Below are positions 1 through 64,000 of a DNA stretch of 64,000 nucleotides, piece by piece (position 1 is the stretch's first letter; every line of letters starts with the position of its first letter). The notes below the pieces were generated by a model that was not told the DNA's origin, did no database searches, and worked only from the letters and a program-made list of their open reading frames with translations. The stretch spans positions 62,001 to 126,000 of the forward strand of contig NZ_ABCM01000015.1 in NCBI RefSeq assembly GCF_000170795.1, given 5' to 3'. A program made the position numbers and the translations under genes. The DNA comes from Pedobacter sp. BAL39. GTDB lineage: Bacteria > Bacteroidota > Bacteroidia > Sphingobacteriales > Sphingobacteriaceae.

Positions 1-1
1 C

Positions 2-121
2 ATCTACCTCAATGCGCAGCTGGATGCGATGCCATTATATGCTAAATTCGGTTTTCAGTCAGAAGGAGAGCAGTTTGAAGAAGCCGGAATACAGCACTTC
101 AAAATGGTTAAAAAAGCTTAA
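2..121 (+). CDS. GNAT-family N-acetyltransferase, C-terminal fragment
   Basis: Only the last 39 codons are in the window, in frame from base 2 to the TAA at 119-121. The peptide contains YLNAQLDA, then LYAKFGF and an EAGIQHFKM end, which is the typical C-terminal strand order of GNAT acetyltransferases; the wording is closest to the ElaA/YjcF type. These enzymes move an acetyl group from acetyl-CoA to an amine; the substrate cannot be told from this fragment. Its stop codon shares the four bases TTAA with the stop of the convergent HMG-CoA lyase gene, so there is no room for a terminator between them. Confidence 0.75.
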   Translation: MYLNAQLDAMPLYAKFGFQSEGEQFEEAGIQHFKMVKKA

Positions 122-1029
122 AGGAATACCCTTGAGGAGTAGGCGAGGGCCTCCTGCCATCGCGTGATGTTGAGCTGCATTGCAGCTCCTTTACCATTCA
201 GATACTGGATCAGCTCTTCGGTGGCCAGGTTGCCGGTGAGGTCATCGGCAGCCATAGGGCAACCTCCATATCCCTTTATGGCACTGTCGAATCGCCTGCA
301 GCCCAGTTCGTAGGCAGCGTCAATCTTCTCCAGTCTTGTTTCGGGGGTGCTGTGCAGGTGCAGTCCGATTTCTACTTGCGGATGATGCCTGAAGACCTCA
401 AATAACACTGGTACCAATGACCTGATCTTCTCCGGACTGGAAACGCCGGTCGTGTCAGAAAGTGATAGTATGGTCACACCCGCTTCAACTAGCTTTCCTG
501 CCCAATCTGTAACAATAGCAGGGCTCCACTCATCGCCATAGGGATTTCCGAATCCCATAGACAGATAAACTACTGCTTCCTTGTTTGCCCGGTCACAAAT
601 CTCCAGCATCTGCTTTACGGTATCAAAAGACTGTGTTATTGAAGCGTTTGTATTGCGTTGCTGGAAGGTCTCAGAGATTGAGAAAGGAAAACCTAGGTAA
701 GTGATCTCCTGGTGCGTTGCCGCCTCCTGAACACCCTTTAAATTGGCTACAATGGCCAGGAGTTTACTGCTGGTATCGTTGAGCTCGAGCTTGGAGAGTA
801 CCTCGGCAGTGTCACGCAGTTGAGGGATGGCCTTGGGCGAAACAAAACTGCCGAAGTCAATGGTGTCAAAACCTACCTTCAGCAATTTGTTGAGGTAGGC
901 GACTTTAATGTCGGTATCAATAAAATTATGGATACCCTGCATCGCATCACGGGGGCATTCAATAATTTTAACAGCAGGATTTTCTGCGGAAGAACCAGGG
1001 TTGACCTTATTCGATGGTGCGTTGCTCAT
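118..1029 (-). CDS. Hydroxymethylglutaryl-CoA lyase
   Basis: This 303-residue protein has the length and motifs of HMG-CoA lyase, which splits HMG-CoA into acetoacetate and acetyl-CoA in leucine catabolism. ECPRDAMQG (about 24-32) carries the catalytic Arg and a metal-binding Asp at the first TIM-barrel strand. HLHST (about 224-228) carries the two metal-binding His. GGCPMA (about 255-260) holds the signature Cys, followed by TGNLATE. The first 20 residues are a low-complexity lead before the barrel. The start overlaps the 3' end of ndh by 23 bases, so the two are probably co-transcribed. Related DRE-TIM enzymes (citramalate or isopropylmalate synthases) are longer, so the lyase call is firm. 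Confidence 0.9.
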   Translation of the reverse strand: MSNAPSNKVNPGSSAENPAVKIIECPRDAMQGIHNFIDTDIKVAYLNKLLKVGFDTIDFGSFVSPKAIPQLRDTAEVLSKLELNDTSSKLLAIVANLKGVQEAATHQEITYLGFPFSISETFQQRNTNASITQSFDTVKQMLEICDRANKEAVVYLSMGFGNPYGDEWSPAIVTDWAGKLVEAGVTILSLSDTTGVSSPEKIRSLVPVLFEVFRHHPQVEIGLHLHSTPETRLEKIDAAYELGCRRFDSAIKGYGGCPMAADDLTGNLATEELIQYLNGKGAAMQLNITRWQEALAYSSRVFL

Positions 1030-2311
1030 TTAACTTTTCTTTAACGTAAGGGCGGATGATTAAACGGGTGCCGCGGTCGTAGCTGAAGTAGCTCCATACC
1101 CAGTTGACAAACACTACCAGTTTATTCCTGAATCCTACCAGGGTCATCAAATGTACAAACATCCAGGTAAACCACGCGAATACGCCCTGAAATCTGATTT
1201 TATGGAGGTCTACTACGGCGCGGTTACGTCCAACGGTAGCCATAGATCCTTTATCGCGATATTTAAAATTCTCCGTAGGTTTGTTTTCCATAATCTTCAT
1301 CAGGTTTTCTGCAAGCAGTTTTCCCTGCTGAATGGCTGTCGGTGCTACTCCGGGATGTCCGTTCGGAAACTCTTCAGTGATCATTGCAGAGACATCGCCG
1401 ATGGCGTATATATTGTGATAACCATCTACACGGCTGATCTCATTTACCTTTAAGCGGTTGCCTCTGACTACTACCGCAGGGTCCATGCCCTCAGGAATGA
1501 CGCCCTTAACGCCGGCAGACCAAATCACATTTGATGCAGGAATATCGGCTTTGTCGCCCAGTTTAAGGATCTTACCGTCATAGCCAAGCACACGTGTGTT
1601 CGTCATCACAGTCACGCCAAGTTCCTTCAGGAAGTCCATCGCCTTCTTCGAGGCCTGATCGGACATGACGCCCAGCACCTCCGGCGATCCCTCCACCAGG
1701 TAGATGTTCACAAGGTCAATATTGAGCTCTGGATAGTCATTTTTAAGGATGTGTTTTTTGAGCTCCGCGATTGCACCTGCAGTTTCTACGCCGGTTGGAC
1801 CACCACCCACGACCACGAAGTTGAGCAGTTGCTTTAGCGTCTGCGGATCTTCCTCGATCTGTGCAAGTTCCAGGTTCTGTAAAAAGAGGCTGCGTAGGTT
1901 CAGGGCCTCGGGAATCGACTTCATCGGCATGGCGTTGGCCTGTATTTCCTGCTGTCCGAAAAAATTGCTGGTAGAACCGGTCGCCAGCACAAGGTGGTCG
2001 TACTCCATTGTTCCTATGCTGGTACGGATGCAGTTTCTTTGGGTGTCCACGGCAAGGAGCTCTGCGACTCTGAAGGTCAGGTTCCGCTGTCCTTTAAAAA
2101 TCTTGCGTAATGGAAAGGCGATGGATTCCGCCTCAAGTCCGCCGGTCGCCACCTGGTAGAGCAGGGGCTGGAATGTGTGGTAGTTGTGTTTGTCTACCAT
2201 GACGACGTCTATGTCCTGATGTCTGAGTTTTTTTGCCAGCTCTATTCCACCAAATCCGCCTCCTACAATAATCACTCTGGCTCTGGAACCTTTCGGGAAG
2301 TTTTGATCCAT
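1007..2311 (-). CDS. ndh: Type II NADH:quinone oxidoreductase (NDH-2)
   Basis: A 434-residue flavoprotein that passes electrons from NADH to quinone at the inner face of the cytoplasmic membrane without pumping ions. GGGFGG (17-22) is the FAD dinucleotide fold and GGGPTG (169-174) the NADH fold; AIGDVSAM is the second FAD motif. The last 60 residues contain an aromatic amphipathic stretch (FAWFTWMFVHLM) expected to hold the enzyme on the membrane. I chose the ATG at 2309-2311 because the reading frame before it has no family similarity and a -7 promoter box lies just upstream. It overlaps the HMG-CoA lyase gene by 23 bases. Confidence 0.9.
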   Translation of the reverse strand: MDQNFPKGSRARVIIVGGGFGGIELAKKLRHQDIDVVMVDKHNYHTFQPLLYQVATGGLEAESIAFPLRKIFKGQRNLTFRVAELLAVDTQRNCIRTSIGTMEYDHLVLATGSTSNFFGQQEIQANAMPMKSIPEALNLRSLFLQNLELAQIEEDPQTLKQLLNFVVVGGGPTGVETAGAIAELKKHILKNDYPELNIDLVNIYLVEGSPEVLGVMSDQASKKAMDFLKELGVTVMTNTRVLGYDGKILKLGDKADIPASNVIWSAGVKGVIPEGMDPAVVVRGNRLKVNEISRVDGYHNIYAIGDVSAMITEEFPNGHPGVAPTAIQQGKLLAENLMKIMENKPTENFKYRDKGSMATVGRNRAVVDLHKIRFQGVFAWFTWMFVHLMTLVGFRNKLVVFVNWVWSYFSYDRGTRLIIRPYVKEKLNEQRTIE

Positions 2312-2325
2312 AACTATTCGTTTTT

Positions 2326-2333
2326 CAAATATA
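2326..2333 (-). promoter_or_regulatory. Bacteroidota -7 box (TATATTTG) for ndh
   Basis: Read on the minus strand this is TATATTTG, a full match to TAnnTTTG, 15 bases before the chosen ndh start. No -33 TTTG at the usual distance is visible. Confidence 0.5.
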
Positions 2334-2345
2334 CATAACAAACAA

Positions 2346-2370
2346 AAAGGCACCCAAAAAGGGTGCCTTT
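2346..2370 (-). terminator. Rho-independent terminator after secDF
   Basis: A perfect 10-bp stem (AAAGGCACCC with GGGTGCCTTT) and 5-base loop, followed on the minus strand by a T-rich run. It lies 22 bases past the secDF stop and just before the ndh promoter, so it separates the two genes. Confidence 0.85.
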
Positions 2371-2392
2371 CATTTATAATATGTTCGTCAAC

Positions 2393-5356
2393 TTATTTTT
2401 TCTTACCCAGATCGATTACGATAGGGGTAGAAATACATAGTGACGAGTAAGTACCGATGATACGTCCGATCAACAGGGCGAAGATAAATCCTCTGATGCT
2501 GGCACCTCCGAAGATGAAGATCACCAATAATACAAAGAATACTGTCAATGAAGTCAGGATGGTACGGCTTAAGGTACTGTTCAAGGCAAAGTTGATCAAT
2601 GTATTGCGGGCTTCGCCATGTGTATCTTCTTTACCGCTCTCTGCAAGTTTCTCACGGATACGGTCAAACACAACTACTGTCTCCGTCATGGTATAACCCA
2701 TTACCGTCAGGATCGCAGCGATGAAATCCTGTCCGATCTCCAAAGAGAATGGAAGTACGCCATCCAGGATGGTGTAGAATGAAAGTACCAGTAATACGTC
2801 GTGGAATAAGGCGATTACCGCACCAAGACCGTAGTTCAGTTTCTTAAACCTCACAACGATGTAGATGAACATCACTAAGCAGGAGAACAAGATTGCACCG
2901 TAAGCACCGTAAACGATGTCACTCGCAATGATTGGTCCTACCTTCTCATTACTTTCAATGGTATATTTTACGCCAGTTTTTTCCAATCCGCTTTTCAGGG
3001 CATCTTCCACCAGTTTGTCGGCAGTAGTCTCCTGATCAGTGATGTGGTAAGTAGTGGTGATTTTTAATTCATTGTTTGCACCAGCAGTTTTAACGATGGT
3101 TTCTGACTCTGTAAAAACGCCGTCAAGCTTTGCTTTTACATCTTCAGTCTCCATGTCTTTATCGAAGTGAACGATATAGGTTCTTCCTCCTTTAAAGTCG
3201 ATACCCAGGTTCAGTCCGCCATTTTTGAAATAGAAGATGAAACCAAGAACGATGATTATTGATGAAATGGTGTAATATACTTTTCTGTGTCCAACAAAGT
3301 TGAAGGCCATGTTTTTGAATGCATGGATTGTCATTTTGTTACCGAAAGTGATGTCAGATTTTCTCTCAATCAGGTAATCAAATACCAGACGGGAGATCAA
3401 TACTGCGCAGAACAGTGAGGAAAGGATACCGATACAAAGTGTCGTTGCAAAACCCTGCACAGGTCCTGAACCGAAGATGTAAAGGATCACACCCAATACC
3501 AATACTGTTACGTTGGAGTCAATGATGGACGACATCGCATGTTTAAATCCTTCTTTGATCGCCAACGGTGTAGGTTTACCCAGGGTAAGCTCTTCACGCA
3601 CACGTTCGAAGATCAGGATGTTCGCATCCACCGATAAACCGATAACGAGTACGATACCTGCGATACCAGGCAATGTCAGTACGGCGCCCAGTGAAACCAG
3701 GATACCCATGATGAAGAATAAGTTGATCACCAATGCAAGGTTAGCTACCCATCCGGCTTTGTTGTAGTACAGCGCCATGAAGATGAGGATCACGACAAAC
3801 GCAAGGACGAATGAAAGTAAACCATTGTGAATCGCTTCCTGACCCAGTGATGGACCGACAACGAACTCACCAACGATTCTTGCAGGTGCAGGAAGCTGAC
3901 CAGCTTTAAGGATGTTGGCCAAATCCTGTGTATCATTTACAGTGAAGCTACCAGTGATGGAAGAGATACCGTTAGGGATTTCATTTTGAACAGTAGGCGC
4001 AGAGTACACCATGTTGTCCAGAACAATAGCGATTGCTTTTTTATTGCTCGCATCAGCAGATGCTGCAGCAGTAATGCCTTTCCACTTCGCAGCGCCGTCG
4101 CCGGTCATGTACATCGTTACTTCCGGGCGACCTTTCTGATCGTAGTCCGCACGTGCATTGCTGATCGCAGCACCACCAAGATCGGGTTTACCATCAGTAG
4201 AGGTTACCTTGATGGCATACAATTCGAAAATCTTAGCTCCGCCGGCAACACCCGTTTCCATTGGTTTAACACCCCACATGAATTTGAAGCTGTGTGGAAT
4301 GATCGATGCGATCTCCGGTCTTGCGAAGAAAGCGTTCACCTTAGCCGTATCTTTTTGCGCTACCCATCCAACAACCGGACCCGGACGCAATGAAGTCTGT
4401 CCGTTTTCAGCCTGATAAGTAGGGATGTTCAATACAGCGAACAATGGGTTGGATTTTGCAAGCTCCTGAGTTTTTACAGCAGCAGAATCTTTGCTGTCTG
4501 TAGATTTCGCCAGGCCGGCAAGTTTACTTTCAGATTTTGCAGCAGTGTCAGTTCCGGCAGCAGCAGTAGCAGCAGGTGCAGTAACTTTTAATACTGAAGC
4601 CAACGTTTTGTTGATGTTCTCCATGGTAGAGTACACCTCTTCGTTGTTGTATACCTGCCAGAACTGTAATTCTGCAGATCCTTGTAATAATTTATGAACC
4701 CTTTCTTTGTCCTGCACACCTGGCATCTCGATCAGGATGCGGTTGGTACCTTCCTGTTTCTGCATGTTCGGGCTTACGACACCGAAACCATCGATACGGC
4801 TTCTGATGATGGTGAACGAACGGTCGATTGCGGTGTTGGCATGTCCTGAAAGGAATGTCTTTACTTCTGCATTGGTTGCATTTGGTTTTAATAACGATGC
4901 GTTGTCCTGATTAGCGAAGAAGTCTGCCAGTTTACCATTCGGCGAAAGTTTTTCATATTCCGAAACAAACAAAGCCATGAAGTCTTTACCTCCGGCGTTT
5001 AATTTTGTTTGTGCTTCCGACAGTGCTTTGTTGAAGTTAACATCATCGGTATTTCCTGCCAGTGATTTTACCAGCTCACCCAACGAGATCTCCATCGTTA
5101 CGTTCATACCGCCCTTAAGGTCAAGCCCCAGGTTGATTTCTTTGCCTTTACAGAACGCATACGTATATCCAAATACAGGATACACTTGAACTGTAGCCAT
5201 GGAATCCAGATAAGCCTTTTCTTTGGCCGGATCTCCCTTAGCGTAAGTCTTTGCGTCTTTTTCAACCTTCGAAGTGACGAAGTTGAAAGAGAGAGAATAC
5301 ACACAGACAATACCTAATAGTATTGCCATAAATTTAATAAAACCTTTACCCTGCAT
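2393..5356 (-). CDS. secDF: SecDF fusion, protein translocase accessory subunit
   Basis: A 987-residue fusion of SecD and SecF, the proton-driven membrane proteins that pull proteins through SecYEG on the outer side. The SecD half begins with a membrane segment (about 7-27) and LGLDLKGGMNV; its large extracytoplasmic domain carries an Ala/Thr/Ser/Lys-rich insert (about 258-300). GLSVDANILIFERVREEL marks SecD TM4. The SecF half starts near residue 650 with LGIDFKGGRTYIVHF and has the matching TMTETVVVFDRIREKL. E. coli has two separate genes; the single-chain form is usual in Bacteroidota. A -7 box lies about 50 bases upstream and a strong terminator follows. Confidence 0.95.
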   Translation of the reverse strand: MQGKGFIKFMAILLGIVCVYSLSFNFVTSKVEKDAKTYAKGDPAKEKAYLDSMATVQVYPVFGYTYAFCKGKEINLGLDLKGGMNVTMEISLGELVKSLAGNTDDVNFNKALSEAQTKLNAGGKDFMALFVSEYEKLSPNGKLADFFANQDNASLLKPNATNAEVKTFLSGHANTAIDRSFTIIRSRIDGFGVVSPNMQKQEGTNRILIEMPGVQDKERVHKLLQGSAELQFWQVYNNEEVYSTMENINKTLASVLKVTAPAATAAAGTDTAAKSESKLAGLAKSTDSKDSAAVKTQELAKSNPLFAVLNIPTYQAENGQTSLRPGPVVGWVAQKDTAKVNAFFARPEIASIIPHSFKFMWGVKPMETGVAGGAKIFELYAIKVTSTDGKPDLGGAAISNARADYDQKGRPEVTMYMTGDGAAKWKGITAAASADASNKKAIAIVLDNMVYSAPTVQNEIPNGISSITGSFTVNDTQDLANILKAGQLPAPARIVGEFVVGPSLGQEAIHNGLLSFVLAFVVILIFMALYYNKAGWVANLALVINLFFIMGILVSLGAVLTLPGIAGIVLVIGLSVDANILIFERVREELTLGKPTPLAIKEGFKHAMSSIIDSNVTVLVLGVILYIFGSGPVQGFATTLCIGILSSLFCAVLISRLVFDYLIERKSDITFGNKMTIHAFKNMAFNFVGHRKVYYTISSIIIVLGFIFYFKNGGLNLGIDFKGGRTYIVHFDKDMETEDVKAKLDGVFTESETIVKTAGANNELKITTTYHITDQETTADKLVEDALKSGLEKTGVKYTIESNEKVGPIIASDIVYGAYGAILFSCLVMFIYIVVRFKKLNYGLGAVIALFHDVLLVLSFYTILDGVLPFSLEIGQDFIAAILTVMGYTMTETVVVFDRIREKLAESGKEDTHGEARNTLINFALNSTLSRTILTSLTVFFVLLVIFIFGGASIRGFIFALLIGRIIGTYSSLCISTPIVIDLGKKK

Positions 5357-5407
5357 TTGTTTTGTAATTATTAGTCTATATAGCTATATATTTTTTTAAC
5401 AAGTCGG

Positions 5408-5415
5408 CAAATCTA
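5408..5415 (-). promoter_or_regulatory. Bacteroidota -7 box (TAGATTTG) for secDF
   Basis: Full match to TAnnTTTG on the minus strand, 52 bases before the secDF ATG, in an A/T-rich leader. No clear -33 element. Confidence 0.45.
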
Positions 5416-5469
5416 ATTATTTTTTTAAATAATAGGCCACCTTATTAAAGTTTTTATTAGGGGGCTCAA

Positions 5470-5955
5470 CTATTTACGTTCGAACGTGATAAATGTATAA
5501 GCCACCGTATTTTTTTCATCTGGAAGGTGCGCTTCCCTATGAGTTTCGAGCCATTCTTCCTCACTAAATTCCGGAAAGAATGTGTCGGCCTCATAGCTGC
5601 CCTCCACCTGGGTGACATACAGCCTGTTTGCAAGTGGGAGCGCGTGTTTGTAAAGTTCGGCACCACCAATCACAAAAACCTCTTTTTCCTCCATGCAAAG
5701 TGCAATGGCTTCAGTTAAGCTGGTGAGTACTTCCGCGCCCGGAATCTCCAGTGCCGCATTTCTTGTAATCACAATATTACGTCTGTTGGGTAACGGTCTT
5801 CCTATAGAGTCGTAGGTTTTTCTGCCCATGATGATGGTATGTCCTGTGGTTGTGTTTTTAAAAAACTTCAGGTCTGCCGGCAGGTGCCACAGCAGCTGAT
5901 TGTCCCTGCCGATGCCATGGTCTTCAGCAAGTGCTACAATGATGGAGACGATCAT
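5470..5955 (-). CDS. folA: Dihydrofolate reductase
   Basis: A 161-residue DHFR, the usual bacterial length, reducing dihydrofolate to tetrahydrofolate with NADPH. The N-terminus reads [26 protein letters not shown], here quoted in two parts: [16 protein letters not shown] contains the Met20-loop region and the substrate-binding Asp. [16 protein letters not shown] and FVIGGAELY are the NADPH-binding motifs. Its start overlaps the thyA stop by four bases (ATGA), so the genes are translationally coupled: thymidylate synthase makes the dihydrofolate this enzyme recycles. Confidence 0.95.
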
Positions 5956-6746
5956 ACGGCAACAGCACCTTTAATGTGCGGATGAGGATCGTATCCTTTC
6001 AGCGTGAAATCTTCAAATTTAAAGTCGAGCAGGTTTTTAACCTCTGGGTTGATCTCCATCACCGGTAAGGGTCTGATGTCTCTGCTGAGCTGCAGTTTGG
6101 CTTGCTCGATGTGGTTGTTGTAAAGGTGGGCGTCGCCGAAAGTATGGATAAAGTCGCCATACTCCAACCCGCATACCTGTGCCACCATCATGGTGAGCAA
6201 TGCATAAGAAGCAATGTTGAAAGGGACGCCCAGGAAGATGTCTGCACTGCGCTGGTACAGCTGGCAGCTCAGCTTGCCGTCGGCCACATAAAACTGAAAA
6301 AAAGCATGGCAGGGAGGAAGGGCCATCTCCTCAATGTCGGCCACATTCCATGCCGATACAATAATTCTTCTTGAGTCCGGGTTGTTCTTGATGGTATTGA
6401 CAATCTGGCTGATCTGGTCGATGTGCCTGCCGTCAGGAGTTGGCCATGAGCGCCATTGGGATCCGTAAACAGGACCCAGGTTCCCATTTTCATCTGCCCA
6501 TTCATCCCAGATCTTCACGCCGTTGTCTTTCAGGTATTTGATGTTGGTATCCCCGCTTAGAAACCAGATCAGTTCGTGGATGATAGATTTCAGGTGCAGC
6601 TTCTTGGTGGTCACCATCGGGAAACCTTCCTGAAGGTTAAACCGCATCTGGTACCCGAATACACTGATCGTTCCCGTTCCCGTGCGGTCGTGTTTCTGTG
6701 TGCCATGGTCAAGCACATGCTGCATTAAATCTAAATATTGTTTCAT
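5952..6746 (-). CDS. thyA: Thymidylate synthase
   Basis: Exactly 264 residues, the same length as E. coli ThyA. It methylates dUMP to dTMP with methylenetetrahydrofolate. The nucleophile is Cys146 in [18 protein letters not shown] (21-26) is the phosphate-binding Arg loop, and the RRIIVSAWN segment and [13 protein letters not shown] are the conserved substrate-binding parts. It is the first gene of a two-gene operon with folA and diverges from ispE, with a -7 box for each direction in the 148-bp gap. Confidence 0.96.
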
Positions 6747-6774
6747 GTAATTGCGCTTCTTGATTGCTCGCCGT

Positions 6775-6782
6775 CAAAATTA
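6775..6782 (-). promoter_or_regulatory. Bacteroidota -7 box (TAATTTTG) for thyA-folA
   Basis: Full TAnnTTTG match on the minus strand, 28 bases before thyA. A TTTG lies at 6806-6809 (minus strand), 23 bases further, slightly far for a -33 element. Confidence 0.5.
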
Positions 6783-6860
6783 AGCATTTCCGGCTTAAGT
6801 ATCTCCAAATAATACCGGCTATCCTGAAATCATATCGGATGGCATATACATTCGTTTTTG

Positions 6861-6868
6861 TAAGTTTG
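6861..6868 (+). promoter_or_regulatory. Bacteroidota -7 box (TAAGTTTG) for ispE operon
   Basis: Full TAnnTTTG match 26 bases before the ispE ATG. No -33 TTTG at the expected spacing. Confidence 0.5.
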
Positions 6869-6894
6869 CAGCAGATAGACAAAAGAACACACAG

Positions 6895-7698
6895 ATGCTT
6901 GCATTCGCCAATGCCAAAATCAACCTCGGACTGCATGTTACGGAAAAACGTGCCGACGGATATCATAACCTGGAAACGGTTTTTTATCCCGTTAGAGTAT
7001 ATGACGTCATCGAAATCCTCGACGCAACGCATACACATTGTACCATCAGCGGAATTGACATCCCGGGGGATGCGTCAGATAACCTGTGCATGAAGGCCTA
7101 TCAATTGCTTAGCGACGACTTTCAGCTGCCACCCCAGCACATCTGCCTGCTGAAAAATATTCCCATCGGCGCAGGCCTTGGCGGTGGTTCTGCGGATGCG
7201 GCATTCCTGATCCGGCTGCTCAACACAAAATTCAATCTTGGCCTGTCGGATGACAGTATGGAGGATTATGCGCGTCAGCTGGGGGCTGATTGTGCCTTTT
7301 TTATTCGTAACAAGCCTGCCTATGCTGTGGGGAAGGGTGATGAATTTTCTCCGCTGGAGCTCGATCTGTCAGATTATTTCATCGTGCTCGTCAAACCTCC
7401 GTCACATGTGTCTACCGCAGATGCTTATGCAGGCATAAAACCCGCCGCCCCTGTTACATCGGTAAAAGATTTAATACATTTGCCTTTAACTGAGTGGAAG
7501 GCAGTACTGAAGAACGATTTTGAAGATTCCGTATTTGCCAGGTATCCGGAGATCGAAAGCCTGAAGAACAAACTCTATGCATTGGGAGCTGATTATGCAG
7601 CGATGAGCGGCAGCGGATCCTGTGTGTTTGCCATCTTCAGACAACCAGTCAGTCTTCGGGAGCTTGAAATGGACAATAAAGTGTTTTATAACGTTTAA
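6895..7698 (+). CDS. ispE: 4-diphosphocytidyl-2-C-methyl-D-erythritol kinase
   Basis: A 267-residue GHMP kinase of the non-mevalonate isoprenoid pathway that phosphorylates CDP-methylerythritol at the 2-position. The N-terminal ANAKINLGLHVTEKRADGYH is the substrate-binding signature, PIGAGLGGGSADAAF is the GHMP ATP loop, and MSGSGSCVFAIF is the C-terminal GHMP motif. It starts an apparent operon: osmC follows after 5 bases and metZ 8 bases later. Presence of ispE shows the cell uses the MEP route. Confidence 0.93.
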   Translation: MLAFANAKINLGLHVTEKRADGYHNLETVFYPVRVYDVIEILDATHTHCTISGIDIPGDASDNLCMKAYQLLSDDFQLPPQHICLLKNIPIGAGLGGGSADAAFLIRLLNTKFNLGLSDDSMEDYARQLGADCAFFIRNKPAYAVGKGDEFSPLELDLSDYFIVLVKPPSHVSTADAYAGIKPAAPVTSVKDLIHLPLTEWKAVLKNDFEDSVFARYPEIESLKNKLYALGADYAAMSGSGSCVFAIFRQPVSLRELEMDNKVFYNV

Positions 7699-7703
7699 GG
7701 AAT

Positions 7704-8117
7704 ATGGAAATCAACCTGATTAGAAAAAACGATAAATTTAATTTTGAGGCCGAAAATAGTACCGGATTCAAAGTGGAACTCGATGCAAAAGCGGAGATCG
7801 GTGGAGAGGGTAAAGGCTTCAGGCCGATGGAAATGCTGCTGATCGGCCTGGGCGGATGCAGTGGCATAGACATGGTCAATGTACTCACAAAGCAAAAAGA
7901 ACCTCTTGATGATGTGAAGATCCGCATCAATGCCAGCAGAAGAGATGAGGAGATGCCTCCGATATTTGATGTCATTGACATTCACTTTGACCTTTATGGT
8001 GCGCTGAACCAACAAAAGGTGGAAAGGGCACTGAACCTTACTTTTGAGAAGTACTGCTCCGTATCCAACATCATCAGCCGCTCGGCGACCATCAATTTTA
8101 CATACACCATTCACTAG
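7704..8117 (+). CDS. OsmC/Ohr-family protein
   Basis: A 137-residue OsmC-fold protein. Two Cys fit the redox pair of this family: GLGGCSGIDMVNVL in the middle and KYCSVSNIISRSA near the end. OsmC/Ohr members reduce organic hydroperoxides with thiols; the YhfA-like subgroup, which this short form resembles, has no firmly assigned substrate. It is embedded between ispE (5-base gap) and metZ (8-base gap), so it is co-transcribed with them. The family call is clear, the exact role is not. Confidence 0.85.
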   Translation: MEINLIRKNDKFNFEAENSTGFKVELDAKAEIGGEGKGFRPMEMLLIGLGGCSGIDMVNVLTKQKEPLDDVKIRINASRRDEEMPPIFDVIDIHFDLYGALNQQKVERALNLTFEKYCSVSNIISRSATINFTYTIH

Positions 8118-8125
8118 ATATTACA

Positions 8126-9292
8126 ATGCAAGAAGAGAATTTCGAAACCCTGGCCATCCGTTTGCAAGCCGAGAGAACCCATTTTAAAGAGCATTCTGTA
8201 CCCCTGTACCTCACTTCGAGTTACAAGTTTGACGATGCGGAAGAAATGAGGGCGCTGTTTGCCAATGAGAAAGAAGGGAATGTTTACAGCAGGTACGCAA
8301 ATCCGAACACGTCGGAGCTGATCGACAAGATGGCCATCCTGGAAGGAGCGGAGTCAGGTTGGGTAACGGCAACAGGTATGGCTGCAATCTTTACCACCTT
8401 TGCAGCTTTTCTAAAGTCGGGCGACCATGTCCTGTCCAGTCGCTCGGTATTCGGTTCTACACACCAGCTGCTCAACGGCATCTTCCCGAAATGGGGGATT
8501 TCCTATACCTATGCGGACCTGGACCAGCCCTCACAATGGGAAAATGGCATCCAGGAAAATACAAGGATGATTTTTGTGGAAACACCATCAAACCCTGGAA
8601 TAGACATCATCGACCTGGAGTGGTTGGCAAAGCTGGCGCAGAAGCACAATGTGCTGATGGTGGTCGACAACTGTTTTGCAACACCTTACCTGCAGCAGCC
8701 GATCAAACTTGGCGCGGATATCTCGATCCACTCGGCAACGAAATTTATTGACGGACAGGGCCGTACACTTGGCGGCGTGATCCTGGGATCTCAGAAGCTG
8801 ATTGCGGAGATCGAAGCTTTCGCAAGGCATAGCGGACCTGCAATGTCGCCTTTCAATGCATGGTTGCTCTCTAAAAGTCTGGAGACGCTTGCGGTGCGTA
8901 TGGACAGACATTGCGAAAATGCGCTGAAGGTAGCGCAGTTCCTGGAGGCACAGGAAAAGGTAAAAAAGGTGATGTATCCTTTTCTTCCTTCTCATCCTCA
9001 GTATGAAATCGCTAAGAAACAAATGAAACAGGGTGGAGGTATTGTAACCCTTACCATCGATGGTGGTGCTGAGGCTGCAGGCGCCTTCATGGATAAATTG
9101 AAGATGTTCTCGATTTCGGCAAACTTGGGTGATACCCGGTCTATTGCGACGCATCCTGCAACCAGTACCCATTCCAAGTTGACGGAAGAGGAAAGGCTGC
9201 AGGTGGGTGTGGAACAGGGCACCATCCGTTTATCCATCGGACTGGAGCATATCGACGACATCATCGCCGACATCCGTCAGGCACTCAGCTAA
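8126..9292 (+). CDS. metZ: O-succinylhomoserine sulfhydrylase (Cys/Met PLP enzyme)
   Basis: A 388-residue PLP enzyme of the Cys/Met metabolism family. The PLP Schiff-base Lys is K206 in HSATKFIDGQGR; SRYANPNTSELIDKMA and GMAAIFTTF are conserved cofactor/substrate segments, and the C-terminus has the SLGDTRS-like stretch (here NLGDTRSIATHPATSTHS). The FIDGQGR wording after the Lys is typical of MetZ, which joins O-succinylhomoserine with sulfide to give homocysteine; cystathionine gamma-synthase is the main alternative. Last gene of the ispE operon. Its end overlaps the convergent LapA-like gene by 8 bases. Confidence 0.87.
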   Translation: MQEENFETLAIRLQAERTHFKEHSVPLYLTSSYKFDDAEEMRALFANEKEGNVYSRYANPNTSELIDKMAILEGAESGWVTATGMAAIFTTFAAFLKSGDHVLSSRSVFGSTHQLLNGIFPKWGISYTYADLDQPSQWENGIQENTRMIFVETPSNPGIDIIDLEWLAKLAQKHNVLMVVDNCFATPYLQQPIKLGADISIHSATKFIDGQGRTLGGVILGSQKLIAEIEAFARHSGPAMSPFNAWLLSKSLETLAVRMDRHCENALKVAQFLEAQEKVKKVMYPFLPSHPQYEIAKKQMKQGGGIVTLTIDGGAEAAGAFMDKLKMFSISANLGDTRSIATHPATSTHSKLTEEERLQVGVEQGTIRLSIGLEHIDDIIADIRQALS

Positions 9293-9566
9293 TGTAATCG
9301 CGATCTTCATCGCTCAACTGTTTATTCCGGTCCCCGGGCTCATCCCGGGGATCAAATTTTGGGTCATAGGTACCCACTGTCACTTTGGGCCTTCCTGCCC
9401 AGTATCCCAGTATAAATCCCACAAAAGTACACACCCCAATCACGACGAGCTTGGAGATTTTCTGTTCCACGAAAATGAAATCGAAATCTACAGCGTCGGT
9501 ATTCATCATCAGGAAAATGGTGATGAGCACGGTGAAGGCAATGATAAAAATGGTTTTGGTGCGCAT
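9285..9566 (-). CDS. LapA-domain-like small membrane protein
   Basis: A 93-residue protein with two membrane segments (about 5-22 and 41-59), a short connecting stretch and an acidic, charged cytosolic tail rich in Asp/Arg. Size and layout (a TM segment, IFVEQKISKLVVIGVCTFVG, then a charged tail) match the LapA/DUF1049 proteins, which in E. coli take part in regulating LPS assembly; here the role is unknown. The gene follows the 937-residue peptidase/barrel gene after 3 bases, so the two are likely one transcript. Confidence 0.6.
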   Translation of the reverse strand: MRTKTIFIIAFTVLITIFLMMNTDAVDFDFIFVEQKISKLVVIGVCTFVGFILGYWAGRPKVTVGTYDPKFDPRDEPGDRNKQLSDEDRDYIS

Positions 9567-9569
9567 GAG

Positions 9570-12383
9570 CTAAAGGCTAAAGTTTAAAATTAATTCTAAG
9601 ATAGGATTTTGATGGTAAATTCTGTTGACAAACACAACTCTCGCGCCAAACTCCATCAGTGCATCATAGCGGAGCGGGTTGATGTCACTGCGCAGCTCAA
9701 AGCCGAAAGTTTTGGGTTCTCCGATGTTGGTGTCTTTGCCGATGTTCTCGTAATGGCTGAACAATGTTCCCCTGACGTTGCGGAGGTAACCCAACGGTCC
9801 GACTTCCAGATCCGGAAAGGCAATCGGGAAACGGTAGTTCAGCAGCAGGGTGTTTTTCAGGAGGCTGTATGCGGGGATGTTGCTGTAACCATACACCGCA
9901 TTGATCTGCCTGTCGTACGCCCTGATGCCGGAGCTCTCCTGATAATTGAAATTCACCAGCAGAGAGTGGTTTCTGGCAACTCCCGGAAAGTAGGCGAAAG
10001 CCTCCGCTGAGAACAGGTTGCCGGGAAGCTGCGGATCAAAAGGCTGATGCAGGTAACTGAGTCGAAGGATTTGTCCCCATTTGGGCGCTATATCTCGCTC
10101 AGAAACGCGTTTCGTATGACTCATGGTCAGTTGATACTCCAGCGGAAATTTAAGGCTTGTAATGTAATTTTCTGGCATCTGCTCAGCGAGGTACCTCCGG
10201 GTGTAACTGGTGGAGGTCCTGAAGCTGAACCCGTAGTTGTGGTCGCCGGCATTGAAATTCAATGGGACAGAAGCTTCAAGCTCGACATTGTGCTCGCGCC
10301 ATTCGCCGTTGACGATCCTTCCGTCGTCGGCCGCGTAGTAGGTCTGGCGCGGGCGGTTGCGGTAGGTGGTGCTGATGATGGGGTAAAGCTTCTTGAAGAT
10401 GAAGCCACCCTCATACTCAAACCGGCCGAGGTCCCGGTAGTAGTTGACGCCGGCAAAAGTGCTCATCGTATTGAGCAGGTTGTCAGAGTTCAGCTGCAGC
10501 CCTCCACGGTACTCGTCTTCGAAGACCGGCACGATGGAGTGGACCCTGAAAAGATGCTGCAGGTCATGGTAAGGTTTGGAGGTAAATGTGCTGTCTGGAA
10601 TGTGGTCAAATACGTTGCCTGTATTCTCCTGTTTTTCGGTCTCCTCACCGAAGTAGACAAAGCCTGCTTTACCTATCGGTCCGGGGACTATCTGGCTTTG
10701 CGCAATCTCATATCCGCCGAGGCTGTAATTGTTGAAAACGATGTGCTGCTGGTCGGCAGTTGGAGTCGCGTTGAAAGCGCCGTATTTAGAAGCGCTCAGA
10801 GCGCTTATCTTTTGCTCGCCAGGTACTATGTAGTAAATGTTATCGATACCGTTGTAGTGAGCGTTAAATGCGATTCCCTGGGAAACATAAATTGGTCTGC
10901 TCAACTGCTGGTTGGAGGCTGCGATGATCTGTGTCATTTTGCCGGAACGTTCTACCGTCATGAGCGACTTGCCGGCTTCGCTCACGGCAACGAAGACCAC
11001 CTGGTTTTTGTCGGTCCTGAAAGCGGGGGTCTGAAGGATGAGGTTGTACGGGTTTGGGTAGGTGTGGGTGATGGTGCCGCTGGCAGCGTCGAGCTCCACC
11101 AGATTGCTTTGGTTGTCGAGGCCGATCTGCACGGCAACAATAGTTTTTCCGTCAGCAGAAAGTGAAGGGGAGAAGAGCCTGCTTTTGGAGCTCAGCTTCT
11201 TCATCTTTTTGTACTTCATGTCGTAGCTGCAGATGATACTGTAACTCCGCTGACGATACCTCGGATCGTAGCGGATTTCATCCCATACGATGATGCCATT
11301 AGCGTAGCTGAACCAGGGCTGTTCCTGGGGGCCAATGCCGATGATGTTGCTTTCCTTCTGGTCGGCATCAATCCGGACAAAATGTGGTGCAGCATCCTTG
11401 CTCTGTTTCAGGCTGAGCAGTGCTCCGTCTTCCAGCCTGACCGGAAGGAAGTAACTCGTGGCCACAGTTGACTTCCCGTTCAATGCCGGATAGTCGGTCG
11501 TGTTCATTTCGGATGCCTGACGTGCCCACTCTTTCTTGAGTACCTCGGTTGTATTGCGGAACCACTCCTGACTTCCCTTGCCACTAAACTTTTTCAGGCT
11601 TCCGGAAAAAGGGTAAGGCCGGAAGGGCCGGCGCTGAATGTCGGTCAGCACACTGTCGAAAACTGACCGGCCCTGCTGCGCCCGGATGTTGGCACTCATC
11701 AGGTAGCCGAACTGGTAGTACCCGGGGGTAAGGTCTTTCTGCGATCCGAAGTTCTGCTTGCTGTAACTGTAGCTTTTTCCTTCGAGCAGTTGCGTCCGGT
11801 AAGGCATGATCCATGAGGGCTGTCTGCCGCGTCCCGCATGCGTAAGTGCAGTCTCGGTACTGACAGCGTCTCCCTCGAAAAACCAGATGGGGATACTGGC
11901 CCCAAACCAGGCCAGGTAAACCTCCTCCGGAAAGGGCTTCGGGCGACCGCTTGTGAGCTTGTCAAATTGGGCTACATGACGGAGCTCATGCACCGCCAGG
12001 TTGTTGAGCCAATCCTGGCTGTCAAACTGCTGCGGGGGGGTGGTGTAAAACTCGGATTTTTTTGGTCCCAACTGGACGAAGCCGTTGGCCACTACGCCAC
12101 GGTTCTGCAGCAGGATGGGGATAGTCGTTTCCCCCCGGCCGATGCTTGCGCCGACATAAGGGTAGATGTGCCGGATGGTATTGGTCATTCGCTGTGCCTC
12201 TTTTTCCATCTCCTGGGGATAGATGATCTGGAAGCCTGAAGCATTGATCTGCCTCCATTTTACACTAAGTGGGTTTTGTTCTGCATTGAAAATCTGTGCA
12301 GCAGCATGATGTGAAATTAAACTTAATGCTGATGATGTTATAATGCTGATTATCAGTTTTTTGTTTTTGTTATATAGACTCAT
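9570..12383 (-). CDS. Exported HExxH peptidase - beta-propeller - outer-membrane barrel protein
   Basis: A 937-residue exported protein with a signal peptide ending near AAAQ (27-30). HELRH (132-136) is a zinc HExxH, and IWFFEGDAVSTE supplies a Glu at 170 as third ligand, the layout of peptidase-MA-like gluzincins. Residues about 300-600 have repeated strands and short S-x-D/D-G turns like a TolB/WD40-type propeller. From about 640 on, alternating aromatic strands (for example GVNYYRDLGRFEYEGG and LLNYRFPIAFPDLEVGPLGYLRN) and a final LILNFSL look like a surface-antigen/BamA-type beta-barrel. I know similar proteins in Bacteroidota only as hypothetical. Substrate unknown. Confidence 0.75.
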   Translation of the reverse strand: MSLYNKNKKLIISIITSSALSLISHHAAAQIFNAEQNPLSVKWRQINASGFQIIYPQEMEKEAQRMTNTIRHIYPYVGASIGRGETTIPILLQNRGVVANGFVQLGPKKSEFYTTPPQQFDSQDWLNNLAVHELRHVAQFDKLTSGRPKPFPEEVYLAWFGASIPIWFFEGDAVSTETALTHAGRGRQPSWIMPYRTQLLEGKSYSYSKQNFGSQKDLTPGYYQFGYLMSANIRAQQGRSVFDSVLTDIQRRPFRPYPFSGSLKKFSGKGSQEWFRNTTEVLKKEWARQASEMNTTDYPALNGKSTVATSYFLPVRLEDGALLSLKQSKDAAPHFVRIDADQKESNIIGIGPQEQPWFSYANGIIVWDEIRYDPRYRQRSYSIICSYDMKYKKMKKLSSKSRLFSPSLSADGKTIVAVQIGLDNQSNLVELDAASGTITHTYPNPYNLILQTPAFRTDKNQVVFVAVSEAGKSLMTVERSGKMTQIIAASNQQLSRPIYVSQGIAFNAHYNGIDNIYYIVPGEQKISALSASKYGAFNATPTADQQHIVFNNYSLGGYEIAQSQIVPGPIGKAGFVYFGEETEKQENTGNVFDHIPDSTFTSKPYHDLQHLFRVHSIVPVFEDEYRGGLQLNSDNLLNTMSTFAGVNYYRDLGRFEYEGGFIFKKLYPIISTTYRNRPRQTYYAADDGRIVNGEWREHNVELEASVPLNFNAGDHNYGFSFRTSTSYTRRYLAEQMPENYITSLKFPLEYQLTMSHTKRVSERDIAPKWGQILRLSYLHQPFDPQLPGNLFSAEAFAYFPGVARNHSLLVNFNYQESSGIRAYDRQINAVYGYSNIPAYSLLKNTLLLNYRFPIAFPDLEVGPLGYLRNVRGTLFSHYENIGKDTNIGEPKTFGFELRSDINPLRYDALMEFGARVVFVNRIYHQNPILELILNFSL

Positions 12384-14464
12384 TAATTACGCTTGCTAAA
12401 ATAATTAGTATTTCGTTTTTGTAGTTTATGATTTTAATTAATTACATATTTTAGTTAATGATTGTAAGTAATTGATTTACTGATATTATTGTGTTTTGTA
12501 TTGCTAGACTGGTTTAACTGTTTTTTATGTTTAATGGATTTATTTAGCTCCTTTCAGTACCTTCTCGTGCACAATGCTTGATGTTAGCTCAAGTATTACA
12601 TTAAATACACTAATTCATCAATAAATATCAAGCCAGAAACAACCGTTTCACCGTTGTGGTATGTCAAATGTAACATAATTTTTGAGCTTTTCTTTACCCC
12701 TACCCTAATTGTTTTTGCATCAATATTGGGAGATTTTATGAAGAAATGATCCTGAATTTCTTCAGGTTTTTATCGTTAAATTCAGGTTTTTTTTGTCCGG
12801 TTAGCGCTGAGTTTGATTGCTTTTTTGAAGTTTTTGGAGGGTATATTTCGACGCTGTTTTCTGATTTTTAGGGGTGGTTTTTGTGCTGCTTTTGCTGCGT
12901 TTTAGTTTAGCGTTCTGTGCTGGTTTGTGGTTCTTTTTTACCTCGCTGTCTGGCAACTTTGGAAGTGTTTTTTAATTTGCATTTGAGTCTTTTTCCTCAG
13001 TTTTTTTGCTTGTGATCAGTCGGGTTTTACCGTGTTTTTGCATGGCATTTGTCGATGGGTTTTGGTCTTTTTACTCAGTTTTCTCGACTTGTTGTCTCTT
13101 TTTTTAAGGTGACTCGGTTGCAGTTTTGATGCGGAATTCGGGAAATTTCCGAGGATTTTTGGTCCTGGAATTATGTGATTTTGGGCGTCGGAGTTAGCGC
13201 TTTTTTACCCGAAGATGGAGGGGGATTGCACTTAAAATGTAAGCTATTTCAGTTTGATGAGTTGATGTTTTTTTGCTGATTGCTGTGACAATACTGTTTT
13301 TTTGCCTTGGTTTTTTCTCATTGTAATGACGGTTTGACCTTGCGGTTTAATGCTCTTTTTCGTCCTGAAGTATCCTTTTCTTTCTAATTTGTTGTGTCTT
13401 ATAGACTACTTTTTTCACCCGGATTTAATAATTTTAGGAGCCTGTTTTGCTTATTTTTTGTAATGATTATATAACTTTTAATGCTCGCTCCGATGGTTTT
13501 TCTAAGAGACAAAAGGGGGGGTAAGAATTTTCCCACCGTTTATGATCCGACTTTTTATACCAGATCCGGGAATCTGGTGTTGGTCGTAGTAAGGTTTTTA
13601 TTCTTTGTAGGCGTCGTTTTCTGTCCTGGTTTTCGATTTGAAGGTCACAAAATGTCGAAGATTTATTTATCCTCCAGGTGAATGTCAGGCAACTTCTTAC
13701 CTTTTTTCGCTCTATTCTCTGATAGATCTGATGCTTTAGTAGGGGATAGATTGCTTGATATTTGAGCATAAAAAATGATTTCCGGTCTTCTTATTTTGTT
13801 TCCGAACACTCAGTCTTGTCCTTTTTTGAGTGTGTATGTCAGACTTTTTAATGTGGTTTTGCGGATGTTTTTCTGTTTTTTAAGGCGCTTCTTCCCTGCA
13901 TCGGGTGGTTTTATGAGCTCTTTTTAAGCTTCTCTGGCGTCTTTTTTCTTATCCTGGATGGCATTTTTTTGAGTGGTGGCTCCTTGTTTTTGACGGTTTT
14001 TTTAGGTCTCCGCACCCGCTTCTTTCCCATTTGTTCTAGTTGATGTTTCTGATGGAGAATACTGCTTTTTTATGCGCCGTCGAGGCCAAAATAAATTGAG
14101 TTTTGGCTTCTTTTGCAATAGGGGAATGTGTTGGTCTGGTTGGATTTTATAGGTGGAAATACCAAGCCATTTCTACAGTTTTCTTTGCCCTTAGCTGGGA
14201 TGTTTATGATGTACTGCCGCTTTTTTTTTGTTCAGTGAGGGGGTTTTTTGGAAGTTTTTCAGGTGTGAAATCTCTGGTGGATTCGATTGTTTTAATCTTT
14301 CTGATCAGCTGGTTTTTGGCAGCAAATACAAGGAGCTGAAGCCTGTATCTGATAGCTATAGGAGTCTGTGAAATGCATTGAAAATATATGGTAAATCATC
14401 ACAGATAAAGGTGTATTTTGGGGGTTGATGATGTAGCAATTCTAAGCCCTGAACCGGCAATAAA
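12384..14464. other. 2.1-kb gene-free region, strongly T/G-rich on the plus strand
   Basis: No reading frame here has coding character. The plus strand is full of T-runs and poor in A: bases 13021-13080 count A 6, C 9, G 16, T 29, and 12901-12960 count A 5, C 11, G 14, T 30. The bias begins near 12.7 kb and fades near 14.4 kb. Three hairpins stand out: 12751-12766 (CCTGAA/TTCAGG then T-run), 13559-13578 (ACCAGAT/ATCTGGT) and 14082-14110 (GCCAAAA/TTTTGGC core, then TTTTGC). Nothing else recognised: no tRNA, IS ends or repeats. It could be decayed DNA or a long untranslated RNA. Confidence 0.7.
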
Positions 14465-15367
14465 TCAGTTCAGATTCCGTCGCTTTTTGTAGATGGGATA
14501 GCCGAAAACTGAGCCGATAATCAGGGTGGCGCCGAGGTAAAAACCGAGCGACATTTGCTCCTTTGTGCCGAAGAAAATGAAGGCCATCAGGACCCCATAA
14601 ACGGGTTCCAGATTGGTGATAAGTGCTACGCGAAATGCGGACAAAGTGCGCATCACAGACACCCCTGCGACGTAGGCCAAAGCAGTGCATATGGTGCCTA
14701 GAATCATCAGCCAGATCCAGTCATTTACAGCCAATGTAAAGGTTTCTGAAAGTAAGGAATGATCGAATAAACGGTATAGCGAAATCCAGAAAAAAGCACC
14801 AGCCATCTCATAAAATCCAATGATTTTGGGCTCACTTTTCTGTACCAATGTGGAGTTGATGATGGAGAATAAACTGGAGGCTAAGGCCGACGAAAGGCCT
14901 AAAATGATACCCCATGTATACTGTGATTCGAATTTAAAGATCAAATAGATGCCTAGAATGATCACAAGCCCAATTACGACATCTGGTATCAGAATCTTTT
15001 TTTTCTTGATCAGAGGCTCTAATATTGCGGTAAAAAGTGTGAAAGAGGACAAACAAACCAGTGTAACCGATACTGTTGACACCTTTATGGCATGAAAAAA
15101 CAGGATCCAATGGATGGCCACAATGCTTCCGGTAAGGATAAATTGGATAAGCTGGCGCCTGGAAACACGTAAGCTGGTCTTGCTGAAAAGAAAATAAAGC
15201 AGTAATGTCGAGGTCGCAATCAGTACCCGGTACCACACGAGTTGTATGGCGTTTATTGAAATTAATGCGCCTAAGATCCCGGTAAATCCCCAGATAAAAA
15301 CCGTGAAATGGAGGATCAGCAGGTTTCTTTTGGTGACTGAAGCATCGGGTGAATTGGTAATGTTCAT
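14465..15367 (-). CDS. DMT-superfamily (EamA) transporter
   Basis: A 300-residue membrane protein with about ten hydrophobic segments arranged as two EamA repeats; the second begins near GIILGLSSALASSLFS. WGFTGILGALI at the N-terminus and NLEPVYGVLMAFIFFGTKE in repeat two are typical of drug/metabolite exporters. The substrate cannot be read from the sequence. The start lies 2 bases from the stop of the LptF/G-type gene, so it is the third gene of the tgt operon. The gene-free T-rich region follows it. Confidence 0.85.
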   Translation of the reverse strand: MNITNSPDASVTKRNLLILHFTVFIWGFTGILGALISINAIQLVWYRVLIATSTLLLYFLFSKTSLRVSRRQLIQFILTGSIVAIHWILFFHAIKVSTVSVTLVCLSSFTLFTAILEPLIKKKKILIPDVVIGLVIILGIYLIFKFESQYTWGIILGLSSALASSLFSIINSTLVQKSEPKIIGFYEMAGAFFWISLYRLFDHSLLSETFTLAVNDWIWLMILGTICTALAYVAGVSVMRTLSAFRVALITNLEPVYGVLMAFIFFGTKEQMSLGFYLGATLIIGSVFGYPIYKKRRNLN

Positions 15368-15369
15368 GG

Positions 15370-16473
15370 CTATTTTGGGGCCTTCTTCAAGAGATAAAAG
15401 CCAAGGATTCCGAAGATAATGGTGGGCATCAGCACCGCGAGAAGCGGCGGAAACTCGCCTTTCAGTGAGAACATTTTCGCAAATTGATTAAATACGATAT
15501 AGGTAAAACTCAGCAGGATGCCTATTCCCAGGGGTAAGCCTACGCCTCCACGTACCTTTCTGGACGATAAGGCTACGCCAATCAAGGTTAGTACATACGC
15601 TGAAAGTGGGTGCAGATACCGTTTGTACCGCTCAAAAAGTAGGTCATTCATGATACCTGAACCTCTTATTTTTTCCTTTTTGATTTTGTCCGATAGCTCC
15701 TGATTGGATAGGTTTTCAAAGATGTTATCATAGGCAGAGAAATCGTCAGGGCGCATGTCCAGTATAGTGTCCTTCGTCTTGCCGGCCCCGTTTGTCATGG
15801 TTTCTTTTAGGCCCTTGATGTCCCGGATGGAGTAGTTTGTGAGCTTCCATGACCGTTTCAGGGAGTCCCATTTGATCTCATCGGCGACAATCTTGCGGGT
15901 CATTTCATCCCCGTTGAAGTTGTCTAATGAAAATTGAGCTCCTGTTTTATTCTTATTGTCGAAGCTACGCATATATATATAGGTGCGTGCATCAAGCTTC
16001 ATATGGATGTCGCTTTTGCTGCTTGGGTCATTTTTCTTTACGTATGTGTTTTCAAACGTGTTTTTAAGGGTGTTGGTGTATGGCAACACATAGAGATTGG
16101 CACCCAGGTTTGCTGCAAAGATGATCGATGCGGAGATGAAATAAGGCAGCAGAAAGCGGTTAAAGCTCACTCCACCGCTTAATATCGGCACAATTTCCGT
16201 CTGGTCAGCCATCTTTGCGGTAAAGAAAATTACTGCAATGAAGTTGATCAGCGGTGAAAGCATGTTCACGTAAAAGGGGATGGATCCCGCATAATATAGC
16301 GATACCACCTGCCAGAATGTAAGGTTGTTGCTCAGGAAATCGTCCAGCTTCTCGGATAAGTCAAATATCACAATGATCACTACAAAGAGTGTCAGCGTAT
16401 ATAAAAACGTACCCAGATACTTGCTGATGATGTACCAGTCAATAATCTTTATTCTTCCCTTGATTAGATTCAT
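15370..16473 (-). CDS. LptF/LptG-family LPS export permease
   Basis: A 367-residue YjgP/YjgQ-family protein: three membrane segments at the N-terminus (the first around ISKYLGTFLYTLTLFVVIIV, quoted in part), a periplasmic beta-jellyroll domain in the middle, and three segments at the C-terminus including GVALSSRKVRGGVGLPLGIG. These are the permease halves of the LptB2FG extractor, which lifts LPS from the inner membrane to the Lpt bridge. I cannot tell LptF from LptG; the partner and LptB are not in the window. It abuts tgt with no gap (its ATG is the next codon after the tgt stop). Confidence 0.87.
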   Translation of the reverse strand: MNLIKGRIKIIDWYIISKYLGTFLYTLTLFVVIIVIFDLSEKLDDFLSNNLTFWQVVSLYYAGSIPFYVNMLSPLINFIAVIFFTAKMADQTEIVPILSGGVSFNRFLLPYFISASIIFAANLGANLYVLPYTNTLKNTFENTYVKKNDPSSKSDIHMKLDARTYIYMRSFDNKNKTGAQFSLDNFNGDEMTRKIVADEIKWDSLKRSWKLTNYSIRDIKGLKETMTNGAGKTKDTILDMRPDDFSAYDNIFENLSNQELSDKIKKEKIRGSGIMNDLLFERYKRYLHPLSAYVLTLIGVALSSRKVRGGVGLPLGIGILLSFTYIVFNQFAKMFSLKGEFPPLLAVLMPTIIFGILGFYLLKKAPK

Positions 16474-17604
16474 CTATAATTTGTTACCTAATATAGTGAC
16501 CATTTTGTTCTTCCAGGCGTAAAACTCACCGCTGATGATCTTTTCTCTCGCAGTTTTTACCAGCCACAGGTAAAAATGAAGGTTGTGTAAGGTGGCAATC
16601 TGCGCGCCCAGCATCTCCTTAGAGTGCATCAGATGTCTCAAATATGCTTTTGAATACACCTGATCGGCATGAAGGTCGCTGTCTGCGTCAATAGGCGAGA
16701 AGTCGTTCTCCCACTTCTTGTTACCGATGTTGATGATGCCATTCCTGGTGAAAAGCATGCCGTTGCGGGCATTCCTTGTAGGCATTACACAGTCGAACAT
16801 ATCAATACCCAATGCAATGTTTTCAAGGATGTTGATCGGCGTTCCCACGCCCATTAGATAACGCGGTTTCTCGTCTGGAAGTATGTTGCATACGACCTCC
16901 GTCATAGCGTACATCTCCTCCGCAGGCTCCCCTACAGACAGTCCGCCAATGGCATTTCCCTCACGGTCCATGCTGGCAATAAACTCTGCAGACTTCATCC
17001 TGAGGTCTTTATAAACTGATCCCTGAACGATAGGGAATAACGTCTGGTCGAATCCGTATTTAGGGGTAGTGCTGTCAAAACGGGCACAGCAGCGTTTTAA
17101 CCAGCGGTGCGTCATATTGATGGAGTTGGCCGCATATTTATAGTCGCATGGATAAGGGGTACATTCATCAAATGCCATGATGATGTCTGCACCAATGGTA
17201 CGCTGGATGTCCATCACATATTCAGGCGTAAACAGGTGTTTGGATCCGTCGATGTGCGAGCGGAAAGTCACGCCTTCTTCCTTAATCTTTCTTACTTTAC
17301 TCAGTGAATAGACCTGGTAACCTCCGCTATCCGTAAGAATGGGACGGTCCCAGCCTATAAATTTATGTAATCCGCCGCCCTGTTCAATGATGTCAAGTCC
17401 CGGTCTAAGGTATAAGTGGTAGGTGTTTCCAAGGATGATTTTGGCATCAATGTCTTCCTTAAGCTCGCGCTGATGCACAGCTTTCACCGTTCCGGCGGTG
17501 CCTACCGGCATAAATATAGGAGTCTGAATGTCTCCGTGATCGGTTGTAACTACGCCGGCTCTTGCCTTCGAATGTGTATCTTTTGCCGCTAAGGTAAATT
17601 TCAT
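16474..17604 (-). CDS. tgt: Queuine/preQ1 tRNA-guanine transglycosylase
   Basis: A 376-residue Tgt, which swaps G34 of GUN tRNAs for preQ1. TDSGGYQVYSLSKVRK carries the general-base Asp, FDECTPYPCDYKY the substrate pocket, and FDCVMPTRNARNG the nucleophilic Asp loop. The start at 17602-17604 gives the standard N-terminus MKFTLAAKD. Odd point: the usual C-x-C-x2-C zinc knuckle before the YSKAYLRHL segment is absent; its places at about 309, 311 and 314 are Ser, Leu and Asp, while the His (340, in LHNLHFYL) is kept. First gene of an operon with lptF/G and an EamA transporter. Confidence 0.93.
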   Translation of the reverse strand: MKFTLAAKDTHSKARAGVVTTDHGDIQTPIFMPVGTAGTVKAVHQRELKEDIDAKIILGNTYHLYLRPGLDIIEQGGGLHKFIGWDRPILTDSGGYQVYSLSKVRKIKEEGVTFRSHIDGSKHLFTPEYVMDIQRTIGADIIMAFDECTPYPCDYKYAANSINMTHRWLKRCCARFDSTTPKYGFDQTLFPIVQGSVYKDLRMKSAEFIASMDREGNAIGGLSVGEPAEEMYAMTEVVCNILPDEKPRYLMGVGTPINILENIALGIDMFDCVMPTRNARNGMLFTRNGIINIGNKKWENDFSPIDADSDLHADQVYSKAYLRHLMHSKEMLGAQIATLHNLHFYLWLVKTAREKIISGEFYAWKNKMVTILGNKL

Positions 17605-17631
17605 AAATCTGTATGCTCCACTAAAATCTGC

Positions 17632-17639
17632 CAAAAATA
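17632..17639 (-). promoter_or_regulatory. Bacteroidota -7 box (TATTTTTG) for the tgt operon
   Basis: Full TAnnTTTG match on the minus strand, 27 bases before the chosen tgt start. It supports the shorter start over the upstream in-frame ATG near 17691. Confidence 0.5.
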
Positions 17640-17734
17640 GGAAAATTCGCGCGATTAACGGGCTTAAATTTTTATCAACAATAACATACATTACAGATTA
17701 AAAATCAGAAATTTGGCGCCTACAAAATTACATC

Positions 17735-18856
17735 GTGGAATTAACCTTAATAGAGAGTTGCTTGCTCGGCTCATTGATCTTTTGCTTCCTTATTCAACTT
17801 TATTTCAGCCTATTTGTGCACCTCAGACTTGCCCGATATACCGTGGAAGAGGTTCCTCAGACTGCCCTGAAACCCCTGAGCGTCGTCATCTGCGCCCGCA
17901 ATGAGGCGGAAAACCTAAAGCGCTACCTGCCGCAGGTAATGGCACAGAATTATCCTGACTTTGAAGTGGTTGTCGTAAATGACCGTTCCTGGGATGGTAC
18001 CCGCGAACTTCTGGAAGAGTTTGCCAAACAAGATAAACGACTCAAAGTCGTGACGATCTCTGAAGGGGAAAAGTTTATCGCCGGAAAGAAGTTCGCTGCC
18101 ACCATGGGAATCAAAGCAGCAAGCAACGAGTGGCTGGTATTTACTGATGCAGATTGCGTGCCGGCATCGGAAAACTGGCTTCTTGGGATGCAGGCGCCTG
18201 CTGATGATCAGATTGCGATCGTCCTTGGGTACTCTCCATATCTTAAAAAATGGGGTCTTCTCAATGCGCTCATCAGGTTTGAAACGTTCTTTACTGCGGT
18301 CAACTATCTTTCTTATGCCATTAAGGGAATGCCCTACATGGGTGTTGGCCGTAATATGGCCTATAAAAAGTCGCTTTTCTTTAAAAATAAGGGCTTCGCA
18401 GCACACATGCACATCCCTTCTGGTGATGATGATCTTTTTGTAAATGCAAATGCCAATCCCACAAATACCGCCATCAGGATCAATAAGGAGGCACATGTAT
18501 GGTCGGAACCGAATACGAGTTTTTTCGCCTACCTGCGTCAGAAAAAGAGACATTTCGGTGCCGGTAAGCTCTATAAGCGCAAACATAAGTTCATCCTTTC
18601 TACACAGATCATCTTCCAGTTTCTCTTTTATGCTTTTCTGGCTGCAGCTTTCTGTATTAAAACCTTGTTATTCCCTACTGCGGTAATCCTGTTGCTCAGC
18701 ATCGTCATCCGCTGCTTCATCTATCCCCGCATCCTCAAGCGCCTGAACTATGGTGACCTGCGCTGGTTTTTCCCGATCCTGGACATTCTATTGTTCATTT
18801 TCCTTATGTTTAATGGCTTTCTGTCTATATTTGTTAAAAAAGTAAAGTGGAAATAA
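17735..18856 (+). CDS. Family 2 glycosyltransferase, membrane-bound
   Basis: A 373-residue GT-A glycosyltransferase. An N-terminal membrane segment (about 8-28) is followed by SVVICARNEAENLKRYLP, the family-2 nucleotide-sugar start, VVVNDRSWDGT, and FTDADCVP, which holds the DxD metal motif; the acceptor region includes GVGRNMAYKK. Two or three membrane segments close the chain. The general layout is like poly-GlcNAc or hyaluronan-type synthases, but the product is unknown. The start is a GTG. The stop overlaps the rsmG start by 10 bases. Confidence 0.85.
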   Translation: MELTLIESCLLGSLIFCFLIQLYFSLFVHLRLARYTVEEVPQTALKPLSVVICARNEAENLKRYLPQVMAQNYPDFEVVVVNDRSWDGTRELLEEFAKQDKRLKVVTISEGEKFIAGKKFAATMGIKAASNEWLVFTDADCVPASENWLLGMQAPADDQIAIVLGYSPYLKKWGLLNALIRFETFFTAVNYLSYAIKGMPYMGVGRNMAYKKSLFFKNKGFAAHMHIPSGDDDLFVNANANPTNTAIRINKEAHVWSEPNTSFFAYLRQKKRHFGAGKLYKRKHKFILSTQIIFQFLFYAFLAAAFCIKTLLFPTAVILLLSIVIRCFIYPRILKRLNYGDLRWFFPILDILLFIFLMFNGFLSIFVKKVKWK

Positions 18857-19479
18857 ACTCATCCTTAATACAAAAATATTTTAAAGACCTGACTGCCCAG
18901 CAACTGGAGCAGTTTGGTCAGCTGTACGAACTGTATAGCTTTTGGAATGCCCAGATCAATGTCATCTCCAGGAAAGATATCGATGAACTTTACATCCGGC
19001 ATGTCCTACACTCCCTTGGGATCGCCAAATTCTGTTCCTTCAAGCCTGGAGAAACTGTCCTTGATGTGGGTACCGGCGGCGGATTCCCAGGGATTCCTCT
19101 TGCTATCCTGTTCCCTGAGACTCAGTTCCACCTGGTCGATTCTATTGGAAAGAAGATTAAAGTAGTTACTGAAGTGGCTGCCGGCCTGGGCCTCAACAAC
19201 GTAAAAGCCAGTCATCTGAGAGCGGAACAGGTAATGGAAAAGTATGATTTCGTCGTCTCAAGGGCGGTAACACGACTCATCGACTTCTATCCGTGGGTGA
19301 AAGGCAAGTTTAAAAAAGACTCCAAAAATGCCATCCCTAATGGTATTCTATACCTTAAAGGGGGAGACCTCACTGAAGAAATCGCCGAAACTAAACTTAA
19401 AGCGGAACTATACCCGCTGTCGGAATATTTTGAGGAAGATTTTTTTGAGACAAAATATGTCGTTTATATCCCCTGCTAA
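18847..19479 (+). CDS. rsmG: 16S rRNA (guanine527-N7)-methyltransferase RsmG
   Basis: A 210-residue SAM-dependent methyltransferase that makes m7G527 in 16S rRNA; loss gives low-level streptomycin resistance in other bacteria. VLDVGTGGGFPGIPLAI is the SAM-binding motif characteristic of RsmG/GidB, followed by FHLVDSIGKKIKVV and VVSRAV. It starts with GTG inside the end of the glycosyltransferase gene, overlapping by 10 bases, so translation is probably coupled. A structured palindromic element begins 28 bases after the stop. Confidence 0.93.
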   Translation: MEINSSLIQKYFKDLTAQQLEQFGQLYELYSFWNAQINVISRKDIDELYIRHVLHSLGIAKFCSFKPGETVLDVGTGGGFPGIPLAILFPETQFHLVDSIGKKIKVVTEVAAGLGLNNVKASHLRAEQVMEKYDFVVSRAVTRLIDFYPWVKGKFKKDSKNAIPNGILYLKGGDLTEEIAETKLKAELYPLSEYFEEDFFETKYVVYIPC

Positions 19480-19506
19480 ATAACATTCCGTTCAAAAGTT
19501 GTAAAT

Positions 19507-19592
19507 AAAAAAAGTTCAAACTCCTTTTCATCCTCAAATCTTCGCTGAAGGGCGAATATTTGGATGTGTTCAAAGGAATTTGAACTTTTTTT
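19507..19592 (+). repeat. Structured intergenic element, copy 1
   Basis: Outer arms 19507-19527 and 19572-19592 pair over 21 positions with one mismatch (AAAAAAAGTTCAAA...TTTGAACTTTTTTT). Inside, 19535-19545 pairs with 19552-19562 as an inner hairpin with one mismatch. The internal loop strands are TCATCCT and GATGTGTTC. Copies 2 and 3 share the layout with different outer arms. It probably also ends the rsmG transcript. Confidence 0.8.
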
Positions 19593-19644
19593 GCAACCGG
19601 CACAATCTCTCTCCAGACAAAGGCAAGGTGGTTAAAAAGGGAAT

Positions 19645-19875
19645 GGGGTATAGCTGGTTTTTTTTCGTGTATCCGGTGCAGCTGGTCTTTTTTTGTATAT
19701 AAGAGGGGATTAAAATGCACAGGTCTTTTGTTTTGTATGTTTAAGGGGGATGTGCAGTACAGCTGGTTTTTCGCTTTGTGTATTAAAAGGGGATAAAGTA
19801 CAGCAGGTCTTTTGTTTTGTATCTTTAAGGGGGATGCAGTACAGCTGGTTTTTATTTTGAAAGTTTTCAGGGTAG
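19645..19875 (+). repeat. Degenerate tandem repeat, about 41-bp unit, 5-6 copies
   Basis: Units begin at about 19649, 19679, 19717, 19760, 19801 and 19842. The last full spacings are 41 bases. The unit starts CAGC(A/T)GGTCTTTTGTTTTG and ends TTTAAGGGGGATGCAGTA; it is T/G-rich. The period is not a multiple of three and all frames are interrupted or shift, so it is not a protein repeat. Function unknown. Confidence 0.85.
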
Positions 19876-19980
19876 TCTGATTGTGTTGTGTGCTTGTTAG
19901 GAGGCATTTGGACGTTTCTTGTGTTAAAATGTTTTTCTTTTTAGTTTGGTTTTGTTGCGCAATAAGCTATAGGTTAGCTT

Positions 19981-21078
19981 ATGGGTATGATTAAAAAGAT
20001 TGCGTTAACGCTGATAAAAAATGTAGGACATGTTACGGCTAAGGCTTTATTAAGCCATTTTGGAAGCCCGGAACGGATATTCGAAGCCAGTAGGGAGGAG
20101 CTGATGGAGGTGCCCGGGGTCGGGATGCTGACTGCCAGGGAGATTTTAAGTAAGGCTTCTTTCCGGATTGCGGAACAGCAAATGGCTTTTATTGGGCGGA
20201 ATGGGGTTCGGGTACTGTTTTATACGGATGATGATTATCCAAAGCGTCTTAGAAATTGCGATGATGCGCCGGTATTGCTGTATTACAAGGGGAATGCAAA
20301 CCTCAACAGGCCGAGAATGATTAGTGTGGTCGGCACCCGGAACGCGACGGAGTATGGGCGGCAAATCTGCAGGGAGCTTGCAGTAGCCCTGGCGCCTTAT
20401 GATGTGACTATTGTCAGCGGTATGGCTTATGGCATTGACATCGCAGCCCACCAGGAAAGCCTGAATGCTAATGTTCCGACCATTGGGGTACTCGCGCATG
20501 GCCTGGACCGCATTTATCCCTCCGGACACTTTGGCGTTGCACAGAAGATGATTGCTGATGGTGGCCTGATTACTGAGTTTCCGCTGTTTACCAGTCCTGA
20601 AAAAGAGAACTTTCCTAAAAGAAACAGGATCATTGCGGGGATGACTGATGCAACCATTGTTGTGGAAGCGGCGGCAAAGGGTGGGGCGCTCATTACCGCG
20701 GATATTGCCAATTCTTATGCCCGGGATGTATATGCTTTTCCTGGAAGGACAACGGATCGCAGCTCCTCGGGATGCAATTTCCTCATTAAAACGAACCAGG
20801 CAGGACTCATCAGCTGCGCGGAAGATCTGATACATAACCTGGGCTGGCAGCCTACAAGGTCAGTGGAGAAAGCCAAAGCGACGCAGGTACAGCTTCCCCT
20901 GGATTTGCTGCCTGAGGAACAATCGTTGATGGGCTGCCTCGCTAAGGGACCGCTGGATATTGATCAGATTGCCCTCAAAATTGCGCTTCCGCAAAGTAAA
21001 ATTGTACTCCATCTGCTAAACCTGGAAATGAATGGCCTGATCACAGCCCTCCCCGGAAAAAGTTACCGCATTTCCTGA
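19981..21078 (+). CDS. dprA: DNA processing protein DprA
   Basis: A 365-residue DprA/Smf, which loads RecA on incoming single-stranded DNA during natural transformation. The N-terminus is a helix-hairpin-helix region (NVGHVTAKALLSHFG, VPGVGMLTAREIL). The Rossmann domain reads SVVGTRNATEYGR, IVSGMAYGIDIAAH, GVLAHGLDRIYP, FPKRNRIIAGM and VVEAAAKGGALITA. A winged-helix-like C-terminal domain (about 300-365) follows, ending LPGKSYRIS. All parts are intact. No other competence gene is in the window. Confidence 0.95.
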   Translation: MGMIKKIALTLIKNVGHVTAKALLSHFGSPERIFEASREELMEVPGVGMLTAREILSKASFRIAEQQMAFIGRNGVRVLFYTDDDYPKRLRNCDDAPVLLYYKGNANLNRPRMISVVGTRNATEYGRQICRELAVALAPYDVTIVSGMAYGIDIAAHQESLNANVPTIGVLAHGLDRIYPSGHFGVAQKMIADGGLITEFPLFTSPEKENFPKRNRIIAGMTDATIVVEAAAKGGALITADIANSYARDVYAFPGRTTDRSSSGCNFLIKTNQAGLISCAEDLIHNLGWQPTRSVEKAKATQVQLPLDLLPEEQSLMGCLAKGPLDIDQIALKIALPQSKIVLHLLNLEMNGLITALPGKSYRIS

Positions 21079-21220
21079 CACTGATTTTATTTTTTGCCTT
21101 ATAAAAGATTGTTATTAAATCTATTGGGTTACTAGGTTAAAATGTTATTTTGTTTGTGTTTCTTTTTCGATATTATATTTTGAATATTTATTTGTAAATA
21201 GAATTCTTAGCTACATTTTG

Positions 21221-21228
21221 TATTTTTG
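21221..21228 (+). promoter_or_regulatory. Bacteroidota -7 box (TATTTTTG) before the CBS gene
   Basis: Full TAnnTTTG match ending 5 bases before the ATG at 21233. If used, the mRNA would be nearly leaderless, which argues against any start upstream of 21233. Confidence 0.35.
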
Positions 21229-21232
21229 CTTT

Positions 21233-22594
21233 ATGTGGTACAATAACATTTTGGAAACCATCGGCAATACGCCACTGGTAAAATTGAATAACATTACGAA
21301 AGACATTCCGGCAACGGTACTGGCTAAAGTGGAAACCACCAACCCTGGAAACTCCATCAAAGACCGTATGGCCATCAAGATGATTGAAGATGCCGAGCGA
21401 AGCGGAAAGCTGAAACCGGGAGGCACAATCATCGAAGGGACGTCCGGAAATACCGGGATGGGACTGGCCATGGCCGCCATCATCAAAGGTTATAAATGTA
21501 TTTTTACGACAACCGACAAGCAATCTAAGGAGAAGGTAGATGCGCTGCGCGCATTTGGTGCGGAAGTCATCGTATGCCCCACAAATGTGGAACCTGAAGA
21601 CCCAAGGTCTTACTACTCGGTATCTTCCCGACTGGAACGTGAGGTACCCAACTCCTGGAAACCCAATCAATATGATAACCTTGCCAACTCTCAGGCGCAT
21701 TATGAACAGACAGGCCCTGAAATATGGGCCCAGACAGAGGGTAAGATCACACACCTGGTGGTAGGTGTGGGTACGGGTGGAACAATCTCTGGTACAGGTA
21801 GATATCTGAAAGAGCAGAATCCTGATATCAAAGTTTGGGGAATAGATACGTATGGCTCCGTGTTTAAGAAATATAAGGAAACTGGCATTCTTGATAAAAA
21901 TGAAATCTACCCTTACATCACTGAAGGGATTGGTGAAGACTTCCTTCCTAAAAACGTGGATTTTGACATCATTGACCTCTTTGAAAAGGTGACCGACAAG
22001 GATGCGGCACTCATGACACGCGATATCGCCCGCAAAGAGGGGATCTTCGTAGGTAATTCTGCCGGATCTGCCATTGCCGGACTGCTTCAATTGAAAGATA
22101 AACTGAAGCCTGAAGATATCGTGGTGGTCATCTTCCATGACCATGGCAGCCGCTATATGGGTAAAATGTATAATGAAGACTGGCTCAGGGAACGTGGATT
22201 CCTGAAGGATCAGAAACTGACAGCCAAGTCGATCATCGCCAAAAAGGAAAGCACCGAAATCATTACCATTGATTGCGAGAAAACAATCCTGGAAGCCATT
22301 AATAATATGAATACGCTGAACATTTCACAAATTCCAGTGACCCAACAGGGAATGGTGGTGGGCAAGCTTGCTGAAGGGGATATCCTTAAAGCACTCCTTG
22401 AAAACCCAGCCCTGAAATCGGCCCCGGTGAAAGAAATCATGTCGCCGACTTTCCCCTTTGTAGACCTCAATACGTCGATAGACCGCATTTCTTCACTCAT
22501 CAATAAAGAGAACAGTGCGGTGTTGGTCGAAGATGAGCAGGGTAAAATTGAAATCATTACACAGTATGACATCATCAATGCGATCTCAGGTTAA
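21233..22594 (+). CDS. Cystathionine beta-synthase-type PLP enzyme with CBS domain pair
   Basis: A 453-residue enzyme. The first 320 residues form a fold-type II PLP domain: ETIGNTPLVKLNN, NPGNSIKDRMAIKMI with the PLP Lys, EGTSGNTGMGLAMAA for substrate carboxylate binding, and GVGTGGTISGTGRYLK for PLP phosphate. The last 120 residues are two CBS motifs (ISQIPVTQQGMVVG and SAVLVEDEQGKIEIIT), which in animal CBS bind SAM. It should condense homocysteine with serine, or O-acetylserine with a thiol. With metZ in the same window it fits sulfur amino acid traffic. Start chosen at MWYNN. Confidence 0.88.
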   Translation: MWYNNILETIGNTPLVKLNNITKDIPATVLAKVETTNPGNSIKDRMAIKMIEDAERSGKLKPGGTIIEGTSGNTGMGLAMAAIIKGYKCIFTTTDKQSKEKVDALRAFGAEVIVCPTNVEPEDPRSYYSVSSRLEREVPNSWKPNQYDNLANSQAHYEQTGPEIWAQTEGKITHLVVGVGTGGTISGTGRYLKEQNPDIKVWGIDTYGSVFKKYKETGILDKNEIYPYITEGIGEDFLPKNVDFDIIDLFEKVTDKDAALMTRDIARKEGIFVGNSAGSAIAGLLQLKDKLKPEDIVVVIFHDHGSRYMGKMYNEDWLRERGFLKDQKLTAKSIIAKKESTEIITIDCEKTILEAINNMNTLNISQIPVTQQGMVVGKLAEGDILKALLENPALKSAPVKEIMSPTFPFVDLNTSIDRISSLINKENSAVLVEDEQGKIEIITQYDIINAISG

Positions 22595-22626
22595 GCTCCT
22601 GAGCTTGCATGTGTGCTGTGATAAAG

Positions 22627-22655
22627 AAAAGTCCCGGATGTGCTCCGGGACTTTT
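22627..22655. terminator. Bidirectional terminator between CBS gene and murA
   Basis: A 12-bp stem AAAAGTCCCGGA/TCCGGGACTTTT with a 5-base loop; T-run on the plus strand and on the complement. It sits between convergent genes. Confidence 0.9.
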
Positions 22656-22710
22656 TTATGTTCTGAGCTTTTGTATTGTAGCTCATTAATTCGGTTACGG
22701 TTTGTGTTGA

Positions 22711-24036
22711 TTAGTGACTTGGAGCCGAGACTTCCACACGCGTAATCTGAGCACCCAAAGCACGTAAACGTGTGTCTATATCCTGGTAACCGCGCTCAAT
22801 CTGTTCTATGTTGAAGATGGTCGACTTACCCTCTGCGGATAAAGCCGCAATCAGCAGGGATACGCCGGCACGGATGTCCGGAGAGGTCATGCTGATACCA
22901 CGTAACTTATAGTCCTTGTTGATGCCGTTTACTGTGGCACGATGCGGATCACAAAGGATGATCTGTGCACCCATGTCAATCAGCTTGTCGACAAAAAACA
23001 GCCTGCTTTCGAACATTTTCTGGTGGATCAATACTGATCCTTTTGCTTGTGTGGCCACTACCAGCACAATGCTAAGCAGGTCAGGGGTGAAGCCTGGCCA
23101 GGGTGAATCTGCAATGGTCAGCATCGATCCGTCGATAAATGACTCAATTACATAGTGTTTCTGAGAAGGGATATAGATGTCATCACCTTTCAGCTCAAAC
23201 TTGATACCCAGCTTTCTGAATACTTCGGGGATGATGCCCAGCTCCTGGTAACATACATTTTTGATGGTGATCTCCGACTCGGTCATGGCAGCAAGGCCAA
23301 TGAAAGAGCCAATTTCAATCATATCCGGTAACATCCGGTGTTCTGTACCGCCCAGTTTCTCCACACCTTCAATGGTCAGGAGGTTAGAACCTACGCCGCT
23401 GATCTTCGCACCCATGCGGTTCAGCATCTTGCATAGCTGCTGTAAATAAGGCTCACAGGCAGCATTATAAATGGTCGTTGTGCCTTTCGCCATCACCGCA
23501 GTCATGACAATGTTTGCCGTACCCGTTACGGAAGCCTCATCCATCAGGATGTAAGCGCCACGCAGGTTGGTCGCATCAACGTTAAAAAATTCTTTCTTAG
23601 GGTCGTATACGAATTTAGCACCCAGCTTCTCGAATCCCAGGAAGTGGGTATCCAATCTTCTGCGTCCGATCTTATCACCTCCCGGTTTAGGGATGGCTGC
23701 TTTTCCAAATCGTGCAAGCAATGGCCCAACGATCATAATTGAGCCTCGGAGGCTACCTCCTTTAGACTTGAAGATTTCAGACTGGAAAAATTCAAGGTTG
23801 ATGTTTTTCGCTTCGAAAGTATAGGTATCCTTATTGATGCGCTCAACAGTCACACCAAGATCGCCAAGCAGTTCGATTAGTTTATTTACATCTTTTATAT
23901 CAGGGATATTGCTGATGGTGATTTTCTCTTCTGTCAGCAATACTGCCGATATGATTTGCAGGGCCTCATTTTTGGCACCCTGGGGATGAATTTCGCCTTT
24001 TAACTTTTTTCCGCCAATGATTTCAAATGCGTTCAT
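22711..24036 (-). CDS. murA: UDP-GlcNAc enolpyruvyl transferase MurA, fosfomycin-insensitive type
   Basis: A 441-residue MurA, first committed step of murein synthesis: it transfers enolpyruvate from PEP to UDP-GlcNAc. GAKNEALQI (20-28) holds the conserved Lys-Asn. The loop that carries Cys115 in E. coli reads KPGGDKIGRRRLDTH here, so the residue is Asp121 instead of Cys. Asp is found at this place in mycobacterial and chlamydial MurA and makes the enzyme insensitive to fosfomycin, which alkylates the Cys. The rest, including PDLLSIVLVVATQAKG and DIRAGVSLLIAAL, is normal. It follows the DUF4290 gene by 39 bases. Confidence 0.94.
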   Translation of the reverse strand: MNAFEIIGGKKLKGEIHPQGAKNEALQIISAVLLTEEKITISNIPDIKDVNKLIELLGDLGVTVERINKDTYTFEAKNINLEFFQSEIFKSKGGSLRGSIMIVGPLLARFGKAAIPKPGGDKIGRRRLDTHFLGFEKLGAKFVYDPKKEFFNVDATNLRGAYILMDEASVTGTANIVMTAVMAKGTTTIYNAACEPYLQQLCKMLNRMGAKISGVGSNLLTIEGVEKLGGTEHRMLPDMIEIGSFIGLAAMTESEITIKNVCYQELGIIPEVFRKLGIKFELKGDDIYIPSQKHYVIESFIDGSMLTIADSPWPGFTPDLLSIVLVVATQAKGSVLIHQKMFESRLFFVDKLIDMGAQIILCDPHRATVNGINKDYKLRGISMTSPDIRAGVSLLIAALSAEGKSTIFNIEQIERGYQDIDTRLRALGAQITRVEVSAPSH

Positions 24037-24075
24037 GTTTGTATTAAGCTGTGTAGTATATAAGATTGGTAAGAA

Positions 24076-24759
24076 TTAGTGTCTTTGCTTAGCGTTGTTA
24101 TTGTTGCGTTGGGGACGGTTGTTGTTGTTGTTATTGTTCTGACGTCCTTTGTTGTTATTGTTGTTTCTGCCGCGGTTGTTGGTGTTGGCAGGACGGGTCA
24201 CCACTGGTTTAAATTCTACTTTGGCCAGATTTACATTGTCGTCGAGTTGCAGCTGTCCGCCAGATAGTTCACGCAGGTTTTTAAGGATGGTTTCATCAGC
24301 TACACTGTCTTTGTTCCAGGTCACGTAGGCCATCTTCATGAAGTTGGCAATGCCCTGCACCATCGCTGCCCTGCGCTCAGGTTCCTCTACTGCTTTCGCT
24401 TTTTCAATCATCACCTCTACAGTTTTGCCATAGTGTTTATAGGTGATCCTTTGCTGCGGATAGCCAATGTGCTCCGGTTTTACCAATGCTGCCTCCGGAG
24501 TAGGTTTCGGATAAGGACTGTCTACATCAATCTTGTATCCTGAAATGATGTGCAGGTGATCCCAAAGTTTATGCTTAAAATCAGCCACATCACGCAGGTG
24601 AGGGTTTAAAAAGCCCATCAGGTCTATCACCGCCTGCGCATATTTGTTGCGCTCTTCAAGATCTGGCAGCTCGATAATGTACTTCACCATGTTTTGTACA
24701 TTTCGGCCATACTCGGCCAGAATGAGCTCATTTCTTGTGGTATTGTAATCGAAATTCAT
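24076..24759 (-). CDS. DUF4290-family protein with Asn-rich tail
   Basis: A 227-residue cytosolic protein. The first 170 residues (TRNELILAEYGRNVQNMV, then HKLWDHLHIISGY and GYPQQRITYKHYGKTVE) match my memory of the DUF4290 family, which is common in Bacteroidota and has no known function. From about 195 the chain is low-complexity, mostly Asn with Arg and Lys, encoded by many AAC/AAT codons. It lies upstream of murA with a 39-base gap, so co-transcription is likely, which may hint at an envelope link. Confidence 0.8.
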   Translation of the reverse strand: MNFDYNTTRNELILAEYGRNVQNMVKYIIELPDLEERNKYAQAVIDLMGFLNPHLRDVADFKHKLWDHLHIISGYKIDVDSPYPKPTPEAALVKPEHIGYPQQRITYKHYGKTVEVMIEKAKAVEEPERRAAMVQGIANFMKMAYVTWNKDSVADETILKNLRELSGGQLQLDDNVNLAKVEFKPVVTRPANTNNRGRNNNNNKGRQNNNNNNNRPQRNNNNAKQRH

Positions 24760-25001
24760 CTGTATACTTTAATACTTTTAATTCTTTTTTGCTTAGTCCC
24801 CTGTGCAGGACCGGGCCCTTCCGGGCGTAATGCGCAATCATGGCGCTTAAATAACTTTATATCAGGGATTGCCGATACAGGAAGATAACGACAATAATCC
24901 CAATTCTACATAAAATGTTTGATATTATTTTTATTTACAATTGTAAATGCCGAGCAAACACAGTGCCTTAATTGTGGAAACATTCCGCGCAAATATAATG
25001 C

Positions 25002-27311
25002 TTATTTAACAATACGCAACTTAGCAAATTTTAATAATAACTGCTTATTACCCAGACCCTGGAAAAATACGGTAGCTTTCACATCCGGCAGTGTGCCTTC
25101 AAGGCTCACGATCTTACCAAAACCGAATTTCTCATGCTCCACATCCATACCATTCTGAAAGGCATTTGCTGCATCAGGCGTAAACCCTGGTGTAGGTACA
25201 TGCGCCTTTGGTAGCATGGTGGTGGTCTTTGGCCTCGGTGCAGTGGAAGTGCTGCTTCCTGATGCTGAAGCAGGTTTTGGCTTGCTGAACGTATCACGCT
25301 GCTGCGACCAGCTTTTGCGCTCCGACTGGAAACTGTCTTCACTAAGTGTGCTCTTTGCAGGTTTGACCACCTCAATTTCAAGGTAACGGGCATTGATCTC
25401 GTCAATGAAGCGACTCGGCTCGCAGTTCGTCAGCGTACCCCATCTGTAACGCGAGGTGGCATAAGTCAGCGTCAGTTTCTTTTCTGCACGTGTTACGGCA
25501 ACATAAAACAACCGGCGCTCTTCTTCAAGGTCAGTTCTTGAATTCAATGACATCTGCGACGGAAAGAGATTTTCCTCCAGTCCGACAACAAACACGTTCT
25601 TGAATTCCAGACCTTTAGATGAGTGGATAGTCATCAAAGATACTGTGTCTTTATTCTTGTCGTCACCGCCTTTGTCATCATTCGTCAGCAGGGCAATGTC
25701 CTGCATAAATACCGCCAGACTGCGGTCTTCAATATCTTCACGCTCGCCAAACTCCTTGATACCATTCAGCAGCTCCTGAACGTTTTCATGTCTGCCGCGC
25801 CCTTCGTCGGTAGTATCAGAGTGCAGCTCCTTCAAGATTCCGGAATGTTGTGCGATATATAAAGCCGTTTCATAAGCATCCAGCTTTTTAGCCTCGGCGG
25901 CAAAGCTCTGGATCATCACGGCAAAGTCGTTCAGCTGATTGGCAATCCTGCCTTGTATATATTGCTGCGGATTGCAGATCACCTGCCACATGGTCGTGTC
26001 ATGCTGGTCGGCCGCAACCAGAATTTTCTCTACAGTAGTGTCGCCAAGTCCTCTTTTAGGGTAGTTGATCACCCTTTTAATGGCTTCCTCATCCGCAGGA
26101 TTGAAGGTCAGCCTAAAATAGGCAATTAGATCCTTGATCTCCTTACGTTGATAGAAGGATAGTCCGCCATAGATCTTATAAGGTACATTTAATTTTCTTA
26201 AAGCCTCCTCCATTGCCCGCGACTGGGCATTGGTGCGGTATAAAATGGCAAAGTCGTTGTAATTGTATCCCTTGGAACTGCGTTCCTGTACGATGGCCTC
26301 AGCGACAATTTTACCCTCTTCATTGTCGGTAAAGGCACGTTGTACCTTAATCCTGTCGCCAGACTCATTGTCGGAAAATACGTTTTTCTCCAGCTGGTTT
26401 TTATTGTTGGCGATGATGCTGTTTGCAACTTCCACAATATTCTGTGTGGAACGGTAGTTCTGCTCCAGCTTGTAGACCTTCAGGTCAGGATAATCACGTT
26501 CAAAGTTTAGGATGTTCTGGATGTTGGCACCACGGAAGGCATAGATACTCTGCGCATCGTCACCCACCACACAGATGTTCTGGTAGGCAGCAGCCAGTTT
26601 TTTCACAATCGTATACTGCGAAAAGTTGGTATCCTGATACTCATCCACCATCAGGTATTTGAATTTCTGCTGATATTTATTCAACACATCAGGATGGTTC
26701 TTCAGCAGCACATTGGTCTTGAACAGTAAATCGTCAAAGTCCATCGCACCTGCTTTAAAACACCTTTTGGTATAAGTTTCATAGATGACACCCAGCAGGG
26801 GGCGTTTGTTGGCCACATCTTCTGCCTGGATCTCCGGGTTTTCCATATACTCAAAATGAGAAACCAGGTTGTTCTTCGCTGAGGAAATCCTGTTGTGCAC
26901 AAAGTTGGCATTGTATAGTTTGTCGTCCAGCTGCATCTCCCGCAAAATCGCGCGGATGAGGCTCTTGCTGTCGTCACTGTCGTAAATCGTAAAATTAGAA
27001 GGATAACCGATCTTCTCCGCTTCGACCCTCAATATCTTGGCAAACACGGAGTGAAAGGTACCCATCCAGATGTTCTTGGCCTCAGGACCAATCACATTCA
27101 TAATCCGCTCACGCATGTCTTTCGAAGCTTTGTTCGTAAAGGTGAGCACAAGGATGTTAAAAGCATCAACTCCTTTCTCAATCAGGTGTGCTACCCTGTA
27201 GGTAATGACACGGGTTTTTCCTGAACCGGCACCTGCAACAATCATTGCTGGTCCCTGGGTGTTTTCTACTGCTGCGCGTTGTTGGGGGTTTAATCCTGCT
27301 AAATAATCCAA
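25002..27311 (-). CDS. pcrA: ATP-dependent 3'-5' DNA helicase, PcrA/UvrD type
   Basis: A 769-residue superfamily 1A helicase for DNA repair and replication-conflict resolution. AGAGSGKTRVITYR is Walker A, LMVDEYQDTN Walker B (motif II), GDDAQSIYAFRGA motif III, QNYRSTQNIVE motif IV, and SLMTIHSSKGLEF and VAVTRAEKKLTL motifs V-VI. The C-terminus has a Ser/Thr/Pro-rich linker (about 660-710) and a small Tudor-like domain (VEHEKFGFGKIVSLEG) like the RNA-polymerase-binding end of PcrA. It is monocistronic, with a -7 box about 90 bases upstream. Confidence 0.93.
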   Translation of the reverse strand: MDYLAGLNPQQRAAVENTQGPAMIVAGAGSGKTRVITYRVAHLIEKGVDAFNILVLTFTNKASKDMRERIMNVIGPEAKNIWMGTFHSVFAKILRVEAEKIGYPSNFTIYDSDDSKSLIRAILREMQLDDKLYNANFVHNRISSAKNNLVSHFEYMENPEIQAEDVANKRPLLGVIYETYTKRCFKAGAMDFDDLLFKTNVLLKNHPDVLNKYQQKFKYLMVDEYQDTNFSQYTIVKKLAAAYQNICVVGDDAQSIYAFRGANIQNILNFERDYPDLKVYKLEQNYRSTQNIVEVANSIIANNKNQLEKNVFSDNESGDRIKVQRAFTDNEEGKIVAEAIVQERSSKGYNYNDFAILYRTNAQSRAMEEALRKLNVPYKIYGGLSFYQRKEIKDLIAYFRLTFNPADEEAIKRVINYPKRGLGDTTVEKILVAADQHDTTMWQVICNPQQYIQGRIANQLNDFAVMIQSFAAEAKKLDAYETALYIAQHSGILKELHSDTTDEGRGRHENVQELLNGIKEFGEREDIEDRSLAVFMQDIALLTNDDKGGDDKNKDTVSLMTIHSSKGLEFKNVFVVGLEENLFPSQMSLNSRTDLEEERRLFYVAVTRAEKKLTLTYATSRYRWGTLTNCEPSRFIDEINARYLEIEVVKPAKSTLSEDSFQSERKSWSQQRDTFSKPKPASASGSSTSTAPRPKTTTMLPKAHVPTPGFTPDAANAFQNGMDVEHEKFGFGKIVSLEGTLPDVKATVFFQGLGNKQLLLKFAKLRIVK

Positions 27312-27398
27312 AATCCTGTGTTGTTCTGCTTTTAAAAGGTATTGTTAGTGAGTGATGCCTGATCGCTGTCGTATAGATTACGAAATTGGCATGCTCCA

Positions 27399-27406
27399 CA
27401 AAAATA
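27399..27406 (-). promoter_or_regulatory. Bacteroidota -7 box (TATTTTTG) for pcrA
   Basis: Full TAnnTTTG match on the minus strand, 88 bases before the pcrA ATG. Confidence 0.45.
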
Positions 27407-27517
27407 GGAAATCTTCAGCTGAAACAGGGAATAGTTTGCCAGCAATTTATCAACGCAGGCGATGTTTGTCGCAGCGAGGGCTGTTTCCTGGCCGGAAGCG
27501 TGTTTCCTATGAGAAGG

Positions 27518-27563
27518 ATCTTTGTCAGGTTGAGGAAATCTTTACCTCAGCGATGACAAAGAT
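27518..27563 (+). promoter_or_regulatory. Long hairpin upstream of the M20 dipeptidase
   Basis: Outer 10-bp perfect stem ATCTTTGTCA/TGACAAAGAT, then an inner 5-bp stem TGAGG/CCTCA closing a 9-base loop, with small internal bulges. TTTTCATTTTC follows, so it may be a terminator or attenuator ending 91 bases before the ATG at 27654. Confidence 0.55.
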
Positions 27564-27653
27564 TTTCATTTTCGACTACCTCCAACTAGTTTAAATTTTC
27601 TAGTTTTAACCCTTCAAATCATAGCGGCATTTTTGCCCTAAAATCATATTGTT

Positions 27654-29027
27654 ATGGAAGAGATCAAAAAATATGTTGAAGATAACAAACAGCGATTCCT
27701 GGATGAGCTGTTTGAACTGCTACGTTTCCCTTCAGTAAGTGCTGACCCTCAATACAAAGGTGATGTGTTGAAAACTGCTGATTTTGTAGCGCAGAAGCTG
27801 AAAGACGCCGGTGCCGATAAAGTTGAGGTCTGCCAGACCGCTGGTTATCCAATTGTATATGGCGAGAAAATTATCGGTGAAAAACTGCCTACTGTTTTAA
27901 TATATGGACATTATGATGTGCAGCCGGCAGATCCGCTGGAGCTTTGGCACACCCCACCCTTTGAGCCTACAGTGCGCGATGGTAAGATCTATGCCCGCGG
28001 TGCCTGTGATGATAAGGGACAGTTTTACATGCATGTAAAGGCCTTTGAACTGATGATGCAGACCAACACCCTTGCCTGCAACGTGAAGTTCATGATCGAA
28101 GGCGAAGAGGAGGTAGGCTCTGCCAATCTTGGCATCTTTGTCAACGCCAATACGGAACGCCTGAAAGCTGATGTGGTGCTGATTTCTGATACCTCCATGA
28201 TCAGCATGGAAAACCCCTCTATTGAAACAGGTCTTCGTGGCCTGGCCTACATGGAGGTGGAAGTGGTAGGTCCCAACCGTGACCTGCACTCTGGTGTGTA
28301 CGGCGGCGCAGTGGCTAATCCCGCGACGATCCTTTGTAAGATGATCGCCTCCCTGCATGATGAAAACAACCACATCACCATCCCTGCGTTTTATGATAAG
28401 GTAGCGGAGCTTTCTGATGAGGAAAGAAAAGCATTAAATGAAGCTCCATTCGATCTGAATGAGTATAAGGAAGACCTGGACATCAACGCGGAGTGGGGCG
28501 AAAAAGGTTATTCTACCCTGGAGCGTACCGGCACAAGGCCTACGCTGGAAGTAAACGGCATCTGGAGCGGTTACATCGGAGAAGGTGCTAAAACGGTCCT
28601 CCCCTCAAAGGCAAATGCCAAAATCTCCATGCGCCTGGTACCCAACCAAAGCTCAGAAGAAATCTCGGAAATTTTTGCTGAACACTTCAAAAGCATTGCG
28701 CCCGACTATGTAAAGGTGAAAGTAACGGCACACCATGGTGGCGAGCCTGTAGTGACCCCTACAGATAGCACCGCATACCGCGCTGCGGAGCAGGCAATCC
28801 TGGATTCCTTCGGTAAAAAGCCAATCCCCACAAGAGGTGGTGGTAGTATCCCTATCGTTGCCTTGTTTGAAAGTGCTCTCGGTATTAAATCGGTGCTGTT
28901 TGGCTTTGGCCTCGACAGTGATGCGCTGCATTCTCCGAATGAGAAGTATGACATCTTTAACTACTATAAAGGAATCGAAACATTGCCGCTGTTTCACAAG
29001 TATTTCGCGGAGCTGAGCAAAGCCTAA
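27654..29027 (+). CDS. M20-family metallodipeptidase (carnosinase/CNDP-like)
   Basis: A 457-residue di-zinc peptidase of the M20 family. YGHYDVQPADP gives the first zinc His and the catalytic-adjacent Asp; GACDDKGQFYMHVKA gives the bridging Asp; EGEEEVGS holds the general-base Glu and a zinc Glu; the lid/dimer domain (about 195-370) includes DLHSGVYGGAVANP. The last His ligand lies in DALHSPNEKYD. The order and wording match the CNDP subgroup, which cleaves short unblocked dipeptides; actual substrates are unknown. A terminator follows directly. Confidence 0.9.
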   Translation: MEEIKKYVEDNKQRFLDELFELLRFPSVSADPQYKGDVLKTADFVAQKLKDAGADKVEVCQTAGYPIVYGEKIIGEKLPTVLIYGHYDVQPADPLELWHTPPFEPTVRDGKIYARGACDDKGQFYMHVKAFELMMQTNTLACNVKFMIEGEEEVGSANLGIFVNANTERLKADVVLISDTSMISMENPSIETGLRGLAYMEVEVVGPNRDLHSGVYGGAVANPATILCKMIASLHDENNHITIPAFYDKVAELSDEERKALNEAPFDLNEYKEDLDINAEWGEKGYSTLERTGTRPTLEVNGIWSGYIGEGAKTVLPSKANAKISMRLVPNQSSEEISEIFAEHFKSIAPDYVKVKVTAHHGGEPVVTPTDSTAYRAAEQAILDSFGKKPIPTRGGGSIPIVALFESALGIKSVLFGFGLDSDALHSPNEKYDIFNYYKGIETLPLFHKYFAELSKA

Positions 29028-29060
29028 TAAGAACGCTTTCATCAGCATCAAAACACCTGA

Positions 29061-29097
29061 TTGCCTGTTAACCTCAACCCTTAACAGGCAATTTTTT
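29061..29097 (+). terminator. Rho-independent terminator after the M20 gene
   Basis: An 11-bp perfect stem TTGCCTGTTAA/TTAACAGGCAA with a 9-base loop and a T6 run, 33 bases after the stop codon. Confidence 0.9.
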
Positions 29098-29126
29098 ACT
29101 CAATCTACACCTTCAATACTATCCCT

Positions 29127-30035
29127 ATGCCTCCTTTAGTGCCACCAAAACCTCCTGCTCCAAGAAAGACCAATTCCTCCCGGAAGCCGTCTGCCAGTGG
29201 ACGCAAGCCTGCGGCGCGAAAGAGAAATGCCAAAAAGAAAGGTATGGCTATGGAATGGAAGTTTGCAATTGCCGGACTGCTGCTCATCCTGCTGTCGCCA
29301 TTTTACTATGGCTACGTCATCAAAGGCTTCAGTTCCACGTGGAGGTGGATTGCCGATTGGGGTGAGGATCCGAACTACAGGACCTACAGCAGCTTCAACA
29401 TCAAGATCCCGAAAAAATACAGCATTCATGGTATTGATGTTTCCTACTATCAGGGGAAGATCGACTGGAAGCAGGTGAAACAGATGAAGGAAGATGATGT
29501 CCAGGTGCATTTCGCTTTCATCAAAGCTACTGAAGGGATGTTCAGCGTGGATCCATACTTTCAACGCAACTGGCGCGAAGCTGCAAAAGCAGGCATCGTC
29601 TGCGGCGCTTACCATTTTTTCAGACCCCAGAAATCGGGAGAATGGCAGGCAAAGTTCTTCCTGCAGACCGTGAAATTTGAGGAGGGCGACCTTCCTCCCG
29701 TGGTCGACATTGAGCAGCTCAACGGCGCTTCCCCGGAACAGATGAGGCTCGAGCTACAGGTATTCCTGACCTATGTAGAGCACAATACCAAAGTGAAACC
29801 CATCATCTACTCCGGTCTTACCTTTTATAAGGATTACCTGAAAGGATACTTTGATGAGTATCCGCTATGGATCGCCCATTATTATAAATCTGAACTGAAG
29901 CTGAGCGAGAATACCAAATGGTTCTTCTGGCAGCATTCTGATAAGGCCAAGATCTCTGGCATCAACCATGTCGTCGACTTCAATGCCTTTAAAGGGGATA
30001 GCACGGCCTTCGAGGCCATGAGGATTCAGGATTAA
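29127..30035 (+). CDS. Membrane-anchored GH25 lysozyme-like muramidase
   Basis: A 302-residue protein. Residues 1-41 are basic and Pro/Lys/Arg-rich, then one membrane segment (about 45-65, FAIAGLLLILLSPFYYGYV), then a GH25 domain on the outer side. HGIDVSYYQGKIDW starts the barrel with the first catalytic-site Asp, FAFIKATEG follows, and PPVVDIEQLNG carries the DxE pair; WFFWQHS and VDFNAF end it. GH25 enzymes cut MurNAc-GlcNAc bonds in murein. The signal segment is not cleavable-looking, so it is probably anchored. Its stop shares TTAA with the convergent dipeptide epimerase gene. Confidence 0.9.
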   Translation: MPPLVPPKPPAPRKTNSSRKPSASGRKPAARKRNAKKKGMAMEWKFAIAGLLLILLSPFYYGYVIKGFSSTWRWIADWGEDPNYRTYSSFNIKIPKKYSIHGIDVSYYQGKIDWKQVKQMKEDDVQVHFAFIKATEGMFSVDPYFQRNWREAAKAGIVCGAYHFFRPQKSGEWQAKFFLQTVKFEEGDLPPVVDIEQLNGASPEQMRLELQVFLTYVEHNTKVKPIIYSGLTFYKDYLKGYFDEYPLWIAHYYKSELKLSENTKWFFWQHSDKAKISGINHVVDFNAFKGDSTAFEAMRIQD

Positions 30036-31129
30036 ATCCTCCAGGATTCGCATTCGTCAAGAAAGGCCGGGTCTGCATCGGCGCCTATGCCCGGCGCCTC
30101 AGGGACGTCAAGGATAAAGCCTTCGTAGCTCATCCCTCCAACAACAGGATCAATCAGGTGCCCCAGCATGCAGGTGTCGAGGTCAAAAAATACAATGTTT
30201 GGCGCCGATAAGGCAAAGTGTAGCTTTGCTGTTGCCGCAAGCCTGCTTTCCAGCATGCCGCCCATCATGCATTTCATCCCATGCTGCAGTGCCACCTCGT
30301 GGATTTTCTGTGCCTCCAGGATCCCACCTGATTTAGAGAATTTGATGTTCAGGTACTCGCATGACCTGCTATTGATCAGCCGCCGTGCGTCATGATGGTT
30401 ATAGCAGCTTTCATCTGCCATGATGGCAATGGGGGAGTTCAGCTGCAGCTCCGGCAGGCGGTCATCATACCAGCTGCGCATCGGCTGTTCACAAAATTCA
30501 ATGTCGTACTTTGCCAGGGCCCCCAGCCCATAAAGGGCGTCGTCAAAGCTCCATCCCTGGTTGGCATCCAGCCGGATTGTCATCATGCCGCCCACTGCAG
30601 CCCTGATTTGTGCTACCCGCTCAATGTCTTCATGTATATCCTTTCCCAGCTTCACTTTCAGTATGCTGCAGCCTTGGGCCTGATAGTGCTGCGCCAGCTG
30701 TGCCATCTTCTCAGGGCTGCTGATGCCAATGGTCATGTCGGTCTCCACTTTTTTTCTGTTTCCCCCAAGAAACTGGTACAGCGGCTGCCCTGCATGTTTG
30801 GCCGCAAGGTCGAACAAGGCCATGTCAAAAGCGCTCTTAATGGTCGTATTGCGGTCGGCATAACCGAGCAGATCATTCATCCGCCCAGGGATGTCAAGTG
30901 GATCTTTCCCCGGCAACAACTTCGCAAACTCCCGTGCCATCACCAGGCAGGTGTCCTGGTTTTCGCCTACAATCATCGGAAAAGCCGAACATTCACCCAG
31001 GCCGTACAGTCCGTTATCGGTATGGATCCTGATCAGCACATTCTGTGCGAAATGCATCGTGCCCGTAGCAATGACAAAGGGCTCCATAGGAATGCTAAAA
31101 CGGTAGATTTCGGTGTGGGTGATCTTCAT
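30032..31129 (-). CDS. Enolase-superfamily dipeptide epimerase (L-Ala-D/L-Glu epimerase-like)
   Basis: A 365-residue member of the muconate-lactonizing subgroup. LKVKLGKD holds the KxK Lys pair; LDANQGW, FCEQPM and MADES give the three metal-binding acids; NIKFSKSGG holds the opposite base Lys. The C-terminal CMMGGMLESRLAA and DLDTCMLG are typical of the dipeptide epimerases that invert L-Ala-D-Glu from murein turnover. Alternatives are MLE or OSBS. Start taken at 31127-31129 (MKITHTEIYRF); the frame stays open for another 290 codons upstream but only as antisense of the DUF255 gene. Convergent with the GH25 gene. Confidence 0.87.
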   Translation of the reverse strand: MKITHTEIYRFSIPMEPFVIATGTMHFAQNVLIRIHTDNGLYGLGECSAFPMIVGENQDTCLVMAREFAKLLPGKDPLDIPGRMNDLLGYADRNTTIKSAFDMALFDLAAKHAGQPLYQFLGGNRKKVETDMTIGISSPEKMAQLAQHYQAQGCSILKVKLGKDIHEDIERVAQIRAAVGGMMTIRLDANQGWSFDDALYGLGALAKYDIEFCEQPMRSWYDDRLPELQLNSPIAIMADESCYNHHDARRLINSRSCEYLNIKFSKSGGILEAQKIHEVALQHGMKCMMGGMLESRLAATAKLHFALSAPNIVFFDLDTCMLGHLIDPVVGGMSYEGFILDVPEAPGIGADADPAFLDECESWRI

Positions 31130-31222
31130 AATCTGCTTCGCTAGGTTTTTAAAGATCATGATATTATTACAATATTCCATCGTAACCAGTCGATTTTCTG
31201 CTGCTATTTTTACCTTTATGTC

Positions 31223-33247
31223 ATGAATCCGCAACCGAATAAACTCATCAATGCGTCCTCTCCATATCTTTTGCAGCATGCTTATAACCCTGTGCAATGG
31301 CAGGAGTGGGGGCTGGAAGCATTGGAGCAGGCAAAAAGGGAAAACAAACTGATCCTCGTCAGCATTGGATACTCCGCATGTCACTGGTGCCATGTGATGG
31401 AGCGGGAGAGCTTTGAAAATCATGAGGTGGCAGCGGTAATGAACCAGCATTATGTATGTATCAAGGTCGACCGTGAGGAAAGACCGGATATTGACCAGAT
31501 CTATATGCTGGCCATCCAGCTGATGACTGGTAGCGGGGGATGGCCACTGAACTGCATCTGCCTCCCTGATCAGCGCCCTGTCTATGGAGGTACTTATTTT
31601 AAAAAGGACGACTGGACCAGCATACTGGAAAATGTAGCTGCGCTCTGGCTGCATGAACCTGACAAAGCGCTTCAGTATGCCGACAGGCTGACGGATGGCA
31701 TCCGCAATGCGGAAAAGATCATCCCGAATGAGAAGAAAGAACCTTACAACTATACCCACCTTCGCGAAATCACAGACCCCTGGAAGCGGGAGCTGGACAT
31801 GACAGATGGTGGCTACAACCGCGCACCGAAGTTCCCAATGCCCAACAACTGGCAGTTTCTGCTCAGGTACAGCCTGCTGACCGGTGATAATGCCACGCAT
31901 GTTGCTACCCTGCTTAGTCTCGAAAAGATGGCCCTGGGTGGGATCTATGATCAGATTGGGGGTGGTTTTGCCCGATATTCCGTGGATGGCCGATGGCATG
32001 TCCCACATTTTGAAAAAATGCTATATGATAATGCCCAGATGATTGCGCTCTATGCGGAGGCTTACCAATATACCCAACTGCCGCTGTTCAATTCTGTGGT
32101 CGCCGAAACCATCGGCTGGATGGCGAGGGAAATGCGATCCCCAGAGGGACTATTTTATGCAGCCCTGGACGCCGACAGTGAGGGAGTGGAGGGTAAGTTT
32201 TATGTATGGGACGAGGAGGAATTTGAGGTGGTGACACAGGGAGATCATCTCCTTATGAAAGCGTACTATCAGGTGACTTCTTCGGGAAACTGGGAAGAGG
32301 AGGAAACCAACATCCTGATGCGCCGGTTTGCTGATGAGGACTTTGCAGCTCAGCAGGGCATCACTTTGGAGGAGCTTGATCTGAAGGTCAGCGCTGCAAG
32401 GGAAAAGCTGCTTGAACATCGCAGTAAAAGGGTAACACCAGCGCTCGACGACAAGTGTCTGCTCGCCTGGAATGCCATGGCCATTAAAGGCCTCGCCAGT
32501 TGCGCCTCTGTTTTTGGGCGACAGGACTACTATGAGATGGCGAGAACAGCAGCAGATTTTATCCTGCAACCGATGCAGGAGCAGGACGGCCGACTGTACC
32601 GCAACTTCAAAAACGGTAAAGCGACGATTTCCGGATTTCTGGACGACTACGCCTTCTTTATCGATGCACTCATCGCCCTGTACCAATATGATTTCGATGA
32701 ACAATGGTTATTGGAAGCCCGAAAGTACGCCGAAACGGTGCTTGGGCAATTCGCAGATCCCGACAGCCCAATGTTCTTTTATACGCCTTCGGGTGCAGAA
32801 AGCCTTATCGCCCGCAAACATGAACTTATGGATAATGTGATCCCTGCTTCGAACTCGGTAATGGCGCAGAACTTACACCTGCTGGGTCTTCTGTTTGATG
32901 ATGACAGTTATACGGAGCGCGCCTCGGCCATGCTTGCCGCGATACAGCCACAGATCAAAACCTACGGTTCAGCCTATTCCAACTGGGCGATACAGCTGCT
33001 CAATGAGGTCTATGGCATCAATGAGATTGCCGTTACAGGTACAGCTGTTAAAGAGGTGGTTACGGAACTGAATAAACACTACATCCCTAACAAAATCTTG
33101 CTGGCGGGAACAAATTCGGACCTTCCATTGTTAAAAGATAAGCAAAGCTTAGAAACAAAAATCTATATTTGCCGAAATAAAGTATGCCAGTTGCCAGTGA
33201 GTTCGGTTAAGGAAGCATTAAAGTTAATAACTAAAATAACATCATAA
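31223..33247 (+). CDS. Thioredoxin-fold DUF255 / YyaL-type protein
   Basis: A 674-residue protein of the YyaL/SPATA20 family. The N-terminal domain (about 1-165) is thioredoxin-like with [15 protein letters not shown], the CxxC-type motif being CHWC, then [12 protein letters not shown] and [21 protein letters not shown], quoted in part. The rest is an (alpha/alpha)6-type toroid with [18 protein letters not shown] and [11 protein letters not shown]. The biochemical role of this widespread family is not established. The stop and the slyD start overlap as TAATG. Confidence 0.88.
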
Positions 33248-33747
33248 TGAGTATTAAACCCAACACAGTAGTGTCATTAACGTACGAATTGCATACGACT
33301 AATGAAGAAGGACAACAAGTTTTTGTAGAGAAAGCAGATGAGCAAAATGCATTGGTTTTTCTGTATGGAACAGGAATGATGTTGCCAAAATTTGAAGAGC
33401 ATCTGGCTGGCTTAAATGTTGGTGATGAATACGGTTTTGAACTTACTGCCGCTGATGGTTACGGTGAAATTGATCCGGGAGCGTATGCAGATCTTCCTAA
33501 AGATATGTTTAAAGAAGTGGAATTGCCTTCAGTAGGTGATGTCATTCCTTTGCAGGACAACCAGGGTAATCATTTCAGAGCAGGTGTTACTGCTGTTGGG
33601 GAGGAGACTGTTTCAGTAGATTTAAACCACCCTATGGCTGGAAAAGACCTGATCTTCGCAGGAAAAATTCTTGCTGTTCGCGAGGCGACTCAGGAAGAGC
33701 TTGCTCATGGTCACGCACACGGTGCTGATGGTCACTCCGGTCACTAG
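33247..33747 (+). CDS. slyD: SlyD-type FKBP peptidyl-prolyl isomerase
   Basis: A 166-residue cytosolic isomerase/chaperone. The split FKBP domain begins VVSLTYELHTTNEEGQ and contains LVFLYGTGMMLPKFEEHLAG; the inserted IF chaperone domain spans about 75-125; LNHPMAGKDLIFAGKIL closes the FKBP part. The C-terminus HGHAHGADGHSGH is His-rich as in metal-binding SlyD (nickel or zinc in E. coli). Coupled to the DUF255 gene by TAATG. A 17-bp terminator follows. Confidence 0.92.
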   Translation: MSIKPNTVVSLTYELHTTNEEGQQVFVEKADEQNALVFLYGTGMMLPKFEEHLAGLNVGDEYGFELTAADGYGEIDPGAYADLPKDMFKEVELPSVGDVIPLQDNQGNHFRAGVTAVGEETVSVDLNHPMAGKDLIFAGKILAVREATQEELAHGHAHGADGHSGH

Positions 33748-33765
33748 TCAGTAAACGTTATACAC

Positions 33766-33804
33766 AAAAAAACCGCTTGTCAGCTATTGACAAGCGGTTT
33801 TTTT
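33766..33804. terminator. Strong bidirectional terminator after slyD
   Basis: A 17-bp perfect stem (CCGCTTGTCA core flanked by A7/T7) and a 5-base loop GCTAT, between convergent slyD and the Fur-family gene. Confidence 0.93.
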
Positions 33805-33856
33805 ATTTAACAACCATGCATTATGATGGTGTCAGTAATTTAATAGTGGCTGAATA

Positions 33857-34285
33857 CTATTGAACTTTGCTACTGTTGCACTTCTCACAAATGCCGTAGG
33901 CGGTCGTGTTAATGGTTTTTGCGGTATATCCCGCAGGCATTTTGACTTTTGGTGCATTCACCTCTAAACAGTAAATTTTAGCACAGCTCGTACAGTTGAA
34001 GTGCACGTGCTCATCATGATGGTGGTCTTCGGTGCAGGAGGGAGAGCAGATGGCATAGTTTGCCGTTCCGTTCATGTCCATAATCCTGTGCAGGATACCC
34101 TTATCTTCATAGATGTTCAAAATCCTGTAAAGTGTCACCCGGTCGATTTCCTTCCCAAGTTTCTTCTCCAGTTCAGGCTGCGAGATCGCTGCAGTATCCA
34201 GCGCTATCTCCTCCAACACCCGCACACGTTGTTTTGTGTGCTTGAGCTCGTGTTCCTTCAGTATGGCCGATGGATCTAGTCTCAT
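33857..34285 (-). CDS. Fur-family metalloregulator (possibly Zur)
   Basis: A 142-residue repressor with an N-terminal winged helix (LKHTKQRVRVLEEI, then DRVTLYRILNIYEDKGILHRI) and a dimerisation/metal domain. HHHDEHVHFNCTSCAKIYC holds the His-rich metal site and the first CxxC; ICEKCN is the second CxxC for structural zinc. It is the last gene of a four-gene run with an ABC ATPase, a permease with a His-rich loop and a DUF3299-like protein (2-base gap), which points to zinc control, so Zur is my preferred reading; Fur or PerR cannot be excluded. Confidence 0.85.
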   Translation of the reverse strand: MRLDPSAILKEHELKHTKQRVRVLEEIALDTAAISQPELEKKLGKEIDRVTLYRILNIYEDKGILHRIMDMNGTANYAICSPSCTEDHHHDEHVHFNCTSCAKIYCLEVNAPKVKMPAGYTAKTINTTAYGICEKCNSSKVQ

Positions 34286-34287
34286 GA

Positions 34288-34728
34288 TTATATAGTTTTT
34301 GAATTCACCAGCGAGATGGGAGGGTTATCCATCGCATTGCCTGCGCTCAGCTTCAGCGTTCCTTTTACCACTATGGTTTTATAAGTAAATTTAATCGGCT
34401 CTGCCATCTCAACCAGCACCATGATGGGAACCCCGTTTTTTCCGCAGTAAAAACACTGGTTGATGGGTAAGGTCGACAACATGAACTTCGTTTGTTTCAT
34501 ACCGTCTTTGATCGGCACAATGTACCCTTCCAGCTCAAAGGGCTTGTTGGCGTGTTTCTTGATCTCCGGTGTAAACACAGGAAGCATCTCCGTATCCTTC
34601 ACGATCTTGAAGTCTACACCACCTACAACATCCCAGTTGTCAGACATGATCTGGTCATCCGGGTTGTGCTGCGCCTGCGCAGCAAATCCTGTGAATAGTA
34701 AAATGGCTAAAAATAATCTCTTCATCAT
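34288..34728 (-). CDS. Exported DUF3299-like protein
   Basis: A 146-residue protein with a signal peptide (MMKRLFLAILLFTGFAAQAQ, cleavage after AQAQ) followed by a small beta-rich domain: GGVDFKIVKDTEMLPVF, a stretch PFELEGYIVPIKDGMKQT, then PINQCFYCGKNGVPIMV with a CxxC. The LEGYIVPI and C-x2-C-G wording fits DUF3299, which I recall next to metal ABC systems. Located between the FtsX-type permease (54-base gap) and the Fur-family regulator (2-base gap), so it is likely a periplasmic part of the same system. Function not known. Confidence 0.65.
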   Translation of the reverse strand: MMKRLFLAILLFTGFAAQAQHNPDDQIMSDNWDVVGGVDFKIVKDTEMLPVFTPEIKKHANKPFELEGYIVPIKDGMKQTKFMLSTLPINQCFYCGKNGVPIMVLVEMAEPIKFTYKTIVVKGTLKLSAGNAMDNPPISLVNSKTI

Positions 34729-34782
34729 CTCTGGTTCTTTAATATGTTCATGGCCGGTGATCTACAATTGCCGGCCGGCAAC

Positions 34783-36009
34783 TTAATTCTTTGATAAAAT
34801 CCTTGAAATGTCTGAGCGGTATGCCTGTATTGCAGGGATTATAGCTGCAAATATACCAATAGCAAGGCCAGCAACAAACAAATAAATCTCCTCATTCAGG
34901 AATAGGAAGCCTGTAAGCTTCGCCTGACTGCTTTCCTGGTAGCTGCCGATCAGCTGTAGCGCAAAATGACCCAGCGCCAGACCAACTACTGTACCGGCAA
35001 GTGTCAGCATAATGCCCTCGGCGATCACAATAACGAACAGCTTGCCACGGGAAGCCCCCAGGATACGCATCACTGCAAGATCGTACTGACGTTCCTTCAG
35101 CGAGTTGTAGAGGTTTACAAATACACTGACCGCCGCAATGAGCATGATCAGTATGGCAAACCACTGCAGGGTGTCCACACCAACGCCAATCAGCGAGAAG
35201 AGCCTCGTACTTTCCTGTGCGGGAGAGGCCGACTGCATATTGGTGGTCTCATTGACCATTCGTGGAAAGATCGCCACAGACATCGGTGAACGGTACTGGA
35301 TCAGAATCGAAGTCAGTTCTTTATCGTCATCTGTCTCCGGCTTGTGATCCGCATGGTGATGACCTTCATGTTTCGCATCATCGTGCTCCTCATGTTCGTC
35401 ATGCATCTTCCAGACGCTGGCAACATTGGTCAGGATCAGGTTATCCGCAACATTTCCCTGTGGGGCGATGATCCCGGTAACCGTGTACTGATGGCTTTTA
35501 TGCACATCTGAGCTGCTGCTCAAACCATGAGCCCCGTAAAACTTGTCGCCAACCTTCAGCTGCTGGCTCTCAGCAACGCTGCTGCCAATTGTGGTCTCAA
35601 AATCATTGCTCCAGAATTTTCCTTGAGCAAGTTTCAGCTTGTACAGTGCCACAAAGTTTGTGTCGGTACCTACAATGCGGCTGCTGTTGTAATTATCACC
35701 CAAGGCCAATGGTACGGCACGTTTCACAAAGGGACTGCGCATCAGTTCTTTTGCTTCTTTCAGAGGGATATTGCCGGTGGGGAAGTCAATGTAATAGATG
35801 CTGCTGAGGATGAGTTGCAGCGGACTTCCCTTGGCACCAACTACCAGGTCAATATCTTTGGAGTTGTTGTCCAGCTTTCCGGCAATCTGGCTGGAAGCAA
35901 GGATCAGGATGGTCAGGATACCCGTGCCGAAAGCAATGAGCATGATGTTTAAGGCCGACGAAAGGGGTTTTGACCAAAGGCTTTTCCAGCTGATTCTTAT
36001 CGGGCTCAT
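34783..36009 (-). CDS. FtsX/MacB-type ABC permease with His-rich periplasmic loop
   Basis: A 408-residue permease with the four-segment FtsX/MacB layout: one segment near 20-40, a large extracytoplasmic domain, and three near 275-295, 325-350 and 370-395. Odd feature: residues 203-222 contain eight His among acidic residues (HDEHEEHDDAKHEGHHHADH), followed by an acidic stretch. Such a loop would bind zinc or a similar metal outside the membrane. It overlaps the ATPase gene by four bases (ATGA). FtsX-type systems usually act on lipids, peptides or signalling rather than pore transport, so the mechanism here is open. Confidence 0.85.
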   Translation of the reverse strand: MSPIRISWKSLWSKPLSSALNIMLIAFGTGILTILILASSQIAGKLDNNSKDIDLVVGAKGSPLQLILSSIYYIDFPTGNIPLKEAKELMRSPFVKRAVPLALGDNYNSSRIVGTDTNFVALYKLKLAQGKFWSNDFETTIGSSVAESQQLKVGDKFYGAHGLSSSSDVHKSHQYTVTGIIAPQGNVADNLILTNVASVWKMHDEHEEHDDAKHEGHHHADHKPETDDDKELTSILIQYRSPMSVAIFPRMVNETTNMQSASPAQESTRLFSLIGVGVDTLQWFAILIMLIAAVSVFVNLYNSLKERQYDLAVMRILGASRGKLFVIVIAEGIMLTLAGTVVGLALGHFALQLIGSYQESSQAKLTGFLFLNEEIYLFVAGLAIGIFAAIIPAIQAYRSDISRILSKN

Positions 36010-36635
36010 ATCAGTTCGTAAGTATTTGTAAATGCATCTTTAACTCTTTTGTCGTGCGTAGCCACCACCAGGGTTGCCTGATTGGCCCCCGACTGCTCCA
36101 TTAACAGTTTCAGTACCGCCATCGCATTGTGATCGTCCAGACTGGAGGTAGGCTCATCGGCAATCAGCAGGGTCGGTTTGTTGATGACTGCCCGCGCGAT
36201 GGAAACCCGTTGTAGCTGTCCCTGACTTAAGGCATGTGGATAAGCATGTTTTTTGTCGGCAATGCCAAGGGCAGTCAGCACTTCTTCAATGCGCTTGTCA
36301 TCTTTTGCCAAACCCGCAAATGTTTGTGCGAGCGACAGGTTTTCGGCGATGGTAAGACTCTTGATGAGGTGCGGACGCTGAAAGATGATGCCGATGTGCC
36401 GGCCGCGGAACTGGTCCAGCGCCCTGCCGGTCAGGCTGTAGATTGACGTATCCTTTATCAGCACCTCACCCTTTGAAGGCTGTAAGATGCCGGTAAGGAT
36501 GTGCAATAAGGTCGTCTTACCACTACCGGATGCACCGAGCAGCAGCCACTGGTCGCCGTCATTGATCTGCCAGTCGCGGAAACTGATCTGCTTACCGCCC
36601 GGATATTGATGGCTGACTGATTGTATTGAAATCAT
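36006..36635 (-). CDS. ABC transporter ATPase, LolD/MacB class
   Basis: A 209-residue nucleotide-binding domain. LLGASGSGKTTLLHIL is Walker A, SQGQLQRVSIARA the signature, and LLIADEPTSSLDDHNA Walker B; the H-loop is VVATHDKRV. This class partners FtsX/MacB-type permeases, which is the next gene, overlapping by four bases. First gene of the run ATPase - permease - DUF3299-like - Fur-family regulator. A -7 box lies about 160 bases upstream. Confidence 0.92.
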   Translation of the reverse strand: MISIQSVSHQYPGGKQISFRDWQINDGDQWLLLGASGSGKTTLLHILTGILQPSKGEVLIKDTSIYSLTGRALDQFRGRHIGIIFQRPHLIKSLTIAENLSLAQTFAGLAKDDKRIEEVLTALGIADKKHAYPHALSQGQLQRVSIARAVINKPTLLIADEPTSSLDDHNAMAVLKLLMEQSGANQATLVVATHDKRVKDAFTNTYELI

Positions 36636-36791
36636 ATATGTTATCTTTTTCTAAGCCCTGTATACGCCGGTTCACATCTGACTAGGAATCCGGCATTAAC
36701 GTTTAGTGCGGCTTTTTAAATATTTTAAGTAAAGCTGCTTTGTATCCTGTTGCTGATGTTTGCATCCTGGATTGAGCAGGCTCACAAACAG

Positions 36792-36799
36792 CAAAAGTA
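36792..36799 (-). promoter_or_regulatory. Bacteroidota -7 box (TACTTTTG) for the metal ABC operon
   Basis: Full TAnnTTTG match on the minus strand, 157 bases before the ATPase ATG. The palindrome found at merC/cobW is not seen here. Confidence 0.35.
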
Positions 36800-36894
36800 C
36801 ACCGAATATTATTTTATTGTTGACCATGATAGTAAAGTATTTGCTATGATGTTGTTATTTTTACCCCGACCGGCCCTAGTGGGCCGAAATCCTG

Positions 36895-37260
36895 TTATAA
36901 GTGCTTGCAAAGCCGGGTGTAACGCCAGTTGACCAGGTGTGCTGCGGCAATGACAACACCACCGAGCGGAATCAGTACAGCCTCAAACTCATGGAGGAGG
37001 TAGTGTCCGGTAGCAATCAATGCAAAACCTGCAAGTAGAATGGCAACGGGTAAAGCCTTCCTGTGCCGGGGATAGGAACTGCCCAACGACCAGATACCGA
37101 CAACAAGGGAAAGTCCGATCATGGTCATTTCTACCCAGCTATCAGCCAAAAAACCAAGCCCCCACAAAGGCAGCATCGTGATGATAAAAGGAAGCGCCGC
37201 GCAGTGTACAGCACAGGCTAGTGAGGCGGTGATGCCCAGGTGATCTAATTTTTTGCTCAT
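36895..37260 (-). CDS. MerC-domain membrane protein
   Basis: A 121-residue protein with four membrane segments. ACAVHCAALPF (about 15-25) carries the C-x2-HC pair of the MerC family, first described as mercury uptake proteins. In this setting, divergent from a CobW GTPase and beside a Fur-family operon, zinc or a related metal is a more likely cargo. The 132-bp divergent promoter contains two copies of a GCAA-N5-TTGC palindrome. A GC-rich palindrome (CGGCCC/GGGCCG, 36871-36886) lies just past the stop. Confidence 0.82.
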   Translation of the reverse strand: MSKKLDHLGITASLACAVHCAALPFIITMLPLWGLGFLADSWVEMTMIGLSLVVGIWSLGSSYPRHRKALPVAILLAGFALIATGHYLLHEFEAVLIPLGGVVIAAAHLVNWRYTRLCKHL

Positions 37261-37324
37261 TTATGCGATTTGTAAAAGTAAATGCTTCTTCGGAAGCAGC
37301 CGGAGGCTTTCGTCCATGCCGCTG

Positions 37325-37332
37325 CAAATATA
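37325..37332 (-). promoter_or_regulatory. Bacteroidota -7 box (TATATTTG) for merC
   Basis: Full TAnnTTTG match on the minus strand, 65 bases before merC. Palindrome 1 (37335-37349) lies directly upstream of it, between the -7 and -33 positions. Confidence 0.5.
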
Positions 37333-37334
37333 CA

Positions 37335-37349
37335 CGCAATATTGTTGCA
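37335..37349. promoter_or_regulatory. Operator-like palindrome 1 in merC/cobW promoter
   Basis: CGCAATATTGTTGCA, that is GCAA-N5-TTGC. It covers the -33 TTG of the cobW promoter and the spacer of the merC promoter. A second copy is at 37373-37387, 38 bases away. Proposed site for a Fur-family (Zur-like) repressor. Confidence 0.6.
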
Positions 37350-37374
37350 TTTAAAATCTAGGTTTGTAAGTTTG
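37345..37374 (+). promoter_or_regulatory. Bacteroidota promoter for cobW (TTG - 19 bp - TAAGTTTG)
   Basis: TTG at 37345-37347 and TAAGTTTG at 37367-37374 are 19 bases apart, the expected spacing. Both elements overlap the two palindromes. The ATG follows 18 bases after the -7 box. Confidence 0.65.
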
Positions 37375-37387
37375 CAACTTAATTGCA
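37373..37387. promoter_or_regulatory. Operator-like palindrome 2 in merC/cobW promoter
   Basis: TGCAACTTAATTGCA, a perfect TGCAA-N5-TTGCA palindrome overlapping the end of the cobW -7 box and the likely transcription start, so a bound repressor would block initiation. Confidence 0.65.
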
Positions 37388-37392
37388 TTAAG

Positions 37393-38592
37393 ATGAGAAA
37401 AAGATTACCTGTAACGGTGTTGAGTGGTTTCCTTGGTAGTGGGAAGACCACATTGCTAAACCACATCCTGCACAACAGGCAGCAACTGAAGGTGGCGTTG
37501 ATTGTCAATGACATGAGCGAGCTCAATATTGATGCCCGGACGGTAGGGCAGCAGGCGCAGCTATCGCGCACAGAGGAAAGGCTGGTGGAGATGAGCAATG
37601 GCTGCATCTGTTGCACGCTGCGTGAAGACCTCATTGCGGAAGTCGCGGAGCTGGCCAGGGCGGATAAATTTGACTACCTCATCATTGAGAGCTCGGGAAT
37701 TTCGGAGCCTGTCCCGGTCGCCCAGACTTTTAGCTATGTCGATGAACAGATGGGCATCGACCTTAGTCGCTTTAGCCGGTTAGACACGATGGTAACGGTG
37801 GTGGACTGTTTTAATTTTAAGAATGACTTCGGTACCAATGAGCTGCTCAGGGATCGCGACTGGGTAGATGATGCTGCCGACAGACGTACTATTGTCAACC
37901 TGCTCACCGACCAGATTGAGTTTGCGAATGTTATCCTCCTAAATAAAACCGATCTGGTAGATGCCGACGACCTGCGTCTGATCAGGGCAGTGGTTCATAA
38001 ACTCAATCCCTCAGCCCGTTTGCTGGAAACCTCTTTTGGACAGATTGATCCCAGCCAGATCCTTGATACGGGACTTTTTGATTTTGAGCAATCCTCCCGG
38101 TCGGCAGGCTGGATCAGTGAACTACAGCACATTCATGTCCCCGAAACAACGGAGTATGGCATCAGCAGTACAGTTTTCCGGGCAGCCCGACCTTTTCATC
38201 CGGAACGGCTATGGCGTTACATGACTGATGACTTTCCTGCAAATGTACTGCGCACAAAAGGCTTGTTCTGGCTGGCAGCGTTGCGCGACCATGCGCTGAA
38301 TTTCTCACAAGCTGGTGGATCACTCCGAATCGACAGTGCCGGCACCTGGTGGGCAAGCATGCCCCTGGATCAGCGCCTACGCTATGAAGATTATGTGCTG
38401 AACCAGAAAGAGATAGAAAACAAATGGGATCCACGCTTTGGCGATCGTCTGAATGAGCTCGTGTTTATCGGTCAGGACCTTGATCCGGTACTCCTGAAAG
38501 CGGAACTGGAAAACTGTCTGCTTGATGAGGCAGAGCTCCTGGTTTATGCGGCTAATGGACATTTTAACAACCCATTTGACCAAATGTTGTAG
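37393..38592 (+). CDS. CobW/COG0523-family metallochaperone GTPase
   Basis: A 399-residue G3E GTPase. SGFLGSGKTTLLNHIL (11-26) is the P-loop; GCICCTLRED (70-79) is the metal-binding CxCC motif at C71, C73, C74; ILLNKTDLVD is the NKxD motif. The C-terminal CobW_C domain starts near 255. Zur-regulated members (ZigA, YeiR, ZNG1) hand zinc to client enzymes during shortage. The ATG at 37393 gives the usual N-terminus (RKRLPVTVLSGF) and sits behind a good promoter with two overlapping palindromes, consistent with repression by a metal-bound regulator. Confidence 0.9.
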   Translation: MRKRLPVTVLSGFLGSGKTTLLNHILHNRQQLKVALIVNDMSELNIDARTVGQQAQLSRTEERLVEMSNGCICCTLREDLIAEVAELARADKFDYLIIESSGISEPVPVAQTFSYVDEQMGIDLSRFSRLDTMVTVVDCFNFKNDFGTNELLRDRDWVDDAADRRTIVNLLTDQIEFANVILLNKTDLVDADDLRLIRAVVHKLNPSARLLETSFGQIDPSQILDTGLFDFEQSSRSAGWISELQHIHVPETTEYGISSTVFRAARPFHPERLWRYMTDDFPANVLRTKGLFWLAALRDHALNFSQAGGSLRIDSAGTWWASMPLDQRLRYEDYVLNQKEIENKWDPRFGDRLNELVFIGQDLDPVLLKAELENCLLDEAELLVYAANGHFNNPFDQML

Positions 38593-38657
38593 GCCCCGCA
38601 TGCGTAAAAAGCAGTTCTAAATCCTCGATGTCGTTATAAGTTGCTATAATCGCGACT

Positions 38658-38698
38658 AAAAAAAACGGGCATCTGGTTGACAGGTGCCCGTTTTTTTT
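38658..38698. terminator. Bidirectional terminator between cobW and the ABC-F gene
   Basis: An 18-bp stem (A8 CGGGCATCTG with CAGGTGCCCG T8, one G-T pair) and a 5-base loop between convergent genes. Confidence 0.92.
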
Positions 38699-38718
38699 TT
38701 AGTTGAGTTAAACTGTTA

Positions 38719-40341
38719 TTATTTATACATTTCGGCTCTCAGAGCTGCAACATCAGCACTGGTGATGTATTCGTCATACGTCATCATTTTATCAATGGTT
38801 CCTCGTGGCGTCAGTTCGATAATCCTGGTCGCTACGGATTCTGTCAGCGCATGATCTCGCGAAGTAAACAACGCTGTTCCCTTAAAGTCTTTCATCCCGT
38901 TGTTGAGGGCGGTGATCGACTCCAGGTCCAGGTGATTCGTTGGCTCATCAAAAAGTAAAAGATTGGCATGTCTCAGCATCATTTGCGAGAACATACAACG
39001 CATTTTCTCACCTCCGGAAAGGACCTTTACATTTTTTAGTACCTCTTCACCGGAAAACAGCATCCTGCCAAGGAAACTCCTGACAAACTGTTCATCCTGA
39101 TCGGTACCGGAGTACTCACGCAACCAGTCTACCAGGTTCTCATCTTTGTTTTCAAAATAAGGCGTATTGTCGTTCGGGATATCGGCAACGTTGATCGTTA
39201 CCCCGAATTTAAATTCTCCGGTATAGTTTTTTTCTCTTTCCGTTAATACATTGTAAAAGGCCGTTGTGGCCAGGCTATTTTGCGACAGCACGGCAATTTT
39301 ATCACCCTTATTTACCATGAAGCTGATGTTTTTAAACATCACCTCACCATTCAGTGTGCAGGATAGGTTTTCCACCTGCAGGATCTGGTCGCCAGCCTCT
39401 CTGCCCAGGTTATTGAACAGGATGGCAGGATATTTCCTGCTGGAAGCCTTGATTTCCGAGATATCGATTTTATCGAGAGCTTTCTTACGGGAAGTCGCTT
39501 GTTTCGACTTAGAAGCATTCGCACTGAATCGCTGAATAAACTCCTGAAGCTCCTTTACTTTCTCTTCCAGCTTTTTGTTTTGATCACTGCGTTGTTTCAG
39601 GGCCAGCTGACTGGATTCATACCAGAAAGAGTAATTACCGGAATAAATATTCATTTTACTAAAGTCGATATCGACGATATGCGTACATACCGCATCCAGG
39701 AAGTGCCTGTCGTGGGAAACTACCAAAACAATGTTCTGGTAATCAGCAAGGAAGTTTTCCAGCCACGCAATGGTATCGATGTCCAAATCGTTGGTAGGCT
39801 CATCCAGCAACAAGATATCCGGGTTACCAAATAAAGCCTGAGCAAGTAACACACGTACTTTTTGATTACCATCAAGCTCCTTAAGTTGTTTGTAGTGATG
39901 TTCTTCCTTTATGCCAAGGTTGCTGAGCATGGTCGCTGCATTGCTTTCCATATTCCATCCATCCATTTCTGCAAACCTGTTTTCCAGTTCTCCGGCACGC
40001 TCACCATCTTTATCAGTGAAGTCTTCCTTCATGTAGATGGCATCCTTCTCCTTCATGATGTCATACAATTCTTTATGACCCATCATGACCGTTTCGATCA
40101 CTGTAAACTCATCAAACTCATAGTGGTTTTGCTTTAACACCGCCATACGTTCTCCAGGGGTGAAAGCAACACTGCCAGTGGTCTGGTTCACTTCGCCCGA
40201 AAGGATCTTTAGAAATGTAGACTTACCTGCACCGTTTGCCCCAATTACGCCATAACAGTTGCCATGGGTGAATTTTAGGTTTACATCTTCAAATAAGGTA
40301 CGCTTTCCATAGCGCAGGGATAAATTAGAAACTGAAATCAT
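38719..40341 (-). CDS. ABC-F ATPase, YbiT-like, with degenerate second Walker A
   Basis: A 540-residue soluble protein with two nucleotide-binding domains and the charged linker typical of ABC-F translation factors. NBD1: IGANGAGKSTFLKIL (34-48) and LLLDEPTNDLD. NBD2: LSGGEKMRCMFSQ, LLLFDEPTNHLDLES and TSRDHAL are present, but the Walker A place (353-361) reads SQNSLATTA, with no Gly-Lys-Ser/Thr, so ATP binding there should be weak or lost. The order and C-terminal ITALNNGMKDFKGTALF wording match E. coli YbiT. ATG at 40339-40341 chosen: a -7 box lies 20 bases upstream. Confidence 0.9.
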   Translation of the reverse strand: MISVSNLSLRYGKRTLFEDVNLKFTHGNCYGVIGANGAGKSTFLKILSGEVNQTTGSVAFTPGERMAVLKQNHYEFDEFTVIETVMMGHKELYDIMKEKDAIYMKEDFTDKDGERAGELENRFAEMDGWNMESNAATMLSNLGIKEEHHYKQLKELDGNQKVRVLLAQALFGNPDILLLDEPTNDLDIDTIAWLENFLADYQNIVLVVSHDRHFLDAVCTHIVDIDFSKMNIYSGNYSFWYESSQLALKQRSDQNKKLEEKVKELQEFIQRFSANASKSKQATSRKKALDKIDISEIKASSRKYPAILFNNLGREAGDQILQVENLSCTLNGEVMFKNISFMVNKGDKIAVLSQNSLATTAFYNVLTEREKNYTGEFKFGVTINVADIPNDNTPYFENKDENLVDWLREYSGTDQDEQFVRSFLGRMLFSGEEVLKNVKVLSGGEKMRCMFSQMMLRHANLLLFDEPTNHLDLESITALNNGMKDFKGTALFTSRDHALTESVATRIIELTPRGTIDKMMTYDEYITSADVAALRAEMYK

Positions 40342-40665
40342 ATTGATGAAAAATAAGCCGCAAAGGTAGGCATAATTTATTAAAGCATATAGGACATCAG
40401 CAGGGTAACGCAGTTCAGGACTCAATAACCTTATCGCATCACCAGCTAATATGCGACTAAATTTAAATATGCTTTGATTGTGTTTTAAATAATATTTGAA
40501 AAGAAGTTAATAGGGCAAAATGACTATTCAAGGTATGATTAATAACTACTTATCAAATAAAAAAAATACAATTAATTCTAGTGTTGACTTAGATCTTGAA
40601 TAGAATATTCCTATATTGGGTTAACATTAATTTTAGATCAATATTAAACTTAAAATCGTCTCATT
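40342..40665. other. Divergent intergenic region, ABC-F to DUF6266
   Basis: A 324-bp A/T-rich gap. It holds the ABC-F -7 box (40361-40368) and, at 40612-40619, TATATTGG, one mismatch from the -7 motif, which may serve the DUF6266 gene. I see no other gene or structure. Confidence 0.5.
40361..40368 (-). promoter_or_regulatory. Bacteroidota -7 box (TACCTTTG) for the ABC-F gene
   Basis: Full TAnnTTTG match on the minus strand, 19 bases before the ABC-F ATG at 40341. Confidence 0.5.
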
Positions 40666-41511
40666 ATGGCAATAGGTAAAGGCCCAAATGGCCAATTCAT
40701 CGGAAAATCTGGAAATATAGTATCTTATATGCTGAATGGTCAGTACGTAAGCAGGACAATTGGTGCCTATAATGGCAAGCCCACCATCAGACAAAAGGCT
40801 AACTTTCAGGCGATGTCTTTAACCATGGACTTCCTGCGGCCAATTAAGGACTTCGTTAAGGTAAGTTTTGGCCTTGAAGCCAGTGGGACGACAAAAAATG
40901 CGCATAATTTGGCGACTTCCTATATTAAAAAGAATGCAGTTCAGGGAGAATATCCGAATTTAAGTATTGACTACAGCAAGGTCATCTTGAGCAATAGCAA
41001 TGGTCGGGTGCCTGTGGCTAAGGATGTTCAGATCACAAAGACCGAGGAAGGGGTGATTGTCAGCTGGGATCCCGGGGAACGCGACTATTACCGTGGCCGC
41101 GGTGAGGACAGCGCCATGATTGTGCTCTGTTTTCCGGGGCTTCGAGATAGCAGAATGTATTTTAATGCGGCAAAAAGAAGTGCAGCTAAGTTTTTTATTC
41201 CCCTGAGCAAAAAACTGCTTGATCACCCTATGGAAACCTTTATGTGTTTCAGGTCTGCTGATGCGACAGAAATTTCGGACAGTATGTACGTCGGTAACCT
41301 GAACGGACAGGCTGAAACTGCACAGGATAAACTGAACAAGAAGAAATATATGGAGGTAAAAACACGTTTTGATGTTGTGGAGGCCAGTTATATGGCACGC
41401 ATAGCGGCGGAAGACGGGGCGTTTCCGGATGATAAGGCTTTCAGGATCTTAATGAAGGAATATGAGGTGCTTCAGGAAAAACTGCGTACGATGCCTGGAA
41501 AGCCCGAATGA
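40666..41511 (+). CDS. DUF6266-family protein
   Basis: A 281-residue protein without signal peptide or membrane segment. The N-terminus MAIGKGPNGQFIGKSGNIVS, with GKSGNIVSYMLNGQYVSRTIG as the start of the domain, matches what I recall of DUF6266, a family found in many copies in Pedobacter and relatives. The middle has an Ig/fibronectin-like run (VQITKTEEGVIVSWDPGERD). Beyond about 235 it is helical and charged. Function unknown. It stands alone, with a long A/T-rich leader. The multi-copy nature in the genus could mean a surface, phage-like or colonisation role, but nothing here decides that. Confidence 0.7.
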   Translation: MAIGKGPNGQFIGKSGNIVSYMLNGQYVSRTIGAYNGKPTIRQKANFQAMSLTMDFLRPIKDFVKVSFGLEASGTTKNAHNLATSYIKKNAVQGEYPNLSIDYSKVILSNSNGRVPVAKDVQITKTEEGVIVSWDPGERDYYRGRGEDSAMIVLCFPGLRDSRMYFNAAKRSAAKFFIPLSKKLLDHPMETFMCFRSADATEISDSMYVGNLNGQAETAQDKLNKKKYMEVKTRFDVVEASYMARIAAEDGAFPDDKAFRILMKEYEVLQEKLRTMPGKPE

Positions 41512-41544
41512 AAAACATTATTTTCGTGTTCAATCTGATGTAAA

Positions 41545-42171
41545 TTGATTAAACAGGAATTGATCAGTCACCTTGCCGCATCACCCGGCGGTAAAATGGC
41601 TGCCTTACTTAATGGTATTGCAGAGGTTCAGTTTGCTGACCTTAGGGACGAACGCAGCTGGAAACTTCGGCCGGAGCAGGAATCGCCCTCGAAGAAAGGT
41701 CAACCCTTCACTTTGAGGGATGTGCTCGACCTTAGCATGGGTGCCGACAAGGAGATGGCTTTCCGCGCTGCATGGCTGCTGGAACAATTAACAATTGTAT
41801 ATCAGGGTTTTACGGTAGTTTTTGAGCTTTTCCTCGAAGGTCTGCCACAGCTCAGAAATCATTCTGTGATGCGCCATTACGGCAAGATTTTCGCCTGCGC
41901 TACAGGCAAAAATGCGCCGGAAGGCTTACGCATGCTGCTGCTTTCAAAGGATCTGAACGCCGAAGCTGAGTTGTTCTTCGGCTGGCTCATCGAAGAGGCT
42001 ACACCCGTTGCGGTAAAAGTACATGCCATGCAGTCGCTGGCCAACCTTGCCCCACGTTACGCCTGGATAAAGGAAGAACTTCTGGAAACGATCGCTTACC
42101 TGGAGTCAAGGGAAAGTATTGCCTTCTTTGCCCGCGCGAGGCAGATTCGAAAGCAGTTGAAAAAGCTTTAG
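41545..42171 (+). CDS. Hypothetical helical-repeat protein
   Basis: A 208-residue protein starting at TTG (no ATG fits the conserved-looking N-terminus KQELISHLAASPGGKMAAL). It is entirely helical, with HEAT-like pairs such as REVLDLSMGADKEMAFRAAWLLE-type helices (actual text LDLSMGADKEMAFRAAWLLE) and TPVAVKVHAMQSLANLAP. Bacteroidota databases sometimes carry such proteins as adenylosuccinate lyase; I see no lyase motif. A scaffold or binding role is possible. It lies 33 bases after the DUF6266 gene and 50 before the nitroreductase. Confidence 0.65.
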   Translation: MIKQELISHLAASPGGKMAALLNGIAEVQFADLRDERSWKLRPEQESPSKKGQPFTLRDVLDLSMGADKEMAFRAAWLLEQLTIVYQGFTVVFELFLEGLPQLRNHSVMRHYGKIFACATGKNAPEGLRMLLLSKDLNAEAELFFGWLIEEATPVAVKVHAMQSLANLAPRYAWIKEELLETIAYLESRESIAFFARARQIRKQLKKL

Positions 42172-42190
42172 TGGTCAACTGAAAAAGGCT

Positions 42191-42198
42191 TAACTTTG
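42191..42198 (+). promoter_or_regulatory. Bacteroidota -7 box (TAACTTTG) for the nitroreductase gene
   Basis: Full TAnnTTTG match 23 bases before the ATG at 42222. Confidence 0.5.
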
Positions 42199-42221
42199 CC
42201 TGAATTGAACACAATGCCACT

Positions 42222-42800
42222 ATGGAAAAAGAAATAGACATCCTTACTCATATCATAAAAAGAAGACGCAGTATCTTCCCTGCGAGTTATACCGCTGAAG
42301 AGATTCCTGTTGAACAGATCCAGCAGGTGCTGGAAAGTGCAAATTATGCGCCTACACACAAACTGACCGAGCCCTGGCGCTTCGTTGTATTCAGACAAGC
42401 AGGTAAATTAAAACTCGCTGAAGAGCTGGCACGATTGTACAAAGAAACCACACCTACGGATAAATTCCTGCAAAAGAAATACGAGAGCATCCTGGAAAAA
42501 GCAGCACAGTCCAGTTGCATCATTACACTCAGTGCCCATCTGAACAGTGATAAAATCCCGGAATGGGAAGAGCTGGCGGCGTTGGCCTGTGCAGTACAGA
42601 ATATGGCACTTACCGCTGAGGCATTGAATATTGGCGCTTACTGGAGCTCGCCCGGCATGATCTCCGATCTTAACGGCTTCCTGGAGATGGGGGCGCAGGA
42701 CAAATGTTTCGGTTTGTTTTACATGGGATACCACAATGATGTTCCCCGTGAAGCGAAAAGAACACCTATTGAAGACAAAGTAAAATGGGTGGAATCGTAA
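42222..42800 (+). CDS. Nitroreductase-family FMN oxidoreductase
   Basis: A 192-residue NfsA/NfsB-fold protein. IIKRRRSIFPASY is the FMN-phosphate Arg cluster, ESANYAPTHKLTEPWRFVVF the flavin-binding segment, AALACAVQNMALTAEALNIG the dimer helix and YWSSPGM the substrate side. Members reduce nitro compounds or quinones with NAD(P)H; length and the APTHKLTEPWRF wording match the YdjA-like small nitroreductases. It is coupled to the following Gre-like gene by a TAATG overlap. Confidence 0.87.
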   Translation: MEKEIDILTHIIKRRRSIFPASYTAEEIPVEQIQQVLESANYAPTHKLTEPWRFVVFRQAGKLKLAEELARLYKETTPTDKFLQKKYESILEKAAQSSCIITLSAHLNSDKIPEWEELAALACAVQNMALTAEALNIGAYWSSPGMISDLNGFLEMGAQDKCFGLFYMGYHNDVPREAKRTPIEDKVKWVES

Positions 42801-43252
42801 TGGAAGAGATCAAAAATTTGCTATTTGAACACTGCCTGGAGTTTATCAATAAAAGAATCCAGACAGCAGATGTTGCCCTTGCACAAGCCCGTGAAGCTAG
42901 TAACGATGATACAAAAAGTAGCGCCGGGGATAAATTTGAAACCACCAGGGAGATGATGCAGCAGGACATCAGCAGGAACAAAAGCCTGCTCATGGATGCA
43001 CAGCAAAACCTGCAGCTGCTCAATAGCGTAAAGGAAGTTCCTGCAGGCGACCGGGTAAGGAATGGAAGCCTGGTATATACTGACCAGGGTGCCTTTTACA
43101 TTAGCATCAGTGCAGGGCAATTGACGATAGGGAAAGAGGTGTTTTTTGCGGTCTCTGCGGCATCCCCGATCGGGCAGCTGCTGATGGGTAAAAAAACAGG
43201 AGACAGTTTTACCTTTAATGGTAAAACGTATCTCCTGAAATCCATCCTCTGA
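42800..43252 (+). CDS. GreA/GreB C-terminal-like small protein
   Basis: A 150-residue cytosolic protein. An N-terminal helical region (about 1-75, a likely coiled coil with many Gln, Glu and Ala) is followed by a small beta domain ending SPIGQLLMGKKTGDSFTFNG, which matches the FKBP-like C-terminal domain of Gre factors (SPIGRALLGK in GreA). It may bind RNA polymerase's secondary channel. Homologues are often labelled 3-oxoacyl-ACP synthase, for which I see no basis. The start at 42800 overlaps the nitroreductase stop as TAATG. Confidence 0.7.
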   Translation: MEEIKNLLFEHCLEFINKRIQTADVALAQAREASNDDTKSSAGDKFETTREMMQQDISRNKSLLMDAQQNLQLLNSVKEVPAGDRVRNGSLVYTDQGAFYISISAGQLTIGKEVFFAVSAASPIGQLLMGKKTGDSFTFNGKTYLLKSIL

Positions 43253-43271
43253 TTAATCGGAATTTATAGGA

Positions 43272-43313
43272 TTGCTGATACCTGAACCCGAACAAAGGTC
43301 CGGGTATCAGCAA
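43272..43313. terminator. Hairpin between convergent Gre-like and deacetylase genes
   Basis: An 11-bp perfect stem TTGCTGATACC/GGTATCAGCAA around a 20-base loop. It lacks long T-runs but is the only structure in the 66-bp convergent gap, so a terminator role is likely. Confidence 0.6.
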
Positions 43314-43318
43314 ATGTT

Positions 43319-44206
43319 TCATTTGAAACTTTTATTAATGCTATGGTATAGGTTTCTGGCAGTGTAAGTACCGGGATCTATAATTCTCCTGACCGTCATC
43401 AATGGGTAGATTTCATCACGTCTGGTCGACAGGATGAAGGCGGCTTTAAAACCGTGTTCTTCCAGTTTATGCAGCTCTGATGCCTTGGATACACCATAGG
43501 GATAGGCAAAGTAAGTGATTTTCTTTCCGGTGATCTGCTCTAGTTTTTTGGTCGGCTGATCAATCTGGATATCCCAGTCCTCCGCTGTAAACTGACTGAA
43601 GTTTTTGTGGTTCCAGGTGTGACTGGCAATCACGTGACCTTTGTCTGAAAGGTCTTTGATCTGTGTTTTGCTCATATATCTTGGCCGGCCAATGGATACG
43701 GTCATCAGGAAGAAAACACCCTTAAAGCCATATTTTTCCAATGTCGGTGCACCTACAGTATACTGGTCAAGGTCTGTATCATCAAAGCTGATCATAATGG
43801 GTTTTTCGGGTAAGGCTTTACCAAATTTCAGGTAATCGTACAACTGGTCCGGTAGGATGGTATGGTAACCGCTGTCGGCCAGCATCTTGATGTGTTCCCT
43901 GAACTTTGCTGGTGGAATGATGTCGTCGTGCGCCCTTTTGGAATCACTGGCTTTCCAGTCCCTGATCTGATGGTAACACAATACCGGAACTTCTTTTTTT
44001 GCTAGAATTTCGGCCGCAGAAGCTGCTTTACCATTGCCGATGGCAGCAGTGTCGGCTCCTGACCCAGGTTGCTCTTCCGACGTACCCTTCTGAGCAGTGG
44101 TCAGTGTGTCATTGCCGATAGCTCCTGTGCGCGCCTGTGATGAATTGCTGCATCTGCTGAAGATCAGCACCGCAGACAGTCCCAATATAAATAATCCGCT
44201 CTTCAT
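43319..44206 (-). CDS. Polysaccharide deacetylase lipoprotein, copy 2
   Basis: A 295-residue NodB-domain protein (CE4). The N-terminus has a hydrophobic segment then FSRCSNSS, a poor lipobox with Cys near residue 19, so lipid attachment is uncertain. VPVLCYHQIRDWK starts the domain, SFDDTDLDQY holds the DD metal motif, and IASHTWNHKNF the HxxxH zinc motif; YFAYPYGV is motif 4. It removes N-acetyl groups from a glycan, murein or another polysaccharide. It is a tandem duplicate of the next gene upstream, same length, with long identical blocks such as KMLADSGYHTILPDQLYDYL. Confidence 0.87.
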   Translation of the reverse strand: MKSGLFILGLSAVLIFSRCSNSSQARTGAIGNDTLTTAQKGTSEEQPGSGADTAAIGNGKAASAAEILAKKEVPVLCYHQIRDWKASDSKRAHDDIIPPAKFREHIKMLADSGYHTILPDQLYDYLKFGKALPEKPIMISFDDTDLDQYTVGAPTLEKYGFKGVFFLMTVSIGRPRYMSKTQIKDLSDKGHVIASHTWNHKNFSQFTAEDWDIQIDQPTKKLEQITGKKITYFAYPYGVSKASELHKLEEHGFKAAFILSTRRDEIYPLMTVRRIIDPGTYTARNLYHSINKSFK

Positions 44207-44212
44207 TTCGGT

Positions 44213-45100
44213 CTAAAAGCTGTTACGAATGCTGTTACTCAACGTTTTTGCGCTCCAGTAACCACTGGCGATGATTCTGCGGATGGTAAAGAGCGGATCG
44301 TTTTCATCTCTTTTTGTCGCCAGGATGAAGGCCGATTTCATCCCCCTCTTCTTTAGCTCAGGAATGGCCTCAGGATTCCATAACCCAAAAGGGTAAGCGA
44401 AATGATGAATGGGCTTTCCGGTAATCTCCTCCAGGGTCTTCGTCGGTTTCTCGATTTGGGTTACCCAGTCCTGACCCTGGTATTTCTTCACGTTGTGGTG
44501 GTCCCAGGTGTGCGATCCGATCACATGCCCCATGTCAGAAAGTTCTTTCACCTGCGCACGACTCATGTAATTTGGCCTGCCCAATGAAACGGTCATCACA
44601 AAGAAAACTCCTTTGAAGCCATATTTTTTCATTTCCGGAGCGGCAATGGTAAACTGGTCAAGGTCGGTGTCATCAAAAGTCAGCATTACCGGTTTTGAAG
44701 GAAGTGCTGTCCCATTGTTGAGGTAGTCGTACAGCTGATCCGGCAAGATGGTATGATAACCGCTGTCGGCCAGCATCTTAATGTGCGCTTTGAATGCCTC
44801 CACCGGGACAATATAATCTTTTGCAGTTTTGGAATCCTTCGGACGCCAGTCGCGGATCTGGTGATAACATAAAATAGGCACCTGCTTTCGCGCAAGGATG
44901 GTTTTCGCATCAGCCACTTTCATCTTCATGATGTCGCCGATAGGGGCTTGGCCACCATCGGACGGGTTATTGGGATCTGCTGCAACAACGCTGGCACTGT
45001 CTTTTCCGTTGCCATCGGTACTTGTTGTCTGGGATTTTGACTGGCAGCCTGCAGTAAAAATCATTGCTGCCGCAATCATAGGTAATAGCTGAAATTTCAT
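44213..45100 (-). CDS. Polysaccharide deacetylase lipoprotein, copy 1
   Basis: A 295-residue NodB-domain protein with a clean lipoprotein signal (IFTAGC, Cys about 19) and a Ser/Asn/Asp-rich linker. VPILCYHQIRDWRPKDS, TFDDTDLDQF (metal) and GSHTWDHHNV (HxxxH) are the catalytic motifs; HFAYPFGLW is motif 4. Both copies have FDDTD where most CE4 enzymes have FDDG. Six bases separate it from copy 2, so they form an operon driven by the -7 box at 45117-45124. Tandem duplication followed by divergence is clear; a shared or split substrate range is possible. Confidence 0.9.
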   Translation of the reverse strand: MKFQLLPMIAAAMIFTAGCQSKSQTTSTDGNGKDSASVVAADPNNPSDGGQAPIGDIMKMKVADAKTILARKQVPILCYHQIRDWRPKDSKTAKDYIVPVEAFKAHIKMLADSGYHTILPDQLYDYLNNGTALPSKPVMLTFDDTDLDQFTIAAPEMKKYGFKGVFFVMTVSLGRPNYMSRAQVKELSDMGHVIGSHTWDHHNVKKYQGQDWVTQIEKPTKTLEEITGKPIHHFAYPFGLWNPEAIPELKKRGMKSAFILATKRDENDPLFTIRRIIASGYWSAKTLSNSIRNSF

Positions 45101-45116
45101 TATGATGTATTTGTTG

Positions 45117-45124
45117 CAAAACTA
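45117..45124 (-). promoter_or_regulatory. Bacteroidota -7 box (TAGTTTTG) for the deacetylase pair
   Basis: Full TAnnTTTG match on the minus strand, 16 bases before the first deacetylase ATG. Confidence 0.5.
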
Positions 45125-45359
45125 TAAAATCGAAGCTGATTTATGAGAATAATTATTTGCCTTAAATATTGGTCTTATTGCAGGCATGCTGGTTTTTCAA
45201 GTTCGAACTGAGGACGCTGTACCCGGTTCAAATCAGTTTATAGGGTTCAGGTTCTTCCTGGGCAGCATCAGAAGACAAACTATCGCATTTATTACATAGG
45301 TATAGGCGTTCATCAACTGAATAATCAATATTTTTAGGCCAAAATCCTAATACACATAC

Positions 45360-47864
45360 ATGAAGAAAATTTACTACCTGATTTTTACGGTGTTTGGTGT
45401 CAGTGCTAATGCCTTTGCGCAGACAAAAACATTCACCATCACCGAGTCGGTTACACCGGCACCTGTTGCAAATTACCAGTTGGCCTCTCGCTTTTCACCT
45501 AATAAATTAAAAAAACTGATTTACTCCACGGCAGTAGATCCGCATTGGCTGAAGCTCAGTAATCGCTTTTGGTATGAGTATGAGACGCCTGCGGGTAAGG
45601 AATGGTACCTGGTGAACCCGTCTTCCAAACAAAAGCTAAAAATGTTTGACCGTGATCGGCTGGCGGCGGAGATCACCACCATCATGCGTGACCCTTTTGA
45701 TGCACAACACCTGCCCCTGGAGAACCTGAAGTTCTCATCCGATGAAAAGAGCATCACCTTCGAGCTGAAGAGCAGCATTGATGAGCTAAAAAAAGACCGT
45801 AAGGATAAAAAAGCCGCTGACTCCATGCAGAAGAAAATTTTCTTCTTCAACTATGAATTTGCAGGAGCGAAGCTCAGCGAAATACCCAACTACACCAAAC
45901 CAAAGGCTAAACCTTCCTGGGGCGCAGTAGCACCGGATTCCTCCGCAGTCATCTTCAGCAGAAACTACAACCTCTACTGGATGGATAAGGCAAATTACCA
46001 GAAAGCGGTAAAAAATGAAGAGGACAGTACGATTGTGGAACATCAGCTTACGAAAAACGGCGAGAAATTTTACGCCTACGGCAGCAATGGTGATGGAGAA
46101 AACAACGAGGAACAGGAAAAGAACAATAAAAAGAGAAGGAGGGCCTTCGTACTGTGGTCGCCAAATGCCAAATATTTCATCCTCAGCCGTACGGACTCCC
46201 GGAAAGTGAAAGACCTCTGGGTCATCAATAACGTAGCCGCAGGAAGGCCTACTCTGGAGACGTATAAGTACCAGATGCCGGGTGAAGCGGAAGCTCCTGT
46301 TGATGAACTGCTGTTGTTCGACTTTAACGCCAAATCGTTCAAAAAGCTGAATACTGCGGCTTTCAAAGATCAGAGCACCGGGGTGTTCTCCGCACCACAG
46401 CTGAATAAGGACCGCGACAATGAGTTCAGGCCGTCATTGTGGCTTGGTGACGACAGCAGGTTTTATTTCTCACGCATCAGCAGGGATCTTAAAAGGGCCG
46501 ATATCGGTACCATCGAGGTGAATAGCGGCAAGGTGACCGTGCTGATTGAGGAGCGTTTCAATACCTATGTGGAGCTCAACAGACCGGCGGTGGTTAATGG
46601 CGGTAAGGAACTGATCCATTGGTCTGAACGTGACGGCTGGGCGCATTTCTACCTCATGGATGGAAATGGCAAACTCAAAAATCAGATCACCAAAGGAAAT
46701 TTTCATTGTGAGGAGATCGTGAATGTAGATGAGAAAAACAGGGTGCTTTATTTTACTGCCAATGGCCGAGAAGTTAAGGAAGATCCCTATTATCTGCACC
46801 TCTACCGCATCAACTTTGACGGTTCCGGACTGAAATTGCTGAATGCGGGCGACTTCGACCATGCCATCAGCATGAATGATGAGGCTAAATTTTTTGTGGA
46901 CAATTTTTCCAGGGTCAACACCGCACCAAAATCGGTATTGTCCGACAATAATGGCCGTGTAATTATGAACCTGGAAACCACAGATTTGTCACTGCTCATG
47001 GCCACTGGTTATAAATTCCCTGAACCATTTAAAGTAAAAGCTGATGACGGCATCACCGACATCTATGGCGTAATGTATAAACCTTTCGACTTCGATCCGG
47101 CAAAGAAATACCCGATCATTGAGTATGTATATCCTGGTCCGCAAACTGAAGCCGTAAATAAGGCCTTCAGCAAAAGCATGGACAGAACGGAACGCCTCGC
47201 TCAGTTCGGATATATCGTTGTTACGGTGGGAAACAGAGGTGGAAATCCGGCACGTTCCAAATGGTACCATACCTACGGCTACGGTAACCTCCGCGACTAC
47301 GGACTGGCAGATAAAAAGGCAGCGGTAGAGCAGCTTGCCGACAGATATCCTTTTATTGACGCGAGCAGAGTGGGGATTACCGGGCACTCCGGCGGAGGCT
47401 TCATGTCCACCGCCGCCATGCTGGTGTATCCTGACTTCTTCAAGGCTGCAGTGTCCAACGCTGGAAATCATGACAATAGCATTTACAACAGATGGTGGAG
47501 TGAGAAACACCATGGTGTGAAAGAAATCGTTTCCGCAAAAGGCGATACGACCTTCAAGTATAGCATCGATAAAAACCCTGATCTTGCAAAAAATCTTAAA
47601 GGGCACCTTTTACTGATGACCGGAGATGTAGATAACAACGTACACCCTGCAAATACCATAAGGGTTGCGAATGCGCTAATGCGGGCCGGTAAAAGGTTTG
47701 AATTTGCCATCATACCCGGACAAAGACATGCTTTTGGCGACCTGACAGAATATGCGTTCTGGAAACTTGCAGACCATTTTAACAAATACCTGATCGGTGA
47801 TTTTACGACACCTCAGCAAGTAAATATCACTGAAATTGACCGCGAGATCGAGCTGAAAAAATAA
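45360..47864 (+). CDS. Exported S9 (dipeptidyl peptidase IV-like) serine peptidase
   Basis: An 834-residue periplasmic peptidase. Residues 1-21 are a signal peptide ending AFAQ. A DPP-IV-type beta-propeller spans about 60-540, with a Lys/Asn/Glu-rich insert near 235-258. The alpha/beta-hydrolase domain has the nucleophile Ser in GHSGGG (about 676), the acid Asp in MTGDVDNNVHP and the His in GQRHAFGD. It cleaves short peptides after the N-terminal X-Pro or X-Ala position in related enzymes. Monocistronic; a structured palindrome begins 2 bases after its stop. Confidence 0.9.
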   Translation: MKKIYYLIFTVFGVSANAFAQTKTFTITESVTPAPVANYQLASRFSPNKLKKLIYSTAVDPHWLKLSNRFWYEYETPAGKEWYLVNPSSKQKLKMFDRDRLAAEITTIMRDPFDAQHLPLENLKFSSDEKSITFELKSSIDELKKDRKDKKAADSMQKKIFFFNYEFAGAKLSEIPNYTKPKAKPSWGAVAPDSSAVIFSRNYNLYWMDKANYQKAVKNEEDSTIVEHQLTKNGEKFYAYGSNGDGENNEEQEKNNKKRRRAFVLWSPNAKYFILSRTDSRKVKDLWVINNVAAGRPTLETYKYQMPGEAEAPVDELLLFDFNAKSFKKLNTAAFKDQSTGVFSAPQLNKDRDNEFRPSLWLGDDSRFYFSRISRDLKRADIGTIEVNSGKVTVLIEERFNTYVELNRPAVVNGGKELIHWSERDGWAHFYLMDGNGKLKNQITKGNFHCEEIVNVDEKNRVLYFTANGREVKEDPYYLHLYRINFDGSGLKLLNAGDFDHAISMNDEAKFFVDNFSRVNTAPKSVLSDNNGRVIMNLETTDLSLLMATGYKFPEPFKVKADDGITDIYGVMYKPFDFDPAKKYPIIEYVYPGPQTEAVNKAFSKSMDRTERLAQFGYIVVTVGNRGGNPARSKWYHTYGYGNLRDYGLADKKAAVEQLADRYPFIDASRVGITGHSGGGFMSTAAMLVYPDFFKAAVSNAGNHDNSIYNRWWSEKHHGVKEIVSAKGDTTFKYSIDKNPDLAKNLKGHLLLMTGDVDNNVHPANTIRVANALMRAGKRFEFAIIPGQRHAFGDLTEYAFWKLADHFNKYLIGDFTTPQQVNITEIDREIELKK

Positions 47865-47865
47865 T

Positions 47866-47942
47866 AAAAAAACAGATGTGTTTTTCGTTCCCAAATCTAT
47901 GAAGGAAAGATTTGCACGTTCTCAAAACACATCTGTTTTTTT
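47866..47942 (+). repeat. Structured intergenic element, copy 2
   Basis: Outer arms 47866-47884 and 47924-47942 pair perfectly over 19 bases (AAAAAAACAGATGTGTTTT). Inner hairpin CAAATCT/AGATTTG at 47892-47898 and 47908-47914. Internal loop strands: TCGTTCC and CACGTTCTC. Nearly the same inner part as copy 3 on its minus strand. It ends in T8, so it probably terminates the S9 peptidase transcript. Confidence 0.85.
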
Positions 47943-47968
47943 TGGAATTTCTCCATGCCGGTCCGAAG

Positions 47969-47997
47969 CCGGTTAAGTTGCGTAACGGAGTTTTTTT
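47969..47997 (+). terminator. Terminator-like hairpin
   Basis: CCGGTTA/TAACGG with one bulged base, 7-base loop, then AG and T7. Confidence 0.5.
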
Positions 47998-48018
47998 GCT
48001 GAAAAGCTTGAATGTTTG

Positions 48019-48043
48019 AAGGTCGCAATTTGCGGCCTTTTTT
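48019..48043 (+). terminator. Terminator-like hairpin
   Basis: AAGGTCGCA/TGCGGCCTT (9 bp, one G-T pair), loop ATT, then a T-run. No gene is known just upstream, so it may end a small RNA or back up the preceding terminators. Confidence 0.65.
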
Positions 48044-48220
48044 GGATAAGTCTGTATTGTTTTTTGCGGCGCTGTTTTTTACTTTGCCGCTTATTTTTGT
48101 GTCGTTCCTGTTTTTTTACCCGCAAATGTGCGACGCATTTGTTTTCCGGAAGATCCATCCGGAGGCAAGATGTTGGTGTTGCTGCTTTGCCTGTTAATCG
48201 ATCCCAGGTGTTCTGCCCGG

Positions 48221-49324
48221 TTAGTTGATCCCCAGTTTCTTTTTCAAGTCTTTTGATAAGGCTGCTTTAGGTACCACAAGGCTGACGGTATTGATGGCGA
48301 AATAGGGCTCTGATACCTCAATGTAACCCTTGAACGGACCGACCGGACCCCAGGAGTTTTTCACCTTGAAAAAATATTTTCCATTTGCAGATTGATCCAG
48401 GCCCACGAGGTGCATAAGGTGATCATCCTGAGTCGTCAGGTTTTCATACAACTGCTGACGAAGTGATGCGGAATAGGCTTTTTCTTTGGCATCGGGGTTT
48501 AGCGGATTGGCCTTTACATCTGCATCATTTTCAAATAACAGCGCATAACCGTTGTCCTGCTGGAAATCGTTGTTGCTGATATCAGCATCCCACATTACGG
48601 TATACCCATCTTTTAAGGACGATTTGGTCAGGTCGATCATTTCTTCTAAAGGGAGGTTGTAGAACGCACCATTTGCGAAGTTGTCCGGTGCCTCAAGCAC
48701 AAATTGAGTATAATAGGGGTGGTGAGTGAAGGAACTGATGCTGACATAATCGTTAGCGTCAAATTTCAACACCTCCTTTGCAAAGGTGATGGGGGTATAA
48801 TTTTTTCCTTTATAGTCAAAGTTGGCTGGCGGTGTACCCATTTTTTTATTGAGAATGGCTTCATAGCCCTGGAGCCAATTTTTATCTAAAGGACGTTTTT
48901 TCAGTACATCATCAAGGTATGTTTTCAATTCATCTGCAAGTCCGCTATGATTGGGTACTTCACCACTTGCACCCTGGAATACCTCCTGTGGCAGGGCTCC
49001 ATAAGTTGCGGTGGCATGGATCAGATCGTGACCAAGTCCGCCTTCACTAAATTGCGCTTTGCCCTGTCTCAGGATATAATTTTTTGCTTTTTCAATGTAG
49101 ACACCACGTGTAGTAAACATCTCAGAAAGGTTGAACTCCCCCAGTCCACGGCGCATTTCCTCAGATTCAATAAGGGAAGTCGTAGAATAGTTCCAGCAGG
49201 TACCTGATTGCCCCTGATCTTTAATATTGGTCGAGGCATTATCTTTAATGGTCTTTAGAGGCGTTTGTGCTTGTGTGGAAAGGACTAATCCTAAACCGCA
49301 GGTGATTAAGAAGATTTTCTTCAT
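48221..49324 (-). CDS. Exported C1-family cysteine peptidase (aminopeptidase C / bleomycin hydrolase type)
   Basis: A 367-residue papain-fold peptidase. Signal peptide 1-20 (ends TQAQ). KDQGQSGTCWNYSTTS holds the oxyanion Gln and nucleophile Cys43; DDHLMHLVGLDQ holds the His; FKVKNSWG the Asn. The Met-His-Leu-Val-Gly order and the length fit the PepC/bleomycin-hydrolase branch, but here it is exported, unlike cytosolic PepC. ATG at 49322-49324 chosen, because MKKIFLI starts a proper signal; the in-frame codons before it do not. It probably works in the periplasm next to the S9 peptidase encoded convergently. Confidence 0.87.
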   Translation of the reverse strand: MKKIFLITCGLGLVLSTQAQTPLKTIKDNASTNIKDQGQSGTCWNYSTTSLIESEEMRRGLGEFNLSEMFTTRGVYIEKAKNYILRQGKAQFSEGGLGHDLIHATATYGALPQEVFQGASGEVPNHSGLADELKTYLDDVLKKRPLDKNWLQGYEAILNKKMGTPPANFDYKGKNYTPITFAKEVLKFDANDYVSISSFTHHPYYTQFVLEAPDNFANGAFYNLPLEEMIDLTKSSLKDGYTVMWDADISNNDFQQDNGYALLFENDADVKANPLNPDAKEKAYSASLRQQLYENLTTQDDHLMHLVGLDQSANGKYFFKVKNSWGPVGPFKGYIEVSEPYFAINTVSLVVPKAALSKDLKKKLGIN

Positions 49325-49722
49325 GTTGATCTGTTGTTGAAGCAACTAATTTAGGGATTTTTCATACCGTTTTTATCATCTGAGCTCCGCGATCTTATTT
49401 TGGCCATGTTTTACAGCCCTGCTGCCCTTCGGATGCTGATATGACCACTCCGCAAGCCTTAAAACAAAGGAACACATCAACCCAAACTCCCCCCACAAAA
49501 AAAGTACAGCCCTGCCCCACTTAGCATTCCACTTTCCTCCAGTAGGCACCAACAAGTAACATTTATGGACCATCGTCCTCTGCAATATGATATAGTAAGA
49601 TGCAGAAATAAAACAGGTGTTCTTTTGAGGACGTGCAAATCTTTTCTTCAAAGATTTGGGGACGAAAAAAACACCTGTTTTATTTCAATTAACAAAATCA
49701 TTTTTGCTTGTTTAAACGTTAT
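49325..49722. other. Divergent intergenic region holding element copy 3
   Basis: A 398-bp gap between the C1 peptidase and GH130 genes. It contains element copy 3 (49606-49685). A 91-codon minus-strand frame (49376-49651) runs into the element and has no recognisable content. No clear -7 box was found for either gene. Confidence 0.55.
49606..49685 (-). repeat. Structured intergenic element, copy 3
   Basis: Outer arms 49606-49626 and 49665-49685 pair over 21 positions with one mismatch (AAATAAAACAGGTGT core). Inner hairpin CAAATCTTT/AAAGATTTG at 49636-49644 and 49650-49658. Read on the minus strand the loop strands are CGTCCC and CACGTCCTC, close to copy 2. It lies 37 bases before the GH130 start and about 280 before the C1 peptidase start, so unlike the other copies it does not follow a stop codon. 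Confidence 0.85.
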
Positions 49723-51234
49723 ATGGTTATGAGATTACTAGTAGAACGAAAGCCGGTAAAGGTATATCCAGATCCTAAGAGAGTCATTGCCCGTTTTTTC
49801 TTTAATGGAGATGAACGTGCTGAGGAGGTGGTCAAGCATGTTATGTCGTTGACAGACAAGCAGGTGTTCGGGATTATATCACCTTTGCTGCAGGAATATT
49901 CCAAGCGGCACCGTAACATCACCAAGATCCTTACGCGTCATTGTAAGAAGGTGATGCGTCGTATTGAGGCGGCCGGTTTTGATCCGGAGTCGTTGGATAA
50001 GTATCAGCGTTTGCTGATTGGTTCATACTTTACGCATGAGTATTCCATTGAATCTGCTGCATTTTTCAATCCATCGATTGTGGAAGACCCGGATCAGACC
50101 GAGCTCGTAGAGGGTGAAAAACGCGTCATCATCAGCTTCAGGGCGGTAGGTGAAGGGCATATCTCGTCAGTTGTGTTCAGAAGGGCTTTGATTGATAGAG
50201 ACAACAACATCACGGTAATCCCTGCAGGTAACTATATCGATGAGGCAGAGGTCGTAAAAAATGCCGTTTACAATAAGAAACTGTTTCTGAAGAAGGCGAT
50301 TGATTCCAAAATTGATGTCGAGGTACTGGACGAACTGGGAGGAAAGCTGGAAGATAAGTTCGATTATGCCACACTGAGAAAAATTATCATCGACGGCAAG
50401 AGCCTGCAGGAGGACGACCTGAAGAAGTTACAATATGATAAGATCCTGTGGTTATCAGATACCTATCATGAAATCAGTTTCTCCAGGGATACTGATATAT
50501 CTGACAGGGTGATCTTCCCGATTTCAGAATTTGAGCGCAAGGGGATAGAGGATGCACGTTTTGTAAGGTTCACGAAGGACGACGGGTCTGTAATTTATTA
50601 CGCCACTTACACCGCTTTTGATGGAGCGATGATCATGCCTAAGCTGTTGCAGACCACAGATTTTTACGATTTTAAAATCAGCCCGCTGCATGGCGTGGGT
50701 GCGCAGAACAAAAACCTGGCCCTATTTCCGAGGAAGATCAAGGGTAAATATGTAATGATGTCACGTATTGACGGATGGAATAACTACCTGATGTATTCAG
50801 ATAAACTAACGGTATGGGACAACCCGGTGAAGCTGCAGTCCCCAAAATTCCCCTGGGAATTTATACAGATTGGGAATTGTGGTTCTCCGATAGAGACGCC
50901 AGATGGCTGGCTTGTCATTACCCATGGCGTCGGGCCTATGCGCCGCTATTGCCTGGGCGCAAGTCTGTTTGATCTGGAAGATCCTTCGAGGGAAATTGGA
51001 CGACTGGAGGAGCCCTTGGTAGTACCGAATAACGATGAGCGTGAAGGTTATGTGCCGAATGTTTTGTATTCCTGCGGGTCCATCATACACAATGGTGAGC
51101 TGATCATACCTTATGGACTATCCGATTATTGCTCTTCATTTGCTTCGGTAAAAATAGACCTGGTATTAGAGAAACTGAAAAATTCGGCCCTGGCGATACT
51201 TAACGAAGACGAGCAGGTCATTCAGCCTTCTTAA
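49723..51234 (+). CDS. GH130-family mannoside phosphorylase/hydrolase
   Basis: A 503-residue five-bladed propeller enzyme of the GH130 class. The first 100 residues form a helical N-terminal part; the propeller begins near FFNPSIVEDPDQTE and contains SFRAVGEGHISSV, GIEDARFVRF with the GxEDxR motif, MMSRIDGWNNYLM, GNCGSPIETPDGWLVITHG and VPNVLYSCG. Members cleave or phosphorolyse beta-1,2- or beta-1,4-mannosides; the long form with N-terminal helices may be a hydrolase. Convergent with two GT4 genes, suggesting a mannose-type glycan made and turned over at one locus. Start: ATG at 49723 (49729 also possible). Confidence 0.85.
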   Translation: MVMRLLVERKPVKVYPDPKRVIARFFFNGDERAEEVVKHVMSLTDKQVFGIISPLLQEYSKRHRNITKILTRHCKKVMRRIEAAGFDPESLDKYQRLLIGSYFTHEYSIESAAFFNPSIVEDPDQTELVEGEKRVIISFRAVGEGHISSVVFRRALIDRDNNITVIPAGNYIDEAEVVKNAVYNKKLFLKKAIDSKIDVEVLDELGGKLEDKFDYATLRKIIIDGKSLQEDDLKKLQYDKILWLSDTYHEISFSRDTDISDRVIFPISEFERKGIEDARFVRFTKDDGSVIYYATYTAFDGAMIMPKLLQTTDFYDFKISPLHGVGAQNKNLALFPRKIKGKYVMMSRIDGWNNYLMYSDKLTVWDNPVKLQSPKFPWEFIQIGNCGSPIETPDGWLVITHGVGPMRRYCLGASLFDLEDPSREIGRLEEPLVVPNNDEREGYVPNVLYSCGSIIHNGELIIPYGLSDYCSSFASVKIDLVLEKLKNSALAILNEDEQVIQPS

Positions 51235-51289
51235 AGAAGATATTGAGTGTTTGAAGAGAAACTTTAGGATACATTTGACTATGGTTAAA

Positions 51290-51330
51290 GATCATCATCC
51301 TTCGAGCTTAAGCAAGATTGGATGATGATC
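51290..51330. terminator. Hairpin between convergent GH130 and GT4 genes
   Basis: An 11-bp perfect stem GATCATCATCC/GGATGATGATC around a 19-base loop. No T-run follows directly; probable bidirectional transcription end. Confidence 0.65.
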
Positions 51331-51352
51331 CGTATTTAAATGTGATCCATAC

Positions 51353-52369
51353 TTAAATATGGTCCGTTTTTAAGATATGATGGTAGAGGCTCAGATAGTC
51401 TGCTACCATTTTTTCTTTAGAGAACTTTTCAGCTGCCCATGTGCGACAGTTCTGCCGGTTTATGGAGGAGGTGTTGCTGACAGCCGCTACGGCTTCATCC
51501 ACATTTGAGACGAGAAATCCTGTATGCCCATGATCAATCAGTTCCGGCATGGAGCCTTTGCTGAAGGCAATTACAGGAGTGCCACATAACATGGCTTCAG
51601 CAACGCTTAGTCCGAAAGGTTCTTCAAAGTTAATGGGGTGTAGCAGTGCAGCAGCATTGGACAGGAGCTCATTACGCTGTTCGGGGCCCGCAGATCCCAC
51701 ATAAACAATATCTGCACTCAATCGGGGAGCAATGCGTTCATTATAGTATTGCGCATCCTGGATGATGCCAGCAATGAGCAGTCTCCGCTTGCTTTGGATG
51801 GCAATATCGATCGCCTCAGCTGTACCTTTATCGGGATGAATCCTGCCAAAGAACAACAGGTATTCCTCTGGCGTCGGATTGAAGCCGAAGTTTTTCACTT
51901 CAAGCCCATTGTAGACTGTCGCGAGGTATTCCAGCGAGGGGTGGCGGTTGGAATCGCTGATAGAAACATAATGGCCATTTGTGTTGTACTTTTGGTAAAC
52001 AGGCAGAATCTTTTCCGAGGAGAAGCCATGTATGGTGGTGATAAACGGCGTTTTCGTTAATTTGGAATAGCTGAGCGGCAGGAAGTCATAATGATTGTGA
52101 ATAAGGTCAAACTCCGATGCTCTTTCCATCAGGTTGCTGATGTGAAGGCATTCTACAACTTTTGCGTCCAGGCTGCGGTCCTCCTCATATCCCATCCCAA
52201 TTACAGCATCTAAATTTCCGGACGTAATCGAATCACCTGTAGCAAACAAAGTGACGTCCAGGCCTTGTTGAACCAGGCCTTCAGTAAGGTTGGAGGCCAT
52301 TTGTTCCCAGGGACCATAATGGCGCGGAGGAGTTCTCCACGCCACAGGTGATAATACGGCTATCTTCAT
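51353..52369 (-). CDS. GT4-family glycosyltransferase
   Basis: A 338-residue GT-B enzyme. The N-terminal domain begins MKIAVLSPVAWRTPPRHYGP, with the open nucleotide-sugar site near HNHYDFLPLSYS. The C-terminal half has YLLFFGRIHPDKGTAEAIDIA, the GRxxxxKG donor motif, and EPFGLSVAEAMLCGTPVIAF, the ExFG/EAMxCGTPV motif of GT4. Retaining transfer from a nucleotide sugar; donor unknown. It follows the 760-residue GT4 fusion by 6 bases, so the two are one operon. Confidence 0.88.
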   Translation of the reverse strand: MKIAVLSPVAWRTPPRHYGPWEQMASNLTEGLVQQGLDVTLFATGDSITSGNLDAVIGMGYEEDRSLDAKVVECLHISNLMERASEFDLIHNHYDFLPLSYSKLTKTPFITTIHGFSSEKILPVYQKYNTNGHYVSISDSNRHPSLEYLATVYNGLEVKNFGFNPTPEEYLLFFGRIHPDKGTAEAIDIAIQSKRRLLIAGIIQDAQYYNERIAPRLSADIVYVGSAGPEQRNELLSNAAALLHPINFEEPFGLSVAEAMLCGTPVIAFSKGSMPELIDHGHTGFLVSNVDEAVAAVSNTSSINRQNCRTWAAEKFSKEKMVADYLSLYHHILKTDHI

Positions 52370-52375
52370 ATGTCC

Positions 52376-54658
52376 CTAGAAAGCACCTTTCTGCACAGCC
52401 ATCAGGTCGCCGCTCTGGATGTATTGGTATTCAGATTCCAGCGCCTGAAGGATCATCAGATGGGAGATCCAGTACGCGAGGGTACTTTCTGCGCCCTGGT
52501 TCCTGTTGACGCCATAAGTTTGCAGACCATCGCCGCATCCTTTGGTTTCATGGTCATACAATGGCAGTTTCAAGCTGTTTTCGCCAAGGAACCATTGATA
52601 AGAGAGGTTCATCTGTTTGATGTAGACGAGGTCTTTGGTGATCTCGTAGGCTTTGAAGTACATGAGCACCATGGCCATGGTTTCAATCGCCTGCTGGTCG
52701 TATAACGCCATTTCACCTCCGTCCCTGAACAGCCAGCCGTCGTTTCCAACTGGTGTCAGGTAACCTTGGATCAAGGTCTTCTGGGTCAGGAATTCCATGC
52801 TTTCCAATGCAATGTCAAGTGATTCCTGGTCGTGGTTCACTTCATAGTTGCAGAGCAATGCAAGAGGCAGGATACCATTGTCGTAGGTCATCTTTTCCTC
52901 AAACCAGTGCCAGGCTCCGATTTTATTGTTTTTATATGCATTTTTCAGGGGCTCCACCAACATGGCCATCTGATTGCTGATGTGCTCATCGTGTGGGTGG
53001 GCTTCCATATATTTCGCCAGCCCGATCATGGTATTTCCAATGCCGCGCAAGTGTTTCAACGCTTTGAAATGAGGCACGGATTTCAGGAAAAGGTCCTTTC
53101 CAAATTCTCTGTAGGAGTTGTTGGGCGGATTGCTGATGAGGTATCCCAGTGACCAGATGGTACGTCCGAAAGAATCTTCAGAACCCACCTCATCGAGGTA
53201 ATTGCGGTTGAAACTGAGGAAGTTCCTGAAGTTACCGTCATCACACTGCATGTATTGGATATAGCTGAGGTAGATCGGCAGGAGCTCCAGGGCTACTTTA
53301 CTTTTATTCTGCTGATAGGCAAGTATGGCCAGGATGAGCGCTCTGGCATTGTCGTCCAGGCAATAGCCTTCTTTCAGGTTAGGGATGCCATATTTGGCAT
53401 GTTGTACAATGCCTGTATCGTCAGTTAAGCGTTGGACATGGGCAAGGCTGAAGGCTGGCATCAGGTCAGGATCGATGATCTGTTTGCCTGCTTTTTCCAT
53501 TTCCAGCAAATATTTCGAAATCGCCTCATCGAGGACATCCACAAATACCTGTCCTGTGCTTGGCCACCTCAGGTGCAATCCGTATTCATAGGCGTTGCCC
53601 TTCAGCTCGCTTAATTTTTGTTTGTCGGACAGCAGCTCGTTCACATTGTTGGCGAGCGCATGACTGTCTTTAAAGTCAAACAGGCGGCCGCGGTTGTCTG
53701 CGAGCAGCTCCTGCGCGTGCCAGTAAGGGGTGGAAACCACTGCCGCTCCGGCGCCAACGGCGTAAGATAAGGTACCACTCGTGATCTGTGCCTCATTCAG
53801 ATAGGGGGTGATGTACATATCACAGGCGGTCAGGTAGTCGAACAACTCGCCTTCAGAGACGAATTTATTGATGAATGTTAGATTTTCCTCTACATTGAGC
53901 TTCTGCGCAAGACGTTTTAGACTATCACGGTATTCCTCTCCCGAATTACGCACCACACCAGGGTGCGTAGTACCGAGGATGACGTACATGACATCGGGAT
54001 GCTGGGCTACAATTTCGGGCAGCGCTTCAATAACCGTTTCCAATCCTTTGTTTCTGCTGATGAGCCCGAAGGTAAAGAGTACTTTTTTTCCTTTGAAAGC
54101 AAGCGATTGTCTGACAGGGTTGTCTGTTTTTGCTTCCAGGTCCGGCACCCCATGTTCAATCAGTTGTATTTTAGCGAAGGGGATACCGTAAATGCCGGTT
54201 AAAAAACCTACAGCACGGTGGCTCATCACCACAATTCTCGAGGAATACTTGGCAATTTCCCTGATAATGGTCAGCTGCATGTAGCTAGGGTCTTTCAGGA
54301 TGGTATGAAAGATCGTAATCAGCGGTTTTTTCAGTCGTGCGAGGAGTGGAAGGATATATACACCACTTTCACCGCCAAAGATGCCGAACTCATGCTCGAG
54401 AATACAGGCGTCGGCGAGGCTGGTGTTGATGTAATCTGCTGCGCGGATGTAGTCTTTTTGATTTTCCTGTCTGATGATGTACTTTACCTCCTTCGGGTAT
54501 TCGTATGTTGTGATGCTGTCAGAATCATTCATCGCGACCACAAAGCTGTCCTCAGAGACGGCACTTTTATCGTGCCCTATTGCCCTCATCAGGTTATGGT
54601 TAAAAGTTGCGATGCCACACTCACGGGGTGGGTAAGAGGATATATATGCGATTTTCAT
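52376..54658 (-). CDS. Two-domain protein: GT4 glycosyltransferase fused to a helical toroid domain
   Basis: A 760-residue protein. Residues 1-400 are a GT4 enzyme: YISSYPPRECGIATFNHNL, LEHEFGIFGGESGVY, FTFGLISRNKGLETVIEAL and ITSGTLSYAVGAGAAVVST. Residues about 410-760 are all-helical with repeated aromatic and Asp/Glu turns (GYCLDDNARALILAILAYQ, GSEDSFGRTIWSLGYL, AWHWFEEKMTYDNGILPLAL, YDQQAIETMAMVL), the pattern of an (alpha/alpha)6 toroid glycosidase or phosphorylase. So one chain may both build and trim or bind a glycan. Catalytic residues of the toroid cannot be assigned. A -7 box (54749-54756) lies upstream. Confidence 0.8.
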   Translation of the reverse strand: MKIAYISSYPPRECGIATFNHNLMRAIGHDKSAVSEDSFVVAMNDSDSITTYEYPKEVKYIIRQENQKDYIRAADYINTSLADACILEHEFGIFGGESGVYILPLLARLKKPLITIFHTILKDPSYMQLTIIREIAKYSSRIVVMSHRAVGFLTGIYGIPFAKIQLIEHGVPDLEAKTDNPVRQSLAFKGKKVLFTFGLISRNKGLETVIEALPEIVAQHPDVMYVILGTTHPGVVRNSGEEYRDSLKRLAQKLNVEENLTFINKFVSEGELFDYLTACDMYITPYLNEAQITSGTLSYAVGAGAAVVSTPYWHAQELLADNRGRLFDFKDSHALANNVNELLSDKQKLSELKGNAYEYGLHLRWPSTGQVFVDVLDEAISKYLLEMEKAGKQIIDPDLMPAFSLAHVQRLTDDTGIVQHAKYGIPNLKEGYCLDDNARALILAILAYQQNKSKVALELLPIYLSYIQYMQCDDGNFRNFLSFNRNYLDEVGSEDSFGRTIWSLGYLISNPPNNSYREFGKDLFLKSVPHFKALKHLRGIGNTMIGLAKYMEAHPHDEHISNQMAMLVEPLKNAYKNNKIGAWHWFEEKMTYDNGILPLALLCNYEVNHDQESLDIALESMEFLTQKTLIQGYLTPVGNDGWLFRDGGEMALYDQQAIETMAMVLMYFKAYEITKDLVYIKQMNLSYQWFLGENSLKLPLYDHETKGCGDGLQTYGVNRNQGAESTLAYWISHLMILQALESEYQYIQSGDLMAVQKGAF

Positions 54659-54748
54659 GGAACTTGATTTGTATTATTGTAGTAAATAACACGCTCTGGA
54701 ACGCAATTGTTTTGCAGTTCTATTTAGATAATACCAGAAAAACTTAAA

Positions 54749-54756
54749 CAAAAGTA
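54749..54756 (-). promoter_or_regulatory. Bacteroidota -7 box (TACTTTTG) for the GT4 operon
   Basis: Full TAnnTTTG match on the minus strand, 90 bases before the GT4-fusion start and 4 bases from the divergent MFS -7 box. Confidence 0.45.
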
Positions 54757-54760
54757 TGCT

Positions 54761-54768
54761 TATCTTTG
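54761..54768 (+). promoter_or_regulatory. Bacteroidota -7 box (TATCTTTG) for the MFS gene
   Basis: Full TAnnTTTG match 43 bases before the ATG at 54812. The two divergent -7 boxes are 4 bases apart, so the promoters overlap and may exclude each other. Confidence 0.5.
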
Positions 54769-54811
54769 GGCAATATAGCCCTTTTTAACTGAGTATAACT
54801 ACTGCGAATAA

Positions 54812-56023
54812 ATGAGTACAACTAATGCGGCCCAAAAGGCGGTCGAGACTACCGTCTTTCCGATCCTTTTTGCCATCAGCTTCTCCCATCTTTTGAATGA
54901 TACGATCCAGTCGCTGATCCCGGCGATTTATCCGATAGTTAAAAATTCGTACCACCTGAGCTTTTCACAGATTGGTTTGATTACGCTGACCTTCCAGATG
55001 TCGGCTTCTCTTTTTCAGCCTTTTGTAGGGCTGTATACCGATAAAAAACCACAACCTTATTCACTCGCTGTAGGGATGGGATTTACCCTTGTAGGGCTCG
55101 TTACCCTGTCGATGTCCACAGGATTTTACATGATGCTGCTGGCTGTTGCATTGGTGGGTACAGGTTCCTCGGTTTTTCACCCGGAGGCATCAAGGATGGC
55201 GCAGGCCGCATCCGGTGGGAAAAAGGGGCTGGCACAGTCGATCTTTCAGCTGGGTGGTAATGCAGGAAGTTCGCTGGGACCATTGTTGGCCGCCTGGATC
55301 ATTGTACCTCATGGGCAGACCAGCATCATCTGGTTTTCACTGATGGCATTGCTGGCTATCCTCATCCTGAGCAGGGTAGGAGCCTGGTATAAAGGTGTGC
55401 TAATGAAGATGAATGCCCGCAAGCAGGGCAGTGCTGCGGTTGTTGCCAATACCTTCTCGCGTGGCAAGGTGATCTTTGCGGTTTCCATCCTGCTGATCCT
55501 GATCTTCTCCAAGTATTTCTATATGGCCAGTCTGACGAGCTATTTCACCTTTTACCTGATTGATAAGTTCCATGTGTCGGTGCAGAGTTCGCAGGTATAC
55601 CTGTTCGTGTTCTTGGTTTCTGTAGCGGCAGGTACCCTGGTGGGTGGCCCTGTAGGAGACCGTTTTGGCAGGAAATACGTCATCTGGTTTTCTATTCTCG
55701 GAACGGCACCTTTTGCCCTGATGTTGCCTTATGCTAATTTATTCTGGACCGGCGTATTGATCGTTCCGATCGGCATGATCCTGGCCTCTGCGTTTTCTGC
55801 CATCCTCGTGTATGCGCAGGAACTGATTCCTGGAAAAACGGGACTTGTGGCTGGTTTATTCTTCGGCTTTGCCTTTGGTATGGGAGGTATAGGCTCGGCA
55901 CTGCTGGGTAACCTTGCCGATCACGCAGGTATCAACTACGTGTACCACATCTGTTCTTTCCTGCCGCTGATAGGCTTGCTGACCGGGTTTTTGCCGAATA
56001 TCGAAGTGAAGAAGAAGGGTTAG
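54812..56023 (+). CDS. MFS transporter, fosmidomycin-resistance (Fsr) type
   Basis: A 403-residue twelve-segment permease. FSHLLNDTIQSLIPAIYPIV is the family-specific first segment; GLYTDKKPQPYSL is the loop 2-3 MFS motif; GTGSSVFHPEASRMAQAASG, GLAQSIFQLGGNAGSSLGPL and GPVGDRFGRKYVIW follow. This is the Fsr subgroup, in which E. coli Fsr exports fosmidomycin, an inhibitor of the MEP pathway that this cell uses (ispE). The natural substrate is unknown; the neighbouring glycosyltransferases leave a sugar role open. The stop overlaps the AAA gene stop (TTAG). Confidence 0.87.
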   Translation: MSTTNAAQKAVETTVFPILFAISFSHLLNDTIQSLIPAIYPIVKNSYHLSFSQIGLITLTFQMSASLFQPFVGLYTDKKPQPYSLAVGMGFTLVGLVTLSMSTGFYMMLLAVALVGTGSSVFHPEASRMAQAASGGKKGLAQSIFQLGGNAGSSLGPLLAAWIIVPHGQTSIIWFSLMALLAILILSRVGAWYKGVLMKMNARKQGSAAVVANTFSRGKVIFAVSILLILIFSKYFYMASLTSYFTFYLIDKFHVSVQSSQVYLFVFLVSVAAGTLVGGPVGDRFGRKYVIWFSILGTAPFALMLPYANLFWTGVLIVPIGMILASAFSAILVYAQELIPGKTGLVAGLFFGFAFGMGGIGSALLGNLADHAGINYVYHICSFLPLIGLLTGFLPNIEVKKKG

Positions 56024-57219
56024 TATAACAATCCGAATAACCAGAGCGGGATTTTATTTCCGAAACCTATTTCTATTTCGTCAGCCGCAATGAATGCAGC
56101 CTCAACACCTGCGATCTGTTTATAGGTTTTTTTCTTTCCTCCGACTTCGATGACATGTTTCCCATTGATCAGGAAGTCTCCTTTTTCGGCGAGTTGTACC
56201 TGATGTCCTGCATTTCTCAGTTGATTGAGGAGGAAAGTTTCCCTAATGGTTCCTATGTCAGGGTGCGTGTCCAAAGCATAACTTAGGTTGGTGTTTTCCA
56301 GATAAATTTTGTCGGGCTTCTGTAATGCAGCAATGCCCTGTGTAGGACGATTGATCAGGTTCAGTAACCTTGCACTCTGTAGATTTTGAAGAAAATTGTT
56401 CACGGTATCTCTGCCTAAAGTTAGCTTTTTAGCTATCGTGGCGATGTTTGGTTCGAAGGGAGCAGATTCTGCAGTAACAGCCAGGAGTTTCTTAATCTTA
56501 GTGGCGTGTGTAGCAGAGTAATTCTGTATGAAGGCCAGGTCATGAGAGATAGAGGCATCAATTACTTGGTACAATCGGGTCAGGTAGTCTGCCTCTTTGT
56601 TTGTATTGGTAAATGGAAGGTAGCCACTGCTGATGTACTTTTTAAAGAATGAGAGGGGGTACTCCAATTTGTCATAAAGTGATCTTGCGATAGTCATGTG
56701 CTGCTCAAATAGTTCTTCAAGTGTAAATACAGGTATTTTTATCTGATGAACAAGTTCCAGGTACTCTCGGAAAGACATTCCCGGAAGCTCATAGCTGAGT
56801 ACCCTTCTGCTCAGATCGGATTCTCCTCTATAAATATCCAGAGCAGACGAAGCTGTAAAGATCACCTTCATTCCCGGGTAGCCATCGTAGATGTTCTTTA
56901 ACTCCCTCGACCAGTGGGGGTACTTGTGGACTTCATCAATATACAATTCTCGCCCTCCATTTTTACTCCATTCGTCTGCCAGATCCAGAAGTGTATGGTT
57001 ATAGAACCAAGGATGGTCAGCAGAAACATATAGACTTTTTTGTGGTTCAGGACTATGATACTTGAGGTGCTGTAATATTAGGGTTGTTTTCCCTGCTCCC
57101 CGAAGACCTTTTATTGCAATCATCCTTTGTTCCCAGGGAATAACCTGGTGTAAAAACCTAAAGAAATGTCCTTCGGTATGGGCTAATAAATTCTGCTGGT
57201 AAGTAATTAATAATTCCAT
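56020..57219 (-). CDS. AAA-family ATPase with DUF4143 C-terminal domain
   Basis: A 399-residue protein. KGLRGAGKTTLIL (37-49) is Walker A, GGRELYIDEVHKYP Walker B, VIFTASSALDIYRGESDLSRR sensor 1 and the Arg pair, ELPGMSFREYLEL the family-specific turn. The middle (about 245-300) is helix-turn-helix-like (IATIAKKLTLGRDTVNNFLQNL). The C-terminal DUF4143 domain has GDFLINGKHVIEVGGKKK, a D-x(n)-ExxxK pattern of a PD-(D/E)XK fold. Role unknown; these genes are scattered and often horizontally moved. Its promoter carries three TTGACT/AGTCAA palindromes, suggesting autoregulation. Confidence 0.85.
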   Translation of the reverse strand: MELLITYQQNLLAHTEGHFFRFLHQVIPWEQRMIAIKGLRGAGKTTLILQHLKYHSPEPQKSLYVSADHPWFYNHTLLDLADEWSKNGGRELYIDEVHKYPHWSRELKNIYDGYPGMKVIFTASSALDIYRGESDLSRRVLSYELPGMSFREYLELVHQIKIPVFTLEELFEQHMTIARSLYDKLEYPLSFFKKYISSGYLPFTNTNKEADYLTRLYQVIDASISHDLAFIQNYSATHATKIKKLLAVTAESAPFEPNIATIAKKLTLGRDTVNNFLQNLQSARLLNLINRPTQGIAALQKPDKIYLENTNLSYALDTHPDIGTIRETFLLNQLRNAGHQVQLAEKGDFLINGKHVIEVGGKKKTYKQIAGVEAAFIAADEIEIGFGNKIPLWLFGLLY

Positions 57220-57221
57220 TT

Positions 57222-57240
57222 TTGACTAGCTATAAGTCAA
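57222..57240. promoter_or_regulatory. Palindrome 1 upstream of the AAA/DUF4143 gene
   Basis: TTGACT-N7-AGTCAA, directly before the ATG and overlapping the -7 box at 57238-57245. Confidence 0.75.
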
Positions 57241-57266
57241 ATATACTGATTTTGACTTGAATCCAA
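57238..57266 (-). promoter_or_regulatory. Bacteroidota promoter for the AAA/DUF4143 gene (TTG - 18 bp - TATATTTG)
   Basis: On the minus strand TTG (57266-57264) and TATATTTG (57245-57238) are 18 bases apart. Palindrome 1 overlaps the -7 end and palindrome 2 the -33 element. Confidence 0.6.
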
Positions 57267-57271
57267 GTCGA
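57252..57271. promoter_or_regulatory. Palindrome 2 upstream of the AAA/DUF4143 gene
   Basis: TTGACTTG-N4-CAAGTCGA, 7 of 8 bases matching, centred about 31 bases from palindrome 1. Confidence 0.75.
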
Positions 57272-57284
57272 TTTAAGTACATAA

Positions 57285-57304
57285 TTGACTTGGAGTCAAG
57301 TCAA
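57285..57304. promoter_or_regulatory. Palindrome 3 upstream of the AAA/DUF4143 gene
   Basis: TTGACTTG-N4-CAAGTCAA, a perfect 8-bp inverted repeat centred 33 bases from palindrome 2. Confidence 0.8.
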
Positions 57305-57934
57305 TTTATTGTTTTTAGGTATTGCAAATACTGTAATTACTGGGGAAGAAATTCCTGGAATAGTCAAGATAATTTTTTCGCGGACGTGCTTTTCCAAACA
57401 TGCCTACCTTCGTGGAACAATTATTAATGTGTTCCTATTTTAAATCCCTTCTTCGATTAAAGTTTGAGATTATAAGTTGTAGCTCTGGTATGTACTTTAA
57501 TAAGTAGTGATGTGTATATTCCGCTGCATATCTTTCCTGAACACCCAATGCGATGCCCTCCATACTGATTCTAGCCCACACTCTAGAAGATTCGAGCAGT
57601 TATGCGTTTATGATGTACTCCGCTGCCCAACATTCCAAACTTATATTGCAGAATGCTTATCATTTGACTTTGTGTGTAAACAAGATTACCCAAAGGATAT
57701 GATATTGCCATTAGCCGACTATCTCTTCTGGACAAACCTATATCATTGTAGTTTAACAGGCTTAAGCAAATATAGGTTAGTAAAACAGCAAAAGATAAAC
57801 AAGGTTAGATATAGTACGAAATTCGTGCGAGAATTAGAAGAGAGAAGAAAATCAAGCTTTAAATGCTGTTTAAACCCACTGACCTCCTGCCTGCCAGGCA
57901 AGAGGTTTTGTGAATTTGACTTATTAATGTATAC
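57305..57934. other. 630-bp region with no convincing gene
   Basis: A plus-strand frame of 143 codons (57507-57938) spans much of it, but its protein is Cys-rich, without domains, and its codon use and A/T content are unlike the neighbours; it also overlaps the clpB end. A small GC palindrome (GCCTGCCAGGC) is near 57895. The region may be remnant DNA on the far side of the AAA gene, which would fit insertion of that gene by transfer. Confidence 0.55.
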
Positions 57935-60532
57935 TTAGTTGCTGTTGTTCAGAAATACAAACTGATGGTCGAACATGTCCAGTTTGATGTTGCTGTCCCT
58001 GTCAATGCGGCCGGAGAGGATCTCTTTCGACAACTCGTTGAGGATTCTTTTCTGGATCACACGTTTTAGTGGTCTTGCACCGAACTGAGGATCGTATCCC
58101 AGTTCTGCCAGCCAGTCCAGGGCTTCTACCGAAGCCTCAATGTGGACACCCATCTCCGCAAGTGTTTCCTGTACCTGTCTGAACTGCAGGTTCACAATAT
58201 TCCTGATTTCACTGCGGTTCAGTGGGGTGAACATGATCAGCTCATCGATACGGTTTAAAAACTCCGGTCTGATGGTCTGTTTCAGCAGCTCAAACAATTC
58301 ATTTTTTGTTTTCGCTACGACTTCATCATGGTTATCATCATCCAGCTTTTTGAAGTTCTCCTGAATCAGCTGAGAACCAATGTTGGAAGTCATGATGATG
58401 ATGGTGTTTTTGAAGTTCACCACGCGGCCCTTGTTGTCTGTCAGCCTTCCATCATCCAATACCTGTAACAGGATATTGAATACATCAGGATGCGCTTTCT
58501 CAATCTCATCCAGCAGCACTACAGAGTAAGGTTTCCTGCGTACTGCTTCTGTCAGCTGCCCACCTTCATCGTAACCCACATATCCCGGAGGCGCACCAAT
58601 CAGACGTGATACCGAATGACGTTCCTGATACTCACTCATGTCAATCCTTTTCATGGCATTCTCATCATTGAAGAGGAACTCAGCCAGTGCTTTTGCCAGC
58701 TCTGTTTTACCTACACCAGTAGTACCGAGGAAGATAAATGAGCCGATTGGTTTTCTTTTATCCTGCAGACCAGCCCTTGAGCGGCGTATCGCATCGGAGA
58801 TCGCCTCAATGGCTTCGTCCTGACCCGCAACACGTTTGTGCAGCTCGTCTTCCAGGTGCAGCAATTTCTCGCGCTCGCTGGAAACCAGCTTCGTCACTGG
58901 AATGCCTGTCCAGCGCGCCACCACACCCGCAATGTCGTCGGCGGTGACTTCCTCTTTCAGCATCCTGCTTTCGGTCTGGTGACTTTCGAGTTCCACTTTC
59001 AGTTTTTCCACCTTATCCTGAGCTTCCTTGATCTTACCATAGCGGATCTCGGCTACTTTACCGTAATCACCGGCACGCTCTGCCTGATCAGCTTCCAGTT
59101 TATAGTTTTCAATCTGTTCAATTTCACTGTTGATGCCATCTACCAGGTCTTTCTCACTCTGCCATTTCGCTTTGATCTCATCACGCTCCGCAGAAAGATT
59201 GGCAATTTCTTCCCCAAGTGATTTCACCTTTTTATCATCATTCTCTCTTTTGATCGCTTCGCGCTCAATCTCCAGCTGCATGATTTTACGGTCCAGCTCA
59301 TCCACTTTTTCAGGAACGCTGTCCATCTCCAGTCGCAGTTTCGATGCAGCCTCATCCATCAGGTCAATGGCCTTATCCGGTAAAAAGCGGTCGGCGATAT
59401 ACCTTTGCGACAACTCCACAGCAGCGATGATGGCTTCATCTTTAATTCGCACCTTGTGGTGTGTCTCATAGCGCTCTTTCAATCCACGTAAAATGGAAAT
59501 GGCATCCTGGGTATCCGGTTCATCGACCAGCACTTTCTGGAAACGACGTTCCAGTGCTTTGTCTTTCTCGAGGTGTTTCTGGTATTCATCAAGAGTCGTG
59601 GCGCCAATCGCACGGAGCTCACCACGTGCCAGTGCAGGTTTCAGGATGTTGGCAGCATCCATGGCCCCCTCGCCGCCACCAGCACCCACCAGGGTATGTA
59701 TCTCATCAATGAACAAAATGATGTCGCCATCGCTTTGTGTAACTTCCTTGACCACAGCCTTTAGACGTTCCTCAAATTCACCTTTATATTTCGCTCCGGC
59801 AATCAAGGCACCCATGTCCAGGGAGAAAACAATTTTTGTCTTCAGGTTGGTAGGCACATCGCCTTTGATGATCCTGAAGGCGATCCCCTCAGCGATGGCG
59901 GTTTTACCCACGCCGGGTTCCCCGATTAGAATCGGGTTGTTTTTTGTCCTTCTGGAGAGTATCTGTATGACACGTCTGATTTCTTCATCACGGCCAATCA
60001 CCGGGTCAAGCTTGCCGGACTCTGCATATTCATTCAGGTTCCTGGCGTATTTGCCCAATGCATTATAGGTAGCCTCCGCATTCTGGTCCGTCACACGGTT
60101 GTCGCCCCTCAGGGCAACGATGGCTTTCTTAAGGTCTTTCTCGTTTACACCCTGGTCTTTTAAAAGCTTTGCGGTGTCATCGTTCACAGATAAAATGCCG
60201 AGCAAAAGATGTTCTACCGATACAAATTCGTCTTTAAACTCTTTAAGGTAGGACTGTGCTTTCTGAAGGGCGCTGTTTGCTCCTGAGGTCAGGTAAGGGT
60301 TGCTGCCGCTAACCTTCGGGAACTTTTCAATCTGCTTGTCCAGATTCTGGTTCAGCACATTCAAATTGACATTTAATTTCTTCAATACGTAAGAAACCAC
60401 GTTTTCATCAACAGTAAGCAAACCTTTTAAAATGTGTGCCGTTTCAATAGCCTGTTGCTGATTGCCTGCAGCTATTGCAGAAGCCTGTTGAATCGCTTCC
60501 TGTGCTTTTATCGTAAAGTTATTGAAGTTCAT
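57935..60532 (-). CDS. clpB: ClpB disaggregase
   Basis: An 865-residue Hsp100 ATPase that, with DnaK, pulls proteins out of aggregates. The N domain (1-145) is followed by NBD1 with [13 protein letters not shown] and [13 protein letters not shown], the coiled-coil M domain (about 400-525, rich in Glu/Lys/Arg; its presence separates ClpB from ClpA and ClpC-like proteins without it), and NBD2 with [14 protein letters not shown] and [11 protein letters not shown]. The pore loops [11 protein letters not shown] and GYVGYDEGG are present. No CIRCE or heat-shock operator was recognised in the 290-bp gap upstream. Confidence 0.96.
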
Positions 60533-60651
60533 GATGAGGTTTTAACAAAGTAAATGCCATCGGGGTTTTTGCTTAGGGATCGGAAATTATGTCGGTAGAA
60601 AATAACCTAGCCAGATTAATTGTCAGGTAATTTATTGTTTATACTGAAAAA

Positions 60652-60825
60652 ATGTCAATACTATCCATCAAAAACAACCAGTGTATCGCCCAGGTTGATC
60701 CGTATTACCTGGCAAGGTTAGGTGAAAAGCTGAGAAAAAACAGGACAGAGATCATTGTTTCATTTTTCTTTCTAAATTCGCTTCAGAAGGCCGTGATAGT
60801 GGCTTGTCCTATACTTTATTTCTAA
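60652..60825 (+). CDS. Possible 57-residue small protein coupled to the nuclease gene
   Basis: An ATG at 60652 opens a frame that ends in TAA at 60823-60825, overlapping the downstream ATG as TAATG. The peptide begins MSILSIKNNQCIAQVDPYYL and has a basic stretch (GEKLRKNRTE) before a hydrophobic end (FFFLNSLQKAVIVACPILYF). I recognise no family. The stop-start overlap is the main reason to think it is translated; it could instead be a leader peptide or chance. Confidence 0.35.
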   Translation: MSILSIKNNQCIAQVDPYYLARLGEKLRKNRTEIIVSFFFLNSLQKAVIVACPILYF

Positions 60826-61652
60826 TGTCCCATACTTCCAATATCCGTAAGGCAACCTTGTTTGCCACCTTTTTCTTTATTCATATTGTTGCCTTTGCAC
60901 AGACCATCAGTATTTGCTCCTGGAACGTTAAAGATTTTGGCCAGTCTAAGACTACCGCTCAATTGCAGTTTATTGCAAGGACGATAAAAGACTTTGATAT
61001 TGTCGCCATTCAGGAAGTAGTGGCCGGGGTGGGCGGGCCAAAGGCAGTAATCCGCTTGCATGAGGAGTTGAATAAAACAGGGCAGGAATGGCAGTATAGT
61101 ATCAGTCATGGTACCTCCGGCGACAGGTACAGCAAGGAGCGTTATGTGTTTTTCTGGAAAAGTAAAAAGCTGCAGATGATTGGTCCGGCCTGGTTGGAGA
61201 AGAAGTACAACCTGGAGATCAATAGAGAACCCTATCTGGCAAGGTTCAACATGGGAAAGAAAACCTTTATGATCGGTTCTTTTCATGCGATCCCTAAATC
61301 CAAACAACCTGAAACTGAAATCAGCTACCTGAAGTTCCTGCCAGCCCTATATCCTCAGGACCAACTGATCCTTTGTGGAGATTTTAACCTCTCACAGTCA
61401 CATTCTGTTTTCAATCCTCTCAAAAAGATGGGTTATGAGCCTTCCATGATTAATCAGAAGACTTCGCTGAGGCAGAAATGTATCAATGGCGACTGCCTCG
61501 CGTCGGAGTATGATAATTTCTTTTATCCAGGCAAAGGGATCAATTGCAAGAGTTCCGGCATCATCCCTTTCTTTCAGCAGTTTTCAGATTTTAAAGATGC
61601 CAGGCTGGTTTCCGACCATGTGCCGGTATTTCTTAAATTTTCTGTAAAGTGA
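60825..61652 (+). CDS. Exported endonuclease/exonuclease/phosphatase-fold protein
   Basis: A 275-residue DNase-I-like protein. Signal peptide about 1-26 (ends AFAQ). ICSWNVKDFGQS holds the first metal Asn, VAIQEVVAG the metal Glu, GSFHAIPKS the catalytic-site His region, LCGDFNLSQSH the Asp-x-Asn pair, and VSDHVPVFLKF the final Asp-His. All catalytic residues of the fold are visible, so it is probably an active secreted or periplasmic nuclease or phosphodiesterase; the similarity is to the DNase I side rather than to sphingomyelinases. ATG at 60825 chosen over an upstream TTG because the signal peptide begins there. Confidence 0.85.
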   Translation: MSHTSNIRKATLFATFFFIHIVAFAQTISICSWNVKDFGQSKTTAQLQFIARTIKDFDIVAIQEVVAGVGGPKAVIRLHEELNKTGQEWQYSISHGTSGDRYSKERYVFFWKSKKLQMIGPAWLEKKYNLEINREPYLARFNMGKKTFMIGSFHAIPKSKQPETEISYLKFLPALYPQDQLILCGDFNLSQSHSVFNPLKKMGYEPSMINQKTSLRQKCINGDCLASEYDNFFYPGKGINCKSSGIIPFFQQFSDFKDARLVSDHVPVFLKFSVK

Positions 61653-61694
61653 GGCTTCAGTTGAACAACAGGCTTCATTATCTGCATGAAAAAC

Positions 61695-61730
61695 AAAAGG
61701 CGGATCGTTCAACAGAGCGATCCGCCTTTT
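61695..61730. terminator. Bidirectional terminator between nuclease and SRPBCC genes
   Basis: A 13-bp perfect stem AAAAGGCGGATCG/CGATCCGCCTTTT with a 10-base loop in the convergent gap. Confidence 0.9.
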
Positions 61731-61767
61731 ATTGGTTATGGATAAAATTCTTTTATCTTGTTTTCAG

Positions 61768-62166
61768 TTACCCAAGAATCGCTTGCAGGCGTTCCGTCTC
61801 ATAATCTACCAATTTCTGCAATGGGCCTGAGGCCAGCATCTTCATCATCATGTTCAGTTCAGCAGATACGATGTGTTTGGCAGTAGTGCTGCCATCACCA
61901 TTATCAGCTACGGTCCATTTCAGCTCGATGTCAAAAGGCGCTTTTTCCGTTGGGATGGCGATCAGTTCTTGATTTTCGATCCTGCTGGAGATTTTGATCG
62001 CCAGTTTGGCCATGTTCTGAATGGTAAAGCTGGCTTCATCAACGGTCGATGACCAGTTATAGATGTTTTCCGGCATCAGCTGCTGATGGTTGTTCAGGTC
62101 AGCAAGGAATGCATATACTTTTTCAACAGGCAGGTTAATCACTGCGCTACTTTCGATAACAGTCAT
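61768..62166 (-). CDS. SRPBCC-fold small protein
   Basis: A 132-residue START/Bet v1-like protein: ESSAVINLPVEKVYAFLADLN is the standard N-terminal strand-helix of the SRPBCC family, followed by alternating strands and a long C-terminal helix (LQKLVDYETERLQAIL). Such proteins bind hydrophobic ligands; no ligand can be named. It follows pyrE by 7 bases, so the two are co-transcribed, which is the only hint to its job. Confidence 0.85.
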   Translation of the reverse strand: MTVIESSAVINLPVEKVYAFLADLNNHQQLMPENIYNWSSTVDEASFTIQNMAKLAIKISSRIENQELIAIPTEKAPFDIELKWTVADNGDGSTTAKHIVSAELNMMMKMLASGPLQKLVDYETERLQAILG

Positions 62167-62173
62167 CTTGGTT

Positions 62174-62833
62174 CTAGCTAGTTTGTTCTAATTCCTGACC
62201 CCACTCTGATGGGTTTCTGCGCCATCTTGCAAGCAGGTCGATATCATTCTGACTGATGAAGCTGTGTTCAGCAGCGTACTCAATCAGGGCAGTGTAGTTG
62301 GAAAGTGTTGCGAAGCGTACTTTTGCTTCTTTGAAGTTTTCTTCAGCCTGGTCAAAGCCATAAGTGAAGATGGATACCAGTCCTGCAACAGAAAGGCCTG
62401 CATTTTTCAGGGCCTCAACAGCCTGAAGGCTGCTTTTACCAGTAGAGATCAGGTCTTCTACCACCACCACACGTTGTCCTTCAACGATCTCACCTTCAAT
62501 CTGGCTGCCAGTACCATGTTCTTTTGCTTTCGCACGTACATAGGCAAATGGAAGACCAAGCTCCTGGGCCACCAATACCCCCTGAGGAATACCTGCAGTG
62601 GCCACACCAGCGATCAGGTCCACAGAGCCGAACTCTTCCTGAATCAATTGTGTCAATTTTTGTCTGATGTATGTTCTTACTGAGGGGTGGGAAAGTGTAA
62701 CCCTGTTGTCGCAGTAAATAGGCGATTTCCAACCTGAAGCCCATGTGAAAGGGTTGTTCGGTTGTAACTTGATTGCCTTAATTTGTAATAAAAATTCAGC
62801 TACCTTTAATTCAATATCACTTTTATTATACAT
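62174..62833 (-). CDS. pyrE: Orotate phosphoribosyltransferase
   Basis: A 219-residue type I PRTase that makes OMP from orotate and PRPP. ASGWKSPIYCDNR is the orotate/PRPP-binding start, AYVRAKAKEHGTGSQIEG the flexible catalytic loop with the Lys, and VVVVEDLISTGKSS the PRPP loop with the paired acids. Length fits bacterial PyrE. First gene of a two-gene unit with an SRPBCC protein. A -7 box lies only 5 bases upstream of the ATG, so the transcript may be nearly leaderless. Confidence 0.94.
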   Translation of the reverse strand: MYNKSDIELKVAEFLLQIKAIKLQPNNPFTWASGWKSPIYCDNRVTLSHPSVRTYIRQKLTQLIQEEFGSVDLIAGVATAGIPQGVLVAQELGLPFAYVRAKAKEHGTGSQIEGEIVEGQRVVVVEDLISTGKSSLQAVEALKNAGLSVAGLVSIFTYGFDQAEENFKEAKVRFATLSNYTALIEYAAEHSFISQNDIDLLARWRRNPSEWGQELEQTS

Positions 62834-62837
62834 ATCC

Positions 62838-62845
62838 CAAAATTA
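62838..62845 (-). promoter_or_regulatory. Bacteroidota -7 box (TAATTTTG) for pyrE
   Basis: Full TAnnTTTG match on the minus strand, 5 bases before the ATG. If used, transcription would start at or next to the start codon. Confidence 0.35.
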
Positions 62846-63067
62846 CAGTTTTTCTGACATTTCTTAACGACCGCAATGAAAGATTATTTCCCACGCGATT
62901 GTTAATAAAAGTAGAAAGCCTTTGTTTAATTCATTATTAGAGGCAGCGAATATCGGCAATTAAACTTAATGGTAAAAGATATTTTTTGCCACCTGTTGGA
63001 AATCAATCTTATAAATCCAAAAGGAGTAGATTTAACATAATTTAACAAGCTTTCTTTTTGGAAAGAC

Positions 63068-63075
63068 TATTTTTG
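63068..63075 (+). promoter_or_regulatory. Bacteroidota -7 box (TATTTTTG) for the outer-membrane receptor gene
   Basis: Full TAnnTTTG match 45 bases before the ATG at 63120. No -33 TTTG at the normal distance; a TTTG 7 bases upstream is too close. Confidence 0.5.
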
Positions 63076-63119
63076 CAAACGCTAAACCTTTATATGTATG
63101 GAGGTTTGTTTTTTTTAAC

Positions 63120-64000
63120 ATGAAGACGTTCCATCCGCAGGCCCTTAGATTACCATTATTTTGCATTTTCCTTTTGCTGTTGTTTTCATTGTCAGCCCTC
63201 GCACAGCAGGATCCTACTTTGAAAGACAGCCTGCAGCGGAAGGATGTCAAAAAGGACAAAACAGTTGACCTCGAAGAGGTGCAGATCACCACACGGCGCC
63301 CGCCCTTTGTCATGAGGAAAGATACGATGGAATTTGATGCGGCTTCCATTAAGATGATGCCACAGTCGATGGTCCAGGACCTGCTGAAGCGCCTGCCGGG
63401 CGTGCGCATCGATGCATCAGGCAACATCACCGTCAATGGAAAGAAAGTAAGTAAGATACAGGTCGACGGGCGTGACTTCTTTGGCAGCGGTACCGATGCA
63501 GCGACCAAAAACCTGCCCGCATCAATTGTCGACAAGGTGCAGGTTACCAAATATAAAAACAAAGACCGGGAGTTCAGCCAGCTGGTGCGGCCACCGGAAG
63601 ATGAGGTAGTCATCAACCTGACGCTCAAAGCAGATCAGAATAAAGGATTGCTCGGTGATGTGCAGGCCGGTTACGGGAGTAAGGAGCGATATCTCGGCAC
63701 GGGGATGATCCATGCCTTTCAGGGAAAGACCCGCATGGGTGTGTATGGCGCTGCCGGCAATGGAAGCCCGGAGATGTCATCCGGCATGGCCGTTATGATT
63801 TCCGGTCCCGGGTCGGGCGGCATCAGCGAAAGCAGAAACCTGATGGCTAACTTTAACGAAGAGCTGAGCAGTAAGCTGACCATTGATGGCAATTACGGAT
63901 ATGACCAGCAGCACAACACGGTCGACCGACTGACGGACCGCTTTAACTTTCTCGACAACGGCGGATTGTCTTACATCGAGCAGCAAAAGAGCATTAGCGA
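63120..64000 (+). CDS. TonB-dependent-receptor-like outer-membrane protein, N-terminal part
   Basis: The first 293 codons are present and the gene runs off the window. Signal peptide about 1-29 (ends ALAQ). Next comes a plug domain without the carboxypeptidase-like domain that SusC-type receptors carry: VDLEEVQITTRRPPFVMRK, FDAASIKMMPQSMVQDLLKR, LPGVRIDASGNITVNGKKV and IQVDGRDFFG. Barrel strands begin near LLGDVQAGYGSKERYLG. This fits the outer-membrane beta-barrel family proteins of Bacteroidota; the ligand is unknown. A Gly/Ser/Met-rich loop lies near 222-240. Confidence 0.85.
   Translation, partial: MKTFHPQALRLPLFCIFLLLLFSLSALAQQDPTLKDSLQRKDVKKDKTVDLEEVQITTRRPPFVMRKDTMEFDAASIKMMPQSMVQDLLKRLPGVRIDASGNITVNGKKVSKIQVDGRDFFGSGTDAATKNLPASIVDKVQVTKYKNKDREFSQLVRPPEDEVVINLTLKADQNKGLLGDVQAGYGSKERYLGTGMIHAFQGKTRMGVYGAAGNGSPEMSSGMAVMISGPGSGGISESRNLMANFNEELSSKLTIDGNYGYDQQHNTVDRLTDRFNFLDNGGLSYIEQQKSIS

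Follow-up and report, generated by a model that had tools for sequence, protein, structure and literature searches.

Three intergenic hairpins raise the question whether a structure that recurs past gene ends does more, as RNA, than end transcription. They lie in the window, the whole stretch of 64,000 nucleotides analysed here (Pedobacter sp. BAL39, contig NZ_ABCM01000015.1, positions 62,001 to 126,000; Table 1). The original prediction, made from the sequence alone, had placed one structured element at each site, and all three were indeed found there, each folding into a long hairpin (predicted folds of -34.4, -26.7 and -36.4 kcal/mol for 19500-19600, 47860-47950 and 49598-49692, respectively, on the strand used in that prediction, below called the reader's strand). 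Copies 2 and 3 form a convergent + / - pair with a gap of 1661 bp.

Table 1. Copies of the element in the window, parts of copy 2, and middle helices of the subtypes (subtype names are those of this analysis)
Feature	Position	Strand	Description or basis
Copy 1	19507-19592	+	Composite hairpin, subtype B, 27 nt past the rsmG stop codon (18847-19479 +)
Copy 2	47866-47942	+	Composite hairpin, subtype A, 1 nt past the stop of the 834-aa S9 peptidase gene (45360-47864 +)
Copy 2, outer helix, 5' arm including A run	47866-47884	+	Fold; partner 47924-47942
Copy 2, loop 1, 5' strand UUC (complement GAA)	47884-47886	+	Alignment, position set by hand
Copy 2, apical loop region AUGAAGGAA	47899-47907	+	Fold and alignment
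Copy 2, loop 1, 3' strand UCA (complement UGA)	47922-47924	+	Alignment, position set by hand
Copy 2, outer helix, 3' arm and U run	47924-47942	+	Fold
Copy 3	49606-49684	-	Composite hairpin, subtype A, between divergent C1-peptidase (48221-49345 -) and GH130 (49708-51234 +) genes
Subtypes A, B			Middle helix G-C or A-U plus UC.UC mismatches
Subtype D			Middle helix GGAC/GUCC
Subtype E			Middle helix GCC/GGC
Subtype F			Middle helix AAAGAC/GUCUUU
Type II			Middle helix AAAGGC/GCCUUU and relatives

A BLASTN search of the strain's own genome (5.79 Mb, 47 contigs) with copy 2 returned copies 2 and 3 and five further places; the copy 1 site and the type II elements were initially not recovered in this way. 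The first covariance model (R1) was built from these seven copies and copy 1. Against the own 5.79 Mb genome this eight-copy model gave 38 matches at E <= 10 (best 150 of 1527 candidates scored) and 26 distinct places at E <= 2e-4. Eighteen of the latter were outside the training set, confirming that the family extends beyond the three copies, as had been predicted. A second model (R2; 29 copies, 24 of them from the own genome) gave 39 matches at E <= 1, which were reduced to 32 distinct places by dropping second-strand matches. The hairpin, about 85 nt long, is present at at least 32 intergenic places in the own genome, where all copy counts are lower bounds (best 150 of 1527 or of 2752 candidates scored).

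Chance or low complexity was ruled out by the controls of a strict hand-written descriptor of the shared features and by the covariation score. The descriptor, which misses many known copies, had 11 matches in 1.26 Mb (one of which, at 1511553 in genome G250, looks spurious) and none in reversed and Markov control sequence. The 29-row alignment had a covariation score of 0.564, against 0.155 when shuffled and at most 0.169 when slid; 89.8% of its cells were paired and 183 cells had changed on both sides. The hairpin family is real and conserved, and the covariation predicted for the outer stem is present in the further intergenic matches.

The hairpins lie dispersed in the intergenic DNA of Pedobacter, a group of soil bacteria. 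At E <= 0.01, R1 matched 10 of 41 genomes, the own genome included, all of the same genus, and there was no match in 15 of the 24 other genus members or in any of the 16 genomes of other families. The copies anticipated in relatives were therefore found, but in one genus only. A wider, insensitive census (best 30 candidates per genome) gave a match in 3 of 151 genomes, the own genome included, and a subtype B pattern occurred in Pedobacter records only, among them Pedobacter steynii DSM 19110 and P. caeni DSM 16990. In addition to R2 we used a covariance model rich in type II elements (R3). Among the matches listed, 52 elements were present in G250, 40 in G217, 31 in G227, 15 in G213 and 2 in G158; four close relatives carry at least 15 to at least 52 detected copies, and other genus members fewer or none.

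Aligned on the reader's strand, the orientation of the original prediction, the element has an outer helix with an A run at its 5' end and a U run at its 3' end, followed inwards by loop 1, the middle helix, a C-G pair, the 1 x 3 loop, the inner helix and the apical loop. What had been described as a single asymmetric internal loop is in fact two loops split by the covarying middle helix. Loop 1 is UUC (5' side) opposite UCA (3' side), exact in 27 of the 37 entries with distinct arms, and loop 2, the 1 x 3 loop, is U opposite YAU or similar. The middle helix (1-6 bp) occurs as G-C, A-U, GCC/GGC, AAA/UUU or GAAGGC/GCCUUC and ends in a nearly invariant C-G pair (27 of 29); its columns 24 and 69 hold A-U 11 times, G-C 10 times, C-G 5 times, U-A once and G-U once, with one unpaired cell. 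Judged from the alignment, this helix is the best sign of structure. The apical loop, UGAA(G/A)(G/A), which was absent from the earlier description, is among the most conserved parts.

The loop strands CGTYCC and CACGTYCTC, first reported for the element as such, are the signature of subtype A alone; copy 1 belongs to another subtype, with CATCC on the 5' side, and a 5'-side CGTC was seen in 4 of the 29 aligned rows, in subtype A only. As for the proposed conservation of the loop, the architecture is kept across species, but the loop letters vary across the family. The outer helix (16-20 bp) has little sequence in common between copies, and its strong covariation agrees with the proposal that the stems differ and still pair, except that the stems of copies 2 and 3 are alike (ACAGATGTG / ACAGGTGT). 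Core letters of subtype B read CCTCAAAT..GCATGTC at most sites of the own genome and CCCCGAAT..GAATGTC in other species, and this difference suggests either homogenisation between copies or a co-evolving partner.

The position of the elements was scored with simple ORF calls (>= 90 aa) at 29 of the 32 own places and at 31 loci of relatives. A same-strand stop codon was present at most 80 nt upstream in 20 of the 29 and 27 of the 31 loci, and the mirror (antisense) arrangement in 5 and 4, respectively; these counts keep orthologs (the rsmG site accounts for seven of those in relatives), and some spurious ORFs overlap the elements. Most elements lie no more than ~110 nt beyond a stop codon, and convergent gene pairs are their commonest setting. 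The upstream genes are unrelated (rsmG, S9 peptidase, enolase, chorismate synthase, DEAD helicase, aminotransferase and mechanosensitive channel, all Pfam-confirmed; other upstream proteins were classed by eye). A regulon was ruled out on this basis, and the diversity of upstream genes therefore indicates a terminator-like class. The elements have a stable stem-loop followed immediately by a U run, and most lie just past a stop codon, as expected of intrinsic terminators; from these sequence features, the hairpins probably stop transcription.

Further likenesses to intrinsic terminators are compensation in the stem, as described for those of Bacillus cereus (PMC5381666), and use by convergent genes. 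Unlike them, the elements are ~85 nt long, have two conserved internal loops and an apical motif, show wobble pairs on the opposite strand, and form a clade-specific repeat family arranged in convergent pairs. Three copies (window 49606-49708, L073 and L128) do not follow a stop codon but are antisense to a long ORF that begins 22-42 nt further on (GH130 for the window copy); they would therefore sit in a 5' leader. The C1-peptidase gene was also considered as cargo of the copy 2/copy 3 pair. By eye this is probably not the case, because the end of a resembling gene adjoins a plain terminator in relatives such as L095.

The copy 1 element past rsmG is also present in seven other species. Mean pairwise identity among the eight species at this site was 94.0% in the core and 53.8% in the outer arms, compared with 81.4% in the last ~300 nt of the coding sequence and 51.2% in the downstream flank. 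At orthologous sites the outer arms diverge yet still pair. A series of copy 2 sequences (A6, 10 sequences) gave 83.1% in the core and 59.1% in the arms. For the gene preceding copy 2, 118 relatives were searched and 29 examined, of which 9 had a core-bearing hairpin; most of the others had a plain hairpin with different letters, a few had no clear hairpin, and L115 had a long hairpin whose internal loops differ in sequence.

The compensatory changes had been taken to point to selection on an RNA fold, and the conserved internal loop to a role beyond termination. The elements are more than plain terminators, but the reasons offered were insufficient. Compensatory change by itself does not demonstrate such a role, because ordinary intrinsic terminators evolve likewise: according to PMC5381666, compensatory evolution is normal in those of Bacillus cereus.

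At the 3' end of the enolase gene, the core was identified by eye in 8 of 16 genomes (the own genome, G247, G217, G216 and G250, and as a variant core in G257, G213 and G220). In G227 (L264) and G253 (L258) the inner hairpin has apparently been lost between direct repeats (GTCCTCAAA), and in G227 a remnant loop lies inverted inside the outer stem. By such a deletion a composite terminator could turn naturally into a plain one. In G158 the outer stem is similar and the core is missing, and the remaining five genomes have plain hairpins. The mechanosensitive-channel gene was matched in 11 of the 16 genomes; the unit follows it in G216, G217, G247 and G250, and a plain hairpin or none in G227, the own genome, G158, G002, G268, G252 and G012. 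In the channel-gene unit of G216 (L242), the spacer after the first hairpin looks swollen with short degenerate repeats of the GATCAG..TATTTGA type.

The convergent layout of copies 2 and 3 recurs. With R2 alone and a 3 kb limit, 26 of 28 neighbours among the matches listed were convergent, 1 divergent and 1 tandem, while 1.76 neighbour pairs of any orientation were expected at random. With R3 added, the matches listed contained 56 convergent, 0 divergent and 1 tandem neighbours within 2.6 kb. Convergent pairs comprised, among the matches listed, 42 of 52 elements in G250, 24 of 31 in G227, 26 of 40 in G217, 8 of 15 in G213, 12 of 32 in the own genome and 0 of 2 in G158 (R3 matches only for G217, G213 and G158). 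Gaps between the partners detected in the own genome were 679-2299 bp. Among 31 named Pedobacter stretches retrieved with one subtype B pattern, 27 had a convergent partner at 89-1900 bp, 17 of these at 89-189 bp; three of those without a partner lie near the edge of their stretch and the fourth has no partner. In copy-rich relatives, where gaps are often ~90-190 bp, the common unit is the convergent pair rather than the single hairpin.

Of the 21 pairs in G250, 20 were examined: 11 combined A/B with II, 5 II with II, 1 E with E, 1 E with II, and 2 were others. In 18 of the 20 the gene on the left is directed towards the unit, as is the gene on the right in 17, and 4 of the 20 pairs lack convergent flanking genes. 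Several type II copies in this genome have outer arms in common across loci. Beside each hairpin, spacer-side blocks of ~35-45 nt are conserved and the centre is variable (one orthologous unit group aligned); similar blocks recur between loci, and the units appear to have been spread by copying. Kissing of the partners' apical loops was ruled out by a 6-mer comparison without a sign of matched change, the apical 6-mers being equal in 12 of 20 pairs and differing on one side only in the rest. Outer arms were no more alike between partners than between pairs (0.52 and 0.52).

The covariation is in line with selection on a fold, as originally proposed, but the wobble pairs point to the strand opposite to the reader's. 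According to PMC5381666, G.U is the intermediate in 89.5% of the A-U/G-C switches with an inferred intermediate in Bacillus cereus terminators. If the transcript of the reader's strand were selected, G.U would therefore be expected to exceed A.C among mismatched transitions. In the outer helix we counted 37 A.C and 3 G.U on this strand (p 2e-8) in the 37 entries with distinct arms, drawn from 100 entries (29 own, and 31 and 40 from relatives, with four G250 places included twice and orthologs included). All 100 entries, with related arms kept, gave 90 A.C and 31 G.U; the distinct-arm count was used instead. Part of the A.C excess may be one recurrent feature, since 23 of the 37 A.C pairs are at outer-helix positions 4-6; without these positions the counts were 14 A.C vs 1 G.U. 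The inner helix had 8 G.U and 14 A.C (45 distinct sequences), which by itself does not settle the strand. Plain one-sided hairpins had 6 G.U to 1 A.C (21 hairpins, p 0.125, a small control), and plain two-sided hairpins 5 G.U to 6 A.C (24 hairpins).

On the complement strand the A.C pairs become G.U, loop 1 reads UGA/GAA, that is a U-A pair plus tandem G.A, the UC.UC mismatches found in subtypes A, B and E turn into another tandem G.A, the U/YAU loop reads AUG/A and the apical loop UUCA. The complement was predicted to be more stable in 87 of the 100 entries with RNA parameters and in 82 with DNA parameters (mean predicted stability -34.7 kcal/mol, against -30.5 kcal/mol for the reader's strand). 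The reader's strand has the slightly longer U run (longest T run 6.69 vs 6.10 on average over the 100 entries, with the reader's strand ahead in 45, behind in 14 and level in 41; p 2e-5). As the reader's strand has A.C in place of G.U among its outer-helix transitions, structural selection may act on the complement. The strand signals disagree: stop-codon position and U run favour the reader's strand, wobble and stability the complement. At copy 1 and at the 4 of 20 G250 pairs that lack convergent flanking genes, no known transcript would run along the complement strand. Given the wobble polarity together with the convergent pairs, a role at the DNA level is therefore possible.

Comparison with described systems did not yield a match. 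The proposed Rfam search gave no family at or above the gathering threshold in the window (Rfam 15) and none that was convincing in the element loci, where weak matches to miRNA, snoRNA and lncRNA models in 5 and 7 loci were far below gathering; a known RNA family was thereby ruled out. Pedo-repair RNA (RF01715), a candidate RNA reported in Pedobacter (PMC2864571, Table 1), had no match in the window at gathering score, nor in 12 element loci at relaxed E-values. The same table lists the GUCCY-hairpin motif, a hairpin candidate for Bacteroidetes, with no Rfam number given (Weinberg et al. 2010); the GUCCY of its name is contained in subtype A cores, a likeness that concerns the table row alone.

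As in REP, REPIN and BIME elements (PMC3733652), we found intergenic palindromes in inverted doublets, often of two types and sometimes with DNA between the partners (G250 42/52 elements among the matches listed, own genome 12/32). REPs and REPINs are palindromes of 20-40 bp that carry an unpaired tag, GTAG or CGTC. The present elements differ from them in being ~85 nt long, in ending in A and U runs, in their mostly copy-specific outer arms, and in having a 5'-side CGTC in only 4 of 29 aligned rows. CGTC-tagged REPs, reported in Bacteroidetes and without a dedicated transposase (PMC3733652), have a similar paired layout and likewise no transposase, but differ in size, tag and ends. Mobilisation by a RAYT was ruled out for the own genome, in which Y1_Tnp (PF01797) had 0 matches while 5 of 14 control genomes were positive. 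Occurrence on phages or plasmids found no support in searches of viral contigs (no exact match to one subtype B pattern) and of 72,556 plasmids (no match to copy 2). No paper describing the hairpin family was found in the open literature, subscription papers and preprints being outside its scope; as far as could be found in the literature searched, the conserved inner structure and the paired layout are undescribed.

Our favoured explanation, held tentatively at a probability of about 0.45, is a clade-specific dispersed Pedobacter repeat made of convergent hairpin pairs, each half doubling as an intrinsic terminator. Observed directly are the family and its covariation, its position at gene ends, the pairing in copy-rich relatives, and core conservation in place with compensatory drift of the arms. 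The common unit would be two composite hairpins of ~85 nt in inverted orientation, separated by a spacer that often measures 90-190 bp. Each hairpin is expected to end transcription as an intrinsic terminator, and the core (UUC/UCA, U/YAU and UGAA loops) may be recognised by a protein or RNase at the mRNA 3' end. The structured strand would be the one that leads outwards from the pair. Each hairpin may thus terminate the far gene's transcript, in which case convergent mRNAs would overlap. Termination does not account for the spacer-side conserved blocks of ~35-45 nt, and the low share of elements with a detected partner in the own genome (12 of 32) also speaks against this explanation. A more specific version, which we consider unlikely, is that the terminators depend on orientation, the near hairpin of a facing pair being read through and the far one stopping transcription, with a 3' overlap of ~250-360 nt. 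The tandem G.A loops and the G.U-tolerant helix would then fold best in transcripts leaving the spacer, and the hairpin would fold less well in the adjacent gene's own transcript. If this were true, facing pairs would be a genome-wide layer of built-in 3' antisense coupling that has spread as a repeat.

The main competing explanation, somewhat unlikely in our view, is a non-autonomous mobile DNA unit like a REPIN or BIME, formed by two inverted palindromes with conserved subterminal blocks, whose single-stranded hairpins would be recognised by a transposase or recombinase, with gene-end position and terminator-like ends marking where insertions are tolerated. Such a unit would account for the orientation of neighbours among the matches listed (56 convergent, 0 divergent and 1 tandem within 2.6 kb; 26, 1 and 1 with R2 alone at 3 kb), for conserved spacer-side blocks around a variable centre and for the outer arms common to several G250 type II copies. 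Presence that varies between species at one site, and a complement that is more stable with DNA parameters too (82/100 entries), are also in line with it. It does not sit well with the orthologous sites, where the core is better conserved than coding sequence and the arms diverge and still pair, and it found no support in the viral contigs (one subtype B pattern), the plasmids (copy 2) or the Y1_Tnp search, which covered only this transposase and the own genome.

Wobble polarity and stability, both favouring the strand that leads out of the pair, and the conserved ~35-45 nt block 5' of the hairpin on that outward strand could also reflect a small RNA gene in each half. It would be transcribed out of the spacer with hairpin and U run as its 3' end, a pair then being two divergent small RNAs. 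The spacer centre is short and poorly conserved, however (one unit group aligned), and the Bacteroidetes-type promoter consensus TAnnTTTG was not enriched in the 130 nt upstream (2/69 vs 3.5 in shuffles), which makes this improbable. Equally improbable are ordinary bidirectional intrinsic terminators whose core is common by descent only and has no function of its own. Their anatomy is that of the elements, some orthologous sites keep a hairpin but lack the core, and compensatory evolution is normal for terminators (PMC5381666). Bidirectional use, however, predicts equal G.U and A.C, as in plain two-sided hairpins (5 vs 6), whereas 3 vs 37 were observed; in-place identity is 94% in the core but 81% in coding sequence, a difference to which homogenisation between copies could contribute; and the pairing is unexplained.

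A repeat of paired terminators, as favoured here, would connect terminators to inverted palindromic repeats. If the pairs make convergent mRNAs overlap, gene ends would be arranged in a new way. Tens of copies per genome and their orthologous sites form a large natural replicate set that allows outer stem, loops, strand and pairing to be examined one by one. The strand polarity of wobble pairs offers a sequence-only test of the working strand of a palindrome.

Two minor observations concern single copies. The gene downstream of copy 1 (window 19981-21078) matches DprA, involved in DNA processing in natural transformation. Uptake sequences of other bacteria also form paired terminators, but the present element occurs in far fewer copies. 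An isolated copy (L004/L025) has a short outer stem and is directly preceded by a tandem repeat of ~81 nt in about three copies, one frame of which is open as GLAVREYLSFPHITLTLHSRRAIENAV (L004 1227-1480, own contig C31, ~56.8 kb).
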